Origin: Pelolinea submarina | GTDB lineage: Bacteria; Chloroflexota; Anaerolineae; Anaerolineales; Anaerolineaceae | Reading direction: 5' to 3' | Length of the DNA stretch: 64,000 nucleotides | Assembly (NCBI RefSeq): GCF_003966975.1 | Contig: NZ_AP018437.1 | Coordinates: 620,001 to 684,000 of the forward strand | Shown: in pieces, positions 1 to 64,000 of the stretch | Position numbering within the stretch: the stretch's first letter is position 1 | Layout of the letters: each line of letters starts with the position of its first letter | The notes under the pieces: model-generated | The model's input: the letters and a program-made list of their open reading frames with translations, nothing else | Told to the model about the DNA's origin: nothing | Databases searched by the model: none | Position numbers and translations under genes: made by a program

Positions 1-362
1 TGTCCATGAGCATCGGCTCGCAGCCTGACTGTGAACTGTTCACCACAGAAGAAATTCCGAACGCGGATAATAATTGGATCGGCATGAACACCGGTGGTTC
101 CAATTTTATCGGGTATACAAGCACGGCGTACGATACGGCATGTGGTGCTGCCCGGACGGCTGGGTTGGACCAGGCGGCTTATACACGTGAAATTCAAAAC
201 ACGTTATTGGATTTATCCAGTGAATTGCCTTTTATCCCGCTTTTCCATCATCAAAACTTTTTATTGGTGAAAAACAATTTGTGCGCAGATGAAGGCTTGA
301 ATTCGTTGGAAAAGATATTATCTTCTATCGATACCTTTAGCCCAAATATCATTTGCAATTAG
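1..362 (+). CDS. Peptide ABC transporter substrate-binding protein, C-terminal end (partial)
   Basis: The reading frame is open from the left edge and stops at 360-362, so only about 119 C-terminal residues are visible. The text NWIGMNTGG, then a short helix-rich stretch and SSELPFIPLFHHQNF, resembles the last 100 residues of family 5 extracellular solute-binding proteins (DppA/OppA), where the chain returns to the first lobe and ends with 'iPl...' strand elements. No lipobox or N-lobe can be judged because the start is outside the window. It precedes two ATPase genes by about 100 bases that carry a promoter, so it may be a second binding protein for the same transporter or the last gene of a preceding unit. 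Family assignment is moderately sure; substrate unknown. Confidence 0.7.
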   Translation, partial: SMSIGSQPDCELFTTEEIPNADNNWIGMNTGGSNFIGYTSTAYDTACGAARTAGLDQAAYTREIQNTLLDLSSELPFIPLFHHQNFLLVKNNLCADEGLNSLEKILSSIDTFSPNIICN

Positions 363-410
363 AAGTCATATACAATAAGATAAAAACCATATCGTAAAAA
401 TATATCAAAA

Positions 411-439
411 TTGACATTCATTTTTAATTATTGTAAAAT
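411..439 (+). promoter_or_regulatory. Sigma70-type promoter of the peptide-transporter operon
   Basis: TTGACA at 411-416 and TAAAAT at 434-439 are separated by exactly 17 bases, inside an AT-rich gap of about 105 bases. Transcription would begin near 446, giving a leader of roughly 23 nt with the SD GAGAGG before the ATG at 469. Confidence 0.75.
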
Positions 440-468
440 CGTTTAATTTCCGAGAGGACAATTGTTGC

Positions 469-1470
469 ATGAATGGTAACAAGAAGACATTGCTTGAAGT
501 AAAGAATCTTGAGACAAGTTTTTCAACATGGGAAGGAATGGTTCATGCTGTAAATGGAGTCTCTTTTAAGCTCTCTGAAGGGGAAACATTAGGAATAGTT
601 GGAGAGAGCGGTTGTGGAAAAAGTGTTACAGTCCTTTCCCTGCTTCGTTTGATCCAATCCCCCCCCGGAAAAATCGTGAACGGAACAGCTTTTTTCAACG
701 GTAAAGATTTAATGAAAATGACTGAAAAAGAGCTGAATGAGGTCCGAGGCTCCCAAATCAGTTTGATTTTTCAAGATCCGATGACATTTTTCAATCCTGT
801 TCTGACAATTGGCGAACAGGTCATGGAACCGTTGAAACTTCATCTAGGCGTGTCTGAAGCGGATGCCCAAGCAAGAGCGATTGAAATTCTGAACATGGTG
901 GGCATCTCTAATCCAGAGGAACGATTAAAAGATTACCCCTATCAATTTTCCGGTGGAATGCGTCAACGTGCCATGATTGCCATGGCACTAATTTGTTCAC
1001 CTCAAATTCTCATTGCGGATGAACCAACTACCGCTTTGGACGTAACCGTTCAAGCTCAAATTGTTGACCTCGTGAAGAAACTCCGGGATGAGTTGGGCAT
1101 GTCCATTATTTGGATCACTCATGACCTGGGGATCGTAGCGGGATTAGTCGACCGTGTTGCCGTTATGTACGCCGGTTATATCGTTGAGACGGCGGACGTG
1201 ATGGAATTATATAAGAATCCAAGGCATCCCTATACCATAGGCCTTCTGGGAAGCCTTCCACGTTTGGATGAAACTGAGCGCAGGAAATTGGCATCCATTG
1301 ATGGTATTCCGCCAGTACTTTTCCGATCTGCCTCAACTTGTCCGTTTGCCCCACGCTGCCCTTATCGAATTGACCGTTGTTTCAATGAAAACCCAATGCT
1401 TCGAAATGTTGGCGATGGGCACGAGATTGCTTGCTGGGTGGATGTGGTAAATCACAAGGAGCAGGTGTAA
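469..1470 (+). CDS. dppD: Oligo/dipeptide ABC transporter ATPase, DppD type
   Basis: This is a 333-residue cytoplasmic ATPase that energises peptide import together with the next ATPase. Walker A is GESGCGKS (residues 45-52), the signature is FSGGM, and Walker B is ILIADEPTTALD followed by the H-loop WITHDLG. The C-terminal oligopeptide-transporter extension is present: RHPYTIGLLGSLP, then the cysteine-bearing CPFAPRCPYRIDRC segment found in OppD/DppD. The ATG at 469 follows the SD GAGAGG. The gene is followed after 6 bases by the second ATPase. The order ATPase-ATPase-binding protein-permease-permease is less usual than the enterobacterial A-B-C-D-F order but common in other phyla. Family certain, peptide class inferred. 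Confidence 0.93.
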   Translation: MNGNKKTLLEVKNLETSFSTWEGMVHAVNGVSFKLSEGETLGIVGESGCGKSVTVLSLLRLIQSPPGKIVNGTAFFNGKDLMKMTEKELNEVRGSQISLIFQDPMTFFNPVLTIGEQVMEPLKLHLGVSEADAQARAIEILNMVGISNPEERLKDYPYQFSGGMRQRAMIAMALICSPQILIADEPTTALDVTVQAQIVDLVKKLRDELGMSIIWITHDLGIVAGLVDRVAVMYAGYIVETADVMELYKNPRHPYTIGLLGSLPRLDETERRKLASIDGIPPVLFRSASTCPFAPRCPYRIDRCFNENPMLRNVGDGHEIACWVDVVNHKEQV

Positions 1471-1476
1471 AAAACA

Positions 1477-2490
1477 ATGAAGAATGGTGAAGTTCTTTTA
1501 GATGTAAAAGAATTGGTTCAATATTTTCCAATTCGCCGCGGTGTACTGCAAAAAGTAGTTGGTTACGTCCATGCTGTTGACGGAATTAGTTTTGATATTA
1601 AGCGGGGAGAAACATTGGGTTTAGTAGGCGAATCCGGATGCGGAAAAACCACAACCGGACGTTCAATTTTACAGCTATACAAACCGACGAGTGGGCAAGT
1701 CATTTTCGACGGTATGAATTTGGTGGAATTAAATGGAAAGAAGATGCGGGAGGAACGCAAAAAGATCCAGATGATTTTCCAGGATCCGTATGCCAGCCTG
1801 AATCCGCGCATGACGGTTGAGGAAATCGTCGGCGAGCCATTAAAAATCCATAAAATTGTTGAAAATTCCGAAATTCGGAATAAAGTAAAAGAGTTGCTGG
1901 AACTTGTACGGTTAAATCCGGCTTATATTGACCGATACCCCCACGAATTTTCCGGCGGACAACGCCAAAGAATCGGCGTCGCCAGGGCTTTAGCGCTTAA
2001 CCCCGAGTTAATTGTTTGCGATGAACCTATTTCCGCTTTGGATGTGTCGGTGCAGGCGCAAATTGTAAATATGTTGGAGGAATTGCAGTCCGAGATGAAT
2101 CTGACGTATTTATTCATTGCGCATGATCTTTCTGTTGTGAAACATATCAGCGATCGCGTGGCTGTGATGTATTTGGGGGTGATAATGGAAATGACGAGCC
2201 GCGATGAACTGTACAGCAATCCATTGCATCCTTATACAATCGCCCTGCTGTCCGCTGTTCCTATACCTGATCCTGAAAAAGAAATTAACCGGAAACGTAT
2301 TATTTTGGAAGGTGATGTACCTTCCCCGGTAGATCCGCCTTCGGGATGCCGGTTTAGGACAAGATGCCCATTGGCTCAGGAAATCTGTGCAAAAGAACGT
2401 CCGGAATTTCGAGAAGTAAAACCAGGGCATTTTGTTGCGTGTCATCTTGTCAGGGAAATAACCCCTGGTGTATTTAGAGCTGAAATATAA
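1477..2490 (+). CDS. dppF: Oligo/dipeptide ABC transporter ATPase, DppF type
   Basis: This 337-residue protein is the partner ATPase of the preceding gene, forming the nucleotide-binding heterodimer beneath the two permeases. Walker A GESGCGKT lies at residues 51-58, the Q-loop is [12 protein letters not shown], the signature is FSGGQRQR and Walker B is [13 protein letters not shown]. The C-terminal [16 protein letters not shown] and the CRFRTRCP...C cysteine segment are diagnostic of DppF/OppF. It starts 6 bases after the upstream stop, so the two are co-transcribed. A 79-base gap to the binding protein gene contains an unpaired strong SD sequence (see 2503). Confidence 0.93.
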
Positions 2491-2502
2491 ATATATTTTA
2501 TT

Positions 2503-2512
2503 AAAGGAGGTG
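2503..2512 (+). promoter_or_regulatory. Orphan strong Shine-Dalgarno sequence upstream of the peptide-binding protein
   Basis: AAAGGAGGTG lies 67 bases before the ATG at 2570, which has its own SD (GGAGG at 2560-2564). A short TTG-initiated frame from 2526 (15 codons) would end in a TGA at 2571-2573 that overlaps the ATG of the next gene, so the element may drive a leader peptide, or the SD itself may protect the 5' end of the mRNA. The same arrangement recurs at 20233, 39396 and 59348. Confidence 0.55.
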
Positions 2513-2569
2513 GTTCAATCGAACGTTGTGGTTAGTAGTAAATAAATCAAAATTTCTCTGGAGGAGAAC

Positions 2570-4579
2570 ATGAATAAGAAAATATTGACAATTCTGAGTA
2601 TGTTATTAGTCTTCGGAATGCTCCTGGTTTCTTGTGGCTCAAGCGCTGAACCTGCTGCTGCTGAACCAACGACAGCCGAAGAACCTGCCGCTGCTGAAGA
2701 AGCACCGGCAGCTGCTGCATTTGCATCCAAGGATCCGACCACTTACACTATGGCAACTATTGGTGAACCGGATACATTGGATCCCGCGATCGATTATGAA
2801 ACCGCCGGCAGCGAAATCTCCCAAAATGTGTATGAGACTCTGGTCTTCTACAAAAGGGATAGCGCGACTGAATTTATTCCTATGCTGGCTTCAGATTGGA
2901 CAGAATCAGAAGATGGCTTGACCTATACATTTACGATTCGCGATGGTGTAACTTTCCACAATGGCGATCCGTTGACCGCTTCTGACGTGGCTTATTCTAT
3001 TCAGAGAGTGCTGCTGAATGGTGATACAAACTCTCCTTCTCTGCTTCTCTCAGAGCCTTTCCTGGGAATCGGCATTGTTGATGTTTCAATGCTGATTGAT
3101 CCGGAAGGTGGTCTGATTGATTCGCGCGAAGCGATGCAGGCTGTAGATCCGGCAACATTGACCTCTGTCTGCGAGCAGGTAAAGGCAGCCGTTGTGGCTG
3201 ACGAAGCGGCAGGTACTGTGACCATGACCCTGGCACAGCCTTACGGACCTTTCATCGCTTCACTTGCTCACACCGTTGCTTCGATCGTTGATCAGAGCTG
3301 GACAGCCGAACAAGGTGCATGGGATGGCTCTTGCGATACATGGCAGAATTTCTATGCGACGACATGGGAAAATACCCCCTTGGCTGAAATCACCAACGGT
3401 ACCGGCCCCTTCATGTTGGAATCCTGGGATCATGCTACCCAGACACTTGTCCTGTTGCGCAATGACAATTACTGGCGGACAGAACCGCTGTGGGATGGCG
3501 CCCAAACCGGTAACGCAAAACTGGAGCGCGTTGTGATCCAGGGCGTGGATGAGTGGGGTACCCGCTTCTCCATGCTGCAGGCTGGTGATGCAGATTCTGC
3601 TGTAGTTCCGATTGCCAACGTATCCCAAGTGGATCCCATGGTTGGTGAAAGAACCGATTACGAATTGGCCGCGGGTGCCTTTGGCGATATGTATGCAACT
3701 GAAACCCCCGACCAACCGCTGCGTTTGTTCTATGCCGCTCCCGGTTTGCTGCGCGGTGATATTCTGATGACCGAGCAGATCGAAGCTGCGGAAGATGGCA
3801 GCCAATTTACCGGCACCGGCAATTTGGATGGCGGCAAGGGTATTCCTTCCGATTTCTTCCTGGATGAGCATATCCGCAAAGCCTTCAACTACTGCATGGA
3901 CTGGGAAACAATGATCCAGGACTTCTATCAGGGTGATGCCGTACGCACCGCGTACTCGCTTGTTCTGCCTGGAGAAATTGGCTATAACGTTGATGATCCC
4001 ATGTATGCATACGATCCGGACAAATGCGCTGAGGAATTTAAAGCTTCAGCTCAGGTTGATTCCGCCGGAAATAACGTATGGGATACCGGTTTCCATTTCA
4101 CAGCCGTATGGAACGAAGGCAACACTGCCCGCCAGACTGCTTTGACAATCCTCTCGGATTCCCTGAAGAAAGTCAACCCGAAATTCGAAATGGAAGTACT
4201 TTCGATGCCTTGGGCATCCATGCTGCACTACTACCAGGCCCGTCAGCTGCCTATGTACATGATTGGCTGGCAGGAAGATATTCATGATCCGCACAACTGG
4301 TATTCGCCCTATTTGGTTGGGACCTATGGCAATAACTTTGCCTTCCCCGATGATGTCAAAGCTGGATTCATCGACTATGTAAACCGCGGTGTTGCAGCAA
4401 CTTCTGCGGAAGCTCGTACAGAAATCTATCACGAGCTGAACCAAAAAATCTATGATTATGCGCCTATCATCAACGGCCCTGTGGCGACCAACCGCCATTA
4501 TGAACAGCGCTGGGTGAACGGTTACTATTTCAACCCGCTTTACGGCGGCTTCTACTATTACGAAATGTCGAAAAACTAA
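2570..4579 (+). CDS. dppA: Peptide-binding lipoprotein, SBP family 5
   Basis: This 669-residue protein captures the solute outside the membrane and delivers it to the DppBC-type channel. A lipoprotein signal runs over residues 1-23 (hydrophobic segment, then LVSCG with the lipidated Cys), followed by an Ala/Glu/Pro-rich tether of about 30 residues. The mature part begins with the family 5 pattern (GEPDTLDPAIDYE, then ISQNVYETLVFY, LASDWTESEDG and FTIRDGVTFHNGDPL). It is longer than typical DppA (about 535), with insertions in the central lobe. The SD CTGGAGGAG at 2558-2566 sets the start. A strong stem-loop follows the stop codon, which fits high expression of the binding protein relative to the permeases. 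Substrate not predictable. Confidence 0.93.
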   Translation: MNKKILTILSMLLVFGMLLVSCGSSAEPAAAEPTTAEEPAAAEEAPAAAAFASKDPTTYTMATIGEPDTLDPAIDYETAGSEISQNVYETLVFYKRDSATEFIPMLASDWTESEDGLTYTFTIRDGVTFHNGDPLTASDVAYSIQRVLLNGDTNSPSLLLSEPFLGIGIVDVSMLIDPEGGLIDSREAMQAVDPATLTSVCEQVKAAVVADEAAGTVTMTLAQPYGPFIASLAHTVASIVDQSWTAEQGAWDGSCDTWQNFYATTWENTPLAEITNGTGPFMLESWDHATQTLVLLRNDNYWRTEPLWDGAQTGNAKLERVVIQGVDEWGTRFSMLQAGDADSAVVPIANVSQVDPMVGERTDYELAAGAFGDMYATETPDQPLRLFYAAPGLLRGDILMTEQIEAAEDGSQFTGTGNLDGGKGIPSDFFLDEHIRKAFNYCMDWETMIQDFYQGDAVRTAYSLVLPGEIGYNVDDPMYAYDPDKCAEEFKASAQVDSAGNNVWDTGFHFTAVWNEGNTARQTALTILSDSLKKVNPKFEMEVLSMPWASMLHYYQARQLPMYMIGWQEDIHDPHNWYSPYLVGTYGNNFAFPDDVKAGFIDYVNRGVAATSAEARTEIYHELNQKIYDYAPIINGPVATNRHYEQRWVNGYYFNPLYGGFYYYEMSKN

Positions 4580-4605
4580 ACAAGGGTTAATCGACAGAAA
4601 AAAAG

Positions 4606-4635
4606 AAGGGTCTGGGTTGCAAAACCCAGACCCTT
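4606..4635 (+). promoter_or_regulatory. Perfect 13-bp stem-loop between binding protein and permease genes
   Basis: The arms at 4606-4618 and 4623-4635 are perfectly complementary and enclose a GCAA (GNRA-type) tetraloop. No U-run follows on the + strand, so it is better read as an mRNA 3'-end stabiliser or partial attenuator than as a full terminator. It lies 26 bases after the stop of the binding protein and before the permease ATG at 4664. Confidence 0.7.
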
Positions 4636-4663
4636 AGAAACAAGATAATCTGCTGGAATTATT

Positions 4664-5734
4664 ATGACGACTTATATTATCCGACGTATTTTATTAGTCC
4701 CGTTGCTATTATTTGGTGTAACAATACTCATTTTTGGAATGCTGCAATTTTTACAGCCTGCTGAAAGAGCAGCTTTATATATCCGGGATATTCCTAAAAA
4801 TCCGGAAGCATTGGAATCTGTCATTAGAAATTATGGATTGGATCAACCTCTCTACGTGCAATATTGGAATTGGCTGGTTGGCCGTAAAAACCTTACAACC
4901 GGAGAGATCAGCGGTGGAATATTGCGGGGCGATTTTGGCTATTCACGCGTGGGATCTGAGCCAGTTATCGATATGATCAAGAACAGGTTCCCTGCAACCT
5001 TGGAATTGGCATTATGGGCTTTTCTCCCGATTATTGGTGTGGGTGTTTGGCTGGGCGTTGAGTCAGCAACACATCATAATAAATTCATCGACCAGTTCGC
5101 ACGTGTTTTTAGTATCATTGGATATTCTTTCCCTGTCTTTGTATTTGGTTTGTTGGCGTTGATGCTTTTCTATGGAAAATTACAGTGGTTTCCTCCCGGA
5201 AGATTTTCCAACTGGGTGTTGGCGGAAATCAATACCGGTACATTTACTCAATACACAAAGATTATGACGTTGGATGCTTTACTTAATTGGCGCTTGGATA
5301 TTTTCTGGGACGCTATCAGGCACCTCATCCTTCCTGTAATTACTCTTTCGTATGTAAGCTGGGCTTCATTCCTGCGCGTAACTCGTTCTTCTATGCTGGA
5401 ATCTCTCCATCAAGATTACATGGTCACTGCCAAAGCTAAAGGACTCCCGGAAAGAGATGCAGTCAGACGGCATGCTTTGCCGAACGCCTTGATTCCGGTC
5501 GTAACCCTGGCTGGCTTTACTGTGGTTATGTTGTTGGGCGGTGTTGTGATCACTGAGACGATTTTCAACTTCCCCGGAATCGGTTCGGCCGCGGCTGAAG
5601 CAGCAGCCCAATTGGATGTGGTAACTGTTCTTGGATTTGCATTATTTAACGGTTTTATATTGATTTTCGCAAACTTAGTATCGGATATCTTGTACGCTGT
5701 GGTAGATCCGCGCGTGCGTTTATCATCATTATGA
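4664..5734 (+). CDS. dppB: Peptide ABC transporter permease, DppB type
   Basis: This 356-residue inner-membrane protein is one half of the peptide channel. It opens with the DppB/OppB pattern (TTYIIRRILLVPLLLFGVTILIF, first helix) and an extracytoplasmic domain containing YGLDQPLYVQYWNWL. Five further hydrophobic segments follow. The EAA loop that contacts the ATPase is visible as YMVTAKAKGLPERDAV...HALPNALIP (about residues 250-280). It ends with DPRVRLSS, as in the family. The SD is weak (CTGGA), consistent with lower translation than the upstream binding protein. It is followed 12 bases later by the second permease. Confidence 0.93.
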   Translation: MTTYIIRRILLVPLLLFGVTILIFGMLQFLQPAERAALYIRDIPKNPEALESVIRNYGLDQPLYVQYWNWLVGRKNLTTGEISGGILRGDFGYSRVGSEPVIDMIKNRFPATLELALWAFLPIIGVGVWLGVESATHHNKFIDQFARVFSIIGYSFPVFVFGLLALMLFYGKLQWFPPGRFSNWVLAEINTGTFTQYTKIMTLDALLNWRLDIFWDAIRHLILPVITLSYVSWASFLRVTRSSMLESLHQDYMVTAKAKGLPERDAVRRHALPNALIPVVTLAGFTVVMLLGGVVITETIFNFPGIGSAAAEAAAQLDVVTVLGFALFNGFILIFANLVSDILYAVVDPRVRLSSL

Positions 5735-5746
5735 GGTGAAAGCTAG

Positions 5747-6853
5747 ATGAGTGAAGTAACTAACCAACCCAGAAGGAAATCTCCAGTTGAATCCCTTTCC
5801 CAGGAGAGTCGGGAGAAATTAAAGAATTTAAACGCGGACATTATATCAACTCGCAAAATTGGCCGCGTTGAGAGATTTTTCGGGAAAGAAAATTATCGGA
5901 TATTAAAAGGGTTGGTAACCACCCCTACCTCAATTGTGGGGTTAATCTTAATTGCTTTCTTTGTCTTGATTGCCCTGGCAGCACCTGTAATTGCCCCACC
6001 CCTCCCCAACACAGACCCTTATCAGATGCCTCGCGATGGATATAGCGCTCAACCCAAACCGCCAATGAGCGAATGGAAAAGTGATGTTCCCCCCACACCG
6101 GGTTGGTACACATTCTTTACCGGTAAGGAGGAATGGGTGCATTTGATGGGTACTTCCTCCAATGCTTACGATATTTTCTATGGAGTCATTTGGGGTACTA
6201 GGACTGCATTGAAAACCGGCGTTATTATCGAATTCATCACTTTGCTGATAGGCATCCTGGTTGGATCTTTCGCGGCATATTACGGAGGTAAAGTTGATAA
6301 TATCGTCATGCGGATAGTTGACATCTTCATGACATTGCCGTTCCTGTTGGCAGCATTGATTCTGGCTGCTGTATTAATGCCTGTGTTGGGAAGGAGCACG
6401 GTTCCTTCTGTGATTGCCTTGACTGCCTTCGGTTGGATGAATTATGCCCGTTTGATCCGCGGCGATATCCTGACCGTAAAAGAACGCGATTATGTATTGG
6501 CAGCGCGGGTTATTGGTGTGAAAGACCGCAATATTCTATTCAAACACATTATCCCAAATGCCATCTTCCCCACACTCGTCATTGCATCGATGGATATCGG
6601 TACTTACGTACTTAATTTTGCTGCTCTGTCGTTTTTGGGAATTGGCACGCAAATTGGGTATGCGGATTGGGGCCAGATTCTCAGCTTCGCACGTGACTGG
6701 ATAACCCAATTAGGCACCTATTGGTATATTGTTGTCTATCCCGGCATTGTGCTGGTTTTGTTTGTACTGGGTTGGAATTTGGTAGGAGATGCAGTCCGCG
6801 ATGTGATGGATCCGAAATTGCGGAAATTGCAGGAAAGCTCTCAAGAAGGATAA
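5747..6853 (+). CDS. dppC: Peptide ABC transporter permease, DppC type
   Basis: This 368-residue protein is the partner permease. It has a cytoplasmic N-terminus of about 60 residues, a first helix (IVGLILIAFFVLIALAAPVI) and a longer than usual extracytoplasmic loop rich in Pro (about residues 85-125), followed by the conserved HLMGTSSNAYDIF segment (family form 'HplGTD..GrD'). The EAA loop is RDYVLAARVIGVKDRN...HIIPNAIFP. A GAGGTGA SD at 5732-5738 sets the start. It is the last gene of the unit. No terminator is evident before the tRNA gene, about 75 bases downstream. Confidence 0.92.
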   Translation: MSEVTNQPRRKSPVESLSQESREKLKNLNADIISTRKIGRVERFFGKENYRILKGLVTTPTSIVGLILIAFFVLIALAAPVIAPPLPNTDPYQMPRDGYSAQPKPPMSEWKSDVPPTPGWYTFFTGKEEWVHLMGTSSNAYDIFYGVIWGTRTALKTGVIIEFITLLIGILVGSFAAYYGGKVDNIVMRIVDIFMTLPFLLAALILAAVLMPVLGRSTVPSVIALTAFGWMNYARLIRGDILTVKERDYVLAARVIGVKDRNILFKHIIPNAIFPTLVIASMDIGTYVLNFAALSFLGIGTQIGYADWGQILSFARDWITQLGTYWYIVVYPGIVLVLFVLGWNLVGDAVRDVMDPKLRKLQESSQEG

Positions 6854-6871
6854 TCAGGATTTTTCAATTCC

Positions 6872-6900
6872 TTCGCAAGCCGTCTTTAATGTGTTAAAAT
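6872..6900 (+). promoter_or_regulatory. Likely promoter of the tRNA-Gln gene
   Basis: TTCGCA (6872-6877) and TAAAAT (6895-6900) are 17 bases apart. The expected start near 6907 precedes the mature tRNA 5' end (6929) by about 22 nt. The -35 match is partial. Confidence 0.5.
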
Positions 6901-6928
6901 TCTTACCCGTTCATGCAACCGGTATCAC

Positions 6929-6999
6929 TGGGGCGTGGTGCAATGGCAGCACACCGGACTTTGAATCCGTGGATCTTGGTTCGACTCCGAGCGCCCCAG
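6929..6999 (+). tRNA. trnQ: tRNA-Gln (anticodon TTG)
   Basis: Seventy-one bases fold as a cloverleaf. The acceptor is TGGGGCG (6929-6935) paired with CGCCCCA (6992-6998), the weak U1-A72 pair being typical of tRNA-Gln. The D stem is GTGC/GCAC. The anticodon loop CTTTGAA has anticodon TTG at 6961-6963, and the T-arm loop is TTCGACT. One C-U mismatch lies at the base of the anticodon stem. The discriminator is G and the CCA end is not fully encoded (CCT follows). A T-run at 7002-7007 may end transcription. Confidence 0.95.
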
Positions 7000-7042
7000 C
7001 CTTTTTTCCCTCAAACTCTCTATGCCAGTAAGGTGAAATCTC

Positions 7043-8401
7043 ATGAACAAATCAGACCAAAAAATCGACATTGTTATCCTCGCGGCTGGGCTGGGTACCC
7101 GCATGAAATCCAGTAAGCCTAAAGTGTTGCATGAGTTGTTGGGCAAACCCATGGTGGCATATATTCTGGATGCGGTCAAAGACCTGTGTGCAGATCCGGC
7201 GGTTATCATTGTTGGCAACCAAGCAGAACTTGTACGCGAAACCCTGGGCGATCAGGCGCGTTACGCGCTGCAGGAACCGCAGCTGGGCACGGCCGACGCG
7301 GTCAAGTGTGCCCGTGAAACGCTGCAGGGTAAATCGGACATGGTGCTGGTCGCCAATTCGGATTTCCCGCTGATTCGCCCGGAAACGTACCGGGCATTGG
7401 TGGAAAAACACCTGGCCAGCGGCGCGGTATTGACCATTTCCACTGTCATCACTGAAGACCCGCGTGGTTTTGGCCGTATCGTGCGCGATGCGGATGGCAA
7501 AGTCTGCAAGATTGTGGAAGAAAAAGCGGCTTCTCCCGAAGAACTGGCTATCACAGAAGTCAACTCCAATCCCTACTGTTTCCAGGCTGATTGGCTGTGG
7601 AAATCTCTGGATCGCATCAAGAAATCCGCTGTTGGCGAGTATTACCTGACCGACCTGGTTGAACTGGCTTATCAGGAAGGCGCCTTTGTGGATGCCTTTG
7701 AAATTGAGGATGAAGAGGAATCCATCGGTATTAACAACCGCGTCAATCTGGCGGACGCCATGCGCGTCGCGCAGAAACGCATCAATGAAAAATGGATGCT
7801 GGAAGGCGTGACCATGATTGACCCCCAAAGGGTTTATATCGAAAGCGGTGTAACCTTGGGCAAGGATACGGTGCTCTATCCAGAAGTCTACCTGAAGGGC
7901 AGCACCACTATTGGGGAAGGCTGCGAGCTGGGGCCTTCGGTTATGATTGAGGATACGGAAATCGGCGATTTCGTAAAAATCAAATACGCCGTATTGGAAA
8001 AAGCCAAAGTGGAAAACCACGTGGATATGGGGCCATTTGGGCATTTACGCAAAGGCGCGCACTTGGGTGAACATGTCCATATGGGCAACTTCGGCGAGGT
8101 AAAGAATTCTTATTTGGGCGAAGGCACTAAGATGGGCCACTTCTCCTATATGGGCGACGCCCAGGTGGGCAAGGATGTCAACATCGGCGCGGGCACCATC
8201 ACATGTAACTTCGACGGCGAAAATAAATTTAAAACTGAAATTGGCGATGACGTTTTCATCGGCAGCGATACCATGTTGGTGGCGCCGTTGAAAATCGGCA
8301 AAGGCGCGAAGACCGGAGCCGGTGCCGTGGTTACCCATGATGTGGAAGCGGACACGGTTGTGGTGGGTGTGCCGGCCCGACCGCATAAAAAAGAGTCGTA
8401 A
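7043..8401 (+). CDS. glmU: Bifunctional UDP-GlcNAc pyrophosphorylase / glucosamine-1-P N-acetyltransferase
   Basis: GlmU makes UDP-N-acetylglucosamine for the cell wall in the cytoplasm: it acetylates glucosamine-1-phosphate and then couples it to UTP. The 452-residue chain has both domains. The N-terminal nucleotidyltransferase shows LAAGLGTRM (residues 13-21) and, further on, KPKVLHELLGKPM and NSDFPL. From about residue 250 the C-terminal left-handed beta-helix hexapeptide repeats begin, including MGPFGHLRKG, GHFSYMGD (the His of the acetyltransferase site) and NIGAGTITCNFDG. The SD AAGGTG at 7030 sets the start. It heads a housekeeping run with cdd and recO, with gaps of about 20 bases. 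Confidence 0.97.
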   Translation: MNKSDQKIDIVILAAGLGTRMKSSKPKVLHELLGKPMVAYILDAVKDLCADPAVIIVGNQAELVRETLGDQARYALQEPQLGTADAVKCARETLQGKSDMVLVANSDFPLIRPETYRALVEKHLASGAVLTISTVITEDPRGFGRIVRDADGKVCKIVEEKAASPEELAITEVNSNPYCFQADWLWKSLDRIKKSAVGEYYLTDLVELAYQEGAFVDAFEIEDEEESIGINNRVNLADAMRVAQKRINEKWMLEGVTMIDPQRVYIESGVTLGKDTVLYPEVYLKGSTTIGEGCELGPSVMIEDTEIGDFVKIKYAVLEKAKVENHVDMGPFGHLRKGAHLGEHVHMGNFGEVKNSYLGEGTKMGHFSYMGDAQVGKDVNIGAGTITCNFDGENKFKTEIGDDVFIGSDTMLVAPLKIGKGAKTGAGAVVTHDVEADTVVVGVPARPHKKES

Positions 8402-8421
8402 ATCAGAAAGGCGGCGTTGCA

Positions 8422-8826
8422 GTGAATATTACCCCTGAACAAAAAAAGGATTTGGTTCGCATCGCGAAGCAGGTACGCAAATGGGCTTACGTTCCATATT
8501 CCAACTATCCGGTTGGCGCGGCATTATTGACCGAATCGGGCCGTATTTATGAAGGCGTCAATGTGGAAAATGCGGCATACCCGGTGACAAACTGCGCCGA
8601 ACGCACGGCCATATTTAACGCAGTGACCAATGGCGAGAAAGACTTCAAGGCCATCGCCGTTGTGACCGAAAACGGCGGTATGCCCTGCGGATCCTGCCGG
8701 CAGGTGATGGCGGAATTCAACCTGGACATGCTGGTTATTGTTGCGGACGAAAAAGAAAATATCATTTCAGAGACACGCTTATCTGATTTACTGCCGGGTG
8801 CTTTCACACCCAGGGATTTGAAATAA
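8422..8826 (+). CDS. cdd: Cytidine deaminase
   Basis: This homotetrameric-type, 134-residue enzyme hydrolyses cytidine or deoxycytidine to uridine in pyrimidine salvage. The zinc site is complete: NCAERTA supplies the first Cys and the catalytic Glu, and PCGSCRQV gives the other two Cys. The N-terminal VPYSNYPVGAALL and ENAAYPV are the substrate-binding motifs of the family. Translation starts at a GTG (8422) preceded by AAAGGCGG. It sits 20 bases after glmU and 16 before recO, so all three are probably one transcript. Confidence 0.96.
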   Translation: MNITPEQKKDLVRIAKQVRKWAYVPYSNYPVGAALLTESGRIYEGVNVENAAYPVTNCAERTAIFNAVTNGEKDFKAIAVVTENGGMPCGSCRQVMAEFNLDMLVIVADEKENIISETRLSDLLPGAFTPRDLK

Positions 8827-8842
8827 ATCCTCAAAGGACGCC

Positions 8843-9619
8843 ATGCATGCTTCTGACCGTATTCGCAAAGTAGAAGCGGTTGTCATTGCGCATAAGGAAT
8901 ATGGAGAAGCGGACCGCTTTGTCCGCATCTTTACCCTTCAATATGGAAAATTGAATACATTGGCAAAGGGGGTGCGAAAGATGCAGTCCCGCAAAGCCGC
9001 CCACTTGGAGCCGTTTACACATGCTGCTCTGGTACTGGCGCACGGCCAAACCTTTTGGATTATTACGCAAGCTGAAACAGTGAGCGCTTTCCCTGCCATT
9101 CGCGAAGATCTGGATAAGACAACGGATGCCTCCTATATTATGGAATTGGTGGACAAAATCTCCACCGAAGGACAGGCAGAACCTGCACTTTTCCGCCTGG
9201 CACTGGAATCTCTGAAGCGCATCAACGATAACAACGATACTTATAACATCATGCGCTATTTTGAGCTGCGCTTTTTGGATATTGCCGGCTTCCGGCCGGA
9301 ATTACAGCACTGTGTAGCCTGCAAGAAAGAAATACAGCCGGAGGACCAATATTTCTCGCCGCTGCAGGGCGGCATCCTGTGCCCGCAGTGCGGCCAGATG
9401 GACAACAAGGCAATCGCGGCCAACCAGGACACCCTGCGCTATCTGCGCCATTTTCAACGCAGCAATTACAAAAGCATTGAGAATATTCAAGTACCGCCCA
9501 AGGTGCGCATCACATTGCAGCGTATATTGGGTGCTTATCTGGCTTCTGTGCTGGAATGGCAGCTGAAAACCCCGGCTTTCCAAAAACAGATCCGGGATGA
9601 AACCAACCGGAGTGCTTGA
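8843..9619 (+). CDS. recO: DNA repair protein RecO
   Basis: RecO loads RecA onto SSB-coated single-stranded DNA with RecR during recombinational repair. The 258-residue protein has the N-terminal OB-fold (VEAVVIAHKEYGEADRFVRIFT, KLNTLAKGVRK) and the C-terminal helical domain with a four-cysteine zinc site: CVACKKE and CPQCG at about residues 154-180. The SD AAAGGA at 8833 sets the start. It is the last gene before a NifU-like gene 40 bases downstream. Confidence 0.95.
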   Translation: MHASDRIRKVEAVVIAHKEYGEADRFVRIFTLQYGKLNTLAKGVRKMQSRKAAHLEPFTHAALVLAHGQTFWIITQAETVSAFPAIREDLDKTTDASYIMELVDKISTEGQAEPALFRLALESLKRINDNNDTYNIMRYFELRFLDIAGFRPELQHCVACKKEIQPEDQYFSPLQGGILCPQCGQMDNKAIAANQDTLRYLRHFQRSNYKSIENIQVPPKVRITLQRILGAYLASVLEWQLKTPAFQKQIRDETNRSA

Positions 9620-9659
9620 TTTCTGATATACAATAAAACAAGAAAGGCTCTGGATATAA

Positions 9660-9926
9660 ATGATGGATTTAAGTAACTTCAATCATTCTCACGGACATAC
9701 CCCTGAAGAAAGCATGCGCGGATTAATCGAACAGTTGGACGCGTATATAGCCCAATATCACGGCGGCCGCGTAGAATTCTGCTCATTCGATGGGAAGGTG
9801 CTGCGCGTCCGTATGGGCGGCGCTTGTGAGGAATGCCCGCTGCAGCCATCAACACTGAAGGGCTGGGTAGAGGGTACCATCCGGCAGTTCTTTCCGGACA
9901 TTGAACGCGTGGAAAATTGCGAATGA
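9660..9926 (+). CDS. NifU C-terminal-domain Fe-S scaffold protein
   Basis: This 88-residue protein corresponds to the stand-alone NifU C-terminal (Nfu) domain, which holds and hands on iron-sulfur clusters. The diagnostic CxxC is at residues 56-59 (GGACEECP), followed by STLKGWVEGTIRQFFPDIERV, which matches the domain's terminal helix and strand. The N-terminus has a short His-rich stretch (NHSHGHT). Two adjacent ATGs (9660, 9663) are possible starts. A good terminator follows at 9985. The neighbouring hydrogenase and repair genes offer possible clients, but this is inference. Confidence 0.85.
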   Translation: MMDLSNFNHSHGHTPEESMRGLIEQLDAYIAQYHGGRVEFCSFDGKVLRVRMGGACEECPLQPSTLKGWVEGTIRQFFPDIERVENCE

Positions 9927-9984
9927 CATTGTTGCCTGGCTTATAAGGGATGGAGGAGCCGCCAGGCGCCATTTTGACTTGTTG

Positions 9985-10020
9985 AAGAACCGGATAATGA
10001 AATCGTCCGGTTCTTTTATT
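9985..10020 (+). terminator. Rho-independent terminator after the NifU-like gene
   Basis: A 10-bp perfect stem (AAGAACCGGA at 9985-9994 with its complement at 10006-10015) and an 11-nt loop are followed by TTATTTTA. It ends the glmU-cdd-recO-nifU transcript just before a new promoter. Confidence 0.85.
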
Positions 10021-10036
10021 TTAAGGATACTAGTGC

Positions 10037-10065
10037 TTGACAATAGAAATAATGTTCTATATAAT
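10037..10065 (+). promoter_or_regulatory. Consensus promoter giving an apparently leaderless mRNA
   Basis: TTGACA (10037-10042) and TATAAT (10060-10065) are separated by exactly 17 bases: a perfect consensus. Six bases after the -10 box comes the ATG at 10072, where transcription itself should begin, and no SD is visible before it. Confidence 0.8.
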
Positions 10066-10071
10066 ATGCTT

Positions 10072-10536
10072 ATGACACTCTGGCAGCAGTTATGTGAATC
10101 GGTTGATCAGCTTGATCCGGCGGAAAATTCATTACCTTCCTATCAACAAGTATTAAAGGAAGTTCGGGAATTGGCGCTGGACCAGGCTCGTGAAGAAGAA
10201 CAGGTAATCCTGGACTTGCTCAATCAAGCCCTTTGCGACCGGCACCGCCAATCCAATACACACCGGGCTTGGGAAACGCTTTCGCAGCGGGAAAGGGAAG
10301 TCACCGCCCTGGTATGTTCCGGCCTAACCGGACGCCAGATTGCAGCTTATCTGGTGCTCTCTCCTGAAACGATCAAGACACATGTGCGTCATATCTTGCA
10401 CAAATTTGAGTTGGGTTCACGGCAGGAATTGCGCAACCAGCTTGTTGATTGGGATTTTAACCGCTGGATACCGGAACACGCTTGGTACCTGTCGGAAAAT
10501 GAACCGCATATTCGCGACGTCCTGATAAAAGATTGA
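10072..10536 (+). CDS. Small LuxR-type HTH regulator
   Basis: About 154 residues. The C-terminal half is a LuxR/GerE DNA-binding domain: LSQREREVTALVCSGLTGRQI, then IAAYLVLSPETIKTHVRHIL (helix-turn-helix) at about residues 70-125. The N-terminal half is helical and rich in Glu/Gln, with no recognisable receiver, PAS or autoinducer domain. The frame is open upstream to 9901, but that would overlap the NifU gene and its terminator. The consensus promoter at 10037 places the start at ATG 10072, with no leader. It is probably co-transcribed with the SRPBCC gene 24 bases later. Target genes unknown. Confidence 0.8.
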   Translation: MTLWQQLCESVDQLDPAENSLPSYQQVLKEVRELALDQAREEEQVILDLLNQALCDRHRQSNTHRAWETLSQREREVTALVCSGLTGRQIAAYLVLSPETIKTHVRHILHKFELGSRQELRNQLVDWDFNRWIPEHAWYLSENEPHIRDVLIKD

Positions 10537-10560
10537 ACGTATTTTTTAGAGGTTTTGATT

Positions 10561-10986
10561 ATGTTAACTGAGCAGGTTGGGTTAACCGCGGATTCGGGTT
10601 GGCAGGTAGGCGTGCGGAAAACACTGCCAATTGCGCCGGAGAAAGCTTGGGATTTTCTGTTGTCGCAGAAAATCATTCGTATCTGGCTGGGCATCATTCC
10701 AGCATTTCCTTTGCAGGTTGGTTCCAACTTCAACCTGAATGATAATACCCAGGTAAAAATCACCGTGCTGAAGCCTGGTTCGCATCTGCGTCTCAGTTAC
10801 CATGTGCCGGGTTACGAGCGGCCTTCTATTATCCAGGTTCGTACAATCCCCTCCGGGGAGAACACAGTCTTTGCCTTCCATCAGGAACAGCTGCCCGACC
10901 GCGAGGCACGCCAGGAACGCAAGTATTATTTCCAACAAGTACTGGATGATTTTGAGTTTTTGTTGAATCTTGCCGATCGAGAATAA
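10561..10986 (+). CDS. SRPBCC (START-like) domain protein
   Basis: This is a roughly 141-residue soluble protein with the shape of AHSA1/SRPBCC ligand-binding domains: an initial strand RKTLPIAPEKAWDFL, a short tryptophan-containing helix (IRIWLGII), then alternating strands, and a long C-terminal helix (YFQQVLDDFEFLLNLA). Such domains form a hydrophobic pocket; the ligand is not predictable. ATG 10561, 8 bases after AGAGG, is preferred over an upstream TTG. An ArsR or LuxR regulator paired with an SRPBCC protein is a common arrangement, so it may act with the preceding LuxR-type protein. Confidence 0.65.
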   Translation: MLTEQVGLTADSGWQVGVRKTLPIAPEKAWDFLLSQKIIRIWLGIIPAFPLQVGSNFNLNDNTQVKITVLKPGSHLRLSYHVPGYERPSIIQVRTIPSGENTVFAFHQEQLPDREARQERKYYFQQVLDDFEFLLNLADRE

Positions 10987-11023
10987 AAGTTACTGTAATC
11001 AGGGGGTGATGGTAAAATTTTAC

Positions 11024-11043
11024 GGTTTGTGGTCACACAGACC
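11024..11043 (+). other. Small stem-loop in front of mntP
   Basis: GGTTTGTG and CACAGACC pair over 8 bp (one G-U) around a GTCA loop, 25 bases before the mntP ATG. It could modulate translation. It is too small to be the known manganese riboswitch that often precedes this family. Confidence 0.3.
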
Positions 11044-11068
11044 ATCATTTATTAACCGGAAGATAATC

Positions 11069-11641
11069 ATGACAGATATTCTAACAATATGGATTATTGC
11101 CGTCGGATTGGCAATGGACTGCTTTACCGTTTCGCTGTGCATCGGTTCATCTCCTGCCCCGCAAACACCTCGCTCTGTTTTCAGGGTCTCTTTCCATTTC
11201 GGCTTGTTCCAGGGGGGCATGGCTTTGTTGGGTTGGTTATTGGGCACTACCATTGTGAACCTGATCGCGAATTTCGACCACTGGATTGCCATGGCTTTAT
11301 TAGGCTGGATCGGCGGACATATGATCAAAGAAGGCTTATCCCGTTCGGATGATTCGCCGCTGAATCAATGTGAAGACCCTTCCCGCGGCAAAACGCTGGT
11401 CATGTTGTCGATAGCTACTTCCATCGATGCGCTGGGCGCAGGTCTTTCCCTGGGATTACTGAAGATTGACGTAATTTCTGCCAGCCTCATCATTGGGTTG
11501 GTTTCGCTGGTCTTGTCCATCGTTGGTTTGATGAGCGGCAACCGGTTGAGCAAGCGCTTTGGCAAGCATGTCGAGGTGCTGGGCGGACTGATCCTGGTAC
11601 TGATTGGCCTGCGTATTGTCCTAACGCACTTATTTGTTTAG
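11069..11641 (+). CDS. mntP: Manganese efflux pump MntP
   Basis: This 190-residue inner-membrane protein of the MntP (DUF204) family exports Mn2+. It has six hydrophobic segments and the two-fold repeat with acidic residues in the helices: VGLAMDCFTVSLCIG in the first and SIATSIDALGAGLSLG in the second half, the paired Asp residues being the ion-binding ones. The start at ATG 11069 follows CCGGAAG, and the upstream in-frame extension lacks family similarity. It lies 82 bases after the SRPBCC gene. A symmetric terminator separates it from the convergent WD40-like gene. Confidence 0.92.
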   Translation: MTDILTIWIIAVGLAMDCFTVSLCIGSSPAPQTPRSVFRVSFHFGLFQGGMALLGWLLGTTIVNLIANFDHWIAMALLGWIGGHMIKEGLSRSDDSPLNQCEDPSRGKTLVMLSIATSIDALGAGLSLGLLKIDVISASLIIGLVSLVLSIVGLMSGNRLSKRFGKHVEVLGGLILVLIGLRIVLTHLFV

Positions 11642-11654
11642 ATTTTCCACAAAA

Positions 11655-11683
11655 AAAAGAGCACGGAATATCCGTGCTCTTTT
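11655..11683. terminator. Bidirectional terminator between convergent genes
   Basis: The stem AGAGCACGGA (11658-11667) and its complement (11671-11680) surround an ATA loop, with an A-run before and a T-run after, so it can stop both mntP and the minus-strand WD40-like gene. Confidence 0.85.
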
Positions 11684-11708
11684 ACGTTAACAAATCGGGG
11701 CTATAGGA

Positions 11709-12731
11709 TTACGGTACCTGCCACAGTGTGATGGATCCGCTTAAGTCGACGCTGGCCAAGCTGGTATCGTCCGGCGAGAAAGCCAGGATGGCAATAGTAT
11801 CACCATCCGTTGGAATGGCTGCAATCTGACTGTAAGTTGCTGCATCCCAAATGAAGATAGTACTGCCGGAAGCGGCTGCCAGCAGGCTGCTGTCGGATGA
11901 GAAGGTGACCGCTCCGAAAGCATCCGGGTTGCTCAGGATGGAATTCAATTCACCGCTGACTGGGTTCCACAGGAAGAGGGCTGGCGTGAATTCATCGCCG
12001 ATAGTGCCGGCCGCGGCGGTAGCCAACTGGCTGCCGTTGGGCGCCAGTGCCAGGCTGGACACAAAATCCTCATGACTCATCACCGGGCTCATTTCCTGCG
12101 TGGCGATATCCTGAAGCTGCACGGTTGCGCGCGCTACCCAAATGATGTGCTGTCCGTCGGCGCCGAACTGCGCCGTGTAAACCGGGGCCGCGGTTTCAAA
12201 ACTATCCAGGCTGGATTGCACATCGCCGGTGTTGACGTCCCACAATGTCACCATGATGGTGTCCATGGATGTGGTCAAAAAGCTGCTGCCGTCTGTAGAG
12301 AAGTCCGCTGCACCGACCATTTCAGGCGAATAGATGCTGAGCGCGTCGCGGGTTTGACTGGCATCCGCCAGGTAAATGTTGTAACTGTCATCTGAAAATG
12401 CCAGGGTTTTCCCGTCCGGTGAGGCCGCGTAAATAGCGGCAGGTGAGTCAAAAATAAACGTGTCAATCTTTTCCAGGTCGCTGCCGTTGTAACGGGCTGC
12501 ACCGCTGCTTGAAAGCGCAACTAAAATGCTCCCATCGGTGGACCAGACCAGATCGCTGACCAGGTTGACCTCGGAAGTTTGATACGCTGCTTCCAGCGCG
12601 GCCGCGTTTTCTACTGAAATAACGCTTGAGACAGCGGCTGTTTCAGGGACGGCCGTGGCAACCTGACAGGCGGCCAGAGCCAGAATGATCAGCCCGGCGT
12701 CCAGAATTAAGCGAAAGTTTTTCTTTAGCAT
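11709..12731 (-). CDS. WD40-like beta-propeller lipoprotein
   Basis: About 340 residues. The signal ends in a lipobox (LALAAC, Cys near residue 22), so the protein should be anchored to the outer face of the membrane. The rest is a run of about seven strand-rich repeats of 40 residues with WD40-like turns: WSTDGSILVALSS, ASPDGKTLAFSDD, FSTDGSSFLTTS, LAPNGSQLATAA, FSSDSSLLAAASG, FSPDDTSLASVD. This gives one closed propeller, normally a protein- or glycan-contact surface. ATG 12731 has AGGTG 6 bases upstream. It follows the TIM-barrel protein gene by about 20 bases on the same strand, so the two secreted proteins are probably made together. No enzymatic motif seen. Confidence 0.85.
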   Translation of the reverse strand: MLKKNFRLILDAGLIILALAACQVATAVPETAAVSSVISVENAAALEAAYQTSEVNLVSDLVWSTDGSILVALSSSGAARYNGSDLEKIDTFIFDSPAAIYAASPDGKTLAFSDDSYNIYLADASQTRDALSIYSPEMVGAADFSTDGSSFLTTSMDTIMVTLWDVNTGDVQSSLDSFETAAPVYTAQFGADGQHIIWVARATVQLQDIATQEMSPVMSHEDFVSSLALAPNGSQLATAAAGTIGDEFTPALFLWNPVSGELNSILSNPDAFGAVTFSSDSSLLAAASGSTIFIWDAATYSQIAAIPTDGDTIAILAFSPDDTSLASVDLSGSITLWQVP

Positions 12732-12752
12732 GATTTTCACCTCTCCTTTATT

Positions 12753-14348
12753 TTACTGCTTTGCCAAACCGAGGCTTTGACGAAGCCACTGTTGGAAACT
12801 GGAACGCAGAATATCCAGCAGACTGGCCTGTTGTTCGGCCACCCAGTTACCCAATTGATCGGCCGCTTTGGCTTTTTGCACCTGCGCCCAACCTGATAAC
12901 TTGGACTGCAGCCCCTGACTGGCCTGTGAGGCGCTGTCGTTCAACATCATATTCAGGGACTCCTTTATATCTTCGGGCCGCCCGCTGATTAACACCGGCC
13001 GTTCACTGATTAATAAGGCTGTGCTGCCGCCGGCATCCACATCCATTCTGACGCCTTTGCTGGTCTTCAGGCTTTCGGCGTCGGTGGAGAACCCATACAA
13101 TTTATACCCATCGACATCGGGGATGACCAGCGCCTGAGCTTCATCGCCGCCCCGGTTGTGCCAGGCAAGAATGGAAATGCGGCCATTATTGCGGAAGCGC
13201 AGGGTGGTGAATTCCTGGGAATTGATCTGTTGAGCGCTGCTGCCATTGGAGCTTAGCGTCTTGGAAAGGTTGGCATAACTTTGCAGCGCGATCACCGCTG
13301 GCCGGCCGGATTCAGGCGTGTAGTCCCAAAAGACTTTGTCGGCGCCGCCGGCTGCCAGCAGCAGGCCGCTGGCGCGTGTCAGATAGTCTGATTCGACCAC
13401 TTCCGGCAGTGTTACCCGCTCGGCTGCTTTTGCGGTTAATACGTTGGAATTGTAAGTTAAGTCCTGGATCCATAGGGACTTCCTGCCGGTCTCGTCAATG
13501 TAATCGGAGATGACTTTGACCGGATCGGTCAGGCTGCTGCCGCTGCTTTGGGCGGGGGAGAAGCCGCAGGAATCCACTACGGCGTATTCAGGGGCTTCGT
13601 CCAATGCCGGCAGGGAAACGCTGACAATGTCGAAGGCATACCAGGCGTCATTCTCAGCCAGGTTTTGCAGGTAGAAAAGCGGATGGTTTGCGCAATCACC
13701 GCCCAATGTCAGGTCGCCCAGAATGACCATGTTGCCCGCGCCGTTGGATTTGATGATGGCATAGGCGCTCTTGAGCATTTCAGCATACAGGTCGATATCC
13801 GGATCAGCTTGCGGGTCGGTGGTGGCTGCCGGGAACAGCAGCGCGCCCCAGCTGCCGGGGTCGTTTAACCCGGCTCCGATCTGCCAATAATCCACCTGAT
13901 CGCCGTACTGCTGCACGACTGAGCGCACGTAGTTCTTCCAATTTTCCAACAGGCTTTCGCTGGAAACAGGCTGCTGCGGGTAGAGATGGCTGAGGAAAAC
14001 CGGCCCGCCGGACAGCACGACCACCGGCTTGATGCCGCGTTTTTCCAAACGGGCAAAGAGCTGGTCGTAATCCACATAACCGGCGTCGGTCTGGTAGGAC
14101 CAACTGAAAGCGCCTGAAGAGCGTTCGATCTCATTCCAGGGCATATCCACGCGCAGCATGTTGGCGTTGATGCTTTCCAGGATATCAAAAGCCTTGCTGT
14201 CCTGGCTGTTGCTTGCCAGCCAGCCGCTGGAATCGTCCATCCCCAGTGCTGAAGAGGCGGCCAGAACGGAGGCATCCGAACGGAACCAGAAAAACAAGGC
14301 GCCGGTTGCCATCAACAGACACAGAGTTTTGAACATAAATTTACGCAT
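12753..14348 (-). CDS. Secreted glycoside-hydrolase-like TIM-barrel protein, probably non-catalytic
   Basis: A protein of 531 residues with a signal or membrane anchor at 1-30. The fold pattern of clan GH-A enzymes is clear: NMLRVDMPWNEIE, then YDQLFARLEKRGIKPVVVL, and YVRSVVQQYGDQVDYWQIG (about residues 65-157). In active members W.IGNEP supplies the acid/base Glu; here the text is WQIGAGLNDPGSW, without Glu. The nucleophile strand, normally LWITEFG, reads LWIQDLT with Asp296. A C-terminal beta domain follows, then an Ala/Gln-rich helical tail. ATG 14348 has GAGGAG 7 bases upstream, better than the ATG 21 bases earlier. It may be a binding or scaffold protein derived from a GH39/GH5-like enzyme. 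Confidence 0.75.
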   Translation of the reverse strand: MRKFMFKTLCLLMATGALFFWFRSDASVLAASSALGMDDSSGWLASNSQDSKAFDILESINANMLRVDMPWNEIERSSGAFSWSYQTDAGYVDYDQLFARLEKRGIKPVVVLSGGPVFLSHLYPQQPVSSESLLENWKNYVRSVVQQYGDQVDYWQIGAGLNDPGSWGALLFPAATTDPQADPDIDLYAEMLKSAYAIIKSNGAGNMVILGDLTLGGDCANHPLFYLQNLAENDAWYAFDIVSVSLPALDEAPEYAVVDSCGFSPAQSSGSSLTDPVKVISDYIDETGRKSLWIQDLTYNSNVLTAKAAERVTLPEVVESDYLTRASGLLLAAGGADKVFWDYTPESGRPAVIALQSYANLSKTLSSNGSSAQQINSQEFTTLRFRNNGRISILAWHNRGGDEAQALVIPDVDGYKLYGFSTDAESLKTSKGVRMDVDAGGSTALLISERPVLISGRPEDIKESLNMMLNDSASQASQGLQSKLSGWAQVQKAKAADQLGNWVAEQQASLLDILRSSFQQWLRQSLGLAKQ

Positions 14349-14364
14349 AGCAACTCCTCGAGCT

Positions 14365-14378
14365 GGCATTTAAATGCC
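14365..14378. promoter_or_regulatory. 14-bp perfect palindrome in the divergent promoter region
   Basis: GGCATTTAAATGCC lies 17 bases upstream of the TIM-barrel gene start and within the 160-base gap shared with the hydrogenase genes. A candidate operator or hairpin; no regulator is encoded next to it. Confidence 0.35.
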
Positions 14379-14440
14379 TATAGCTCATCCAGTATGTTGC
14401 AAAGAACATGCCAAAAGGCAAATTGTATAAATAAGGTCTA

Positions 14441-14446
14441 TATAAT
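14441..14446 (+). promoter_or_regulatory. Candidate -10 box of the hydrogenase operon
   Basis: A perfect TATAAT lies 64 bases before the preferred start of the hydrogenase small subunit. I see no good -35 element at the usual spacing, so an activator may be needed. Confidence 0.4.
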
Positions 14447-14509
14447 CTGGTATTATTGTGCGCGCGGTGTATACTAGAAAAAACCAGCAAAATTCATGGA
14501 GAAAACAAA

Positions 14510-15373
14510 TTGACGCTTAAACAACCTCCCCGTTTTGCCGTTTTACAGCTTTCCGGCTGTGCGGGTTGTGAAGTCTCATTGCTGAACGCCAGCGAATGGA
14601 TCGATCAATTTGATCTGGCCTTTATGCCTTTGGTGACTTCTGCTTATGACGTTCCTGAGGTGGATGTGTTGTTAATCTCCGGCGGTGTGCGCTCGGACGA
14701 AGACTTGCACAACCTGCGCCAGGCCGTCAAGCGCGCTAAAAAGATTGTGGCGGTGGGCACCTGTGCCATTTCCGGCGGCGTAGCTAATTTGGGCAACCGC
14801 GACGAAGTGCGGCGGCTGTTTATGTCGCAAACCGAACGTCATGACCTGCCGCGCCTGCTGCCGAAGAGCCAGCCGGTGGACAGTTTTGTGGAAGTGGATT
14901 TGTTCCTGCCGGGCTGCCCGCCCACACCGGAATTATTTATGGGTGCTTTGCTGGGGCCGGAAGATTTTGTGGCGTCCAAAACCGTCTGCCAGGAATGCGG
15001 CCGGAAAAAGCTCAAGGACATGAAACCGGCCCACCTGACCGGTTCGCGTGGAGGGGAAGTGGATCCGGAGATTTGCCTGATCAACCAGGGTTACCTGTGC
15101 GTGGGCTCTTCCACGCGCGGCGGCTGCCGTGCGCTGTGCACGCGCCCCGGCCATCCCTGTGTGGGCTGCCGCGGGCCATCCGACCTGTTGATTGAAAAAG
15201 ATTCACAAGCCTGGCTGGAAAGCATCCAGCGGGTGTTTGCGGCCATGACCGACATTCCCGCGGAAGAAATTCACGAAGCGCTGCTTTCACCGCAGTTGTC
15301 GCTGTTCCTGTTCCAGTTCTCGGATTATGCCGGTACCGGGCAGCCGCCGCGGCCCAAGGAAAAGGTGCTCTGA
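14510..15373 (+). CDS. [NiFe] hydrogenase small (electron-transfer) subunit, cytoplasmic type
   Basis: This is a 287-residue iron-sulfur subunit that carries electrons between the NiFe site and a partner. The proximal cluster ligands are visible: LSGCAGCEVS (Cys17, Cys20), VGTCAISGG and PGCPPTPE. The C-terminal part has the extra cysteines of group 3 (Mvh/Frh-like) small subunits: CQECGRKK, LCVGSSTRGGCRALC and CVGCRGP. There is no twin-arginine signal, so it works in the cytoplasm. A TTG start (14510) preceded by GGAG fits best; an in-frame TTG at 14456 would add 18 unconserved residues. The stop overlaps the large-subunit ATG by one base. No diaphorase, MvhD or F420 subunit lies nearby. Confidence 0.9.
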   Translation: MTLKQPPRFAVLQLSGCAGCEVSLLNASEWIDQFDLAFMPLVTSAYDVPEVDVLLISGGVRSDEDLHNLRQAVKRAKKIVAVGTCAISGGVANLGNRDEVRRLFMSQTERHDLPRLLPKSQPVDSFVEVDLFLPGCPPTPELFMGALLGPEDFVASKTVCQECGRKKLKDMKPAHLTGSRGGEVDPEICLINQGYLCVGSSTRGGCRALCTRPGHPCVGCRGPSDLLIEKDSQAWLESIQRVFAAMTDIPAEEIHEALLSPQLSLFLFQFSDYAGTGQPPRPKEKVL

Positions 15374-16686
15374 TGACAACCCTAACGTTTCCGTTATCCC
15401 GCATTGAAGGCCATGCCCGCGTTGAGATTGAGGTTCGCGAGGGACAAGTCATTTCGACCCGCTTCCAGGCTATGGAAAAACGCGGTTTCAATTTGATGGT
15501 GCAGGGTGTTCCGGCCGAACAAATGCCGGTCATCGTGCCGCGCATCTGCGGCGTGTGTTCCACCGCGCATCACGTTGCGGCTGTTAAAGCGCTGGAGGAT
15601 GCCTATGGCGTTGAACCACCTCCGCTGGCCAACCAGATCCGCGAATTGCTGCTATTGGGCCAACTGATCCAGAATCAGGCCACCTCGCTGTTTGTCTTTA
15701 CCATGCCCGACCGCTTGGGTGTTCAAAGCATTTTTCATATTACCGATGAGGAAGCCGATACCGCTGCCCAGTTCAACATTGCCAAACGGGCATTGATGGT
15801 GCGCCAGTTGGGCACCGACTTGATCACCCTGGCCGGCGGCCAGTTCATTCATCCCGTCAAAGCCGTGGTGGGCGGCGTCAGCGGCGGTATTGATGCCGAA
15901 AAGGCGGATGCCTTCCGCAAGCGTCTCCGGGCGGCCCTGCCGGTGGCTTGCGAGCTGGTGGATTATTACTGGGAAATCTCCCTGCATATGAAAGACCGCA
16001 TTGGCACCTGGGGCGATGACCAGCCGGCCTATTATATTTCCTCCACCGAACGGGATAACCCGCGCTACAACTCATCCATCATCCGCGTGATGACGCCGGC
16101 GGGCGAGTGCTGCCGCGAGTTTACCGCGGATGCTTTCCGCAAGGAATTGATCTTTGAAGAAACGGATTATTCTTATGCCGGCCGAACATCCTATCAGGGC
16201 GGTGTAATTCGCGCCAACTCGCTGGCGCGCGCCAATATGACCCGCCGCATGGGCATCCGCCGCGCGGACGCTTACATGCGCCGCCTGCGCAGCGAATTCG
16301 GACATCCGGCTCATCCCATTTTGCTGTTTGATTTGTGCCGCGGCATTGAGTTGGTGTATGCCATCGAATTAGCCAGCCAACTGCTGGAGGACGATTACTC
16401 CCACAACGAAGTGGATATCCCCTACACCCCGCGCGATGGGGAGGGCTGGGGGCTGGTGGAAGCGCCGCGCGGCCCGCTGATCCACCATTATGTCATCGAG
16501 AAGGGCAACATTGCTATGGGAGAGTTCATCATCCCCACTGTGCATAATATGCTGGCCATTGAGCGCGCCCTGCGCGTGGCTGCCGAACGTTATATTCATG
16601 ACGATCAGGTGAACCTGGAATTGGAACAGGCGGTTGGGCGGGTAGTCCGCGCCTTCGACCCCTGTATTGCCTGCGCGACGCATTAA
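15373..16686 (+). CDS. [NiFe] hydrogenase large (catalytic) subunit lacking the C-terminal extension
   Basis: This 437-residue subunit holds the NiFe(CN)2CO centre that splits or makes H2. Both metal-binding motifs are intact: L1 RICGVCSTAHH (Cys59, Cys62) and L2 DPCIACATH (Cys431, Cys434). The chain ends at His437, directly after the L2 motif, so there is no peptide for an endopeptidase (HycI/HyaD/FrcD type) to remove. This state is known from sensory hydrogenases and some other groups, but is unusual with a group 3-like small subunit. No hyp maturation genes are in the window. It overlaps the small-subunit stop (TGATG). Confidence 0.93.
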   Translation: MTTLTFPLSRIEGHARVEIEVREGQVISTRFQAMEKRGFNLMVQGVPAEQMPVIVPRICGVCSTAHHVAAVKALEDAYGVEPPPLANQIRELLLLGQLIQNQATSLFVFTMPDRLGVQSIFHITDEEADTAAQFNIAKRALMVRQLGTDLITLAGGQFIHPVKAVVGGVSGGIDAEKADAFRKRLRAALPVACELVDYYWEISLHMKDRIGTWGDDQPAYYISSTERDNPRYNSSIIRVMTPAGECCREFTADAFRKELIFEETDYSYAGRTSYQGGVIRANSLARANMTRRMGIRRADAYMRRLRSEFGHPAHPILLFDLCRGIELVYAIELASQLLEDDYSHNEVDIPYTPRDGEGWGLVEAPRGPLIHHYVIEKGNIAMGEFIIPTVHNMLAIERALRVAAERYIHDDQVNLELEQAVGRVVRAFDPCIACATH

Positions 16687-16698
16687 CCAAAATTAAAA

Positions 16699-16731
16699 AC
16701 ACAAGCTGCTTTTTCAAAAAGCAGCTTGTGT
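16699..16731. terminator. Terminator between hydrogenase and arsM (convergent)
   Basis: A long stem (ACACAAGCTGC plus T/A pairs, 16699-16713 with 16717-16731) is preceded by an A-rich run. Read on the minus strand the hairpin is followed by a T-rich tract, so it terminates arsM well and probably also blocks read-through from the hydrogenase. Confidence 0.75.
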
Positions 16732-16747
16732 CATTGGCTCACAGTTC

Positions 16748-17593
16748 CTAAAGTTTATACGCTTTAAGCGTAATACTGGCGATCTTATTCTCCAAATCCG
16801 CAAGCAATAATCGATTTTCTGAAACCAACTTTTGGATGGCGTCATCCTGCATCATCATTTCACTCGTGTAGAATTTGCGGCTGACCACTTCCGTACGGCT
16901 GAACCCGGCCGACTTCATCTTGTTCAGATAGAGGTTCTCTTCCAGCGCACCTGACACACAACCTGCCCAGGCGGCTAGCTGTTGCGACAACCCGGCGGGC
17001 AAATCGCCGGAGGTAACGATGTCGGAAACGTTCATGCGGCCGCCGGGTTTGAGCACGCGATAAGCTTCTTTGAAGACCGCATCCTTATCACCGGAAAGGT
17101 TGATCACGCAGTTTGAGATGATCACATCCACGGATTCATCCGGCAGTGGGATATCTTCAATGTAACCGTAGCGGAACTCAACATTCTTGATATGCTGTTT
17201 CTTTGCGTTGGCCCGTGCCAGGTCCAGCATGCGGGTGGTCATATCCAAACCAATCACATATCCGTTTGGACCCACTTGTTTGGCTGCCAGGAAGCAATCG
17301 ATCCCACCGCCTGATCCCAGGTCGAGAACAGTTTCACCTTCCCGCAGTTCGGAGATCGCGGTTGGGTTACCGCAGCCCAGTGCGATCCCGGTGACGCTGT
17401 CGGGCAGGTCGCTGATCTGTGCGCCCGTGTATAGATCGACCGCGCTTTCGGCCAACCCGGTTTCACCGGCGCAGCATGAGCTGCCTGCGCCGCACCCGCA
17501 GGCTTGAACCGGTTGTTCCAACTGTTTATTTGCCAGATGTCCATATTTTTCTCTGACGGCTGATTGGATCTGTTCCCTGTCTTGATTTTCCAT
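16748..17593 (-). CDS. arsM: Arsenite S-adenosylmethionine methyltransferase ArsM
   Basis: ArsM methylates arsenite to mono-, di- and trimethyl arsenicals in the cytoplasm, using SAM. The 281-residue protein has a SAM-binding Rossmann core (VLDLGSGGGIDCFLAA) and the conserved arsenic-binding cysteines in ALGCGNPT, ISNCVINLS and WAGCVSGAL. A cysteine-rich N-terminal segment (CGCGAGSSCC) is present, as in many bacterial ArsM. The SD AAGGAG lies 9 bases before the ATG. It is transcribed after an arsR gene (62-base gap), with a second copy of the presumptive operator half-sites in that gap. Confidence 0.95.
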   Translation of the reverse strand: MENQDREQIQSAVREKYGHLANKQLEQPVQACGCGAGSSCCAGETGLAESAVDLYTGAQISDLPDSVTGIALGCGNPTAISELREGETVLDLGSGGGIDCFLAAKQVGPNGYVIGLDMTTRMLDLARANAKKQHIKNVEFRYGYIEDIPLPDESVDVIISNCVINLSGDKDAVFKEAYRVLKPGGRMNVSDIVTSGDLPAGLSQQLAAWAGCVSGALEENLYLNKMKSAGFSRTEVVSRKFYTSEMMMQDDAIQKLVSENRLLLADLENKIASITLKAYKL

Positions 17594-17619
17594 TTTGATT
17601 TGCTCCTTATGTATTTATA

Positions 17620-17637
17620 TATAGAAATATATCTATA
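17620..17637. promoter_or_regulatory. Internal ArsR-type operator between arsR and arsM
   Basis: TATAGA-N6-TCTATA forms a perfect inverted repeat in the 62-base arsR-arsM gap. The same half-sites, with wider spacing, lie at 17935-17960 in front of arsR, so one repressor may bind both. Confidence 0.45.
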
Positions 17638-17654
17638 AAAGATTCTAAAAAAAA

Positions 17655-17930
17655 CTATTCCTCGAATTTGGCCATTAATTTTCCACAGCACCAGGTTACT
17701 TTGGCCTGGTCCGTTCTATAAAATACCTGTTTGCCGTCCTTGCGGCTGGTCAACAGCCCATAGCGGTTTAACATTTCCAGGTGATGCGAAATGGTTGGCT
17801 GGCTCAGGTTAAATATCGCGACAATATCCGTGACGGTCTTTTCCTCCTTAAGCAGGAGCTCCAGGATCTTTTGGCGCGTTGGGTCGGACAGCGCTTTACA
17901 AAAATCTACACAATTGATTTCGGTTTTCAT
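17655..17930 (-). CDS. arsR: ArsR/SmtB family repressor of arsM
   Basis: A 91-residue winged-helix regulator that should release DNA when it binds trivalent arsenic. The HTH is VTDIVAIFNLSQPTISHHLEML, followed by the wing YGLLTSRKDGKQVFYRTD. The classical ELCVCDL metal site in the recognition-helix region is absent (here EKTVTDIV). Cysteines sit instead near both ends: Cys7 and Cys11 (INCVDFC) and the pair Cys81-Cys82 (WCCGK). This suggests an arsenic site assembled differently, as reported for some other ArsR lineages. ATG 17930 gives the family length; the upstream 16-codon extension would run into the operator. Confidence 0.88.
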   Translation of the reverse strand: MKTEINCVDFCKALSDPTRQKILELLLKEEKTVTDIVAIFNLSQPTISHHLEMLNRYGLLTSRKDGKQVFYRTDQAKVTWCCGKLMAKFEE

Positions 17931-17988
17931 AATATATAGATACGCGTAAATATGTCTATATATTAAGCTAAAATCCAAATATGGTCAA
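17931..17988 (-). promoter_or_regulatory. arsR promoter with overlapping inverted repeat
   Basis: On the minus strand TTGACC (17988-17983) and TAATAT (17965-17960) are 17 bases apart. AATATATAGATA (17931-17942) and TGTCTATATATT (17953-17964) form a 12-bp inverted repeat with one mismatch that covers the -10 box and start point, as expected for autorepression. Confidence 0.65.
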
Positions 17989-18054
17989 GAGCGGAACGTA
18001 TTTTTCCTCTTTTGGTAGACGACACAAAAACGAGACCGGATTGTATTTCCTTAA

Positions 18055-18095
18055 ACAAACAACAGAGTGTGAAAACACTCTGCTGTTTGTTTTGT
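18055..18095. terminator. Terminator hairpin left of the IS element
   Basis: CAGAGTGT (18063-18070) and ACACTCTG (18075-18082) pair around a GAAA loop, and T-rich tracts follow on both strands. No + strand gene ends nearby. The nearest gene that needs it is the minus-strand PTS operon ending at 18875, from which it is separated by the IS200-like element. Confidence 0.6.
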
Positions 18096-18140
18096 TATGA
18101 CTTTAGTCAGTTGAACGAGCGAAGCGAGAGAAACAGAAAA

Positions 18141-18159
18141 CCACCCGCTATGCGGGTGG
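18141..18159. repeat. IS left-end hairpin
   Basis: CCACCCGC and GCGGGTGG form a perfect 8-bp stem around TAT. It is the presumed left-end recognition structure for TnpA. Confidence 0.8.
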
Positions 18160-18244
18160 AAAATAAGAGGTTAAACCACAAATCACCTAAATAGCTAGAA
18201 TAGTGGATGTTCAGGCCACAAACATAGCAGAAGAAGGTGATTTG

Positions 18245-18700
18245 ATGGTAAATACAACAAATAGTTTATCGCATACAAAGTGGATGTGTAAATATCATAT
18301 CGTATTTACACCGAAGTACAGGCGAAAAATAATCTATAACGAGTACAAGGAAAGCATAGGGGAAATACTGAGGCAACTATGCGGATACAAGGGGGTAGAG
18401 GTGATCGAAGGGCATTTGATGGTCGATCATGTACATATGTTGGTAAGTATTCCGCCGAAGATAAGTGTGTCGAGTTTCATGGGATACCTGAAGGGGAAAA
18501 GTGCATTGATGATCTTCGACAAACACGCGAATTTGAAGTACAAATTTGGGAATCGGCATTTCTGGGCAGAAGGGTACTATGTGAGCACAGTAGGATTGAA
18601 TGAAGCAACGATCAAGAAATATATCGAAGAGCAAGAGAAGCACGATATAGCGCTGGATAAATTGAGTGTGAGAGAATATGAAAACCCCTTCAAGGGGTAG
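18245..18700 (+). CDS. tnpA: IS200/IS605 family Y1 transposase TnpA
   Basis: This 151-residue HUH nuclease moves the element as single-stranded DNA. It carries the family opening SHTKWMCKYHIVFTPKYRRK, the HUH metal site in VDHVHMLVSIPP, and the catalytic tyrosine in EATIKKYIEEQEKHD; the length is typical, so it looks intact and active. ATG 18245 has GAAGGTG upstream and matches the family start; an ATG at 18203 would add 14 unconserved residues. The last codons form part of a small hairpin (CCCCTT/AAGGGG). Confidence 0.93.
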   Translation: MVNTTNSLSHTKWMCKYHIVFTPKYRRKIIYNEYKESIGEILRQLCGYKGVEVIEGHLMVDHVHMLVSIPPKISVSSFMGYLKGKSALMIFDKHANLKYKFGNRHFWAEGYYVSTVGLNEATIKKYIEEQEKHDIALDKLSVREYENPFKG

Positions 18701-18824
18701 CAGGTAATACGGAAGTCCCTTTAGGGACAAGCGAAAGAGGTAAAGGCAAAGTGGCTTGAACGAAAGTGAAAGCCAGCGTCTTGAGACGCTGGCCAGTATT
18801 AGAGGCTTATAGCCTCAGAACAAA
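18701..18824 (+). other. Hairpin-rich tail of the IS element
   Basis: Between the tnpA stop and the right-end hairpin lie several short stems: GTCCCT/AGGGAC near 18713-18726, CCAGCGTC/GACGCTGG with a TTGA loop at 18773-18792, and GAGGC/GCCTC near 18801-18816. In TnpB-bearing relatives the same position can encode a structured RNA; here its role is unknown. Confidence 0.4.
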
Positions 18825-18843
18825 CCACCCGTTTGACGGGTGG
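18825..18843. repeat. IS right-end hairpin
   Basis: CCACCCGT and ACGGGTGG form an 8-bp stem around TTG, matching the left-end hairpin except at the innermost pair. Confidence 0.8.
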
Positions 18844-18874
18844 TTTTGATTACCAGTAAAAAGAGAAATCGGGT

Positions 18875-20161
18875 TTAGAAGATCAAACTGACGATTTGTT
18901 TGAAGAAGAATGGGAAGACGGAATAGTCGAAGTCATTGGACCAGCGCGCGAAGTCGGCTACCGTGTTCGGCAGTGCCGTTACCGTCAGGAACTGGCCGAA
19001 AGAAAGCAGGATACCGGCCACGATACCGGCCAGGACTGCGCCTCTCCAACCACCCCTGGAATTACCGAAGACACCCGCAGGGCCGCCGCCGAAGAAGGTC
19101 GTGATGACCGGGGGCGTTAGCGCGTAGAAGCCGATGGCGCCGAAAATGACCACGCAGACGATCACGGTGGACAGACAGCTCAGGAAGCCCAACATTACTG
19201 CGGTGGGAGCGTAGTTGAAGACCACCGGGCAGTCCAGGGCAGGGATTGCGTTCGGAACGATTTTCTCGGAGATACCTTTGAAGGCACCGGTGATTTCGGC
19301 AATCATCATGCTGACGCCGGTCAGAACAATAGTGATACCGACACCAAATTGGACACCTTGAGAGATTGCATATAAATACGCATCCATGCCATTGCTGATG
19401 TTTTCCTGAATCCAGGCAGGGCCGGCCAGAGCGACGCAAATCACATAGAGCAGGGTCATGACAATCGCGGTGGAGACGGTGATATCTTTCAGGAAGGCCA
19501 GGTGATCGGGAATCTTCAAGTCTTCAGAAGTCTCGTTCTTCTTGTCCTTGAAAAGACTGCCAACCCAGGAACCAACGATGACACCAAAAGAGGTGGTGTG
19601 ACCGTAAGCCAGGTCATCCGAACCGGTCACCTTGCGCATATAGGGTTGAACCAGCGCGGGGGACAGAGTGCAATAAAGGCCGGTCAACAAACCGCCAATC
19701 AATATCAACATCGATTTGTTCGGATCCGGAATCACTTCGATTACTACTGCGAGGTACACAAAGATGATGTAGTAAGTCTGGTGTGCGGTCAGGAAGACGT
19801 ATTTGAATTTGGTGACCCTGGCGAGCAAGAGGTTGATGAAGAAACCCACCACCATGATGATTGTGATCGTGGAAGCCCACTCTGATGTGAAAGCATCGGT
19901 TCCCATACCGGTTGTGGTAGCTTCAACACCGATCACTTTATTCAGTATTGTTGCGATGGGAAGAACGATGCCGGCCAACAGGGACGTACCTACGGACATG
20001 ATCAGGTAGCCGATGCCAGTCTTCAGAGAACCGGAAATGACTTCTTCAATGGATTTTCTCTGTGCGACTAAGCCGAGCATGGCAACCAAGCCTAACAATA
20101 TGAAGGGCTGATTAAAAATATACTTGCTAAAAATATTTACAATTGTATTTAACACTATCAT
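18875..20161 (-). CDS. PTS EIIC component, ascorbate (UlaA/SgaT) family
   Basis: This 428-residue membrane protein with about ten helices forms the sugar channel of a phosphotransferase system. The family is shown by GLVAQRKSIEEVISGSLKTGIGYLI at the N-terminus, the YGHTTSFGVIVGSWVGSLF segment, the following IPDHLAFLKDITVSTAIVM, and the C-terminal GWRGAVLAG(I)VAG region. Ascorbate is the classical substrate, but the operon encodes NanE and a SIS protein rather than ascorbate-catabolic enzymes, so an amino sugar or related acid is more likely here. It is the last gene of a six-gene operon; an IS200-like element sits just after its stop codon. Confidence 0.85.
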   Translation of the reverse strand: MIVLNTIVNIFSKYIFNQPFILLGLVAMLGLVAQRKSIEEVISGSLKTGIGYLIMSVGTSLLAGIVLPIATILNKVIGVEATTTGMGTDAFTSEWASTITIIMVVGFFINLLLARVTKFKYVFLTAHQTYYIIFVYLAVVIEVIPDPNKSMLILIGGLLTGLYCTLSPALVQPYMRKVTGSDDLAYGHTTSFGVIVGSWVGSLFKDKKNETSEDLKIPDHLAFLKDITVSTAIVMTLLYVICVALAGPAWIQENISNGMDAYLYAISQGVQFGVGITIVLTGVSMMIAEITGAFKGISEKIVPNAIPALDCPVVFNYAPTAVMLGFLSCLSTVIVCVVIFGAIGFYALTPPVITTFFGGGPAGVFGNSRGGWRGAVLAGIVAGILLSFGQFLTVTALPNTVADFARWSNDFDYSVFPFFFKQIVSLIF

Positions 20162-20232
20162 TTTCTCTCCTATTAATAAACACGTATTATTTTTCGATGC
20201 TTATCTCCCTTTCAAACTAATAAACTGCCTTT

Positions 20233-20241
20233 CACCTCCTT
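20233..20241 (-). promoter_or_regulatory. Orphan strong SD overlapping the EIIB stop codon
   Basis: On the minus strand TAAGGAGGTG begins in the EIIB stop codon and lies 80 bases upstream of the EIIC ATG, which has its own SD (AGGAGAG). It is one of four such unpaired SDs in the window. Confidence 0.5.
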
Positions 20242-20542
20242 ATTCGATTAGATTTTTTTCTTTCAGGAATGTTCCAATTTTTACCTTCAGTTCTTTCATA
20301 TCCATCAAATTATTGATGACAATCACTGACGGGCAAAAGGACCTTGCCTCAGAAGCAAATGATTCAAAGGTGATGATCACATCACACTGGGTTCCTTTTG
20401 CGCGGGACATGCTGGTGTTTTCCACATGGACTTTTCCCGGCAGGGAGAAACTCTTGAATGTTTCCTGGACATTTACCCGTAAAAGGGTACTGGTACCAAC
20501 GCCTGCACCGCAGACTGTTAGGACTTTTAATAAATCGGCCAT
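20240..20542 (-). CDS. PTS EIIB component, UlaB-like
   Basis: A small cytoplasmic phosphocarrier (100 residues) that passes phosphate from EIIA to the sugar. The phosphorylated cysteine is Cys11 in LTVCGAGVGTSTLLR, the P-loop pattern of the lactose/ascorbate EIIB superfamily. The ATG at 20542, 7 bases after GGAG, is preferred; a TTG four codons upstream is also in frame. It lies between the SIS-domain gene and EIIC, which confirms a three-part PTS with the separate EIIA at 22080. Confidence 0.88.
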   Translation of the reverse strand: MADLLKVLTVCGAGVGTSTLLRVNVQETFKSFSLPGKVHVENTSMSRAKGTQCDVIITFESFASEARSFCPSVIVINNLMDMKELKVKIGTFLKEKNLIE

Positions 20543-20568
20543 AATGTTCTCCAAATTGGAAAATCTGG

Positions 20569-21318
20569 TTAGAGATTCCGGATTTTGTAGAAATATTTAT
20601 CAATCAAGCGATCGTTATTTTCCTTGGCGTCGGCCATTTCGTAGGTCAGATGGCCGTTGTAATAAACGTCGGGGGTGATGCCTTGCTTCAGCAGGTTGTC
20701 ACAGGTCTGGACAAACAAAGAATTGAGCAGGAATACACAGGGAATTGTGGAGGTTGCGCCCACTTTGATCGGTAAACCTTCCAGTTGGACGGCTGCGTCT
20801 CCGATCAATGAACAATTATCGATAACAACATCTCCAAAATCCTTCAGTTTTTTACCGGAGGAATGGTGCGTGCTCAGGAAATCGGAATATTCTACGTTGG
20901 TGAAAACAATCACCGGGATACCGCGCTTTCTTGCGGCAATGGCGACTTCGATTGAGACCGCGTTGTTTCCGGAGTTGGAAATGCAGATCATGGTGTCGGG
21001 GGGAGCGATACGCTGGTAATCCACGATGACCTCGCCGAGGCCTTCGACCTTTTCCATGTGGCTGCTCTTCGTCATTTCATTAATGCCGGCTACAGCGCCT
21101 TCAAAAATGGCATGGACATTGGCCAGGGTGGCTGCTCGCCAGAAAACGTCTTCGGTTACCAGACCGGAATGGCCGCAGCCAAACAGATGGATCATGCCGC
21201 CATTTTTTGTGCATTCGGTCAGCAAATCGGCCGCTTTTAGAAGGTTCTCCTCCTGCGAGCTTTCGGCTTTCTCGACAACTTCTTTCATAATTTCGAAATA
21301 TTCTTGCCAGGCTTTCAT
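20569..21318 (-). CDS. SIS-domain sugar-phosphate-binding protein
   Basis: A 249-residue cytoplasmic protein with a SIS (sugar isomerase) fold: IHLFGCGHSGLVTEDVFWRAA near residues 43-63 and MICISNSGNNAVSIEVAIAARKRGIPVIVFTN, which holds the SxS phosphate-binding loop (SNSGNN), at about 110-140. It resembles the stand-alone SIS proteins (UPF0309 type) found with PTS genes, and could act as an isomerase or etherase-like enzyme on the incoming sugar phosphate. It lacks the extra domains of MurQ or GlmS. GGAG precedes the ATG by 7-8 bases. Its exact reaction cannot be told from sequence. Confidence 0.75.
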   Translation of the reverse strand: MKAWQEYFEIMKEVVEKAESSQEENLLKAADLLTECTKNGGMIHLFGCGHSGLVTEDVFWRAATLANVHAIFEGAVAGINEMTKSSHMEKVEGLGEVIVDYQRIAPPDTMICISNSGNNAVSIEVAIAARKRGIPVIVFTNVEYSDFLSTHHSSGKKLKDFGDVVIDNCSLIGDAAVQLEGLPIKVGATSTIPCVFLLNSLFVQTCDNLLKQGITPDVYYNGHLTYEMADAKENNDRLIDKYFYKIRNL

Positions 21319-21339
21319 CGTACTGTTCTCCTTGATAAA

Positions 21340-22056
21340 TTAGATTCGTTGTGCATCTTGCAAGATCGTTTTCACAATCTTCTTTGGTTCAGTAATGGAG
21401 GTACCCACCACAACACAATAGGCACCGGCATCCAAAGCCTTTTTCATTTTTAAACCGTTGGTAATTCTGCCTTCCGCTACGATGTGTTTCACGTTCGCGC
21501 TGCGTAAATCGGCAATGATTTCATAATCAGGATCAGGGCTGGGAAGCGTGCCAAAGCGAATGGGGTTTTTCGAATAGGGGGTGTAACCGGATAACGTGGT
21601 TCCCACCATATCCGCGCCGTATTCCCAGGCCGCCACCCCTTCTTCCACGGTGGAAATGTCTGTGATGATAAAAACATCAAATAGGCGTTTAATCTCTGAA
21701 ATAAATTCTTTGGTGGAATAATTGTCGTAACGGTCGCGAACGGTGCCGTCAATGGCAATGGCATCAGCGCCTGCTTTCAATAGCGCCTCGACTTCTTTCA
21801 ACGTCGGGGTGATGCGGAAATCGCTGCTGGATGTATCGCCATCCTTGTATATTTTCTTGATACCAATTACAGGTACCTGTACAACTGACTTGATTGCGCG
21901 GACGTTTTCAAGGTTCGTGCGGATGGCGCAAGCGCCGCCCACGACACAACTGGTTGCTACGTGGGCCATGGTATCCGGGTTATCCATTTCTGGATTGATA
22001 TCAAAGCTGGCGTAACAGGAAACCACTAGTCCATCTTTTAATTTCTCTAATTGCAT
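21340..22056 (-). CDS. nanE: N-acetylmannosamine-6-phosphate 2-epimerase
   Basis: NanE converts ManNAc-6-P to GlcNAc-6-P in sialic acid and ManNAc catabolism. This 238-residue TIM-barrel protein shows the family signature VVSCYASF, then GGACAIRTNLENVRAIKSVVQ-type text, VPVIGIKKIY (catalytic Lys region), FRITPTLKEVEALL, DGTVRDRY and the phosphate-binding GADMVGTTLSGYT and AEGRITNG (near the C-terminus). It stands between EIIA and the SIS protein. No nanA, nagA or nagB is in the window, so the pathway must finish with genes elsewhere. Confidence 0.92.
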   Translation of the reverse strand: MQLEKLKDGLVVSCYASFDINPEMDNPDTMAHVATSCVVGGACAIRTNLENVRAIKSVVQVPVIGIKKIYKDGDTSSSDFRITPTLKEVEALLKAGADAIAIDGTVRDRYDNYSTKEFISEIKRLFDVFIITDISTVEEGVAAWEYGADMVGTTLSGYTPYSKNPIRFGTLPSPDPDYEIIADLRSANVKHIVAEGRITNGLKMKKALDAGAYCVVVGTSITEPKKIVKTILQDAQRI

Positions 22057-22079
22057 ATCCTTTCTCCTTAAAATATTTG

Positions 22080-22511
22080 TTAAAAACCGATGTCCTCAAA
22101 GCAAGTTGCCGTCTGCAAAGCTTTGAGGTTTTCTTCAACGGATAAGAAACTTGCCAGGGTTTTGAAAATCATCATGTGTTCTTTGTCCGTCCGCGCGGCG
22201 ATGGCAAAGAGGAAATGTACAGGATCGTTTTGAGAGTTTCCGAAATCAACCCCCTTGGGCATGGAAACCAGCGCAATCTGATTGACGAATACATTCCCAT
22301 TGGGGCGCGCATGCGCCAGTGCAATCCCCGGCATAATGACAATATAAGGCCCGTATTCTTCTACGGCCTTGATCATGTCATCACAGTAGGTCTGGTTTAT
22401 ACAATTGGAACGAATCAATAAGTTCCCGGCAAAGCGTATCGCATCCTGCCAATTATCAAAATCATTATTTAGTACAACATTTTCTTTTGCAATAAAATCT
22501 TGAAGGGTCAT
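22080..22511 (-). CDS. PTS EIIA component, mannitol/fructose (UlaC) type
   Basis: A 143-residue phosphocarrier that takes phosphate from HPr. The active-site His67 is in MPGIALAHARP, the pattern of the fructose/mannitol/ascorbate EIIA family. The C-terminal half (VHFLFAIAARTDKEHMMIFKTLASFL) is typical. Its ATG overlaps the TGA of the upstream regulator gene by four bases (ATGA), which implies translational coupling. It supplies EIIA for the EIIB and EIIC encoded downstream. Confidence 0.92.
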   Translation of the reverse strand: MTLQDFIAKENVVLNNDFDNWQDAIRFAGNLLIRSNCINQTYCDDMIKAVEEYGPYIVIMPGIALAHARPNGNVFVNQIALVSMPKGVDFGNSQNDPVHFLFAIAARTDKEHMMIFKTLASFLSVEENLKALQTATCFEDIGF

Positions 22512-24613
22512 ATCAGTAAAGCACTCCGATGTAAGGATTTATTGAGAACTACGGGGTCATCTTCTTCGCAAATGGTATCGACATCATTGCTGCGCAGGAA
22601 ATTCATAAAATCTTCCAGGGCAGAAACGTGAGAAGAATTATCGATTGGGGCAAGGCAAAGTATCAACTTTACCGGATCATTGGTAGGATGGTGAAAATAA
22701 ACAGGATTCTTCAAGGTGACCAGGCTCATTGCCAGGTGATTGACCCCGAGTCCGCCCTCTCCATGTATCAATGCCACTCCTTTGCTGATGACAACATAGG
22801 GGCCGGTGTTTTCAACTGTGTCAATCATGGATTGGATAAAGTCTTGAGTAACGTCCTGACTTTCAACCAATATGGAACCGGCAAGAGTTACCGCATCTTT
22901 CCAATCCAGAGTGTTTTGATTGCACCGAATCTTTTCAGGTGGCAGCAATTGATACAGGGAAGGTTGAATCTTGTTGTGCTTGATTGAAATGCCCGCTCGG
23001 GTAAAACACTCTTGCAGTGAGTCAACAAAATTGGGCAAATTATCCATCACACTCTGTCTCTCAACCGTGGAGACGATATCGTTGAAAAAATCCAGAGAGT
23101 TGTCTGTGGGGTTGTTTTTTGTGGAATATTTCTCGATCATGTTTTCGATGATCTGATAATCCTCATCGGTCAGGATGGGATTAACCTGGACCCAGGGATA
23201 CGCGCAATCGGGTAGGGGTATGCTGGAGATGATGAAATCAATCCCCTCTAAATCTGTAAAATTCAAATCACTGCCGGTTGTTATCGTAATGATGCGAATA
23301 CTTTTAAAGCGCGAACAAATCAATTCTTTGAGCAGTGTTGCGGTTCCAATTCCATGCACGCATACAATGGCAACATTGCTTACGGTGAACATACGTTTTC
23401 TTCTCACGATGGAAGCGCAGAAATGTAAGGATAAATATGCGATATCCTCCTCCTGAATTCCATCCAGCAGCGGAGAGTGAATCGCATCTATAACACTGGT
23501 TAGATTCTTAAATACATCTTCGTAATTGGTTTTAATCAATTCAAGATTTGGATTGTCATTCGGCATCTTATTCTTCAGGCGAAAGATCATCGGTCCAAGA
23601 TGGGCTTGTAAAGCGGTGTAGATCTCTTCCTCATCGTAGAAAGGGATCTGCAGCCGCTTGCTCATCGCGCGAATGATACGATCCGCCAGTATCTGGACTT
23701 GTGCCCAGTCTTCTTTCAAATATGGTTCAGGGTTTGAGTATTTGGAACTAACCAGTAAAACAGTGAGGGTACAGCGATCGTAGAGCGGTAGTTCAACTTG
23801 GAAGCATTTCTCTACCTGTCGGCTGATCTCCTCCGCAACCTTATATTCATTGGTCGCCTGAAGCAGCGCCTGGTTTTCATGGTCAGCCAGGATGGATTTG
23901 TGAATAGAAATGCGGGTCAGTATTACACAGAGGTTTAAAATGAGATTTCGAAGGGAATTGTAGGAAAGCTTTTTATTGGCTTTCTCTTCAATACCATGTG
24001 CGATTGCAACTAAAGAATTGAACCAGGCATCGCAAAAATATTTCTGCACCTGGCGTTCAACGTAACCGGGATTGTATTTTTCTCCGGAGATATAATCCGC
24101 AAAATGGAGATTATGCTCAACCACACCAAAACACAACTCCCTGATTTTTTGTTCATTTCCCGAAAGGAAGATCCCGCTGCCGGGTTTGGAAAATAGCTGC
24201 AGACCTTCTTTTTTTACCTGTGTTTTTATTACGGATAGGTCTTTATCAATACAGCTCTTGCTCACGCTCAGCGTGTCCGCGAGGAATTGGCTGGTTAGAT
24301 AGCCTGGTGACGATAGCAACAGGATGAGGATAATGGTTTTGCGTTCGTCCGCGGAAAGGGTGAAATAATCCGCGCTTAACCCCGCAAGCCATTGCTTCAG
24401 TTTTTCTCTTTCTTCTTCAGAAACCGAGAGAGAAACCTTAGACCGGCTGCATTCAATCTTGCTGAATCCCTCACGGTATAAAAAAGAATTCGCTTTTTCA
24501 ATCTCATAGCGAATTACCCGCGAAGAAATACCGAGCTTGCTGCCAAGATCGTCGATTTGGTAGGATTGCCCGCTGCATAACTGTTTAATTATTCGAAAGG
24601 ATTTACTATTCAT
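22508..24613 (-). CDS. PRD-containing PTS-controlled transcriptional activator (MtlR/LicR type)
   Basis: A 701-residue regulator that reads PTS phosphorylation. In order it shows an N-terminal Mga/HTH_11 pair (IDDLGSKLGISSRVIRYEIE; then LTSQFLADTLSVSKSCIDKDL), two PTS regulation domains (His-containing ...VAIAHGIEEKANKK... and ...LQAHLGPMIFRLKN... regions), an EIIB-like domain (IVCVHGIGTATLLKELI, Cys in the P-loop) and a C-terminal EIIA domain (VVISKGVALIHGEGG with its His). All domains appear intact. It heads the operon and most likely activates it. No SD is obvious at its start; a 6-3-6 palindrome lies just upstream. Confidence 0.9.
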   Translation of the reverse strand: MNSKSFRIIKQLCSGQSYQIDDLGSKLGISSRVIRYEIEKANSFLYREGFSKIECSRSKVSLSVSEEEREKLKQWLAGLSADYFTLSADERKTIILILLLSSPGYLTSQFLADTLSVSKSCIDKDLSVIKTQVKKEGLQLFSKPGSGIFLSGNEQKIRELCFGVVEHNLHFADYISGEKYNPGYVERQVQKYFCDAWFNSLVAIAHGIEEKANKKLSYNSLRNLILNLCVILTRISIHKSILADHENQALLQATNEYKVAEEISRQVEKCFQVELPLYDRCTLTVLLVSSKYSNPEPYLKEDWAQVQILADRIIRAMSKRLQIPFYDEEEIYTALQAHLGPMIFRLKNKMPNDNPNLELIKTNYEDVFKNLTSVIDAIHSPLLDGIQEEDIAYLSLHFCASIVRRKRMFTVSNVAIVCVHGIGTATLLKELICSRFKSIRIITITTGSDLNFTDLEGIDFIISSIPLPDCAYPWVQVNPILTDEDYQIIENMIEKYSTKNNPTDNSLDFFNDIVSTVERQSVMDNLPNFVDSLQECFTRAGISIKHNKIQPSLYQLLPPEKIRCNQNTLDWKDAVTLAGSILVESQDVTQDFIQSMIDTVENTGPYVVISKGVALIHGEGGLGVNHLAMSLVTLKNPVYFHHPTNDPVKLILCLAPIDNSSHVSALEDFMNFLRSNDVDTICEEDDPVVLNKSLHRSALLI

Positions 24614-24626
24614 TTTGAATTATTGC

Positions 24627-24641
24627 TTGTTCGCAGAACAA
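24627..24641. promoter_or_regulatory. Palindrome upstream of the PRD regulator gene
   Basis: TTGTTC-GCA-GAACAA is a perfect 6-3-6 inverted repeat 14 bases before the regulator start codon, a candidate operator for the PTS operon. Confidence 0.4.
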
Positions 24642-24982
24642 ATTGAATGAAGCCTACTTTTTTGAGTATAGTGTTTCAAAGTATTCAGGAAAAGCTTAAT
24701 CTTTCTCCATTGAAATTACGGAATTTACAACATCGTTTCTTGTTTAATACATACTCAGGCACGGATGCTATGAAAGAGAAATAGGAATTAGTGGGAATAT
24801 CGTAAAAGACAGAAAGAAAATTTACTGATCGATGTTCATGAATTGTAAAACGGTTTAGAGAGATTTATAAAAGGAAAAGCTCACTATCAGCGGATACTTT
24901 AATCCTTGCTTGTGTGGCAGATATAACCCGGAAATAATTTTAACAATAGTGAGAACTTGAACCAACCCAACTGGGAAAAAGA

Positions 24983-25016
24983 AAAAACAGGGCGCACGAA
25001 AGTGCGCCCTGTTTTT
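24983..25016. terminator. Bidirectional terminator after the BtpA-family gene
   Basis: CAGGGCGCAC (24988-24997), loop GAAA, and the complementary arm (25002-25011), with A-run and T-run outside, give a strong hairpin usable from either strand. It ends the minus-strand BtpA-family gene. Confidence 0.9.
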
Positions 25017-25030
25017 ATATTCCGTTTGAT

Positions 25031-25822
25031 TTATTGATGCAGGCTTTCCACCAGCCCCGCGACCCGTTCCGCGTCGACGCGTTTGTTGACGTCCCCGTCG
25101 AATTTGAGCGAGCTGCCCACGATAACCCCGTCGGATACTGCCAGGTACTGCGCGGCGTTCTTTGCGTTGATGCCGCTGCCGATGATCACGGGTGTGCCCC
25201 CGGCCATCTCCTTGACCTGCTGCACGTCTTCAATCGTCGGGTTTTGGCCGGTGAGCAGTCCCGTCACGATCAATGCGTCCGCGCCGGATTCGATGGCTTC
25301 ATGCACGGAGAATTCGATCGGCTGCGGAGCCAGCGGAAAGGTGTGCTTGACGTTGATATCGGCAAAAATCATAGCTTTGGCCGGGTAAGCCGCCTTCAGG
25401 CGCATCAGGCGCGGCGCGCAGGCGTACGAGATCCCATGGATGCCGATGCGGTTTTCCACGAAAGCTTCCACGCGGATGAAATCCGCGGCGCTGGCCAGCG
25501 CCAGCGCCCACTCGCTGTCGATGTCGTTGAATTGCACGTTGATACCGAAAGGCAGGCTGCTTTCTTTGGAGAGCTGTGCACAGACAGCCGCCATCACCGC
25601 CAAGGCTTCACGGGTGATCTCGCCTTCGTAGGGCACATCGCCGAAGTTTTCGATGATGAAAGCGTCAGCGCCGCCTTTTTGCAGGGCCAGCATATCCTCG
25701 ACTGCCGCTTGCATGATAGCGGTGATGCTGCCGGCGTAGCTGGGCGACCCGGGCAAGGGCAGCAGATGCACCATGCCGATTAGGGGATTTTTATCGAAAA
25801 CTGTTTTAAAGCGATTATTCAT
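25031..25822 (-). CDS. BtpA/SgcQ family TIM-barrel protein
   Basis: A 263-residue cytoplasmic protein with the family opening LIGMVHLLPLPGSP, GGADAFIIENFGDVPY near residue 55, PFGINVQFND, FIRVEAFVE, ADINVKHTF and GSGINAKNAAQYL with DGVIVGSSLK at the end. BtpA is linked to photosystem I assembly in cyanobacteria, but the wider family (SgcQ) sits in sugar-catabolic loci and is thought to act on phosphorylated or nucleoside-like substrates. It may serve the neighbouring PTS operon, from which it is separated by a terminator. GAGGTC precedes the ATG. Reaction unknown. Confidence 0.85.
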   Translation of the reverse strand: MNNRFKTVFDKNPLIGMVHLLPLPGSPSYAGSITAIMQAAVEDMLALQKGGADAFIIENFGDVPYEGEITREALAVMAAVCAQLSKESSLPFGINVQFNDIDSEWALALASAADFIRVEAFVENRIGIHGISYACAPRLMRLKAAYPAKAMIFADINVKHTFPLAPQPIEFSVHEAIESGADALIVTGLLTGQNPTIEDVQQVKEMAGGTPVIIGSGINAKNAAQYLAVSDGVIVGSSLKFDGDVNKRVDAERVAGLVESLHQ

Positions 25823-25893
25823 CGTAGACCTCGTTATATCAATAAGTATTCGGGTGATTTTAACGGCTATCCGTGTTTATGTGTGAATATTCC

Positions 25894-26313
25894 TCATTCT
25901 CCGATGATCTTGACCAGCACGTGCTTGCGGCGCAGGCCGTCGAACTCGTAGTAGAAGATCTGCTCCCAGGTGCCGAAATCCAACTTGCCGTTGGTGACAG
26001 CCACCACCACCTCGCGGCCCATGATGGTGCGCTTCAAGTGCGCGTCGCCATTATCCTCACCGGTGCGATTGTGGCGGTAATGCGATAGCGGTTCGTGCGG
26101 GGCCAGCTGTTCCAGCCAGTCGTCATAATCCTGGTGCAGGCCGGGCTCGTCGTCATTGATGAACACGCTGGCAGTGATGTTCATGGCGTTGACCAGGCAC
26201 AACCCTTCGCGGATGCCGCTCTCGCGCAGGCAATCGTTTACTTCTGGAGTGATGTTGACGATCCCGCGCAAACCGGGGATTTGGAACCATAATTCTTTAC
26301 GATAACTTTTCAT
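25894..26313 (-). CDS. YjbQ/UPF0047 family protein
   Basis: A 139-residue protein of the UPF0047 family, whose members have weak thiamine-phosphate synthase activity when overproduced. The conserved pattern is present: [41 protein letters not shown], then [24 protein letters not shown] and [25 protein letters not shown]. The His/Asn/Asp residues form the putative metal pocket. GGAG precedes the ATG by 6-7 bases. It is followed 71 bases later by the BtpA-family gene on the same strand. True role unknown. Confidence 0.88.
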
Positions 26314-26458
26314 TGATCTCCTGCAATAAAAGATTGATGATGGCTCATATGCTGAACCCTAAAAATAAACGCATTTGAATTTTATTAGATTTATTTTTTT
26401 ATGTAAAAACTATTCTATAAATATGCTATAGTTTAATATATTACCCTTGGAGGAATTG

Positions 26459-26950
26459 ATGACTGGAACGAGTAAAAGTAATAAAACCGTACTGGACGGA
26501 CTTAAAGATTTATTAGGCGGTAAAGAAAAAGTTGATGAGAGCACAGCAAAGAAGACAACGATTTCATCCACCAAAGCAACTGCCAGCAAGACCACTAAAC
26601 CCGCAACGAGCGGCACGGTCAAGCCATCCGCAGCCAAACCCGCCGCGGCCAAGCCCGCTGCGGCCAAACCTACCAAAGAGGCGCAGGACAGCTTGAATGC
26701 CTATAAGGCTGAACAGGCAGCCAAGAAACAATTGGAAGTCCTGGAATCCAAAACCCATCAGGATCTGATCAACGCGGCGTATAAAGCTGCCGAAACGCTC
26801 GGCATCGCCCCCTGGGTCTTGCTGCGCGCAGCCGGCTGGGGCAACTTCACCGATGACCGCGGCAAGAAATACAAGGGTCCCGCCATTGACGAAATCGAAG
26901 GACTGGATGCTGCCCAGAAGAAAGCCCTGAAGGACGTATTGGGTCTTTAG
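26459..26950 (+). CDS. Small Ala/Lys/Pro-rich basic protein with a conserved-looking C-terminus
   Basis: A 163-residue protein of unknown function. ATG 26459 follows GGAGG at 5 bases. Residues 1-40 are polar; 40-75 form a low-complexity linker with repeated Ala-Ala-Lys-Pro units (histone H1-like); 80-100 are Glu/Lys helical; and 105-163 look folded (DLINAAYKAAETLGIAPWVLL, then RAAGWGNFTDDRGKKYKGPA, IDEIEGLDAAQKKALKDVLGL). The basic AKP linker suggests nucleic-acid or envelope association, but that is only composition. It has its own terminator at 26978 and is flanked by unrelated genes. Confidence 0.7.
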   Translation: MTGTSKSNKTVLDGLKDLLGGKEKVDESTAKKTTISSTKATASKTTKPATSGTVKPSAAKPAAAKPAAAKPTKEAQDSLNAYKAEQAAKKQLEVLESKTHQDLINAAYKAAETLGIAPWVLLRAAGWGNFTDDRGKKYKGPAIDEIEGLDAAQKKALKDVLGL

Positions 26951-26977
26951 CCGATAAACCGGTTTAATAATTAGCAT

Positions 26978-27016
26978 ACAGGAAGGATGATCGTATTGTC
27001 CTTCCTGTTCTTATTT
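26978..27016 (+). terminator. Terminator after the Ala/Lys/Pro-rich protein gene
   Basis: ACAGGAAGGA (26978-26987) pairs with its complement at 26999-27008 around an 11-nt loop, followed by TCTTATTT. It lies between the convergent gene and tetR. A separate 12-bp palindrome, TAAACCGGTTTA, is at 26955-26966. Confidence 0.75.
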
Positions 27017-27021
27017 AAATG

Positions 27022-27630
27022 TCAGGTCAGTTCGACCAACGCAAATTGATTCAGAGCAAACAGCAAAATTTCGTTCAGCTTATATTGATCTAAAACTGTA
27101 TGCGAGATCTGTTTTTCCAACGCCAGGCTGACGATGCCATGCATCTGACCCCAGATGGCGACGGAGAGCAGGTCGGTCTTTCCAGTTGGAAAGATGCCTG
27201 CATCCTGGCAGGAACTGACAATCTTAGCTAGTAATGCCGCGGTAGCTTTGGAGATTTCGACAAACTCTGGATAAGCTTTCTCCTGTTCCAGCACCCCGGA
27301 AAACATGATGTTGAAGATGTCGCGTTCCTGCACGGCAAAGTCGGCGTAGGCGCGCGCGCAGGCCGTGATCTGCTTGATTGGCTGAGATTTGAAGTGAGCG
27401 GAAGCGGCTTCCAGTTTGGCGTACAGGCGATGAAAACCCTCCGTAGAAATGGCCGCGATCAGCGCTTGTTTATCCGAGAAGTGCGCGTAGGGAGCGGAGT
27501 GACTGACGCCGGCCTCGCGCGCTACGCTGCGCAGGCTGAGCGCGCCAATGCCGTCCCGCGCCAGGATCTCAACCCCGGCCCGGATCAACGCGTTCTTTAA
27601 GTCACCATGGTGATAGGTGTCATTTGTCAT
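27022..27630 (-). CDS. TetR/AcrR family repressor
   Basis: A 202-residue repressor with the TetR HTH at residues 10-57 (LIRAGVEILARDGIGALSLRSVAR, then EAGVSHSAPYAHFSDKQALIAAI) and a helical ligand domain of the WHG type (FNIMFSGVLEQEKAYPEF). It is divergent from the aldolase operon, which it should repress along with itself. On the minus strand TTGACG (27665-27660) and TAATAT (27642-27637) are 17 bases apart, and the ATG begins 6 bases after the -10 box, so the mRNA seems leaderless; no SD is present. Ligand unknown, plausibly the substrate of the operon. Confidence 0.92.
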   Translation of the reverse strand: MTNDTYHHGDLKNALIRAGVEILARDGIGALSLRSVAREAGVSHSAPYAHFSDKQALIAAISTEGFHRLYAKLEAASAHFKSQPIKQITACARAYADFAVQERDIFNIMFSGVLEQEKAYPEFVEISKATAALLAKIVSSCQDAGIFPTGKTDLLSVAIWGQMHGIVSLALEKQISHTVLDQYKLNEILLFALNQFALVELT

Positions 27631-27636
27631 TCTTTA

Positions 27637-27665
27637 ATATTATCGAGAAAACTTGACAGCGTCAA
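27637..27665 (-). promoter_or_regulatory. tetR promoter (leaderless)
   Basis: TTGACG-N17-TAATAT on the minus strand, followed by six bases and the tetR ATG (27630). Its -35 element lies inside the same palindrome that contains the -35 of the divergent promoter. Confidence 0.75.
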
Positions 27666-27666
27666 G
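27652..27666. promoter_or_regulatory. Operator O1 shared by both divergent promoters
   Basis: CTTGAC-AGC-GTCAAG is a perfect 6-3-6 palindrome. Its left arm contains the -35 TTGACA of the aldolase operon and its right arm, read on the other strand, the -35 TTGACG of tetR. A bound TetR dimer would block both. Confidence 0.7.
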
Positions 27667-27681
27667 ATGGCTATGTATAAT
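27653..27681 (+). promoter_or_regulatory. Consensus promoter of the aldolase operon
   Basis: TTGACA (27653-27658) and TATAAT (27676-27681) are exactly 17 bases apart. Transcription should start near 27688, within the second operator copy. Confidence 0.85.
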
Positions 27682-27696
27682 CTAGACAGTGTAAAG
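27682..27696. promoter_or_regulatory. Operator O2, degenerate copy of O1
   Basis: CTAGACAGTGTAAAG matches O1 at 12 of 15 positions and lies exactly 30 bases (about three helical turns) downstream of it, over the start point of the aldolase operon. Confidence 0.5.
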
Positions 27697-27713
27697 ATAT
27701 AATGAGGCATTTT

Positions 27714-28400
27714 ATGCAGGAGTATCTGGAACTCAAAGAACAACTGGTCGCATCGGCTCAGGAACTGACCCAAAAAGGATACCTGATGGCCACCGGGGGC
27801 AACATTTCCATCCACCCTGCCAATAGCGAAGTCTTCGTTATCACCCCATCCAATTTTGACTACATGAAAATGAAGCCGCAGGACGTTTGCCTGTTGGATA
27901 TGTCGCTGAATCAATTGGAAGGTGAATTGAAGCCCTCGGTCGAAGCCGGTATGCACTGCGAGATCTACAAGGCCCGGCCGGACGTGCACGCCATTGTGCA
28001 CACCCACCAGGTCTACGCCAGCGCCCTGACGCTGATTAAAGCGCCCATCCCGGCCCTGTTCGATGAACAGGTGCGTTTCCTGGGCCGCAGCGTGGAGATT
28101 ATTCCCTACGCGCCTTCCGGCACCGGTATGTTGAGCGGTACCGTGGCGAAGCATGTGCGCGGCCATAACAACGCCTACCTGATGCAGAACCACGGCGCCC
28201 TGGTATTCGGGCACGACATGGAGCGCGCCATCCACAACGTTGAGATCCTGGAAAAATGCTCGCTGGCGTATCTGATCGCGCTGTGTTCCGAGCAGAAAGT
28301 AAACAAGATCCCCCTGGCCGTACGCGAGATCGCCTTTTCCAAGCTGCGCAAAGACCAAAAGAAATCCCAACAAGGAGAAATCAACTCAGCAGGTGAATAA
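27714..28400 (+). CDS. Class II aldolase / fuculose-phosphate aldolase-like enzyme
   Basis: A 228-residue, zinc-dependent aldolase or decarboxylase-like protein that would split or rearrange a phosphorylated ketose. The metal ligands are His96 and His98 (IVHTHQVYAS) and His160 (MQNHGALVFG), with the acidic Glu77 (SVEAGMHCEIY). The N-terminal phosphate loop is LMATGGNISIH, and ITPSNFDY follows. ATG 27714 with GAGG at 27704 is preferred to ATG 27702. It is the first gene of the TetR-controlled unit, together with a sugar kinase three genes on that could make its phosphorylated substrate. Confidence 0.88.
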   Translation: MQEYLELKEQLVASAQELTQKGYLMATGGNISIHPANSEVFVITPSNFDYMKMKPQDVCLLDMSLNQLEGELKPSVEAGMHCEIYKARPDVHAIVHTHQVYASALTLIKAPIPALFDEQVRFLGRSVEIIPYAPSGTGMLSGTVAKHVRGHNNAYLMQNHGALVFGHDMERAIHNVEILEKCSLAYLIALCSEQKVNKIPLAVREIAFSKLRKDQKKSQQGEINSAGE

Positions 28401-28420
28401 CCTGATGAGGAGTTATCCAT

Positions 28421-29878
28421 ATGAGTGACGAACAAAAATACGCTATCAGCCAATACCCGGATGTGGAAGCAGTTTACCGGCAGCTGAACAACCTGATCCG
28501 CCAGCCTTTGCTGGAAATCCGTCCGGAAAAACTGCAAGCTTATCTGGATTATTTTGAGACTTCCTGCCGCCGCTCCAAGGAACTGACCACGGAAGCCAAG
28601 CAATATATTCCGGGGGGCGTACAGCATAACCTGGCTTTTAACTATCCTTTCCCGATCGCCATCGAAAAAGCCGAGGGCGCCTATTTATGGGATGTGGACG
28701 GCAACCGTTACATTGACTTCCTGCAGGCGGGCGGCCCAACCGTGTTGGGCAGCAATTACGCGCCGGTGCGGGAAAAGATTTTTGAATTACTCAAAACCTG
28801 CGGCCCGGTCACCGGACTGTTTCACGAGTATGAGCTCGAACTGGCCAAGCTGGTCAACCGACTGATGCCCTCCATCGAGATGTTCCGTATGCTGGGTTCA
28901 GGCACTGAAAGTGTAATGGCCGCCATCCGCGCGGCGCGCGTGTTCACCGGCAAGAAATTCGTCATCAAGGTCGGCGGGGCTTATCACGGCTGGAGCGACC
29001 CCATGCTGTACGGGCTGCATGTACCCGGCACCGGCCGCTTCGAGGCCAAGGGCATTCCGCGCGGCGCTTCCGCATCCACGCAGGAGTTTTTCCCCAATTC
29101 CATCGCGGCTTTGCGCCGGCACCTGATCTTCAACCGCCTGCGCGGCGGGACGGCGGCCGTCATCCTGGAACCGCTGGGGCCGGAATCCGGCACGCGCCCG
29201 GTGCCTTTTGATTTCAACCGGCAGGTGCGCAAGCTGTGCGACGAGTTCGGCGCGCTGTTGATCTTCGATGAAGTGGTTACGGGTTTCCGCGTCGGCATGG
29301 GCGGCGCCCAGGGTTACTTCGGCGTCGAACCCGACCTGACGGTTTTCGGCAAGTGCATCACCGGCGGCTATCCCATGGCCGGCGGGGTGGGCGGGCGTGC
29401 GGATGTGGTCAGCACGTTTGCGGCCGGTATCGGCGGTACGGGCGAGCGCGCCTACATTGGTGGTACGCTCTCGGCCAACCCGCTTTCCTGCGCGGCCGGC
29501 TACTTTGCCCTGCAGGAAATGGAGCGCACCAACGCGCCCGTCATCGCGGGCCGGGCCGGCGACCGGCTGACAGCCGGTTTGCAGGCCATCATTGAAAAAT
29601 ACCACCTGCCTTTCGTAGCCTTCAACCAGGGCTCGATTGTGCATCTGGAGACTTCGGCAGTCATGCTGCTGGATCTGCACAATCCGTTCAAGCTGCTGAA
29701 AGAATTGAAACCACGTAAACACATGATGGAGCAGATGGGCGCGGCTTACATGGCCGAAGGCCTGATCACCCTGGCGGGTTCGCGTATGTACACCTCGATG
29801 GCCGATACGGATGCGGTAATCGACGATGCTTTGGAGCGCTTTGAAGTGGTACTTGCGTCTTTTGAGGGAGTTGGATAA
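28421..29878 (+). CDS. Class III PLP-dependent aminotransferase, glutamate-1-semialdehyde mutase-like
   Basis: A 485-residue PLP enzyme. The body matches GSA-aminomutase/class III transaminases: YIPGGVQHN, DVDGNRYIDFL, LGSGTESVMAAIRAARVFTGK, YHGWSD, LLIFDEVVTGFRVGMGG and the PLP lysine in LTVFGKCITGGYPMA. An N-terminal extension of about 60 residues precedes the usual start. As hemL is normally near heme genes, its place between an aldolase and a transporter argues for a catabolic transaminase or aminomutase acting on an amino sugar or amino alcohol. SD GAGGAG. Substrate unknown. Confidence 0.88.
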   Translation: MSDEQKYAISQYPDVEAVYRQLNNLIRQPLLEIRPEKLQAYLDYFETSCRRSKELTTEAKQYIPGGVQHNLAFNYPFPIAIEKAEGAYLWDVDGNRYIDFLQAGGPTVLGSNYAPVREKIFELLKTCGPVTGLFHEYELELAKLVNRLMPSIEMFRMLGSGTESVMAAIRAARVFTGKKFVIKVGGAYHGWSDPMLYGLHVPGTGRFEAKGIPRGASASTQEFFPNSIAALRRHLIFNRLRGGTAAVILEPLGPESGTRPVPFDFNRQVRKLCDEFGALLIFDEVVTGFRVGMGGAQGYFGVEPDLTVFGKCITGGYPMAGGVGGRADVVSTFAAGIGGTGERAYIGGTLSANPLSCAAGYFALQEMERTNAPVIAGRAGDRLTAGLQAIIEKYHLPFVAFNQGSIVHLETSAVMLLDLHNPFKLLKELKPRKHMMEQMGAAYMAEGLITLAGSRMYTSMADTDAVIDDALERFEVVLASFEGVG

Positions 29879-29915
29879 AAATAGGGATACTTTTCAACTT
29901 GAGGAGGAGTTCCAA

Positions 29916-31124
29916 ATGAAAAACAACTACAAAGTGTATGGATACCGCTGGGTTGTTTTGGCCACCTATATGCTGGTCAACCTGACCATGCAGATGTTGT
30001 GGATCACTTATGCACCCATCACCAGCCTGGCGGCTGATTTCTATGGCGTGAGTGATTTGAAAATCGGCCTTTTATCCATGTCTTTCATGATTGCATTTAT
30101 CCCCTTATCCATTCCGGTTTCCTGGATGATTGACCGTTACGGGTTCCGCCTGGCAGTAGGTATCGGTTCCGTGATGATGGGCGCGTTTGGCGTTTTGCGC
30201 GGACTGGCGGGCGCCAATTACAGCCTGGTGCTGGCCAGCACAATCGGCATCGCTGCCGCCCAGCCGTTTCTGCTGAACACCTGGACAACCGTTCCGGCTA
30301 AGTGGTTCCCCAAGGATGAACGTGCCACCGCTGTCGGCCTGGTCACCCTGGCCAACCTGGTCGGCACAGGACTGAGCATGGTACTGACCCCCATCCTGGT
30401 CGAGGGCGGCATGCCCATCCCGCAAGTCCAATTGCTTTATGGCGGCATCTCTGCGGTTGCCGCCATTTTGTTTGTCCTGACCGCGCGTGAAACACCTCCG
30501 ACGCCGCCCTGCGAGGATGGCGAAGAAGTACGCGCTTTGATGCTGGATGGATTGAAGCACGCGCTGACCGTTAAACCCTTCCTTTACTACGTATTTGTCT
30601 CCTTTGTGGGGTTGGGAATCTTCAATGGCGTAACCACCTGGGTGGAAAACATCATCAATCCGCGCGGTTTCACGCCCACCGATGCCGGCACCTTGGGGGC
30701 TTTGATGCTGGTGGGCGGCGTGCTGGGCGCGGTTATCATCCCGATGTTTTCGGATAAAACCCAGAAACGCCAGATCTTCATGCTGACCAGTATTTTGTTG
30801 GCGATACCGGGGTTGATCGGGTTGATCTATGCTAAAAGTGCCTGGCTGTTGTTTGCCTCGGCCTTTGAAATGGGCTTTTTCCTGGTCAGCGTGAACCCCA
30901 TCGGTATGCAGTATGCCTCTGAGGTGACCCATCCCACACCGGAAGGGACTTCCAATGGATTGATCCAGCTCTTCGGTCAGGCTTCCGTAGTGTTCGTTTA
31001 CATCATGGAAGCATTGAAAACTGCGGACGGGTCTTTTACCTGGTCGCTCCTGCTGGCCGCGGCGCTGTTGGTTGTGTGTGCTTTATTGATAACTCAAATG
31101 AAGGACCCGGTGAAATCTGATTAA
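29916..31124 (+). CDS. Major facilitator superfamily transporter
   Basis: A 402-residue carrier with 12 hydrophobic segments. The MFS motif A-like loop after helix 2 reads PVSWMIDRYGFRLAV, with a matching loop in the second half (PMFSDKTQKRQIF). The overall pattern (YAPITSLAADFYGVSDLKIGLLS and the following helices) resembles FLVCR/CynX-type carriers. ATG 29916 with GAGGAGG upstream is chosen; the frame is open earlier into the aminotransferase gene but without a start signal. In the operon it should import the compound that the aldolase, aminotransferase and kinase process. Confidence 0.88.
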   Translation: MKNNYKVYGYRWVVLATYMLVNLTMQMLWITYAPITSLAADFYGVSDLKIGLLSMSFMIAFIPLSIPVSWMIDRYGFRLAVGIGSVMMGAFGVLRGLAGANYSLVLASTIGIAAAQPFLLNTWTTVPAKWFPKDERATAVGLVTLANLVGTGLSMVLTPILVEGGMPIPQVQLLYGGISAVAAILFVLTARETPPTPPCEDGEEVRALMLDGLKHALTVKPFLYYVFVSFVGLGIFNGVTTWVENIINPRGFTPTDAGTLGALMLVGGVLGAVIIPMFSDKTQKRQIFMLTSILLAIPGLIGLIYAKSAWLLFASAFEMGFFLVSVNPIGMQYASEVTHPTPEGTSNGLIQLFGQASVVFVYIMEALKTADGSFTWSLLLAAALLVVCALLITQMKDPVKSD

Positions 31125-31140
31125 AAAGTGAGGACTGCGT

Positions 31141-32712
31141 ATGCCCGAAAAGACAATATTGGCCATAGACCTGGGAACTTCCAGCATGAAAGTCGCGCTG
31201 GTGGATATCCGGGGAAACGTATTGGGTTGGGAAAGTGAGCCGATATCGCTTTTCGTCACGCCGGATGGCGGTGTGGAACAATCGCCGCAGGAATGGTGGG
31301 ACGTATTCCTGCGGGTTGCAAAGAAATTAATTAAAAAGAATCCCAAAGCTGCACAGGAAGTCATTGCCCTGTGCAGCTCTACACAGGGCGAAAGCACCAT
31401 CGCGGTCGACCGCGATGGCCAACCACTGGGCAACTGCATCCTGTGGATGGACATGCGCGGGGCGGACGCCCTGCACCGCCAGCTGCGCGGGACGGTGCAT
31501 CTGAATGACATCGGCATGCGCGACCTGCTGCGCTTTGTTCGCCTGACGGGCGGGCTGCCCTCGCAAACCGGCAAAGATCCGGCCGGGCACATGCTTTACA
31601 TTCGCGATCAGCAGCCGCGCATCTACGAACAAACTTATAAATTCCTCAACGTGTTGGATTACATCAACCTGTGCCTGACCGGCCATTTCGTGGCTACGGT
31701 GGATTCCATCCTGACTTCCTGGGTAACCGACAACCGCGACCCGAAAAATATTCATTACGACGACCGCCTGATCGATACGCTGGGCATCGACCGCGAGAAA
31801 TTACCGGAAATTTTGGCCTGCGCGGACGTGGTGGGCAAACTGAAGCCGCAGGTGGCGGACGAGTTGGGCTTGCCGCGCGAGGTGCGCGTGGTGGCCGGTT
31901 CGATCGATAACACGGCCGCGGCCATTGGCGCGGGTGCTGTACGGGATTACGAACTTCATCTGTATATTGGCACGTCTTCCTGGATGGCGGCTCACGTTCC
32001 CTACAAGAAAACCGACGTGTTCACTTCACTGGCTTCGCTGCCCTGCGCCATTCCGGACCGTTACTTATTGACGGCCCTGCAGGCCACCGCCGGCGGCAAC
32101 CTGACTTTCCTGCGCGACAACGTCCTCTATCACAAAGATGAATTGCTGCAGGAAGCAGACGTACCGGATATCTTCAAAGTATTGGATCAGATCGCCGAAA
32201 GGCCGCCGGCCGGCAGCAACGGGGTGATTTATACTCCCTGGATTTGGGGCGAACGCGCTCCGGTGGAAGACCGCACCCTGCGCGCGGGCCTTTATAACCT
32301 GTCGCTTAATAACAATCGTGAGGACATTATCCGCGCTTTTCTGGAGGGTATTGCGTTCAATACCCGCTGGCTGCTGGCCCCGGTTGAAAAGTTCATGAAG
32401 CGCAAAGTGCAGCGGCTGAACATCGTGGGGGGTGGCGCGCAGTCGGACGTGTGGTGCCAGATCTTCGCGGATGTCCTCGATTTCGAGGTGCGCCAGGTAC
32501 AGGATCCTGTTTACGCCAACGCACGCGGCGCGGCCTGGATTGGTGCGGTGGGTATGGGAGAGCTCGCTTTTCCCGAAGTGGAAAATATGATCAAATTCCG
32601 GCGGATTTATACCCCCAACGAGTACAATAGGGATGTGTACGATAATCACTTTGACGTTTTTATCAATATCTACAAGAACATGAATAAGATCTACCGGAAT
32701 CTTAACGCCTGA
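31141..32712 (+). CDS. FGGY-family carbohydrate kinase
   Basis: A 523-residue ASKHA-fold kinase that phosphorylates a sugar or polyol with ATP. It shows the first phosphate loop ILAIDLGTSSMKVALVD, the CSSTQGESTIAVD and ILWMDMRG substrate segments, then VVAGSIDNTAAAIGAGAV and the C-terminal adenosine region LNIVGGGAQSDVWCQIFADVL. It is nearest in layout to xylulokinase-like members; substrate not predictable. It is the last gene of the TetR-controlled operon, 16 bases after the transporter. Confidence 0.92.
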   Translation: MPEKTILAIDLGTSSMKVALVDIRGNVLGWESEPISLFVTPDGGVEQSPQEWWDVFLRVAKKLIKKNPKAAQEVIALCSSTQGESTIAVDRDGQPLGNCILWMDMRGADALHRQLRGTVHLNDIGMRDLLRFVRLTGGLPSQTGKDPAGHMLYIRDQQPRIYEQTYKFLNVLDYINLCLTGHFVATVDSILTSWVTDNRDPKNIHYDDRLIDTLGIDREKLPEILACADVVGKLKPQVADELGLPREVRVVAGSIDNTAAAIGAGAVRDYELHLYIGTSSWMAAHVPYKKTDVFTSLASLPCAIPDRYLLTALQATAGGNLTFLRDNVLYHKDELLQEADVPDIFKVLDQIAERPPAGSNGVIYTPWIWGERAPVEDRTLRAGLYNLSLNNNREDIIRAFLEGIAFNTRWLLAPVEKFMKRKVQRLNIVGGGAQSDVWCQIFADVLDFEVRQVQDPVYANARGAAWIGAVGMGELAFPEVENMIKFRRIYTPNEYNRDVYDNHFDVFINIYKNMNKIYRNLNA

Positions 32713-32741
32713 AAAGACTGCTCAGATAAATCAATATTATT

Positions 32742-32747
32742 TATAAT
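32742..32747 (+). promoter_or_regulatory. -10 box close to the start of the next gene
   Basis: A perfect TATAAT ends 9 bases before the ATG at 32757, leaving room for a leader of only about 3 nt. The -35 match (TGCTCA, 17 bases upstream) is poor. Confidence 0.5.
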
Positions 32748-32756
32748 TATGCCATT

Positions 32757-33293
32757 ATGGATGGTAATGACATTTTCTACCCACGCATGCCTGAAGTGTT
32801 CCTGCCCGCGGATATTGCCGATGTTTTTAATCGGGCTCGTTCCGCTGCGGCGGACCTGACGCAGGATGCCGACGGCGTCTATCACAGGCAAATTATTATT
32901 GTTACGCCCGGGCGGCTCCTGATTAAGAAAGAATGCCCTTTGGCTGCTGACCTTCAACCGGCTCAAATTGCTTTGCTGGAAAAATTCGTGCCACGCAAAC
33001 CAACCTTGCAAATTAGTGTTATTGCCTATACCGAACTGGAAGCATTGAAAAAAGATATGCGCCGGGCAATTCCCTTCGTTGATTATCTCCTCGGATTCGC
33101 GTCGCTGGGCCATACCGTGTGGGTTTTTGAAGGCCACCCCGCTGCATTGGAAGAAGGATGCCGCGATGCTGATCTGCTATTAGTCGACAGCGGTATGCTC
33201 CCGGAACTGGAAAAGAATCCTGACTGGCAGGCAACTGTAGAGCAGGCAATGCGTGTTCCGGAAATCAAACTGGTTTCTCGTTCCGGAAATTAG
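32757..33293 (+). CDS. Conserved-looking protein of unknown function
   Basis: A 178-residue soluble protein I do not recognise. The N-terminal part (FYPRMPEVFLPADIADVFNRA) is followed by strand-rich text (HRQIIIVTPGRLLIKKECPL), then IQISVIAYTELEALKKD-type segments, and a C-terminal half that alternates strands and helices (DYLLGFASLGHTVWVFEGHP, DADLLLVDSGMLPEL), like a small Rossmann-type domain. No SD is visible; the TATAAT 9 bases upstream suggests a nearly leaderless mRNA. It is separately transcribed, with its own terminator at 33331. Confidence 0.6.
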   Translation: MDGNDIFYPRMPEVFLPADIADVFNRARSAAADLTQDADGVYHRQIIIVTPGRLLIKKECPLAADLQPAQIALLEKFVPRKPTLQISVIAYTELEALKKDMRRAIPFVDYLLGFASLGHTVWVFEGHPAALEEGCRDADLLLVDSGMLPELEKNPDWQATVEQAMRVPEIKLVSRSGN

Positions 33294-33330
33294 CCATTAC
33301 TTTAGCATCAACTCAAGGTATATAAGAAAA

Positions 33331-33360
33331 ACCCCTCGGAAATATTTCCGAGGGGTCTTG
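33331..33360. terminator. Bidirectional terminator
   Basis: ACCCCTCGGAA (33331-33341) pairs with its complement (33346-33356) around ATAT; AAAAA lies before and TCTTGTTT after. It serves the convergent genes on both sides. Confidence 0.8.
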
Positions 33361-33378
33361 TTTACTTACTGCGATAGT

Positions 33379-34119
33379 CTAAGGATAGTCCCTATTGTCA
33401 ACCAGGTTGTATGTGATGAAGTCATAAGTACCCAGTATGTAATCCATGCAATAGAACTTGACAGCGATCTTATCTTTGTATTGCAGGTCGGACGGGATAC
33501 TCAGCGTCAATGTCTGCACACCGCCGTCGCTGGTGAAGCCTGTAACCTCGTACCAGTTTTCAGACGCCATGGCACCATCTTTCATGTACACTGCCCATCT
33601 TACATTCGAGGGGAAGTTGGACGTAACGACTGTGATGGTTGCGCCGGCGTTGACTGCCGTAACCTTGAAGGTTGGGAAACCATTCTCAAGGTGGTTGTAG
33701 GTTGTATCATCATTGTCTTCCCAATATTTATTGGCATACGGATTGAAATTGCTGTCGTCGTTATAGAAGAAATTATAGGGCGGATCGTATGATCCTTCGA
33801 CGTTCTCGAACCGGATGTTGATGATATCCTCGTTGGCCAGTTCCTCCGGAATTGGGAACTCAGCATTGAACGTGCCACCGGAATTGGTGGTTATTTTGGA
33901 AACCAGATACCCGCCAAGTCCCAGTGTGCCATTTCTATTCATCAGGATATAGAATGTTTCATTGGATGGGAAGTTCTCCATCCGAACATATACGGATTCA
34001 TTCCTGTTCACGCCCACAATGGTTGTGGTCATGCCTTTTGAATTGGGTTGTGCAGCTACAGGCACGGCAACCAATAGCAGCATAGCCATGGCTATTATGA
34101 GAGAAAATCTCTTTTTCAT
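33379..34119 (-). CDS. Secreted protein with two tandem beta-rich repeats
   Basis: A 246-residue exported protein of unknown function. The signal peptide spans residues 1-24 (MKKRFSLIIAMAMLLLVAVPVAA, then Q). The mature part contains an internal duplication: each repeat begins NFPSN, continues with a short strand ending in Met-x-Asp/Arg-Gly, then IP.EL/DL followed by D.I.I.F/V.F and an aromatic tail ending with YN. The second repeat starts about 120 residues after the first. The fold is probably immunoglobulin-like. ATG 34119 with AAAGGAGG is chosen over an upstream in-frame ATG. It stands alone between two terminatorless gaps. Confidence 0.72.
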   Translation of the reverse strand: MKKRFSLIIAMAMLLLVAVPVAAQPNSKGMTTTIVGVNRNESVYVRMENFPSNETFYILMNRNGTLGLGGYLVSKITTNSGGTFNAEFPIPEELANEDIINIRFENVEGSYDPPYNFFYNDDSNFNPYANKYWEDNDDTTYNHLENGFPTFKVTAVNAGATITVVTSNFPSNVRWAVYMKDGAMASENWYEVTGFTSDGGVQTLTLSIPSDLQYKDKIAVKFYCMDYILGTYDFITYNLVDNRDYP

Positions 34120-34301
34120 AGGTCCTCCTTTAGTATTAAATGACCATTTTTTTGACAATTTTCTACCTGTTATGTTGCAAGAAACGTACCCGTTTATAAA
34201 AATAGGGTAATTTTCGGCGTGAAATTACCCCTTGTGCGAATACATTATAACGATTTAAATTTGGTAAGGCAATAGGTGTAAAAATATCCGGGGAAAGCAG
34301 T

Positions 34302-35408
34302 TCATTCCAGAACACCTTCATTAACATAGCGGGTTAACTCGCCTACGCTTAAATTGCGGATACCCAGTTTTTCAACTGTCCGGCCGCGGCGGTTGTAGTC
34401 CGTCTTGTGGATGATGCAGGCCAGGCGGATGATGCTGTCCATGGCGCGTACGGAAATCCCGTATGCCATGCCCAGCGAAGCAATCGGCAACAAGCTCATG
34501 GGAATATCTTCGAAAATATAACGGTGAGCCAGGGTGGAAGGGGCTTTGATGCCGTAATAACCGGTTTGGTTGTGGATGGCTTCGTAAAGGGTGGCGCCGG
34601 AAACATTGTAAGCCAATTCAAGCCATTCCATGGCGGTGCGGGCCCGAATGCCCAAAGCGGACGCAACCGTTACCCGTTCCCGGTCAAGCGATTCAAGCAC
34701 GGTGGCTACTGAAGGGGTTACGCCATCGATATAGAATTCAAAATCACCGTGGGTGGATTCGATGCGTCCGGCGTTTAGAATGGTCAGGGCAGGGTGAAAG
34801 ATTGCGCCCATATTATTCAGCCCGGTATTTAAAACATTTACGCCATCGATAAATTGCGGATAAACGTCGTTGATAGCATCCAATACAATCTGTGTGTTGA
34901 AAGCCGGCAGGGCTGCCAGAGGAACAGCCTCCTTGATGCGGAAGATGCGCGCCTGGGCCGGGCCGTCCGAACGGCTGGCATAAATGAAGGTCTCTGCCTC
35001 AGCCAGGACGATCTTGGCTTCGCAGCCTTCCCGGCGCAGGATCATATCGAATTCGATCGCGCCGCAGGTGCGCCCCGGGTTTAACAGCACAATCTGACCG
35101 TCTTTCAAATGCGGCGCCATGGCCTTGGCCAGATCAGCGTGCGCGGAGGAGGGCACGACCAGCATGATCACCTGAGCGTTGTGCAGAGCTGTTTTCATGT
35201 CGGCGGTGGCTTTTTTTAATTCGCCAAAACCGTGCGGGCCGCCGGGGTAGCTTTCCAATTCGATACCGCGGCGTTTGCTAACCACTTCTATGTGAGCTTC
35301 CGTGCGGTTATAAAGCGTGACTTCTTTGCCCATCAGTGCCAAATGGGCTGCCATTGATTTCCCGCCGTGACCTGCTCCGACCACTGTGTAACGTGTTGGG
35401 TACGTCAT
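34302..35408 (-). CDS. Opine dehydrogenase-like NAD(P)-dependent oxidoreductase
   Basis: A 368-residue enzyme of the octopine/nopaline dehydrogenase family, which reversibly joins an amino acid and a keto acid into an N-(carboxyalkyl) amino acid. The Rossmann loop is VVGAGHGGKSMAAHLALMG (Gly11, 13, 16). The C-terminal catalytic domain shows NTGLNNMGAIFHPALTILNAGRIE with the catalytic His, followed by GDFEFYIDGVTPSV and YYGIKAPSTLAHRYIFEDIPM. It is transcribed 20 bases after the cobalamin-binding protein gene. The partner genes suggest amino-acid breakdown rather than opine synthesis, but direction is inference. Confidence 0.88.
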   Translation of the reverse strand: MTYPTRYTVVGAGHGGKSMAAHLALMGKEVTLYNRTEAHIEVVSKRRGIELESYPGGPHGFGELKKATADMKTALHNAQVIMLVVPSSAHADLAKAMAPHLKDGQIVLLNPGRTCGAIEFDMILRREGCEAKIVLAEAETFIYASRSDGPAQARIFRIKEAVPLAALPAFNTQIVLDAINDVYPQFIDGVNVLNTGLNNMGAIFHPALTILNAGRIESTHGDFEFYIDGVTPSVATVLESLDRERVTVASALGIRARTAMEWLELAYNVSGATLYEAIHNQTGYYGIKAPSTLAHRYIFEDIPMSLLPIASLGMAYGISVRAMDSIIRLACIIHKTDYNRRGRTVEKLGIRNLSVGELTRYVNEGVLE

Positions 35409-35428
35409 ATTGAATCCTCCTGATCAAA

Positions 35429-37069
35429 TTACAAAAACTTGGCTAAACGGTCTTTTTCTGCGATGATTTTGCCAGTCCCATCAATGGCCTCACAGGAGCC
35501 GTTGATAATACGGGTGATAATGTTCCCCGGAGCAAATGGGTTATTTTTTAGGTGAGGTGCATCTAAAATACCTAGCCGCACTGCTTCGGTGAGATTTTGC
35601 GGATCGGTAAATGGATCTCCCTGGCTATTGCTGCCCAGGTTGTGAATGGCCTGCAGGGTCAGCCGGGCTTCCGCCATCAGGTGATTCTTGCGGTGTTGGA
35701 TGGCAGGATCCTGCAGCATATCCGGTTGTCCGGCCAGCGCGTTTTCAATGGAGCGGCGGGCCATCAGGCAGGCTTCGATGATGTCGTCGGCAGTGGCGGC
35801 GTGGTGCGCTTCGGTATGGCCGACGATGTGCACGATATGAGGGTGCAGGCTCATTTGCAGGTAGATGCTGGCGGAAAGGTGTGCCCGTGCCGCGGCCGGT
35901 TCCAATGGATAACTGAGCAGGCCAGTGCGTGTTTGCCGCCAAATAGTGAAATTCTCATTTTCCAATTCCGCGCCCATTTCCAACAGGGCAGCCATTTTCG
36001 CTAAATCCATCGCGTCGGAGGTTCCCGGCGGGCTGTTGAACATCATTTGAGCAATGTAATTGCGCACACCGAAAGCGCGCGCGTTATAGGCGGCCAGATA
36101 AGCCGACACCACAAAAATCACATCCGGCGCGTCGCGCATGCCCCAATGGTGCGGTTCATTGAGTTCCACCGGAATATCATGCGCGCCATACCATTCCATG
36201 ACCTTTTGGTGCTCGCGGATGCTGCCTTCCACATCCCACGGCCCGCGGCCATCCATACGATTGAACCAGAATAAAGGTATGGCTGCCCAGGCATTGTGCA
36301 TGCTTTCCACATACATTTCGGCCAATTGAATGAAATCATCTGTGCCTGAGTAGGTGCGTAATAATGGAAAATTTCCGCGGCGGCTGGCCGCGTATAAATC
36401 GCGATAATCCTGTGCGGTGCGCACCGGAACACCGCCCGCGCCGGTGCGGCGGGCATCCTGCCTTTCCGGGTGAAAGAAGTTCTCCTGCGCGTCCTGGTCG
36501 ATTCCCAGGGAAATGACGTCCAGCGCGCGGACTTCCGCGATCTTTTGGATGCCGGCGATAGTCGCTTCCATACTGGGCAGGCCGAAATGGTGGCGCAGCA
36601 GCGGGTAAGGCGCTTTCCAGAGAATGCGTTCCACTGTGGTAGTCGGATAATCCAACGCGGATTTAGCTTGAACCTTTTCGCCTTTCAGGAAAGCCATGAT
36701 TTCTTCGTAATTTTGGCTACCGTCGAAAATGGCATCAAAGAATCCCAAGGCTTCGGCGCGTTCGGCCACTGGGGGAGTGCCGCCAAAAGCGAATTGCACG
36801 CCGCGTTCACGTAAATGGTCGGCGCTTTCGGCAAATTGCGCCAGCAGGCGTTCACCGGTTTCTGGCGTCAGGCGATAGGAAACGGCCAGCAGATCGGCGT
36901 GATGTTCCTCGGCAGCTTTGATCGCGGTTTGGATGGGCGTTGCCGGTCCAAGAAAAACGGTATGCCAACCCGCCTGTTCAGCCATCCGCAGGAAATTCAT
37001 GACTCCGGCCACGTGGACGCATTCTCCTAAAGCGCAACCGACGACTGTCTTCCCGTTTTTTACCATCAT
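35429..37069 (-). CDS. Cobalamin-binding domain fused to a mutase-like TIM barrel
   Basis: A 546-residue protein. Residues 1-125 follow the B12-binding Rossmann pattern: ALGECVHVAGVMNFL, where His19 and Gly22 match the DxHxxG motif but the Asp position is Cys17; then SYRL (Ser64) and FAFGGTPP (Gly96, Gly97). Residues about 150-500 resemble the barrel of glutamate mutase epsilon-type enzymes (IPLFWFNRMDGRGPW, VELNEPHHWGMRDAPDV, AARAHLSASIYLQ). Together this suggests an adenosylcobalamin carbon-skeleton mutase or aminomutase in one chain. Function is not established. First gene of a two-gene unit with the opine-type dehydrogenase. Confidence 0.72.
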   Translation of the reverse strand: MMVKNGKTVVGCALGECVHVAGVMNFLRMAEQAGWHTVFLGPATPIQTAIKAAEEHHADLLAVSYRLTPETGERLLAQFAESADHLRERGVQFAFGGTPPVAERAEALGFFDAIFDGSQNYEEIMAFLKGEKVQAKSALDYPTTTVERILWKAPYPLLRHHFGLPSMEATIAGIQKIAEVRALDVISLGIDQDAQENFFHPERQDARRTGAGGVPVRTAQDYRDLYAASRRGNFPLLRTYSGTDDFIQLAEMYVESMHNAWAAIPLFWFNRMDGRGPWDVEGSIREHQKVMEWYGAHDIPVELNEPHHWGMRDAPDVIFVVSAYLAAYNARAFGVRNYIAQMMFNSPPGTSDAMDLAKMAALLEMGAELENENFTIWRQTRTGLLSYPLEPAAARAHLSASIYLQMSLHPHIVHIVGHTEAHHAATADDIIEACLMARRSIENALAGQPDMLQDPAIQHRKNHLMAEARLTLQAIHNLGSNSQGDPFTDPQNLTEAVRLGILDAPHLKNNPFAPGNIITRIINGSCEAIDGTGKIIAEKDRLAKFL

Positions 37070-37088
37070 GGTGTATTAATCATATAAT
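37060..37088 (+). promoter_or_regulatory. Promoter of the first M20 gene
   Basis: TTACCA (37060-37065) and TATAAT (37083-37088) are 17 bases apart. The start would be near 37095, 31 bases before the ATG. It lies back-to-back with the minus-strand B12-protein gene. Confidence 0.6.
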
Positions 37089-37125
37089 AAAAAATATTAA
37101 TTACTAGCCTTTTAATAGAGAAACC

Positions 37126-38277
37126 ATGGTTGAAAAAGAAAACAATTCTGTAATAACACTGTGTCAAGATCTTATTCGATTCAACACCTCCAATCCACCC
37201 GGAAATGAACTGGCGGCTGCTTTATTTGTCGAAGCACGGCTGCGGCAGGCTGGTTTTGAGACCTCTCTGATCAAGCATGATGAAAACAGAGCGACCTTAT
37301 TGGCCATGCTGGAAGGCCGGCCTCAGTCCGACACTTTCCTGTTCGTTGGGCATCTGGACACCGTGCCGTGCGGAGATCTCTCGAAATGGGAACGCGATCC
37401 TTTCGAAGCATTTTGTGATGGTGAGCGGATCATTGGCCGTGGAGCTTCGGACATGAAAGGCGGCTTGACTGCGCTGTTGACCGCTGCCGAGGTAGTAAAA
37501 GGCAGGAAAGTAAACAACACGATCATACTGGCATTCACCGCGGATGAAGAGAGCGGATGTCTTGGCGCAATCTCGTTATTGGATATCCCGCGTATTAAAG
37601 ACACGAAAATGCTGCTCATTCCTGAACCAACCTCCAATCAAATCGGCGTGGCGGAAAAAGGCGCGTTATGGGTCAGGATTTCCGCGCGCGGCAAGTCCGC
37701 GCACGGTTCCATGCCGGATCAGGGTATCAACGCTATCAATGAAATAATCGCGTTGATGAATGCCCTGGATTTATCTGATTTTGAGCTGGAAAAGAATAAT
37801 CACCTGGGAACTTTTACGCACAGCCTGAACACCATCAGCGGAGGAATCAAGACGAATATCATCCCTGATAGCTGTGAGATTAGCATGGATATTCGTACGC
37901 TGCCCACGCAAAACCATCGAGATATCCTGACTGCTATCGCTGGTGCTGTTAAACAAGTTACGGATCAACATCCAGAGTATGCCTTTAGCTGTGAAACGGT
38001 TATCAGCAAACCCGGACTTGAAACAAATTGCGGCCAGGCGCAGGTTGCCAGGATTGTCGATTTGATCCAATCGTCCAAGAAGGATGTAAACAAAATCGGC
38101 CTGAATTACTATACCGACGCGGCTGTGCTGGTTCCCGCATTGAATGTGCCATTCTTGCTGTTCGGGCCGGGGGACGCGGATCAGGCGCACGCGACCAATG
38201 AAAAACTGGATTTGAGCAAGTTATACCAATCCTGTGAAATCTACAGCGAAATTCTTAAAAAAATCGCTTTTGAATAG
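37126..38277 (+). CDS. M20 family metallo-amidohydrolase (ArgE/DapE-like)
   Basis: A 383-residue, two-zinc deacylase or peptidase. Metal and catalytic segments are present: FVGHLDTVP (His, Asp), GRGASDMKGGL (bridging Asp), FTADEESGCLG (catalytic Glu plus Glu ligand), IPEPTSN, and near the end a GPGDADQAHATNE text with the last His. The dimerisation domain occupies about residues 180-290 (ISARGKSAHGSMPDQGINAI). Typical reactions are release of acetyl, succinyl or amino-acid groups from an N-acyl amino acid. It is divergent from the B12/opine unit and just upstream of the LacI gene. Confidence 0.9.
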   Translation: MVEKENNSVITLCQDLIRFNTSNPPGNELAAALFVEARLRQAGFETSLIKHDENRATLLAMLEGRPQSDTFLFVGHLDTVPCGDLSKWERDPFEAFCDGERIIGRGASDMKGGLTALLTAAEVVKGRKVNNTIILAFTADEESGCLGAISLLDIPRIKDTKMLLIPEPTSNQIGVAEKGALWVRISARGKSAHGSMPDQGINAINEIIALMNALDLSDFELEKNNHLGTFTHSLNTISGGIKTNIIPDSCEISMDIRTLPTQNHRDILTAIAGAVKQVTDQHPEYAFSCETVISKPGLETNCGQAQVARIVDLIQSSKKDVNKIGLNYYTDAAVLVPALNVPFLLFGPGDADQAHATNEKLDLSKLYQSCEIYSEILKKIAFE

Positions 38278-38295
38278 ACAATTTCCCCAATAATA

Positions 38296-38324
38296 TTGAC
38301 AAGATAGAAATTTCTTTGTATATT
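38296..38324 (+). promoter_or_regulatory. Promoter of the LacI gene / transporter operon
   Basis: TTGACA (38296-38301) and TATATT (38319-38324) are separated by 17 bases. The start falls about 10 bases before the palindromic operator. Confidence 0.8.
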
Positions 38325-38340
38325 AAAGAAAACACAGATA

Positions 38341-38362
38341 TAAACGTTTACGTAAACGTTTA
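38341..38362. promoter_or_regulatory. LacI-family operator, perfect 22-bp palindrome
   Basis: TAAACGTTTAC is followed at once by its exact reverse complement, with the central CG typical of LacI/GalR operators. It lies between promoter and RBS of the lacI-type gene, so a bound repressor would block early elongation of its own transcript. Confidence 0.85.
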
Positions 38363-38374
38363 ACTGGAGCAGAG

Positions 38375-39394
38375 ATGGTAACCATCAAAGATGTTGCGAA
38401 AGCCGCAGGTGTATCAGTTGCAACCGTTAGCCATGTTGTCAATGGCACGCGCTTTGTGAGCGAAGATACCAAGGGAAAAGTACTGGCTGCGATGCAGGAT
38501 CTTTCCTATAAACCCAACGCGGTTGCCAGAAGTCTCCGAAGAAAAGAATCGAAAATTGTCGGGCTGGTTTTGCCGGATAATACCAACCCCTATTTTGCAG
38601 AGATTGCGTGGAGCATTGAGTACGCATCTCGAAACCAGGGGTATAGCGTTATCCTGTGCAACTCGGATGGCGATGTTCACAAAGAATCCTCATATATCGA
38701 CGTCCTAATCGAAAAACAAGTGGATGGCGTAATCCTGGTTGCTGCTGGAGATAGCAGCGCAAATTTCCTCAAACTTCAAGAACGAAATATCCCTACAGTC
38801 ATGGTTGACCGCGACAGCCCAAGCGTCAATACTGATTCTGTTCAGATTGATAACGCGATCTATGGAGAGATGGCCACCTCGCATTTAATTAAGAAGGGGC
38901 ATACAAAGATAGCTTGTATAACGGGCCCGCGTGATGTTACCCCCAGCTTTGACCGCGTAGACGGATATAAAAAAGCATTAAAACTGAGCAACATTGAAAT
39001 CCGTGAAAATTATATAGTCCGTGGAGACTTTAAACCGCATGGAGGCTATTTGGCGGCATGTAAGCTCCTGGACTATGATGATCCCCCATCCGCAATATTT
39101 GCATGTAACGATTTGATGGCATATGGCGTGATTCATGCCGCCGCCGAAAGAAATGTGCGCGTGCCTGATGATCTTTCAATAGTCGGATTTGACGATATCT
39201 ATCTCTCCACTTATAACAATCCGCCTTTAACCACCATAAAACAACCTCGTTTGGCAATGGGTGATGAGGCTGTGAATGCGTTGGTACTGAGAATGAAAAC
39301 CCCGGACAGGCCTGCGCGCAGTATTCTGCTGCATGCCGAGTTAGTAGAACGTGCTTCTACGAAACAATTGACGAACCAGAGTAAAAAGAACTAG
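38375..39394 (+). CDS. LacI/GalR family transcriptional regulator
   Basis: A 339-residue repressor with the LacI HTH and hinge at residues 1-55 (VTIKDVAKAAGVSVATVSHVVNG, then the YKPNAVARSL hinge) and a periplasmic-binding-like effector domain (KIVGLVLPDNTNPYFAEIAW, GVILVA, CITGP, AIFACNDLMAYGVIHAA, VGFDDI). It is the first gene of the CUT2 transporter operon and has a consensus operator in its own leader, so autoregulation and control of the downstream genes are likely. The inducer is probably the transported compound. Confidence 0.94.
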   Translation: MVTIKDVAKAAGVSVATVSHVVNGTRFVSEDTKGKVLAAMQDLSYKPNAVARSLRRKESKIVGLVLPDNTNPYFAEIAWSIEYASRNQGYSVILCNSDGDVHKESSYIDVLIEKQVDGVILVAAGDSSANFLKLQERNIPTVMVDRDSPSVNTDSVQIDNAIYGEMATSHLIKKGHTKIACITGPRDVTPSFDRVDGYKKALKLSNIEIRENYIVRGDFKPHGGYLAACKLLDYDDPPSAIFACNDLMAYGVIHAAAERNVRVPDDLSIVGFDDIYLSTYNNPPLTTIKQPRLAMGDEAVNALVLRMKTPDRPARSILLHAELVERASTKQLTNQSKKN

Positions 39395-39395
39395 A

Positions 39396-39430
39396 AAGGA
39401 GGAGTTTTATTGGTAAGAGTACAACCCTAA
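39396..39430 (+). promoter_or_regulatory. Orphan SD with a tiny leader frame upstream of the CUT2 binding protein
   Basis: AAAGGAGG (39396-39403), starting just after the lacI stop, is followed 6 bases later by a TTG opening a six-codon frame that stops at 39430. The binding-protein ATG lies 74 bases from this SD and has its own AGGAG at 39457. Confidence 0.5.
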
Positions 39431-39469
39431 AGAATTTAAATCCCCAAACGATAAATAGGAGTAGAGAAA

Positions 39470-40594
39470 ATGAAAGGTAAAACGTTAATTTTATTAAGTT
39501 TGTTAATGGTTGTTGGTATGTTGTTTGCTGGATGCGCGACAGCGGCTGCACCTGCTGCTGAAGAAGCACCCGCAGCAGAAGAGGAAGCAGCGGCCGAAGA
39601 AGCACCGGCGGCTGATGCCTCAACGGAAGAAGCAGCTCCTGCAGAAGAAGCGGCGTCCGCGGATGGAATTGTAAAAGCCGCCCAGGATTGGCGTATTGCC
39701 TTCATCCCGCAGTTGATTGGCATTCCCTATTTTGATGCCATGAAAGCCGGTGGTGAGCAGGCCGCAGCCGATTATGGTGTGACCTATATGGATGTAGGTT
39801 CTCCCGAAGCCAGCGCAGCAGAACAAGTGCGCTTGATGGAAAATCTTATCCAGCAGCAAGTGGATGCCATTTCAATTTCCGTATTGGATTCCGTGTCCTT
39901 GAACCCTGTCATGCAGCGTGCTGAAGAAGCCGGTATCGTGGTTTACACATCCGACAGCGACAGCCCGGACAGCGTCCGCCGTGTTTATGTTGCACAGGCT
40001 ATGGACCAGGATCTCGGCTATACCTTAATTGACACTTTGGTTGAAAACATTGGCGGTTCAGGTCAGATCGGCATCGTCTCCGGCGAATCAACAGCCACAA
40101 ACCTGAATACCTGGATCGACTACATGAAGGAACGCGTTGAATCAACCTATCCTGATGTTGAGATTGTCGATACCCGCTATACCACCGGTGGCAGCAGTGA
40201 AGATGCGCTGCGCCAGGCTGAAGAATTAATGACCAGATTCCCCGATATCAAGGGTTTGGTTGCAGTAGCCTCCACCACGGTTCCCGGTGTTGCCCAGGCT
40301 GTTGAGAATGCCGGCAAAGTCGGTGTTGTTGATGTAATCGGTTATGGCTCACCCAATACTGTCCGTCCTTACATTCAAAGCGGCGTTATGAAATCCTCCA
40401 TTCTGTGGGATCCCACCGCATTGGGTTACCTGAATGTATGGGCTGGTATCCAACTGCTTGAAGGCAAGGATTTCCAGGAAGTTAACAATGTTCCCGGCAT
40501 CGGTGAAGTGAAGTATTTTGCTGACTCTGGCACATTGCTGCTTGGCCCTCCGTTGGTCATCACCGCGGAAAATGTTGATAGCTTTAACTTCTAA
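39470..40594 (+). CDS. Sugar-type ABC substrate-binding lipoprotein (CUT2, RbsB/LsrB-like)
   Basis: A 374-residue extracellular lipoprotein. The lipobox MLFAGC puts the lipidated Cys near residue 22, then an Ala/Glu-rich tether runs to about residue 65. The type I periplasmic-binding fold follows (WRIAFIPQLIGIPYFDAMKAG, QQQVDAISISVLDSVSLNPVM, VVYTSDSDSPDSVRRVYVAQ, GVVDVIGYGSPNTV, SGVMKSSILWDPTALGYL). The closest layout is that of RhaS/LsrB-type proteins. The tandem Asp/Ser stretch DSDSPDS would line the ligand site. First transporter gene after lacI. Substrate unknown. Confidence 0.9.
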   Translation: MKGKTLILLSLLMVVGMLFAGCATAAAPAAEEAPAAEEEAAAEEAPAADASTEEAAPAEEAASADGIVKAAQDWRIAFIPQLIGIPYFDAMKAGGEQAAADYGVTYMDVGSPEASAAEQVRLMENLIQQQVDAISISVLDSVSLNPVMQRAEEAGIVVYTSDSDSPDSVRRVYVAQAMDQDLGYTLIDTLVENIGGSGQIGIVSGESTATNLNTWIDYMKERVESTYPDVEIVDTRYTTGGSSEDALRQAEELMTRFPDIKGLVAVASTTVPGVAQAVENAGKVGVVDVIGYGSPNTVRPYIQSGVMKSSILWDPTALGYLNVWAGIQLLEGKDFQEVNNVPGIGEVKYFADSGTLLLGPPLVITAENVDSFNF

Positions 40595-40624
40595 ATAAAT
40601 CTATAGGTAAATGGAGAGCTCCTG

Positions 40625-42151
40625 ATGGAAAAATCATCTTTGTTGAAAATTGAAAATATTTCCAAATCTTTTGGCGGGGTGCAAGCCCTGGATAATGTTA
40701 GTCTGGAAATAAAGAAAGGCGAAGTTCATGCCATTGTGGGCGAGAACGGAGCCGGAAAATCAACACTGATGAAAATCATCGCCGGAGCTCTCCAACCCGA
40801 TTCAGGGCGGTTGGAATTTGAGGGGAATTCGGTGGAATTTGAAGGCCCGCGCGACGCATCTCAAATTGGGATCGCTATTGTATATCAGGAACCAATCTTC
40901 TTTAGGGAATTGTCCGTTGTAGAGAATATTTACCTTGGTGAAGAAATCAGGCAAAACCGGGGAACATTGGATTGGAATTCCATGACTACGGGCGCGTCGG
41001 AAGCAGTAAAAAAGATGGGTTTGCCGGTGGATATTATCCACAAAACTATGTCGGAATTGATGCTGGGAACGCAGCAGTTGGTTCTGATTGCCAGAAGCAT
41101 TCATAAAAAGGCAAAGTTATTAATCCTGGATGAACCCACAGCGATTCTAAGCCAGGCTGAGACTGAAATCTTATTCAACACCATCAAGACCTTAAAAGAA
41201 CAGGGCGTAAGCATCCTGTATATCAGCCATCGCTTGGAAGAAATCTTTCAAATTGCGGATCGAATTACAGTATTACGCGATGGCAAAAAAGTGGAAGACT
41301 TTGCTATTGATGAAGCCAGTGAGGATAAATTGGTCTTGTCGATGACAGGACGCAATTTCTCATTCGATCTCAAAAAAGAGTTAAAAGACAATAATAAAAC
41401 GCCTATTTTGGAAGTGGAACATCTCTCCAGAGCAGGCGTTTACCAAGACATTTCATTTTCCATCAAGCCCGGAGAAATTCTTGGTTTCTATGGCCTGGTT
41501 GGTGCCGGCCGTTCCGAAGTAATGCAGGCTGTTTATGGAGAACTACCTTCGGATAGCGGCGCCATCAAATATAAGGAACAGGCAATTCATCCCCATAATA
41601 GCTTGGACGCTATTGAAAAAGGGATTATTTATGTTCCTGAAGATCGCCGGCATTATGGTCTTTTCCTTATTCGTGCTATTCAGGACAATCTCAGCGCGGG
41701 AATTTTGCGCAGGATTTCCAATCGAATTGGGGTCATCAACGGACACAAAGAATTAGAGAAAGTACAAGATCAAATGCAAAGCCTCAAAATCAAAGCGGGG
41801 AGTATCTTTGCACCGGTATCAAGTCTGAGCGGTGGTAATCAACAAAAAGTGGTTCTGGGAAGAAGTTTGATGTTGAACCCCGATTTGCTTATTTTGGACG
41901 AACCAACGCATGGTATTGATGTGGCGACAAAAAACGAGATCCACAAATTGATTTATGCGCTGGCGGAAAAAAATATTGCCATTATTCTCATTTCCTCGGA
42001 ACTGCCTGAAGTCCTTGCGCTGGCTGACAATATTTTGGTGATGCATGAAGGAAGTATGACCGGTTATTTGCCCAGGGGTAAAGCCGACGAGGAGACAATT
42101 CTTCGTTTAGCTTTAGGTTTACATGACAAAAAAAAGACTGCGGTTGTTTAG
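40625..42151 (+). CDS. CUT2 sugar ABC transporter ATPase with two ABC domains (RbsA type)
   Basis: A 508-residue double ATPase that drives import with the two RbsC-type permeases. The first domain has a canonical Walker A (GENGAGKST, about residues 40-48), LGTQQLVLIAR in place of a textbook signature, and LLILDEPTAILSQAE. The second, as usual in this family, has a modified Walker A (YGLVGAGRSEV) with a normal LSGGNQQKV signature and LLILDEPTHGIDV. It starts 30 bases after the binding protein. Confidence 0.93.
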   Translation: MEKSSLLKIENISKSFGGVQALDNVSLEIKKGEVHAIVGENGAGKSTLMKIIAGALQPDSGRLEFEGNSVEFEGPRDASQIGIAIVYQEPIFFRELSVVENIYLGEEIRQNRGTLDWNSMTTGASEAVKKMGLPVDIIHKTMSELMLGTQQLVLIARSIHKKAKLLILDEPTAILSQAETEILFNTIKTLKEQGVSILYISHRLEEIFQIADRITVLRDGKKVEDFAIDEASEDKLVLSMTGRNFSFDLKKELKDNNKTPILEVEHLSRAGVYQDISFSIKPGEILGFYGLVGAGRSEVMQAVYGELPSDSGAIKYKEQAIHPHNSLDAIEKGIIYVPEDRRHYGLFLIRAIQDNLSAGILRRISNRIGVINGHKELEKVQDQMQSLKIKAGSIFAPVSSLSGGNQQKVVLGRSLMLNPDLLILDEPTHGIDVATKNEIHKLIYALAEKNIAIILISSELPEVLALADNILVMHEGSMTGYLPRGKADEETILRLALGLHDKKKTAVV

Positions 42152-42163
42152 TGAGGATAAACC

Positions 42164-43504
42164 ATGAATTCCCTAAATAAAGACGAGAAAAAAGATTTGG
42201 TAGAGAGCAAGGTTTTAAGCTGGATAGATGATCATCACGATGAAATCGCTGGATTTCTCCAGGAATTGATTCAAATACCCAGTGTCAATCCATGGTTTAG
42301 GCCAAAAGAAGATGAATCACGCGAAGCCGATGTACAGAAAGCAATTGGCAATCGCATGCAAGCGTTGGGCGCCGAGGTGGCGAATTGGGAGCCAAACGCG
42401 AAAGAATTGGCGAAATATGAAGGACGCGCCGGGTATTACGCGGATCATAAATTTGAAGGACGTCCCAATCAAGCGGCAGTGCTGAAAGGGAGTGGAGGGG
42501 GGCGGTCCATGCTATTGACAGGCCACGTGGATGTGGTGCCGGCCGGGAATGGATGGACAGTCGATCCGTATTTGGGTGAACGCCGGGAAGGCGTGATTTA
42601 TGGACGCGGCGCTGTGGATATGAAAGGCGGCATTGCTGCCATGATCATGGCAGTGGAAGCCGTGGTCAAATCCGGATATCGGATGAAAGGGGATGTTACA
42701 GTAGGCACGGTGGTGGACGAGGAAGCGGGCGGGATGGGTACCCTTGATTTTGTGGACAAGGGCTATCGTGCGGATGCCTGCATCATGACCGAATCTACCG
42801 ATCTAAAGGTTGCTCCCCTCTGCCGGGGTATCTTGTGGGGCAAGCTGATTATTCCGGGAAGAAGCGGGCATATCGAATTGCCGCAGGGCGATTGGCGGGA
42901 AGGCGGCGCGGTGGATGCCGTGACATTGGCGCGTGTTTTCATGGATCACTTTGACCGTTTGAATGCTGACTGGCGGTTGCGGAAAACCCATCCGTATATG
43001 TCCATTCCCTGCCAGTTATATATTGCTCAGGTAAATGCCGGAGAATATCCGACTGCCTTTGCGAACAAAGCCGAACTAGTGTTTGACGCCCAATATCTGC
43101 CGCGTGAAAAGGACGACATGGGCTTGGGGAGTAAGGTTAAAGCGGAAATTGAAGAGTTTATCAACCGGGTGGCGATGACAGAACCCTGGTTGAGAGAACA
43201 TCCACCCGTGATTGAGTGGTTGATCGATGCGGACTGCGGTGAAACACCTGTTGAGCATCCCTTTGTTCAGACGATTGGGGAAAGCCTAAAGAAAGTGATC
43301 AGCGAAGAAATGATCGAGGGTATCGGTTTTCATACGGATATGGGATGGTTCACCAATGTGGGTATCCCGACCGTGAATTTCGGCCCGGGAAATCCAAGTG
43401 TCGCCCATCAGGATAACGAAAGCCTGGAAGAAAAAGAATTGATCAAAGCTGTCAAAACTATTGCGCTGACATTAATCGAATGGTGCGGTGTGGCAGATGC
43501 CTAA
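42164..43504 (+). CDS. M20 family amidohydrolase, tandem copy 1
   Basis: A 446-residue, ArgE/DapE-type zinc hydrolase inside the CUT2 transporter operon. Catalytic segments: LLTGHVDVVPAG (His, Asp), YGRGAVDMKGG (bridging Asp), VVDEEAGGMG (Glu-Glu), CIMTESTD, and the terminal VAHQDNE with the last His ligand. Residues 1 to about 370 are nearly identical to copy 2, whereas the last 75 residues differ strongly (here ...MIEGIGFHTDMGWFTNVGI...). It probably hydrolyses an amide in the imported molecule. Start ATG 42164, 12 bases after the ATPase. Confidence 0.9.
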   Translation: MNSLNKDEKKDLVESKVLSWIDDHHDEIAGFLQELIQIPSVNPWFRPKEDESREADVQKAIGNRMQALGAEVANWEPNAKELAKYEGRAGYYADHKFEGRPNQAAVLKGSGGGRSMLLTGHVDVVPAGNGWTVDPYLGERREGVIYGRGAVDMKGGIAAMIMAVEAVVKSGYRMKGDVTVGTVVDEEAGGMGTLDFVDKGYRADACIMTESTDLKVAPLCRGILWGKLIIPGRSGHIELPQGDWREGGAVDAVTLARVFMDHFDRLNADWRLRKTHPYMSIPCQLYIAQVNAGEYPTAFANKAELVFDAQYLPREKDDMGLGSKVKAEIEEFINRVAMTEPWLREHPPVIEWLIDADCGETPVEHPFVQTIGESLKKVISEEMIEGIGFHTDMGWFTNVGIPTVNFGPGNPSVAHQDNESLEEKELIKAVKTIALTLIEWCGVADA

Positions 43505-43517
43505 AGGCGGATTAAAT

Positions 43518-44834
43518 ATGTCTGAATTGGATTCATCATCACAAAAAGTAAATCAATGGATAGACGATCATCATGACGAAATCGTAGGGTTTCTGCAGGA
43601 ACTGATCCGAATACCCAGTGTGACTCCCTGGTTTCAACCGGCTGCCGAGGAATCGCGCGAAGCCGATGTGCAAACAGTGATCGGTAAGCGCATGCAGGCA
43701 CTGGGCGCCGAGGTAAAGCGCTGGGAACCGAATGCGCAAGAATTGGCAGAATATGAAGGACGGCCAGGGTATTACGCAGACCATTTATTTGAGGGACGGC
43801 CGAACCAGGCGGCAGTACTAAAGGGCAGCGGTGAGGGGCGTTCGATGCTGCTGACGGGCCACGTGGATGTGGTACCTGCCGGAAGCGGTTGGACGGTGGA
43901 GCCATTTTCCGGCGATCGCAAGGATGGAGTAATCTACGGACGCGGCACGGTCGATATGAAAGGCGGAATCGCCGCTATGGTCATGGCAGTGGAAGCTGTG
44001 GTCAAAGCTGGATATCGGTTGAAAGGGGACGTCACGGTAGGAACGGTGGTGGATGAGGAAGCGGGCGGTATGGGCACACTTGACTTTGTAGACAAGGGTT
44101 ACCGTGCGGATGCTTGCATTCTGACCGAACCGACGAATATGAAACTGGCCCCCCTTTGCCGTGGAATTTTGTGGGGAAAACTTACCATACCCGGGCGGAG
44201 CGGACACATTGAACTGCCGCAGGGAGATTGGCGGGAAGGCGGCGCGGTGGATGCCGTGGCATTAGCGCGGGTATTCATGGATCACTTTGATCGTTTGAAT
44301 GCCGATTGGCGTGTTAGGAAGGTCCACCCCTATTTACCGATCCCCTGTCAGTTGTATATCGCTCAGGTGAATGCCGGAGAGTATCCGACTGCGTTCGCGA
44401 ACAAGGTGGAATTGGTTTTCGATGCGCAGTATTTACCGCGTGAAAAGGATGAGATGGGGCTGGGCGGTAAAGTAAAGGCCGAGATTGAAGAATTTATCAA
44501 CCAGGTGGCGATGACGGAACCCTGGTTGAGGGAACACCCGCCGGTGCTTGAGTGGTTGATCGATGCGGATTGCGGCGAGACACCCGTTGAGCATCCTTTT
44601 GTCCAATCGGTATTAAACGATATGGAATTATCGGGTTTGCCCCGGACAATTGAAGGAGCGTGTGCTCATACCGATATTGGTTGGTTTGAGACGCTTGGAA
44701 TACCGTCAGTAGTCATCGGAGCCGGAAATCCTCGTTTAGCTCATCAGAACGATGAACACATATCAGAAGAAGACCTGATCAAATTGACCAAATTGATTTC
44801 CAATGTGCTGATTCATTGGTGCGAAATTCAATAA
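43518..44834 (+). CDS. M20 family amidohydrolase, tandem copy 2
   Basis: A 438-residue paralogue of the preceding gene with the same metal and catalytic segments (LLTGHVDVVPAG, YGRGTVDMKGG, VVDEEAGGMG, CILTEPTN, LAHQNDE). Identity with copy 1 is very high up to the VEHPFVQ segment at about residue 362. After that the sequence differs, with TIEGACAHTDIGWFETLGI and a distinct C-terminal helix. ATG 43518 with AAAGGCGG is preferred to an earlier in-frame GTG inside copy 1. Two such enzymes may act on two related substrates or form a heterodimer. Confidence 0.9.
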   Translation: MSELDSSSQKVNQWIDDHHDEIVGFLQELIRIPSVTPWFQPAAEESREADVQTVIGKRMQALGAEVKRWEPNAQELAEYEGRPGYYADHLFEGRPNQAAVLKGSGEGRSMLLTGHVDVVPAGSGWTVEPFSGDRKDGVIYGRGTVDMKGGIAAMVMAVEAVVKAGYRLKGDVTVGTVVDEEAGGMGTLDFVDKGYRADACILTEPTNMKLAPLCRGILWGKLTIPGRSGHIELPQGDWREGGAVDAVALARVFMDHFDRLNADWRVRKVHPYLPIPCQLYIAQVNAGEYPTAFANKVELVFDAQYLPREKDEMGLGGKVKAEIEEFINQVAMTEPWLREHPPVLEWLIDADCGETPVEHPFVQSVLNDMELSGLPRTIEGACAHTDIGWFETLGIPSVVIGAGNPRLAHQNDEHISEEDLIKLTKLISNVLIHWCEIQ

Positions 44835-44850
44835 TCTGGAGAAATTCTTA

Positions 44851-45855
44851 ATGAATAAGAGCAGTAGAGTCCGACCTTATATTCCAAAACCGAGCAGAAG
44901 AGAATATTTCACCATCATTATTCTGGTGATCGAAATTATTATTTTTTCCATCGTCTCTAAGAATTTCCTTTCTGCTAACAATCTTGAGACGGTGCTGAGA
45001 AATTCCACGGATCTTGCCGTGGTCAGCATCGGTATGACCATGGTCATGGTATTGGGTGGCATTGATATTTCCGTAGGATCCGCTTTAGGCGTAGTTGCTA
45101 TATTTGTCGGGTGGATGCTGCAGAGGGAATTCAATCCCGTCCTGATAGGATTTGTTGCGGTGTTGCTGGGAACGATAATTGGCGTATTTAACGGCTTTCT
45201 GGTTACCAAAGCAAAAATCCCCGCGATTATCGCTACGTTGGGAATTTCCAATATATTGCGCGCAGCGATTTTTGGAATGTTAGGGGGGAGCTGGCTGACT
45301 GGTCTACCGCAGGTGTTTACACTTTTTACAAAGGGGCATATCTTAGGGCTGCCGGCCCCTGTTATTCTCCTGTCAATTTTCTACTTTATTTTCTGGGTAT
45401 TTCTTACGTATATACCGGCCGGACGGCATATTTACGCGGTTGGAAACAGCGCGGAGGCTTCAACGTTATCCGGAATTTCCGCCACTCGCACCCAAATAGT
45501 GGCTTTTGGTTTACTGGGCTCATTAGTGGGCTTTTCTGCATTGATTTATGTGGGTAGATTGGCCAGTGTGGAAATTACCGTTGGAAATGACTTGGCAATG
45601 GCATCTATCGCCGCGGTTGTTGTGGGCGGGACATCGGTAAAAGGTGGCAAAGGGTCGGTTATTGGAACATTGGCCGGCGTTCTTTTTATCGCAATCATGA
45701 AAAATGGAATTGTGCTTTTGGGGATTCCTTCTCTTTGGGAGAAGGCAGTGGTTGGCGTGCTGATCATCCTTTCAGTCGTTGTTGACCTTGTCTTTACTCA
45801 GCGATCAGAAAGACAAAAACGCGAACAATTATCGAAACAGAGGATGGCAATCTAA
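44851..45855 (+). CDS. CUT2 ABC transporter permease 1 (RbsC type)
   Basis: A 334-residue membrane protein with about ten hydrophobic segments. The family signature includes TDLAVVSIGMTMVMVLGGIDISVGSALG, the KIPAIIATLGI segment and AVVVGGTSVKGGKGSVIGTLAG near the C-terminus. It pairs with the second permease 32 bases downstream, so the channel is a heterodimer. Both are placed after the M20 genes, which shows that these belong to the same transcription unit. Confidence 0.92.
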   Translation: MNKSSRVRPYIPKPSRREYFTIIILVIEIIIFSIVSKNFLSANNLETVLRNSTDLAVVSIGMTMVMVLGGIDISVGSALGVVAIFVGWMLQREFNPVLIGFVAVLLGTIIGVFNGFLVTKAKIPAIIATLGISNILRAAIFGMLGGSWLTGLPQVFTLFTKGHILGLPAPVILLSIFYFIFWVFLTYIPAGRHIYAVGNSAEASTLSGISATRTQIVAFGLLGSLVGFSALIYVGRLASVEITVGNDLAMASIAAVVVGGTSVKGGKGSVIGTLAGVLFIAIMKNGIVLLGIPSLWEKAVVGVLIILSVVVDLVFTQRSERQKREQLSKQRMAI

Positions 45856-45887
45856 AACTGGTTGCGCGAAAGGAATTATATACAACG

Positions 45888-46844
45888 ATGAAAAATAAGA
45901 TTATAAAAATCCTCAGCAATAGAGTGTTCTTTCTATTAATCCTGCTTGTGGTTGTTATGATCGTTATGTCGATCATAAGCCCCTATTTCCTGAACGTTAA
46001 CAGCTTGATCACTATGGCGCGCTTTGGTGCGGTTTTGGCCCTGGTAGGATTGGGGCAATCTTTGGTCATCCTGGCTGGCGGGGCCGGCATTGATCTCTCC
46101 GTGGGATCGATGATCAGTCTGGCCGGCGTCATGTTCGGCTTCATGGTTAATGCCGGTATGAATGTCTGGTTGGCTGCCGCGTTGACGGTTTTGGTGGGTG
46201 GAATTCTTGGCTCAGTAAATGGTATTACTGTCGCCCTTTGGGGATTACCGCCATTGATTGGCACACTGGGCACCATGTATGCTTATGGCGCACTGGCACT
46301 CGTGATGACGAACGGTGTCCCGCTCTCCGGATTTCCGGAAAGCTTTAGCTTCCTTGCCAACGGAAAAGTTTTTGGTCTACCTTCGCAGATTATTCTGGTT
46401 GTTCTGCCGGCATTTTTAATCCTTTTCTTCATTATGCAAAAAACGAATTTTGGCCGTTGGATTTACCTTGTGGGTGTAAACGAGAATGCTGCACAATTTT
46501 CCGGTATTCAAGTAAAACGAGTCCGTTTTGTCCTTTATGTGATTTCCGGAATTTTGGCAGGATTGGGCGCGATAATCATGTCCTCATGGTTAATGGCTGC
46601 GAGGCCGGATACCGGGAGCGGAATGGACATGCGGTCTATTACGGTTGCTGTTTTAGGTGGAATTGATATTTATGGAGGTGTCGGTAACCTGGTGGGTACC
46701 ATCCTTGCTGTTATTATAGTGACGATGATCGCAACAGGGTTGCAGTTGGCGAATATAAATACAATTTGGCAATTGGCTGTCTTGGGAGTTATCTTGCTTG
46801 GTGCAGTTTCCTTGAACCAGGTGTTTGTTAGCAAGACAAAATGA
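45888..46844 (+). CDS. CUT2 ABC transporter permease 2 (RbsC type)
   Basis: A 318-residue permease with the same pattern as permease 1: GLGQSLVILAGGAGIDLSVGSMISLAG, WGLPPLIGTLGTMYAYG and TVAVLGGIDIYGGVGNLVGTILA. Low identity to permease 1 outside these motifs argues for two specialised subunits rather than a recent duplication. It is followed 26 bases later by the GATase-like gene, which has GAGGAG upstream. Confidence 0.92.
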   Translation: MKNKIIKILSNRVFFLLILLVVVMIVMSIISPYFLNVNSLITMARFGAVLALVGLGQSLVILAGGAGIDLSVGSMISLAGVMFGFMVNAGMNVWLAAALTVLVGGILGSVNGITVALWGLPPLIGTLGTMYAYGALALVMTNGVPLSGFPESFSFLANGKVFGLPSQIILVVLPAFLILFFIMQKTNFGRWIYLVGVNENAAQFSGIQVKRVRFVLYVISGILAGLGAIIMSSWLMAARPDTGSGMDMRSITVAVLGGIDIYGGVGNLVGTILAVIIVTMIATGLQLANINTIWQLAVLGVILLGAVSLNQVFVSKTK

Positions 46845-46870
46845 ACTAACTAAAGAGGAGAATAATAGGT

Positions 46871-47623
46871 ATGGCAAAAATTAAATTTCTTTTGGCTGGC
46901 GAATCCTGGGTTTCAAATAGCACCCATTACAAGGGCTGGGATTTCTTTTCCAGCACGGTCTATGAAACCGGCGTCGAATATTTAGAGAAAGCTTTTGATA
47001 ATACGAATATTGATTTTATTCACATGCCCGGCCATCAGGCTGCAAAAGAATTTCCACTGAGTCTGGAAGGGTTGCAGCAGTATGATGTTATCTGCCTGAG
47101 CGACATTGGCGCGAATACCCTGCTGCTGCATCCGGATACATGGCTGGCCGGAAAATCCACCCCCAACCGCTTGAAATTACTGGTGGAGTGGGTCAAAAAA
47201 GGCGGCGGGTTAATGATGTGCGGCGGTTATTATTCATTCGCCGGTATTTACGCAGGCGCCAAGTATTACCGCTCTCCATTGGAAGCGATCTTGCCGGTGA
47301 ACATCCATACATTCGATGATCGTGTGGAGACTCCCGAAGGCGCCAAACCGGAGGTGCTTGACAGCGCCCATCCATTGGTAGCTGGCATGGGTACGGATTG
47401 GCCGGGCCTGTTGGGTTTCAACGAATTGGTACTCAAACCGGAAGCACAACTGGTTGCTAAAGTCGACGAGCATCCACTGCTGGCCGCTATGCAGGTGGGG
47501 CAGGGACGCACAATGATTTGGGCTTCGGATATTGGCCCGCACTGGTGCCCCGTCAGTTTCGCTGAATGGCCCGGATACGCTCGCTTATGGAATAATTCCG
47601 TGAATTGGTTGGCAGGAAAATAA
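46871..47623 (+). CDS. Class I glutamine-amidotransferase-like protein (PF07090 type)
   Basis: A 250-residue cytoplasmic protein with the flavodoxin-like GATase1 fold. The nucleophile-elbow position is Cys117 in GGGLMMCGGYYSF, after YDVICLSDIGANTLLLHP. C-terminal strands with GRTMIWASDIGPHWCP could provide the His of a catalytic pair. No synthetase domain is attached, and the family's reaction is unknown. It is often found in sugar-catabolic operons. It is the last gene of the CUT2/M20 operon, with a terminator at 47663. Confidence 0.82.
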   Translation: MAKIKFLLAGESWVSNSTHYKGWDFFSSTVYETGVEYLEKAFDNTNIDFIHMPGHQAAKEFPLSLEGLQQYDVICLSDIGANTLLLHPDTWLAGKSTPNRLKLLVEWVKKGGGLMMCGGYYSFAGIYAGAKYYRSPLEAILPVNIHTFDDRVETPEGAKPEVLDSAHPLVAGMGTDWPGLLGFNELVLKPEAQLVAKVDEHPLLAAMQVGQGRTMIWASDIGPHWCPVSFAEWPGYARLWNNSVNWLAGK

Positions 47624-47662
47624 AAAAATCTTCCGAATAGACGAAATAAAAGAAATGAAATG

Positions 47663-47690
47663 AGAACCCGCTGGCAACGGGTTCTTTTTA
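47663..47690 (+). terminator. Terminator of the CUT2/M20 operon
   Basis: AGAACCCG (47663-47670) pairs with CGGGTTCT (47678-47685) around a 7-nt loop and is followed by TTTTTATG. Confidence 0.85.
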
Positions 47691-47748
47691 TGGGTGTTTG
47701 ATGTTATGATTTTGACATGATTACTGAAAAATAAAGGATATTTTCTTG

Positions 47749-48315
47749 ATGAATGAATTTAAAAATACGCGCAATCTGGTAATTACGGCTCTGATGGCTG
47801 CCATTACCTTGCTGTTGGGTTGGACGCATTGGGGTTTTATCCCCTGGTTCGGCGGAGTCTCGCTGACCATTATGCAAGTACCGGTTATTATTGCTGCAAT
47901 CATTGTCGGCCCAGTTTCCGGTTTGATCGTCGGTTTGATTTTTGGCGTATTTAGCATGATTATGGCCGGTGTGGCGCCCTCCGGCCCCACGGATGTATGG
48001 TTCACCAATCCTATGTTATCCGTTTTGCCGCGTTTATTCATTGGCCCATTGGCTTGGTTGGCCGGCCGGGCCCTGAAGCGTTGGCCGGCGGCAGCGCTGG
48101 CAGTGGCCGGCGCTGTTGGCAGCTTAACCAACACCATCCTGGTGCTGGGTATGATTGGCTTGATGGGACTTTTGCCCTGGGCTATCTTGGGCGGAGTGTT
48201 TGTAAGCAACGGACTATTGGAGATGGCAGCGTCCATGGTCGTCACCACGGCGGTCGTGGCGGCTTACTGGCACATTCCGCTGGGCAAGCGCAAAGGCGCG
48301 AATTTAGACGAGTAA
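47749..48315 (+). CDS. ECF transporter substrate-binding (S) component
   Basis: A 188-residue membrane protein with six hydrophobic segments, the size and layout of ECF S components (for example the pantothenate, folate or thiamine-related group). The first helix has the family pattern LVITALMAAITLLLGW, the loop GFIPWFGGVSLTIMQVPV is typical, and FGVFSMIMAGVAP...PMLSVLPRLFIGPLAWL follows. ATG 47749, about 10 bases after AAAGGA. It is convergent to ecfT/ecfA, which lie 190 bases away on the other strand, so it can plug into that energy module. Vitamin not predictable. Confidence 0.85.
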   Translation: MNEFKNTRNLVITALMAAITLLLGWTHWGFIPWFGGVSLTIMQVPVIIAAIIVGPVSGLIVGLIFGVFSMIMAGVAPSGPTDVWFTNPMLSVLPRLFIGPLAWLAGRALKRWPAAALAVAGAVGSLTNTILVLGMIGLMGLLPWAILGGVFVSNGLLEMAASMVVTTAVVAAYWHIPLGKRKGANLDE

Positions 48316-48329
48316 TTTTCAAAGAGAAG

Positions 48330-48409
48330 AAGTGGGCTGAGCTTGTCGATCGCGCAGCATCCCCTTGGGGGATCGCGAAGCATTCCCCATGGGGAAAGCC
48401 CACTTTTTA
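48330..48409 (+). terminator. Branched hairpin with T-run after the S component gene
   Basis: AGTGGGCT (48331-48338) pairs with AGCCCACT (48397-48404) and encloses at least two smaller stems (CCCC/GGGG pairs near 48361-48370 and 48384-48394). A TTTTT run follows at once, so the whole may act as a terminator with an unusually large structured apex. Confidence 0.55.
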
Positions 48410-48506
48410 TAAGTAATAATTCCCTGAAATTTCGCACTTCGACACCCCACGCTTTCATTCGAAAGACTCAGGACAGGTGCTCTCGACGGGTACTCAGTGC
48501 GTATTT
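48410..48506. other. Non-coding stretch between convergent ECF genes
   Basis: About 95 bases with no gene. It contains a small inverted repeat (CTTTC-ATTC-GAAAG) and text similar to dispersed intergenic repeats (CTCAGGACAGG, and TGAGCTTGTCGA in the neighbouring hairpin). No promoter is evident. Confidence 0.3.
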
Positions 48507-49337
48507 TTATTTAAATGGCCAGAATAACGACAGAGTGCACAGCAGCAGGACGATTAGGATGAAGAAAATTTCCTTCCATCCTACTGAATATTCTTTCAAA
48601 CCTGTGCGTGTGTTCCGGCTGGCATATCCGCGTGACAGCATGGCTTCAGCCAACGCGTCGGCCTGCTGCAAACTGACGGTGAATAAAGGCAGCAGCAGCG
48701 GCAGCATCTGGCGCGTTTTTTGGAAAAGACTTCCTTTGGGGTCGCCCCATACCGCACCGCGTGACGCCTGCGATTTGGCAATCTTTTCGGCGTTCAATGC
48801 CAGGCTGGGAATGAAGCGCAGCATAATCTGAATAACCATGGCGGCTTGCCCGGAGGGAATGCCGATTCGGTTAAGCGGCTTGAACAGAATGTCCAGGCCG
48901 TGCACGATTTCCAGGGTGGACAGGGTGGCGCTGGTGAGCGTCAACAGCAGCACTAACACGAAAAAACGCAGGCACAGGATGCCGCCGGAAAGCAGACCGG
49001 CGTTGTTGACGCGAAAGAAATGCCAGCTGAACCAATCCGGCAGGCTGCTTTGATAGGACATCATCAAGATCTGGATGATCGCCAGGATCAGGATAAAAGG
49101 CAGCGGTGTCAGCAGGCCGCGCAGCGCGTATTTCAGCGAGATCTTGCTGATGACCAACATGAACAGAGTCGCTCCCAGCAAAACCAGCAGCCCCTGCCAG
49201 GGCTTGCATAAAGTGGTTGCCAGGATGAGCAGGCTGAAGGCGGCCAATTTGAAGGCCGGATTCAAACGGTGGATGATGGAATGGGTGGCAAAGTATTGCC
49301 CCATGGAGATCTTGCTGAGGTATTCAAAATCACTCAT
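48507..49337 (-). CDS. ecfT: ECF transporter transmembrane component EcfT
   Basis: A 276-residue integral membrane scaffold that couples the ATPases to S components. Several hydrophobic segments precede the cytoplasmic coupling helices, which bear the two characteristic Ala/Ser-Arg-Gly motifs: KSQASRGAVWG (about residues 188-198) and AEAMLSRGYASR (about 232-243). Its start overlaps the ecfA stop by eight bases, so the two are translationally coupled. Likely shared by several S components encoded elsewhere. Confidence 0.92.
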   Translation of the reverse strand: MSDFEYLSKISMGQYFATHSIIHRLNPAFKLAAFSLLILATTLCKPWQGLLVLLGATLFMLVISKISLKYALRGLLTPLPFILILAIIQILMMSYQSSLPDWFSWHFFRVNNAGLLSGGILCLRFFVLVLLLTLTSATLSTLEIVHGLDILFKPLNRIGIPSGQAAMVIQIMLRFIPSLALNAEKIAKSQASRGAVWGDPKGSLFQKTRQMLPLLLPLFTVSLQQADALAEAMLSRGYASRNTRTGLKEYSVGWKEIFFILIVLLLCTLSLFWPFK

Positions 49338-51075
49338 GCGGTTCTCCCTGGGTGAGAGCTGCCAATGACAAGGACAGCCTTTCCATTGACGCGATTGGTG
49401 TGCTGAGCGGCCACCCTTTTTGTCTGAGCGCGTCCGTGATTTGCGCGGCTAAGGGCGCTTTCAAACCGGCTTCTTCCAGCTTGGCGGTTTGGCTGAACAC
49501 ACTTTGCGCTTCTCCCTGCAGGAAATCGTGCCCGCGGTAGAGCAGGCTGACGTCCTGCAGAATGGGGATAATTTCCTCGTATTGGTGAGTGGAGATCAGC
49601 AAGGATTTGCCCTGCCCTCTTTGCCGGTCCAGTGTGCGCATCAGCTCGTCCACCGATCGCGGGTCCAGCCCGGCCAGCGGTTCATCCAGCAGCACCAGAC
49701 GGCTCTGGATGGCCAGAATAGAGGCCAGCGCAACCTTGCGCTTTTCACCACCGCTCAATGTGGAGGTCAGGCGGTCTTTGTAGGTTTCAAAGTCCAGGCC
49801 GACCGACAGCATGGCTTGTTCTACCACATCTGCGATTTTTCCCTGATAACCCAGGTGGCGCGGGGCATAGGCAATTTCATCGCCCACGTATTGTTCGAAG
49901 ATTTGATCCTCCGGCTGCTGGAAAGCCAGCACCACCATACGGCGCAGCGCCTGCACGTCCAAATCCTCAGCTGATAGGTCGAACGAACCAACGCGCACGC
50001 TTCCGCTTTGCGGCCGCAGCAAACCGTTGAGGTGCTGCAGCAGGGTGGACTTGCCGCAGCCGGTAGCGCCGATCAATGCGTGGGTATGCTGTTCTTTCAT
50101 TGTGAAATTGAGGCCGTCCAGCGCTTTGTGCGCTAGGGGTGTGTTGCGTTGATAAACAAAAGAAAGATGACTGATTTGGATAAAGTCATCGGCTGTATTG
50201 TTTGAAAGTGGATCATTCTGTGAGGAAATACTCAGATTACCGGTATAGTCTGGAAGGCTTTGAAACAAGTCGTGGCTGGTGAGGATATCGGGCGCGATTT
50301 GAGGAAAATATTTTCGCAATTCCAAAGCAGCCTGGCGTGCGTGCGGCAGCCCCAAGCCGTATTGCTCCATCGCATGATTGCCTGAGAAAATATTTTTAGG
50401 TGTTCCGTCCAAAACCAACTGCCCATCGTGCAGCAGCAGGATGCGATCGGCCAGGGCGGCTTCTTCCATCAGGTGCGTGATCAACAGTACGGTAATGCCC
50501 TGGTGGTGAAGGGTGCGGATTTGTTCCATGACCATCGCGCGGCCCATGGGATCCAGCATCGCGGTGGTTTCATCAAATATAATGCAGCGCGGCTGCATGG
50601 CCAGGACGCCGGCCAGGGCCAGTCGTTGAGTTTCGCCGGCGGAAAGCAGGTGCGAAGGGCGTTGGCGGTAATTGGATAATCCGGTTTGGCGTAATGCGCT
50701 ATCCACACGTTCATGAATGACAGCGGAGTCCAATCCCAGATTGGCAGGTCCGAAAGCGACATCCTCCTCAACAGTAGTGGCTACAATCTGGTTTTGCGGC
50801 CGCTGAAAAACCAAACCGACCTGCGAATGGATTTGCGCATGATTGTTGTAGTCGCGCGTATCCATGCCATCGATGAGCACGCGGCCGCTGTCCGGCAGCA
50901 ACAGCGCGTTCAGAAGCCTGGCGAGGGTGCTTTTCCCTGAGCCATTGGGGCCGATGATGGTGGCAAACTCACCCGCCTGGATATTAAATTGAATATTCTT
51001 CAGCGCGGCACGGGTTTGGCCTTCGCGGGATGGATAGGAAAAAGAAATGTTCTCAACAATAATAAAATCGGGCAT
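49330..51075 (-). CDS. ecfA: ECF transporter ATPase, two ABC domains fused (EcfA1-EcfA2)
   Basis: A 581-residue protein that carries both nucleotide-binding domains in one chain. Domain 1 (to about residue 270) has GPNGSGKST, a signature with Ala replacing the second Gly (LLSAGETQRLALAG) and CIIFDETTAML with Asp-Glu. Domain 2 has GATGCGKST, LSGGEKRKVALAS and LVLLDEPLAGLD. The AFQQPEDQIFEQYVGDEIAYAP text is typical of the ECF/cobalt subfamily. In most bacteria the two are separate genes. It is the first gene of the minus-strand ecfA-ecfT pair. Confidence 0.92.
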   Translation of the reverse strand: MPDFIIVENISFSYPSREGQTRAALKNIQFNIQAGEFATIIGPNGSGKSTLARLLNALLLPDSGRVLIDGMDTRDYNNHAQIHSQVGLVFQRPQNQIVATTVEEDVAFGPANLGLDSAVIHERVDSALRQTGLSNYRQRPSHLLSAGETQRLALAGVLAMQPRCIIFDETTAMLDPMGRAMVMEQIRTLHHQGITVLLITHLMEEAALADRILLLHDGQLVLDGTPKNIFSGNHAMEQYGLGLPHARQAALELRKYFPQIAPDILTSHDLFQSLPDYTGNLSISSQNDPLSNNTADDFIQISHLSFVYQRNTPLAHKALDGLNFTMKEQHTHALIGATGCGKSTLLQHLNGLLRPQSGSVRVGSFDLSAEDLDVQALRRMVVLAFQQPEDQIFEQYVGDEIAYAPRHLGYQGKIADVVEQAMLSVGLDFETYKDRLTSTLSGGEKRKVALASILAIQSRLVLLDEPLAGLDPRSVDELMRTLDRQRGQGKSLLISTHQYEEIIPILQDVSLLYRGHDFLQGEAQSVFSQTAKLEEAGLKAPLAAQITDALRQKGWPLSTPIASMERLSLSLAALTQGEPHE

Positions 51076-51137
51076 GCACCCGATTTTATACGAAAAGCAT
51101 TAGTTTTGGGAAATTATCCCGAAATTTCTTGGTATTG

Positions 51138-51566
51138 TCAGCTGATATTCAGCTCGGATAACCATTGTTGAATACGCGCCTGGATTTGGTCGCGAATGGT
51201 GCGGAAGTAATCCAGTTTTTCCTTGTCATTTCCTTCAAAGGCAGCCGGATCTTCAAATGGCCAATGCAGACGCTGCCCCATTCCGGGGAAAAACGGACAA
51301 CGTTCTTCTGCTTTGCTGCAAACAGTGACCAGGTAACTGAACTGGGTTTTGCCCAGATAGGTGGTCAGAGGTTTGGCATACTGTTGGCTGGCGTCAATAC
51401 CGATTTCTTCCAGGACTTTGATGGTCATGGGGTGAATGACGGTGGGCTCCAGACCGGCACTGTGAACCTCGAAGTGGTTGCCGGCCATTTTTCGCAGCAG
51501 GGCTTCTGCCATCTGGCTGCGGGCTGAATTTCCTGTGCAGAGAAAAAGTACGCGTGGTTTTTCCAT
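51138..51566 (-). CDS. arsC: Arsenate reductase, low-molecular-weight phosphatase (thioredoxin-linked) type
   Basis: ArsC reduces arsenate to arsenite so that it can be exported or methylated. The 142-residue protein has the P-loop nucleophile CTGNSAR (Cys10, Arg16, CX5R) and the two resolving cysteines of the thioredoxin-coupled family, Cys83 and Cys90 (TVCSKAEERCPFFPG). HWPFEDPAAFEG supplies the DP loop. No SD is visible before the ATG at 51566. It lies downstream of the small thioredoxin gene on the same strand, which could be its reductant. Confidence 0.92.
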   Translation of the reverse strand: MEKPRVLFLCTGNSARSQMAEALLRKMAGNHFEVHSAGLEPTVIHPMTIKVLEEIGIDASQQYAKPLTTYLGKTQFSYLVTVCSKAEERCPFFPGMGQRLHWPFEDPAAFEGNDKEKLDYFRTIRDQIQARIQQWLSELNIS

Positions 51567-51641
51567 AATTCTTTTATACAGATTTTACATTAACAAGGAA
51601 TTATTCGCATATTATCATTAAGTTAACAATAATCATAAATA

Positions 51642-51881
51642 TTATTTTGCGGTCTGCATCCAATCCATAACTTCTTCTTTGGCGGGAATGCGGCCGAAGG
51701 ATTTTACTTCCTCATTAATAACCAGAGCAGGTGTCTCCATGATGTCGTACTTCATGATGTCGTTTAGGTTCTTGACCTTCACGAATTCCGCTTCCTTACC
51801 CAATGCATCTGCTGCTTCACGAGCTACTTTTTCGAGTCTTTCACAGCGCGGGCAGCCGCCACCTAAGATTTTTACGATCAT
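51642..51881 (-). CDS. Small thioredoxin-like redox protein
   Basis: A 79-residue single-domain thioredoxin-fold protein of the 'redox-active disulfide protein 2' type. The active site is CPRC (Cys10-Cys13) in KILGGGCPRCERLEKVA, and the cis-Pro segment is METPALVINEEV. It lies 23 bases after the ArsP-like permease gene and before arsC; members of this family regularly accompany that permease. It may reduce arsenical-protein disulfides or act with ArsC. AAGGAG precedes the start. Confidence 0.9.
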   Translation of the reverse strand: MIVKILGGGCPRCERLEKVAREAADALGKEAEFVKVKNLNDIMKYDIMETPALVINEEVKSFGRIPAKEEVMDWMQTAK

Positions 51882-51904
51882 TTTTATTCTCCTTAAATTA
51901 TATT

Positions 51905-53257
51905 TTATTTGATAAATTGGCCGAAAATCCAGCCGGATAATGTACTAAATATCGTAACCAATGTCACATAATACAAGGTTTTTTTCTTACCAATGACGGA
52001 ATTGGTGATCAAAATGGATTGCAGGCTCAATTCCGGATCGGCCAGTAAATAGGCCAGCAGCGGGCCGCGGTGCATGCCCAGCGACAGGAAGGTTTGCGCA
52101 ACCGGCACTTCCACCAGTGTGGGGAAGTACATGAACACGCCAAATAAAACGCCGGCCAGGTTGGCCAAGATGGTATTCTTACCGGCCACCAGTTGAATCC
52201 AGTTCGCGGGAATAATGGCCCGCGCAATTCCGGCCAGGAACACACCTACCAGCAGCAGGGGGATGATTTGCTTCACAAAACGCCAGGTTTCCCACAACCA
52301 CGCACCCGCATCAGCCTGAGTCAAATAGCGGCGGACTGCAAACCATAATGCGGCGATCAGGAGTGTGACCGCGATAAACCGGCCGGTGATCAGGATGGAT
52401 AAAGTCTCTCCATCAACCTGGGATTTCAAACTGGCAACAACCAGCGTCAGTGAAATTAATCCCAGCGACAGGTAGGTAAAGGTGTTGAATCCGTTCTCGA
52501 TATTCTTAAACCCCTTGATTGCGCTGATGGCAATCAACACCAGAAGCGAGATCAACAGAATGCCTTGAACTGAAACACCTTCAATACCCAGGGCGGCGTT
52601 GGACGGCACCAATACGTCCAGTTTGGATTGCAGAGCTGCTGCCCATCCTGCCGGTATGGTAAATTGTGTCAGCAGTGAGGTCAATGGACGGACTTGCAGA
52701 GTACCGCTAATCAATACTGCTAAAAGCAGCAGAAAAATCAACAGGGTCTTTCCGGATAACTTGGCGCCCTGGCTGAACAGCTGGCTGGTTTCACGGTTGT
52801 GCGCAGCGTCATCTTCCCGGAAGATCCAAGCCATGATTAAACCAATCAAAATACCGAATACGATAGCCAACACCAACCTGGCCATGGCGATGTCCATACC
52901 GATTTGAACACCGGTGAAGGAAATTGCCAGAATGTTGACGGCCGGACCGACAAACAGGAAGGTAATGGCCGGGCCAAGGCCGGCGCCTTTCTTATAAATA
53001 CCGGCGAATAATGGCATGATGGTGCAGGAGCATACTGCCAGTACAAATCCACCAACAGCGGCAGCCGGGTATGAAATGTACTTGGGCGTGTCTTTACCCA
53101 GGAAACGTGTTACCGCTTCTTTTGGCATCAATGCGGTCAGCGCACCGGCTATAAAAAAGGCCGGCAGCAAACACAGAAGGACATGCGCGGCCAGATATGA
53201 AGCCAGGCTTCCCAAGCCGGTTTGGAACATTTCTATTATTGTTGAAATAATTGGCAT
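51905..53257 (-). CDS. ArsP/YraQ-type permease
   Basis: A 450-residue membrane protein of the DUF318 permease family, some members of which (ArsP) export trivalent organoarsenicals. About ten hydrophobic segments form two halves. The conserved cysteine segment LAVCSCTIMPLFAGIYKKG (about residues 75-93) and GLGPAITFLFVGPAVNILA are the family hallmark, mirrored in the second half by LFGVFMYFPTLVEVPVAQTFLSLGMHRGP. It follows arsR, with an operator copy in between, so it is probably arsenic- or metalloid-inducible. Exact substrate unproven. Confidence 0.85.
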   Translation of the reverse strand: MPIISTIIEMFQTGLGSLASYLAAHVLLCLLPAFFIAGALTALMPKEAVTRFLGKDTPKYISYPAAAVGGFVLAVCSCTIMPLFAGIYKKGAGLGPAITFLFVGPAVNILAISFTGVQIGMDIAMARLVLAIVFGILIGLIMAWIFREDDAAHNRETSQLFSQGAKLSGKTLLIFLLLLAVLISGTLQVRPLTSLLTQFTIPAGWAAALQSKLDVLVPSNAALGIEGVSVQGILLISLLVLIAISAIKGFKNIENGFNTFTYLSLGLISLTLVVASLKSQVDGETLSILITGRFIAVTLLIAALWFAVRRYLTQADAGAWLWETWRFVKQIIPLLLVGVFLAGIARAIIPANWIQLVAGKNTILANLAGVLFGVFMYFPTLVEVPVAQTFLSLGMHRGPLLAYLLADPELSLQSILITNSVIGKKKTLYYVTLVTIFSTLSGWIFGQFIK

Positions 53258-53269
53258 TAAATTCTCCTA

Positions 53270-53289
53270 ATATTCATAAATTTGAATAT
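53270..53289. promoter_or_regulatory. ArsR operator copy 2 (arsR-permease gap)
   Basis: ATATTCA-N6-TGAATAT, a perfect 7-6-7 inverted repeat, lies between arsR and the permease gene. It has the same half-sites and spacing as the copy at 53657. Confidence 0.7.
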
Positions 53290-53305
53290 AACAAGCTAAA
53301 AAAAA

Positions 53306-53665
53306 CTACTTTGAGGTACATTTCGGGCAACTGCAGGCTTTATGAGATTGCTTGCCGTTCGAACCAATTACCTCGTTGGATCCGGTAAATTTCATGGCAG
53401 CCTGGATGATATCCAGAATTTTCGCGTCAGCCAGACGGTAATAAATAAAACGTCCATCCCGTTCAGTTTCCAGGATACCGGCATCGCGCAATGCCATCAG
53501 GTGTTGGGAGAGATTAGCCTGCCGCAGTCCCAATTGCGACTCAAGGTGACAAACGCAGGCATTTCCTCTACCGATTTCCTGAATGATCTTCAGGCGGGCG
53601 GGGTGGCTGATCAACCGGAAGAATTTACTGGTTTCTCCAAATGGATTACTTTTTGACATATTCAT
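53306..53665 (-). CDS. arsR: ArsR family repressor, classical CxC type
   Basis: A 119-residue winged-helix repressor. The metal-sensing helix has the classical motif: NACVCHLESQLG (Cys37, Cys39; family ELCVCDL). The HTH continues LRQANLSQHLMALRDAGIL with wing ETERDGRFIYYRL. The C-terminus adds a second cysteine cluster, CSCPKC (Cys111, 113, 116), not needed for the classical site. The start codon itself lies in the operator (53657-53678), and no SD is visible, so a very short leader is likely. It controls the permease, thioredoxin and arsC genes downstream. Confidence 0.92.
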   Translation of the reverse strand: MNMSKSNPFGETSKFFRLISHPARLKIIQEIGRGNACVCHLESQLGLRQANLSQHLMALRDAGILETERDGRFIYYRLADAKILDIIQAAMKFTGSNEVIGSNGKQSHKACSCPKCTSK

Positions 53666-53678
53666 AATAGTGAATATG
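53657..53678. promoter_or_regulatory. ArsR operator copy 1, over the arsR start codon
   Basis: CATATTCA-N6-TGAATATG is an 8-6-8 perfect palindrome whose left arm includes the first codons of arsR. It shares the ATATTCA-N6-TGAATAT core with the copy at 53270. Confidence 0.75.
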
Positions 53679-53703
53679 ATACCACGATAATTAAGTTTTA
53701 AAT

Positions 53704-53740
53704 AAAAAAAAAGCCGGCCAATTTGGCCGGCTTTTTTTTT
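53704..53740. terminator. Terminator of the branched-chain amino-acid transporter operon
   Basis: GCCGGCCA (53713-53720) pairs with TGGCCGGC (53724-53731), flanked by nine A and nine T residues, so it is a strong symmetric terminator. It ends the minus-strand liv operon and insulates arsR. Confidence 0.9.
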
Positions 53741-53753
53741 GGTTGAAAACTGA

Positions 53754-54107
53754 CTAATGAGTCATTGTCTGGCGAACATCTACTTTATCGAGACGCATCA
53801 TCATGTAGAAAGAGATGGCTCCACCGGCGATTCCATAAAGAAGGAAAGGTATATTAATAACGCCTGCACTGTTGACTGTCGTGGACAGTAGCATCATAAT
53901 GCGTACGATGACATTCATTCCATTTACAAAAATCATGAAAGTCAACGCTTTTGAACGACCGCGCCATAAAATTGCTGCCAGGACGAGGAAGAAAAGGAAC
54001 ACTACCCCAATGGCGGAATAGGCACTGCCGATGACAGAAGGCGGATATAACACAACTCCGATAGCCGGAAGCAGAAAGAAAAACATTACTTTTTGAAATA
54101 CACTCAT
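53754..54107 (-). CDS. Small membrane protein in the liv operon
   Basis: A 117-residue protein with four predicted transmembrane segments (about 8-25, 30-48, 54-75 and 82-105), a short basic loop WRGRSKAL and a charged C-terminus (RLDKVDVRQTMTH). I do not recognise a family. It is 18 bases downstream of livF, before the operon's terminator, and has AGGAGATG-like SD text. It could be an accessory or regulatory subunit of the transporter; this is inference from position only. Confidence 0.65.
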   Translation of the reverse strand: MSVFQKVMFFFLLPAIGVVLYPPSVIGSAYSAIGVVFLFFLVLAAILWRGRSKALTFMIFVNGMNVIVRIMMLLSTTVNSAGVINIPFLLYGIAGGAISFYMMMRLDKVDVRQTMTH

Positions 54108-54125
54108 ATCACATCTCCTATCTTT

Positions 54126-54833
54126 CTAGCCGCCCAGATACGCTTGGATGACAGAGGAATTCTCCATTACATCTTTGGCAGCACCTTCGAGTACAACGCT
54201 GCCGGTTTCCAGAACGTATGCGCGGTTTGCAATTGATAGCGCCATTTTCGCATTTTGTTCAACCAGAAGGATGCTGGTTCCCTGCTTGTTGATCTCCTGG
54301 ATGATTTCGAAAATCTGCTCAACCAGAACGGGGGCCAAACCCATGGAAGGTTCGTCCAATAACATCAACTTGGGATGAGACATCAAGCCGCGGGCAATGG
54401 CAAGCATTTGCTGCTCGCCGCCGGATAAAGTGCCGCCCAATTGGTTTTGACGTTCCTTCAAGCGCGGGAAACGTTCGAACGCGCTGCGAATATCACAGGC
54501 GATTTGGTCTTTATCATTCTGAAGGAATGCGCCCATTTCCAGGTTCTCCATAACGGTCAACGGGGCAAAAATCTTGCGTCCTTCCGGAACGTGAATAATG
54601 CCTTTGCGCACGATTTCCTCGGCTGCTTTGGTGGAAATATCTTCTTCCAGGAAGCGGATGCTGCCTGTGGTAGGATGCAGCAGGCCAGAGAGAGTCTTCA
54701 ATGATGTGCTTTTTCCAGCTCCGTTGGCGCCAATTAGGGCAACGATCTCCCCTTCTTCAACATTGAAACTGATATCGGTCAGAGCGTGGATCGCGCCGTA
54801 AAAAACATTGATTTTATCAACTTCGAGCATCAT
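54126..54833 (-). CDS. livF: Branched-chain amino-acid-type ABC ATPase LivF
   Basis: A 235-residue ATPase of the HAAT transporter family. Walker A GANGAGKST (about residues 36-44), the LivF-type IHVPEGRKIFAPLTVMENL segment, signature LSGGEQQMLAIAR and Walker B LMLLDEPSMGLAP are all intact. It overlaps livG by four bases (ATGA). It works as a heterodimer with LivG beneath LivH/LivM. Confidence 0.95.
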   Translation of the reverse strand: MMLEVDKINVFYGAIHALTDISFNVEEGEIVALIGANGAGKSTSLKTLSGLLHPTTGSIRFLEEDISTKAAEEIVRKGIIHVPEGRKIFAPLTVMENLEMGAFLQNDKDQIACDIRSAFERFPRLKERQNQLGGTLSGGEQQMLAIARGLMSHPKLMLLDEPSMGLAPVLVEQIFEIIQEINKQGTSILLVEQNAKMALSIANRAYVLETGSVVLEGAAKDVMENSSVIQAYLGG

Positions 54834-55654
54834 TGCTTTCTCTCCTTCAAATATTGCTTGGAAAGCTCAGCGGCACCAGGTCCAAGGTAAGCTTCGATAA
54901 CATGGCTGTCCTTCTGAACGTCTTGGGCAGAACCGCGTGCAATCACCTGTCCAAAGTCCATAACGGTGATATGTTCACAAATTCCCATTACCACGCGCAT
55001 TTGATGTTCGATCAACAAGATGGTCAGATCGAATTTATCGCGAATGAAGTGGATCAATTCCATCAGCGTGATGGCTTCTTTCGGATTCATACCGGCCGCG
55101 GGTTCATCCAGCAGCAGCAGTTTGGGACTGGACGCGAGTGCGCGTGCGATTTCCAAACGCCTTTGCTCGCCATAAGGCAAGTTGCGGGCAATTTCTGCCT
55201 GGCGATCCTGCAGATTGAAAACGCGTAGAAAATCCTGTGCTTTCTCAGTTAATTCATTTTCTTTTTTGTCGAAGTGTTTGCTGTGCATGATTGCGTCGCT
55301 CATGCTGTATCCAGCGTGAGTGTGATAGGCAATGCGCACATTGTCCAGAACTGTCAGGTTTGGGAAGAGGCGGATGTTTTGGAAGGTACGGGCAATTCCC
55401 ATTTGGTTGATGATATAGGGGTCGAGGCCGCCGATGCTTTGGCCTTCAAAAACAACTTCACCGCCGGTCGGCTCGTAAATACCGGTAATCACGTTGAAAA
55501 TCGTGGTCTTGCCGGATCCGTTAGGGCCAATCAAGCCGTTGAGCGCATGAGGTTGCAGAACCAGATCGACTTCGTTGACTGCTTTCAGACCGCCGAAATA
55601 TCGGCAAAGCTTGCGCAATTCAAGGATGGGGGTTGTGTTGGTGTTCTCAGCCAT
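54830..55654 (-). CDS. livG: Branched-chain amino-acid-type ABC ATPase LivG
   Basis: A 274-residue partner ATPase. Walker A is GPNGSGKTT, then the LivG-specific GIARTFQNIRLFPNLTVLDN segment, signature LPYGEQRRLEIARAL and LLLLDEPAAGMNP. The C-terminal IEHQMRVVMGICEHITVMDFGQ and the following text are typical. The start shares one base with the livM stop (TAATG). Substrate of the system may be branched-chain or other amino acids, amides or urea. Confidence 0.95.
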   Translation of the reverse strand: MAENTNTTPILELRKLCRYFGGLKAVNEVDLVLQPHALNGLIGPNGSGKTTIFNVITGIYEPTGGEVVFEGQSIGGLDPYIINQMGIARTFQNIRLFPNLTVLDNVRIAYHTHAGYSMSDAIMHSKHFDKKENELTEKAQDFLRVFNLQDRQAEIARNLPYGEQRRLEIARALASSPKLLLLDEPAAGMNPKEAITLMELIHFIRDKFDLTILLIEHQMRVVMGICEHITVMDFGQVIARGSAQDVQKDSHVIEAYLGPGAAELSKQYLKERKQ

Positions 55655-56904
55655 TATGCTACCTCCTTTGCGGTTTCTTCATCTGCCTTTTTTTCTTTCA
55701 GGGGTGGAACAACGGAGCGGATGAATGGGATTTCATAATTGCCGAACAACCCATTCGGTTTCAGCAGCATCATGATTAATAACAAAGTGGGGTAAATCAC
55801 GAAACGCCAGGTTTCAAAACCTTCGGGCAGGATTAGGCGCAAGACGCCTTCCAATACCAGAGCCCATCCGAAGGCCGCACCTACAGTGCCGGTAACGCTG
55901 CCCAGACCGCCGAATACGACTACGATCAGGGGATCGAATGATTTTACGAAACTAAATGTATTGGGATGCAGGAAGCCGTTGATATGTGCGTATAAACCGC
56001 CAGCTAACCCTCCGAAAAAGCTGCCGATCACAAAGGTAATCGTTTTGTAGAAAGCTACATCAATACCCATAGATGTCGCGGCCGTTTCATCTTCCCGGAT
56101 GGACACAATAGCGCGGCCATAACTCGAATTTAATAAATTACGGATGACGATGATCGTAATGAGCAGAAAAATAAATACAGTAGCCCAGGTTGTAATCTTG
56201 GGAATACCGATCATGCCGCGTGCGCCTTTCATTTCATCGAAGCCCAGCATGGTGTCCGAATTATCCAGAAGAACTTTTACGATAATTGTGAAACCCAGTG
56301 TGGCAATGCCGAAATAGTCGGAACCCAGTGTAAGAACCGGAAGACCGAACAAGAAACTGACCTCGCCGGCGATCAAGCCGCCTAAAAGGACCGCAATCAA
56401 GTAAACGACATACTGCGCTACTTTTTCAGGCATGAGATTGAACAGCGCTGTAACCGGATTGGCAATCAACATGCCCAGTCTGGTAGCAATGAAAATGGCT
56501 ACTAAAACACCTGCCAGGTAAAGGGCGAATGCAGACAGCGTATCCATGCCCCGAATCTTGGAAACGACTCCGCGTATCAGGAAAATAGCCAAGCCGACCA
56601 GGATGGAAATCATTAATATGACAGTCAAACCGGATGCACTGTGCAGCTGGACCCAACGGTAAGTGATGTCTGCGGCAGTGTAAGCGCCAATGGCATAGAA
56701 CCCGTATTGGCCCAAGGAGAATTGCCCGTTGAAACCGTAGATCAGATTCAGCCCCAGGGAAACAATGGCCATGACACCAGCCAGGAGCACAATGGTGCTC
56801 CAGAAGGAGTTGATGATACCGGCTGAAATCAGGGCTTGGACAATTCCGAAAACCAGAACTGCGCCAACCAGAAAGAAAATGGAAGTTTTATTTAGACGAT
56901 TCAT
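55654..56904 (-). CDS. livM: Branched-chain amino-acid-type ABC permease LivM
   Basis: A 416-residue permease, about 80-100 residues longer than LivM of many bacteria because of an extra hydrophobic N-terminal region and a middle insertion (IRGVVSKIRGMDTLSAFALYLAGVL-type segment). Signature segments: LNLIYGFNGQFSLGQYGFYAIGAY near residue 55, and VVVFGGLGSVTGTVGAAFGWALVLEG near residue 345. AGGTGAAG precedes the ATG. It is 8 bases downstream of livH. Confidence 0.93.
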   Translation of the reverse strand: MNRLNKTSIFFLVGAVLVFGIVQALISAGIINSFWSTIVLLAGVMAIVSLGLNLIYGFNGQFSLGQYGFYAIGAYTAADITYRWVQLHSASGLTVILMISILVGLAIFLIRGVVSKIRGMDTLSAFALYLAGVLVAIFIATRLGMLIANPVTALFNLMPEKVAQYVVYLIAVLLGGLIAGEVSFLFGLPVLTLGSDYFGIATLGFTIIVKVLLDNSDTMLGFDEMKGARGMIGIPKITTWATVFIFLLITIIVIRNLLNSSYGRAIVSIREDETAATSMGIDVAFYKTITFVIGSFFGGLAGGLYAHINGFLHPNTFSFVKSFDPLIVVVFGGLGSVTGTVGAAFGWALVLEGVLRLILPEGFETWRFVIYPTLLLIMMLLKPNGLFGNYEIPFIRSVVPPLKEKKADEETAKEVA

Positions 56905-56912
56905 ATCTTCAC

Positions 56913-58028
56913 CTAAACTTTCTCACTGGAAGTCTCGCCCATGATACCCTTTGGCCGGATGAGCAAAACAACGATAAGCAGACTGAAGGCAATGGCATCA
57001 CGCATGGGGGTTGAGATATATGCGGCGCTTAAGGTTTCCGCCTGACCCATGATCAATGCGCCGATGAACGCGCCCGGAATGCTGCCAATACCGCCTACAA
57101 CCGCGGCCACAAATGCTTTCATACCGGGAATGATACCCATGGAGAAGAAGACTTGTGGGTAAGCGATTGCGTAAAGAACACCGGCGGCACCAGCCAGAGC
57201 GGCTCCAAGCGCGAATGTGATGGAAATAACCGCATCGGAATTAATACCCATCAGGCGTGCAGTTGGTTTATCATACGCAACAGCGCGCATGGCTTTTCCA
57301 ATCTTAGTTCGCTTGACAATATATTGCAGAACTAACAAAAGGAAAACAGACGCCAAAACGATGATCAAAAAGATATTGGAAAAGATCAAACTGTGCGGTG
57401 GTGTCGCAACGCCGGCCTGGATGGATCCGAAGCCTTCGGGGCCGATATACCAGCTTGTTACTTCAAAGGGGCGTTCGTAAGTGATGTAATTGGGAGTAAA
57501 AACAAAGCCCAAAGCACCAAAGTATTCCAGGAAAAAAGAAATGCCGATAGCGGTAATCAGAGCCGAGATGCGGGGGGCAGTCCGTAGTGGTTTATAAGCA
57601 ATGCGCTCAATGGTAAAGGCCAATAAGGCGCAGACAACCATGGAAACCAGAACGACCGTTACCGCTCCGATGGCCTGTGCGAGCATGGCCGGCACAGAGG
57701 GGAAAAGATTCTGAAACCATAAGTGGACATTGTAACGGGAAATGCTGTAGAAACTGGCAAAAGCGCCCACCATAAACACATCACCATGGGCGAAGTTGAT
57801 CAATTGGATGATGCCATAAATCATTGTGTAACCGAGGGCGATCAGGGCATAAACAAAACCAAGCTGAAGTCCATTGACGACTTGCTGTAAAAATAACGAG
57901 GGGTTATCTAATAGGGCAGTACCAAGCTTGAAGACTGCAGTTGCACCAATGATAACAAAGAAAAGGATTCCCAGGATTTTACTCTTGACAATCCAGTTAA
58001 CGATTGGATTTTGGTTTTTCCTTTCCAT
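56913..58028 (-). CDS. livH: Branched-chain amino-acid-type ABC permease LivH
   Basis: A 371-residue permease. The N-terminal part adds one helix (ILGILFFVIIGATAVFKL) before the usual first segment, QQVVNGLQLGFVYALIALGYTMIYGIIQLINFAHGDVFM. The C-terminal GMKAFVAAVVGGIGSIPGAFIGALIMGQAE is the family hallmark. It follows the binding-protein gene after an 83-base gap with a stem-loop. Confidence 0.94.
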   Translation of the reverse strand: MERKNQNPIVNWIVKSKILGILFFVIIGATAVFKLGTALLDNPSLFLQQVVNGLQLGFVYALIALGYTMIYGIIQLINFAHGDVFMVGAFASFYSISRYNVHLWFQNLFPSVPAMLAQAIGAVTVVLVSMVVCALLAFTIERIAYKPLRTAPRISALITAIGISFFLEYFGALGFVFTPNYITYERPFEVTSWYIGPEGFGSIQAGVATPPHSLIFSNIFLIIVLASVFLLLVLQYIVKRTKIGKAMRAVAYDKPTARLMGINSDAVISITFALGAALAGAAGVLYAIAYPQVFFSMGIIPGMKAFVAAVVGGIGSIPGAFIGALIMGQAETLSAAYISTPMRDAIAFSLLIVVLLIRPKGIMGETSSEKV

Positions 58029-58064
58029 AGGGTTTTCCTGCTTTCTGGGTGGAGTAATTTATAA

Positions 58065-58088
58065 GGGCGGTCTCCTTGAAGACCGCCC
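58065..58088 (-). promoter_or_regulatory. Stem-loop between the liv binding protein and livH
   Basis: GGGCGGTCT (58065-58073) pairs perfectly with AGACCGCCC (58080-58088) around a 6-nt loop. No U-run follows on the minus strand, so it resembles the stem-loop at 4606 and may set the binding-protein/permease expression ratio. Confidence 0.65.
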
Positions 58089-58111
58089 ATATCTGTAAAA
58101 CCTAGTGAAAA

Positions 58112-59266
58112 TTAGGGAGCAACGGAAGCGACAAATTGGATCGCGCCGTCTTTGACCTGGAGCACGACTGCGCTCTTGATCGGGTTGTGCTGTTCATCAA
58201 AAGTGACTGTACCGGAAACTGCGTCGTATGAGAGGCTTTCCATCGCGGTGGCAACGGCTGCCGCATCGTCTACGCCGGCTTTTTCAATGGCGGCGAAGAG
58301 CAAGTTGGTGGCGTCATAAGCCAAGGTGGCTAAAGCATCCGGGGTCGCGCCGTATTTCTCGGTGTACTTGGAAACCCAGTCAACAACTACGTCGCGGGTA
58401 TCGTCGGGGGAATAGTGGTTGGAGTAGTAACCGCCATCGGCAGCAGCAATGTCGAGGTCGGAGGAATCCCAACCATCGGCGCCCATCATTACGGCGGTGA
58501 TGCCTAATTGTTTGGCCTGGGCAGCTACCAGATTGATTACATTGTAGTAATCAGGCAGATAGAGGACTTCGGCGCCACTATCGGCAACCTTGGTCAGAAT
58601 GGCGGAGAAATCGGTGTCGGTGCCGGTGTAGTTTTCTGAACCAACAATTTCGCCACCGTATTCAACGAATTTCTCGGAGAATACTTCAGCCAGACCACGA
58701 ACGTAATCATTACCCTGATCGGACATGACGAAAGCTTTGGTATAACCCTGGTCGGAAGCGAATTTTGCCATCACAAGACCCTGGAAGGGATCGATGAAGC
58801 AGGCGCGGAAGACCATGTCTTTGGTGGTGCCATCCAGATTCAGTGTAACATCAGCATTTGTTGAGGTGGGGGAGATCATGAGAACGCCCTTTTCCTGGGC
58901 AACTTCGGAAACCGGAATGGAAGCGGAAGAGCAAACTTCACCAACGATATAGTGTACGCCGTCCTGATCGATGACCTTGTTGGCTGCATTCACGGCCGGG
59001 TCAGCGGTGCATTGGCTGTCTTCTACGATGGGTTCAATCTGTTTTCCGAGGATGCCGCCATTGGCATTCCATTCTTCTACGGCCATCATGAAACCATTTT
59101 TGGTGGATTCACCGAAGGTGGGGACAGGGCCGGTGAGCGGGGACAGGTTGGCAACTTTGATGGTGTCACCTTCCGCGGCGGCTGGTCCCTCAGCGGCTGC
59201 AGGTGCGCAAGCCGCTAAAGCTAAAGCTAACAAAACTACAATTGATAATAATACGTTCTTTTTCAT
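58112..59266 (-). CDS. Branched-chain amino-acid-type substrate-binding lipoprotein (LivJ/LivK family)
   Basis: A 384-residue lipoprotein: signal MKKNVLLSIVVLLALALAAC with the lipidated Cys at residue 20, a short Ala/Glu linker, then the Leu/Ile/Val-binding fold (VANLSPLTGPVPTFGESTKNG, GGILGKQIEPIVEDSQCTADP, VHYIVGEVCSSASIPVSEVA, LMISPTSTNADVTL, AEVLYLPDYYNVINLVA, ATNLLFAAIEKAG). ATG 59266 with GGAG upstream fits the signal peptide. A second ATG (59347) in the same frame, directly after AAGGAGGTG, would add 27 residues before the signal. First gene of the liv operon. Confidence 0.94.
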   Translation of the reverse strand: MKKNVLLSIVVLLALALAACAPAAAEGPAAAEGDTIKVANLSPLTGPVPTFGESTKNGFMMAVEEWNANGGILGKQIEPIVEDSQCTADPAVNAANKVIDQDGVHYIVGEVCSSASIPVSEVAQEKGVLMISPTSTNADVTLNLDGTTKDMVFRACFIDPFQGLVMAKFASDQGYTKAFVMSDQGNDYVRGLAEVFSEKFVEYGGEIVGSENYTGTDTDFSAILTKVADSGAEVLYLPDYYNVINLVAAQAKQLGITAVMMGADGWDSSDLDIAAADGGYYSNHYSPDDTRDVVVDWVSKYTEKYGATPDALATLAYDATNLLFAAIEKAGVDDAAAVATAMESLSYDAVSGTVTFDEQHNPIKSAVVLQVKDGAIQFVASVAP

Positions 59267-59344
59267 CTTCTCAACTCCTTTGACGTTGATTGTTTTATTT
59301 TTTTGTTCTGTTGTGAAATTTCTGGTTCTCATTTGATAAAAGGA

Positions 59345-59356
59345 CATCACCTCCTT
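59345..59356 (-). promoter_or_regulatory. Strong SD and in-frame ATG upstream of the liv binding protein
   Basis: On the minus strand AAGGAGGTGATG (59356-59345) lies 90 bases before the signal-peptide ATG. Its ATG (59347) reads in frame into the lipoprotein gene, so it is either a 5' mRNA-stabilising SD or an alternative start. Confidence 0.5.
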
Positions 59357-59359
59357 ATA

Positions 59360-59851
59360 TTAAATTGTCCTAAATTGCTAGAAGCACTCCGTTTTATACG
59401 AAATGGGCTTCAAGGAAATAATTATGTTATGAAACTGCAACCCTCTAATTTGGTATCGACAACCCGATAAAATTTCGGCGTTTTTCAAAGTTGTCAATAT
59501 AACGATAAGCTCGTTTTTTAATATTAATGGTTAATTGGGCGGATTATGCCATACATCCATTGAATTGTCAACAAATGTCACTTTTTTTCGCGATGATTTT
59601 CACGTTTATGCCGAAATCTTTTTTATTGTTTTTTAAAAATAACAACACGCGGCTGTGCTGATATAGGACCTTTCACTTTACAAATTACTTTTTACGTTAT
59701 GGGAAATGTTATAATGCCACCTGTTCAAACAAATTTTATTAAATCTTTTCACATATGTAAGCTCTGGATTTATCAGCATTATTATCAATCATTGATTCTG
59801 AAAAATGCTTCTATATATCCGGATGTAATAGAAAGGGTGCGGGTATCTGAT
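59360..59851. other. About 490-base divergent intergenic region
   Basis: It contains the liv operon promoter region on the minus strand (TTGACA at 59497-59492 with TTTTAT at 59472-59467, 19-base spacing) and a TATAAT at 59710-59715 for the GNAT gene. A direct repeat TAAATTG/TAAATTG sits at 59361-59377. An open frame from 59699 runs into the GNAT gene but its first 51 codons lack family similarity. No other gene seen. Confidence 0.4.
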
Positions 59852-60775
59852 ATGTTGGAAAAGTATTATTTGAGAAGGCCGGATGAAACTGACCAGCAAT
59901 CTGTTCTTGACCTACTGATTCGATGCGATATTCGTGATGTTGGCCAGCCGGATTCCGATTTGGAAGATTTAAAATATGATTGGCGTCAAATTGACCTTAA
60001 TCAGGATGCATGGTTGGCTTTCAATCATGATGGCGTTTTAAAGGGCTACAGTGCTGTACTGCCCTGGAGGGATGGAAAACGTCTGGCGATCTATGATGAT
60101 CCCGGAACAGAAAACGATGAGTTATTCCTGGGTTTATTGGTGTTATGTGAAGGCCGGGCTGCCAACCAACTTCGGGAAGCGGGCGAACCATTAATGAAGA
60201 ATGTGGTGACGCATATATCAGATTCAGTGGATTACCAGAAGAAAATCCTGGAAGATGCCGGTTACCGCATCAATCGTTTCATCTACAATATGCATATTGA
60301 CATCGATGGGAATCTGCCGGATCCGGAATGGCCTGAAGGGGTGGAGGTCCGCAATGCGAAAACGGGCATTGACGACCGCCATATCCATGCAGTCATTCAG
60401 GAGGCATTCCGCAAACCGGATCATCCTGACCAGCCCTTTGACGAATGGCGAGAGTTCATGATGCGGGCCGACCTCTATCATTCCGATTTGTGGTTCCTGG
60501 CGTTGAAAGGGGATGATATTGTAGGAACTTGTTTGTGTTTCCCGTATGAAGATATCGGCTGGGTACGGCAGTTGGCAGTAACTGAACCTTTCCGCAAACG
60601 CGGATTAGGAACTGCATTATTGCAGCACTCTTTCAAAGCTTTCAAGCAGCGCGGCTACCATAAGGTCGGGTTGGGCGTAGAAAGCAGTAATGAAAACGCC
60701 TACCGCTTGTATGAACGCGCCGGGATGTACAAAGCCATCCATTTGGATGAATACCGGAAAACCCTGAATGTTTGA
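59852..60775 (+). CDS. Tandem GNAT-family N-acetyltransferase
   Basis: A protein of 307 residues with two GNAT-like domains in series. The C-terminal domain (from about residue 160) is complete, with IGWVRQLAVTEPFRKRGLGTALLQHSF (acetyl-CoA loop R-x-x-G-x-G/A: RKRGLGTA) and VGLGVESSNENAYRLYERAGM. The N-terminal domain (LRRPDETDQQSVLDLLIR onward) keeps the outline but lacks a clear acetyl-CoA loop, so it is probably structural. This layout is seen in mycothiol-synthase-like and related proteins. ATG 59852 is chosen where similarity begins; the frame is open upstream to 59699. Substrate unknown. Confidence 0.8.
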   Translation: MLEKYYLRRPDETDQQSVLDLLIRCDIRDVGQPDSDLEDLKYDWRQIDLNQDAWLAFNHDGVLKGYSAVLPWRDGKRLAIYDDPGTENDELFLGLLVLCEGRAANQLREAGEPLMKNVVTHISDSVDYQKKILEDAGYRINRFIYNMHIDIDGNLPDPEWPEGVEVRNAKTGIDDRHIHAVIQEAFRKPDHPDQPFDEWREFMMRADLYHSDLWFLALKGDDIVGTCLCFPYEDIGWVRQLAVTEPFRKRGLGTALLQHSFKAFKQRGYHKVGLGVESSNENAYRLYERAGMYKAIHLDEYRKTLNV

Positions 60776-60793
60776 TTAGCAGGTCAGGGGATA

Positions 60794-63700
60794 TTAGGAA
60801 TTTGCGATAATCAGTTTGTTGTATAGATCGGTTGTCTGCGGAGAGGGTTTGGCGCTGAGTTCTGATTTAAGAACTTTAACGCAGATGGTATATTGCTTGG
60901 ATAAAGCGGCTTTGTTTCCCAGGGCGGAATAAATTTCCATCAACCTACGGTGCAGTTCTTCGTTGCACAGGTCTTCTTTCAATGCTTGTTGGCAATAGCT
61001 AATTCCCTCATCGTATTCTCTGTTCTGAATACAAATGCTGGTTAGCTCGTCCACGGCTTTTAAATACATCTCCAGGTATTTTTGTCTATCTGCCATAACC
61101 CATATTTCATTGATTTCCGGTAAATATGGACCTTTGTAAAGATTGATGGCATTGATCAAATCCGCTTTCTTTTTTTTGAGATTCTTTTCGTCCTTTGCGC
61201 GGGTGATGGCGGAGATGAAGTTTTGCACGTCATATTCGTAATCAATGGCGCGATTGAATTGGTAGATATTGTCCTGGAATAATACGGCTTCTGATCCGAT
61301 AGCGTGGCGCATACGGTAAATGGCATTTTTGAAGCGCAGTTTCAATTCAGAAGAAGAAGAGTCCGGCCAAAAGACAAGACCGACTTCTTCCTTTGTCAGC
61401 CCTTCCGGGTGCGCCAGGAACATGAAAAACAGATCGCGCGAGGTTTGTGTTTTCCAATCGGAAATGGCCAGCGTTTGATTCCCGATGCAGACCTCGGCTT
61501 TTCCAAAGGCTTTGATGTCGAAGCGGGCGGGAGCAAAGGGAACGACCGAAGCTTCTTTGCGAATCTTGCGGCGATTTTTCTGCGTGAGGGTTTGGTAATC
61601 GTCCAGATAAGAGAATATATCCGAGAAGTAGGTTTTAAATTCTTTAATGTTGGAGAAGGAATTTAAATCCTGCTTGAGTTCGTTCAAAATAGACAAGCTG
61701 GGTATGTTGCGGTCCGGGTCGTCGATATGGTTCAAGAAATTCTTGATTGTGTTTTCGGCTTGCGGATAATCTCCGGTTTTAATCAGACACAGGAAGAGTA
61801 GAATTTCAGATCGTACTCCGTCTTCAACAAATCCCTCATCTTTGAAATATGAAGATGTGATCTGTAACTGTTCCTGCGCTTTCAAATACTCTTTATTGGC
61901 AAAATCCAGGGCAGCCTGTTCCAGACGGTATTTGTTGATTTCATAGGAGGAGCCGCTTTTTTTCGCTACTGATTGTGCCGAGCGAATCTGCATCTCGGCT
62001 TTTTTATACTGCCGGTCAATCAGGTTCATGCGCGCGCGGGCCATTTTTAAATAAAAAATAAGAAACTGGTCCTCAACCTGGCGCGCTTTTTCCATAGCCT
62101 GCTGGTAAGCATCCAGCGCTTCCGCATTGGCGTCCAGGTCTTTGTACAAGTCTCCGATGGAGGCCAATGAATAACCTTCCACGCGCCGGTCGCCGGCGGC
62201 GTGTGCGTAATGCAGTGCTTTTTCAAAATTATAGAATGAGTTTGAAAAATCACCGGATAAATGCTGCACAACACCCAGGTTATTCAGAATGGTTGGCTGC
62301 CAGATGGAATCGCTGACCGACTGCCAATATGTCAGTGATTTTTCATAGGCGTTTTCCGCCGACGCATATTTCCCCATTTTTTCATAAATCACGCCCATTT
62401 CAACCTGAATACGGGCGACGTCTTCTTCCATATTATTCTGCTGGCAGACCTGCATGGCTTTTTTGTAGTAGTCGAGGGCGCTGGAAAGATTTCCGGTTTC
62501 CAGTAAGTTGACCCCTTTGGCACGCAGAGCTTCGGAGAACAGATGAGAAAGGTAGGGAGCAGCACGCGTGAGGTCCAGTGCTTCTTCGGCATCCTGCATG
62601 GCCTCGTCGTAATTACCTAACATGCGTAATACCGCTGAACGCCGGATGAGCGTGTCAGCCAGGCTTGCTTCTTCATGGTTTTGCCGCAGCAGTGCCATTG
62701 CTTTGTCCAGCAGTTCTTTACCTTCCTGGATGCTGCTCTGGCTGGTGGCCACACTGGCTTTCATTGACAAGATGGCGGGGTTGTTCATAATGACGTCATC
62801 CGGCAGGGCGTCCAGCCATTCGGCCAGTTTGTTTAGTTTGCCGCGGGCGATGAAGGTGGAACCGGCTTTCTCAATTAACTTGACAATCGCTTTGGAATCA
62901 GAAAGCGCGGAATAAATCTCGAAAACACGTTCCCAGTCTTTTTTAGCGGAGTAATATTCCGCCAGTTTTTCCTTAATTGCGCGAGCGTCCTGTGGGCGTT
63001 CTCTTTGAATGGTACTTTGCAGAAAATCGCGGAAGAGGTGATGGTAGCGCACCCAGCTGTATTCGTCGTCCACCGGCAGTACAAATAAGTTGTGCTGGAT
63101 AACGTGGTAAAGCAGATCTCCCCATTTTTGTTGTTTTTGCAGCGCTTTACCGATAACTTCCTTGCACATTGCCGCGTTGAATTCCTCCAGGATGGAAGAA
63201 TTCAACATGAAATCACGAATATAATCCGGCTGCTGATCCAGGACCTGCTGCGCCAGGTATTCATATAGGCCGATACCGGAAGCACGCGAGACTTTGATTT
63301 GGTCGCCCATGCCGCTTTTTAGCATTTGGGAGGTGAGTAGCAGCCCGGTTATCCAGCCTTCCGTACGGGTAGCCAGCAACAGCGCTTCGTCGCTGTTAAT
63401 GGGCTTGTTAAATATTTTGTCGAACAGTTCTTCGATTTCATCAGGCAGGAAAGCCAGTTCTTCCACGGATAAACCGCCGACTTGCGAACGGGCCACCATC
63501 AGCGGCAGGTCGGGGAAGGTCAGCAGTTTGCGCGAGGTGATGACAATGTGGCAGTTGTCATCTGCGCGTTGGATGAAATTGCTCAGGAATTGGTCGATTA
63601 CCGGGTTGGATTTCAGTAAATGGTAGTCGTCAAGCACGATCACAAAGTGTTCAGTGATGTGGTCGTAGATATCGTTAGTGAGCGTGGAAATCAGAAAATC

Positions 63701-64000
63701 CTGGTTGAGCTGGTCCACCGGACTGCTTTCCAACACGCGTAATGAAGCATCACCGAATTCCGGGAACTTGAATTTGATGGAATGGATGAAATAGGCCAGG
63801 AAGCGTTCAAAATCTTGGTCAAGCGGATCGAGCGAGTACCAGCACACCGGCCAATCAAATTGAGAGGCGAAGTCTATTAATAAGGAAGTCTTGCCGTATC
63901 CAGCCGGAGCTGCCACAATGATCAGGCGGAAATCGAGCAAATCGCTCATCATTTCCAGCAGGCGGGGGCGTGATAGGAGCTCCTTTCGCCGTTGCGGAGT
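60794..64000 (-). CDS. STAND-ATPase/TPR transcriptional regulator with SARP-like C-terminus (5' end outside window)
   Basis: At least 1068 residues visible; the frame stays open to the window edge, and the text LLSRPRLLEMM before the ATPase shows that the true start lies beyond. The order is: MalT-like NTPase with Walker A APAGYGKTS and Walker B FVIVLDDYHLL; winged helix after it; a long array of TPR helices (about residues 380-760); then an OmpR-type winged helix (VCIGNQTLAISDWKTQTSRDL, LKLRFKNAIYRMRHAI) and a bacterial transcriptional activation domain (YKGPYLPEINEIWV, then TPR-like EYDEGISYCQQALKED). MalT/LAL proteins normally end in a LuxR HTH; here a SARP-type module takes its place. Convergent with the GNAT gene (18-base gap). 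Signal and targets unknown. Confidence 0.88.
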   Translation of the reverse strand, partial: TPQRRKELLSRPRLLEMMSDLLDFRLIIVAAPAGYGKTSLLIDFASQFDWPVCWYSLDPLDQDFERFLAYFIHSIKFKFPEFGDASLRVLESSPVDQLNQDFLISTLTNDIYDHITEHFVIVLDDYHLLKSNPVIDQFLSNFIQRADDNCHIVITSRKLLTFPDLPLMVARSQVGGLSVEELAFLPDEIEELFDKIFNKPINSDEALLLATRTEGWITGLLLTSQMLKSGMGDQIKVSRASGIGLYEYLAQQVLDQQPDYIRDFMLNSSILEEFNAAMCKEVIGKALQKQQKWGDLLYHVIQHNLFVLPVDDEYSWVRYHHLFRDFLQSTIQRERPQDARAIKEKLAEYYSAKKDWERVFEIYSALSDSKAIVKLIEKAGSTFIARGKLNKLAEWLDALPDDVIMNNPAILSMKASVATSQSSIQEGKELLDKAMALLRQNHEEASLADTLIRRSAVLRMLGNYDEAMQDAEEALDLTRAAPYLSHLFSEALRAKGVNLLETGNLSSALDYYKKAMQVCQQNNMEEDVARIQVEMGVIYEKMGKYASAENAYEKSLTYWQSVSDSIWQPTILNNLGVVQHLSGDFSNSFYNFEKALHYAHAAGDRRVEGYSLASIGDLYKDLDANAEALDAYQQAMEKARQVEDQFLIFYLKMARARMNLIDRQYKKAEMQIRSAQSVAKKSGSSYEINKYRLEQAALDFANKEYLKAQEQLQITSSYFKDEGFVEDGVRSEILLFLCLIKTGDYPQAENTIKNFLNHIDDPDRNIPSLSILNELKQDLNSFSNIKEFKTYFSDIFSYLDDYQTLTQKNRRKIRKEASVVPFAPARFDIKAFGKAEVCIGNQTLAISDWKTQTSRDLFFMFLAHPEGLTKEEVGLVFWPDSSSSELKLRFKNAIYRMRHAIGSEAVLFQDNIYQFNRAIDYEYDVQNFISAITRAKDEKNLKKKKADLINAINLYKGPYLPEINEIWVMADRQKYLEMYLKAVDELTSICIQNREYDEGISYCQQALKEDLCNEELHRRLMEIYSALGNKAALSKQYTICVKVLKSELSAKPSPQTTDLYNKLIIANS

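Follow-up and report, generated by a model that had tools for sequence, protein, structure and literature searches.

A B12 protein gene and an opine dehydrogenase gene in tandem

The window, a stretch of 64,000 nt of Pelolinea submarina contig NZ_AP018437.1 (GCF_003966975.1, positions 620,001 to 684,000), carries two closely spaced genes on its minus strand, for a protein with a B12-binding domain and a mutase-like barrel (hereafter the B12 protein) and for an opine-type dehydrogenase (ODH). The features of the pair are the following:

35429..37069, minus strand: gene of the B12 protein, 546 aa in a single chain (ORF; Pfam B12-binding match above cut-off)
36680..37069, minus strand: N-terminal Rossmann-like B12-binding domain, residues 1-130 (Pfam match over residues 9-115; matches to corrinoid proteins and GlmS)
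37004..37021, minus strand: putative cobalamin motif C17-V-H19-V-A-G22 (Cys at the Asp position of DxHxxG; invariant in the alignment)
35435..36658, minus strand: barrel resembling glutamate mutase epsilon, residues 138-545 (AlphaFold2 model, match to 1cb7_B, hhalign to GlmE)
35416..35421, minus strand: Shine-Dalgarno-like AGGAGG, 7 nt upstream of the ATG of the ODH gene
34302..35408, minus strand: ODH gene, 368 aa, Octopine_DH family (Pfam, match to 1bg6, catalytic residues)
35070..35072, minus strand: ODH Arg113, equivalent to Arthrobacter position 111, acidic-substrate signature (Arg in 65/66 B12-linked ODHs; role from PMC10787698)
34806..34808, minus strand: ODH Gly201, equivalent to Arthrobacter position 198, second signature residue (Gly in 66/66 B12-linked ODHs; role from PMC10787698)

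Both ORFs lie at the positions assigned to them in the preliminary description, on the minus strand. The ODH gene starts 20 nt downstream of the B12 gene, with the AGGAGG in the gap, and this spacing suggests that the two are co-transcribed. Elsewhere in the window, genes for a glutamate-1-semialdehyde mutase-type aminotransferase, an MFS transporter and an FGGY kinase stand in a row on the plus strand (28421-32712). Together with an M20 peptidase and sugar-ABC genes, they were considered as pathway members and rejected, not being conserved beside the pair. Two further ORFs, of 178 aa (32757-33293, plus strand) and 259 aa (33379-34158, minus strand), gave zero Pfam matches; the start of the latter resembles a signal peptide.

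Pfam recognised the B12-binding domain (36.3 bits, cut-off 32.1). The match of the B12 protein to MutE (PF06368) remained sub-threshold (17.3 bits against a cut-off of 26.6), and a few relatives barely exceed this cut-off. As had been noticed beforehand, the cobalamin motif retains His and Gly and carries Cys17 where DxHxxG has Asp. CVHVAG was invariant in an alignment of 35 sequences, and all 74 distinct relatives have Cys at this position with His and Gly retained; the Asp is present in four GlmS proteins and in three further B12 proteins that the window genome encodes.

The resemblance of the barrel to glutamate mutase epsilon, proposed earlier from the sequence, was borne out by structure prediction. 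The AlphaFold2 model built on the 35-sequence alignment (pLDDT 86.7) matched best to 1cb7_B, the glutamate mutase epsilon chain, with a Z of 31.7, an rmsd of 3.2 and 377 aligned residues, and GlmE came top in both Foldseek and VIA-align. Lysine and ornithine aminomutases followed (Z 25.6-29.0) and thereafter acyl-CoA mutases. Similarly, hhalign of the family with nine GlmE sequences gave an E-value of 4.6e-9 over 367 columns. Fusion into one chain, also singled out before, does apply here but is not unique, since a Roseibium protein annotated as methylaspartate mutase E is a single chain as well. This protein of 664 aa, with a B12-binding-like N-terminus, is encoded on Roseibium aggregatum plasmid NZ_CP045635.1 (L128 997-3698) between genes for an aromatic amino acid lyase and for an amino acid racemase, and may be part of a further mutase cluster not yet described. 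A plasmid of Streptomyces sp. NBC_01343 (L129 1028-4191) carries a cobalamin-dependent protein and a 'methylaspartate mutase', about 34% identical to GlmE, adjoining genes for a transporter substrate-binding protein and an aspartate-semialdehyde dehydrogenase.

Conservation of the pair and its branches

The two genes occur together. Among 298 genomes of the class, 93 have both, 5 the B12 protein only, 11 the ODH only and 189 neither, so that the B12 family is present in 98 genomes. The Fisher p of 1e-57 for this co-occurrence is indicative only, because the surveyed genomes are mutually related. An ODH gene lies at most 3 kb from 83 of the 93 long B12 genes; of the remaining ten, nine are on contigs without any ODH and one has it 3.0 kb away. 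Across 28 neighbourhoods, each 12-24 kb long, conservation was confined to the B12 and ODH genes, the next family being found in 7, so the unit consists of two genes. The pair is present in other families of the phylum too. The distance matrix of the B12 protein correlates with that of the ODH (r 0.86 overall, 0.52 within the close branch), part of which would be expected from shared ancestry alone. The coupling of the two enzymes, which the preliminary description had supposed, is strongly supported: their genes adjoin and co-occur, their sequences diverge in a correlated way, and two distant branches conserve the pair.

These branches are a short form of ~545 aa (52-76% identity) and a long form of ~1220 aa (30-40% identity), the C-terminal half of which is MutL (PF13941, 261-293 bits). 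The MutL-fused branch, at ~35% identity, still adjoins an ODH gene, and a separate MutL gene stands beside the short-form mutase in L048 and L121-L124. Since MutL is described as a chaperone that reactivates glutamate mutase (PMC4682846), its fusion or adjacency in relatives supports an AdoCbl mutase function. No MutL was found in the window genome, which encodes cobalamin adenosyltransferases of two families. No plasmid relative of the mutase was found, the plasmid matches covering only the MutL part, and neither the window nor the loci of ten relatives gave a cobalamin riboswitch at gathering score. In L048 (2225-4428) and L121-L124, two different ODH genes lie in tandem beside mutase and MutL. 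Near a mutase-MutL fusion, L107 encodes a second ODH (position 6001, plus strand, 373 aa), which, having Cys at 113 and Asn at the position of catalytic His205, may be inactive or altered in function.

Branch-B and tier-2 loci variously add an RpiR regulator, a peptide-type ABC importer, a gamma-glutamyltransferase, a C45 hydrolase, a D-aminoacylase-type amidohydrolase and an Orr-like racemase. In L045 (988-5713), L046 (1-5160), L109 (3924-7000) and L122 (1276-4100), mutase and ODH have as neighbours a racemase of this kind, a gamma-glutamyltransferase and an amidohydrolase or a C45 enzyme. The larger clusters suggest that a peptide-like compound is taken up and degraded, and these genes are a lead toward the substrate of such clusters.

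Substrate class and relation to glutamate mutase

The ODH belongs to Octopine_DH (PF02317, 160 bits), and its nearest solved relative is the Arthrobacter N-(1-D-carboxylethyl)-L-norvaline dehydrogenase (1bg6, 254 bits). Rossmann residues G11 and G13 and catalytic His205, Arg296 and Asp301 are intact, Arg296 being the NADH-sensing Arg; the Rossmann motif, Octopine_DH domain, catalytic His/Asp and NADH-sensing Arg that characterise opine dehydrogenases are all present. The two enzymes share fold family and catalytic His/Arg/Asp, whereas the Arthrobacter enzyme has Ala111/Asn198 and apolar substrates in contrast to Arg113/Gly201 in the window ODH.

Six hot-spring ODHs (mODHs), closest to the same Arthrobacter enzyme, prefer L-Asp or L-Glu with pyruvate (Telek et al. 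2024, PMC10787698). Arg at 111 and Gly at 198 govern this preference, which double mutants switch, and Arg35 was linked to NADPH; only L-amino acids were accepted in the published assay, and kinetics on L-Asp were weak (KM 0.5-25 mM, kcat 0.1-1.6 per second; PMC10787698). The window ODH resembles them in its identity of ~37-40% to the Arthrobacter enzyme, in R113 and G201 at the signature positions, in Arg35 and in the catalytic residues. It differs in being known from sequence, while the mODHs have measured activity and were published with no gene neighbourhood or partner (PMC10787698). The Arg/Gly signature was carried by 65/66 B12-linked ODHs of both branches versus 6/21 unlinked ones. Ornithine or lysine, considered as substrates in the preliminary description, are thus less likely than an acidic amino acid. 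The weak kinetics of the mODHs on L-Asp leave room for another native acidic substrate, and a 3-methylaspartate-like mutase product would fit.

Glutamate mutase binds its substrate by an arginine claw, R66/R100/R149, and GlmE G68 contacts adenosine (PMC9545868). By hhalign, G68 and E330 of GlmE correspond to invariant G163 and E420 of the B12 protein. We take E330 to be an adenosine contact too. The claw aligns with invariant H161/Q195/Y240; R159 and R238 precede these positions by two residues on two of the strands, which makes a register shift possible at this identity of 17%. All 35 aligned sequences share R159, R238 and R275, and the pocket residues around R275 fall in a low-confidence part of the AlphaFold2 model. 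With the claw out of place by alignment, the B12 protein is probably not glutamate mutase itself: mutase chemistry has probably been retained and the substrate changed. Since the claw aligns with H161/Q195/Y240, the argument for an acidic mutase substrate comes from the ODH only.

Glutamate mutase (GlmS/GlmE with GlmL/MutL) and the present system have in common a B12 domain, a homologous barrel, MutL (here in relatives) and a second enzyme beside the mutase in a small operon. They are unlike in that the B12 protein is one chain with CxHxxG, other residues at the aligned claw positions and a score below the MutE Pfam cut-off, and that the partner is an opine dehydrogenase rather than methylaspartate ammonia-lyase. 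No gene of the latter enzyme adjoins the pair, and the window genome gave only a 29-bit partial match to its C-terminal model, which most control genomes match as well. We therefore do not assign the B12 protein to glutamate mutase: it has the fold, and it lacks the motif Asp, a Pfam score above the cut-off and the ammonia-lyase partner. No characterised mutase family with a known partner was found to absorb it.

A probable two-enzyme amino-acid module and its alternatives

We favour, at a probability of about 0.6, a two-enzyme amino-acid module of an AdoCbl carbon-skeleton mutase and an acidic-amino-acid opine dehydrogenase. The B12 protein would be a single-chain, glutamate-mutase-like AdoCbl radical enzyme that binds cobalamin base-off/His-on with H19 as lower cobalt ligand. 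Acting on an acidic amino acid, it would shift a carbon fragment and so interconvert straight-chain and methyl-branched forms, and its product or substrate would be shared with the adjacent ODH. This enzyme would use NAD(P)H to join the shared compound to pyruvate, or NAD(P)+ to free it from an N-carboxyethyl conjugate. In relatives with importers, hydrolases and racemase, the same two steps would take place within uptake and breakdown of a peptide-like compound. Here we infer that AdoCbl is used, that the protein acts as a mutase, that the substrate is acidic and which way the flow runs (opine oxidation or formation), and a 3-methylaspartate-like compound would be the most attractive substrate candidate. 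Points against the module are the Cys for the motif Asp, the alignment of the claw with H161/Q195/Y240, the lack of MutL in the window genome and the tandem ODHs of certain loci. The Orr-like racemase of certain clusters also fits poorly with mODHs that take only L-amino acids, unless it supplies the L form. Of the new pathway proposed in the preliminary description, the coupling of the enzymes and the glutamate-mutase-like fold stood, while cobalamin binding, the B12 rearrangement and the opine oxidation are predicted.

The mutase could instead work on the opine rather than on the free amino acid, the order of the two enzymes then being reversed; the opine, an acidic amino acid carrying an N-(1-carboxyethyl) group, would be a tricarboxylate that the ODH handles. 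The apparently displaced claw, invariant R159, R238 and R275, which could hold a larger polyacid, and the constant presence of the ODH speak for this reading, which we nevertheless consider unlikely: the residues around R275 lie in the low-confidence region of the model, and no AdoCbl mutase is known to act on a secondary amine of the opine kind. Less probable still is a route without opine, in which a racemase-made D-amino acid undergoes B12 rearrangement and then oxidative deamination. C. difficile Orr-OraSE-Ord indeed runs from racemase to B12 mutase to dehydrogenase (PMC8803604), an Orr-like racemase accompanies the system in L045, L046, L109 and L122, and aminomutases are the second-best fold match. 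But few loci have this racemase, which scores 290-328 bits where the Orr cut-off is 480, and the two-gene form has none; OraE uses PLP and another dehydrogenase, and the ODH has the signature of measured acidic-amino-acid opine dehydrogenases. No OraS was recognised, and the 28 neighbourhoods held no further conserved gene for a subunit such as the small one of B12/PLP aminomutases.

Two other explanations appear highly improbable. One is a staphylopine-type opine metallophore, made or imported by the ODH and its neighbours, with the B12 protein modifying a side chain. SBP5/Dpp-type transporter genes near branch-B ODHs and a weak CntA match (112 bits, cut-off 800) would agree with it; however, the substrate-binding protein scores highest as Opp4A, and a conserved transporter is absent from the two-gene form. 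The other, to which we give equally little credit, would make the B12 protein a corrinoid methyltransferase or a non-catalytic B12 sensor, in line with the Cys for the motif Asp and with its best NCBIfam matches, methyltransferase corrinoid proteins at a weak 23.8 bits (cut-off 370). It ranks low because the barrel matches AdoCbl mutases best and MutL is fused or adjacent to the mutase in relatives.

Returning to the acidic-amino-acid module, it may by analogy be read as working like an amino-acid mutase pathway. A more specific version, which we advance tentatively and hold to be rather less probable than the module as such, is that a new AdoCbl mutase family (CxHxxG, single-chain or MutL-fused) converts an acidic amino acid by rearrangement into a 3-methylaspartate-like compound, the native amino substrate of mODH-type ODHs; this would be a new two-step pathway, common in Chloroflexota, and explain the orphan hot-spring ODHs. 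The mutase-opine dehydrogenase module is real and conserved, and apparently undescribed: our literature search returned no description of such a pair and no paper naming glutamate mutase and opine dehydrogenase together. To our knowledge, few AdoCbl carbon-skeleton mutases are known. About one third of the surveyed genomes of the class have the pair, as do a few further families of Chloroflexota, so the pathway is more than a marginal one. The pair offers a physiological role, directly testable, for ODHs that were characterised for biocatalysis without a known function.
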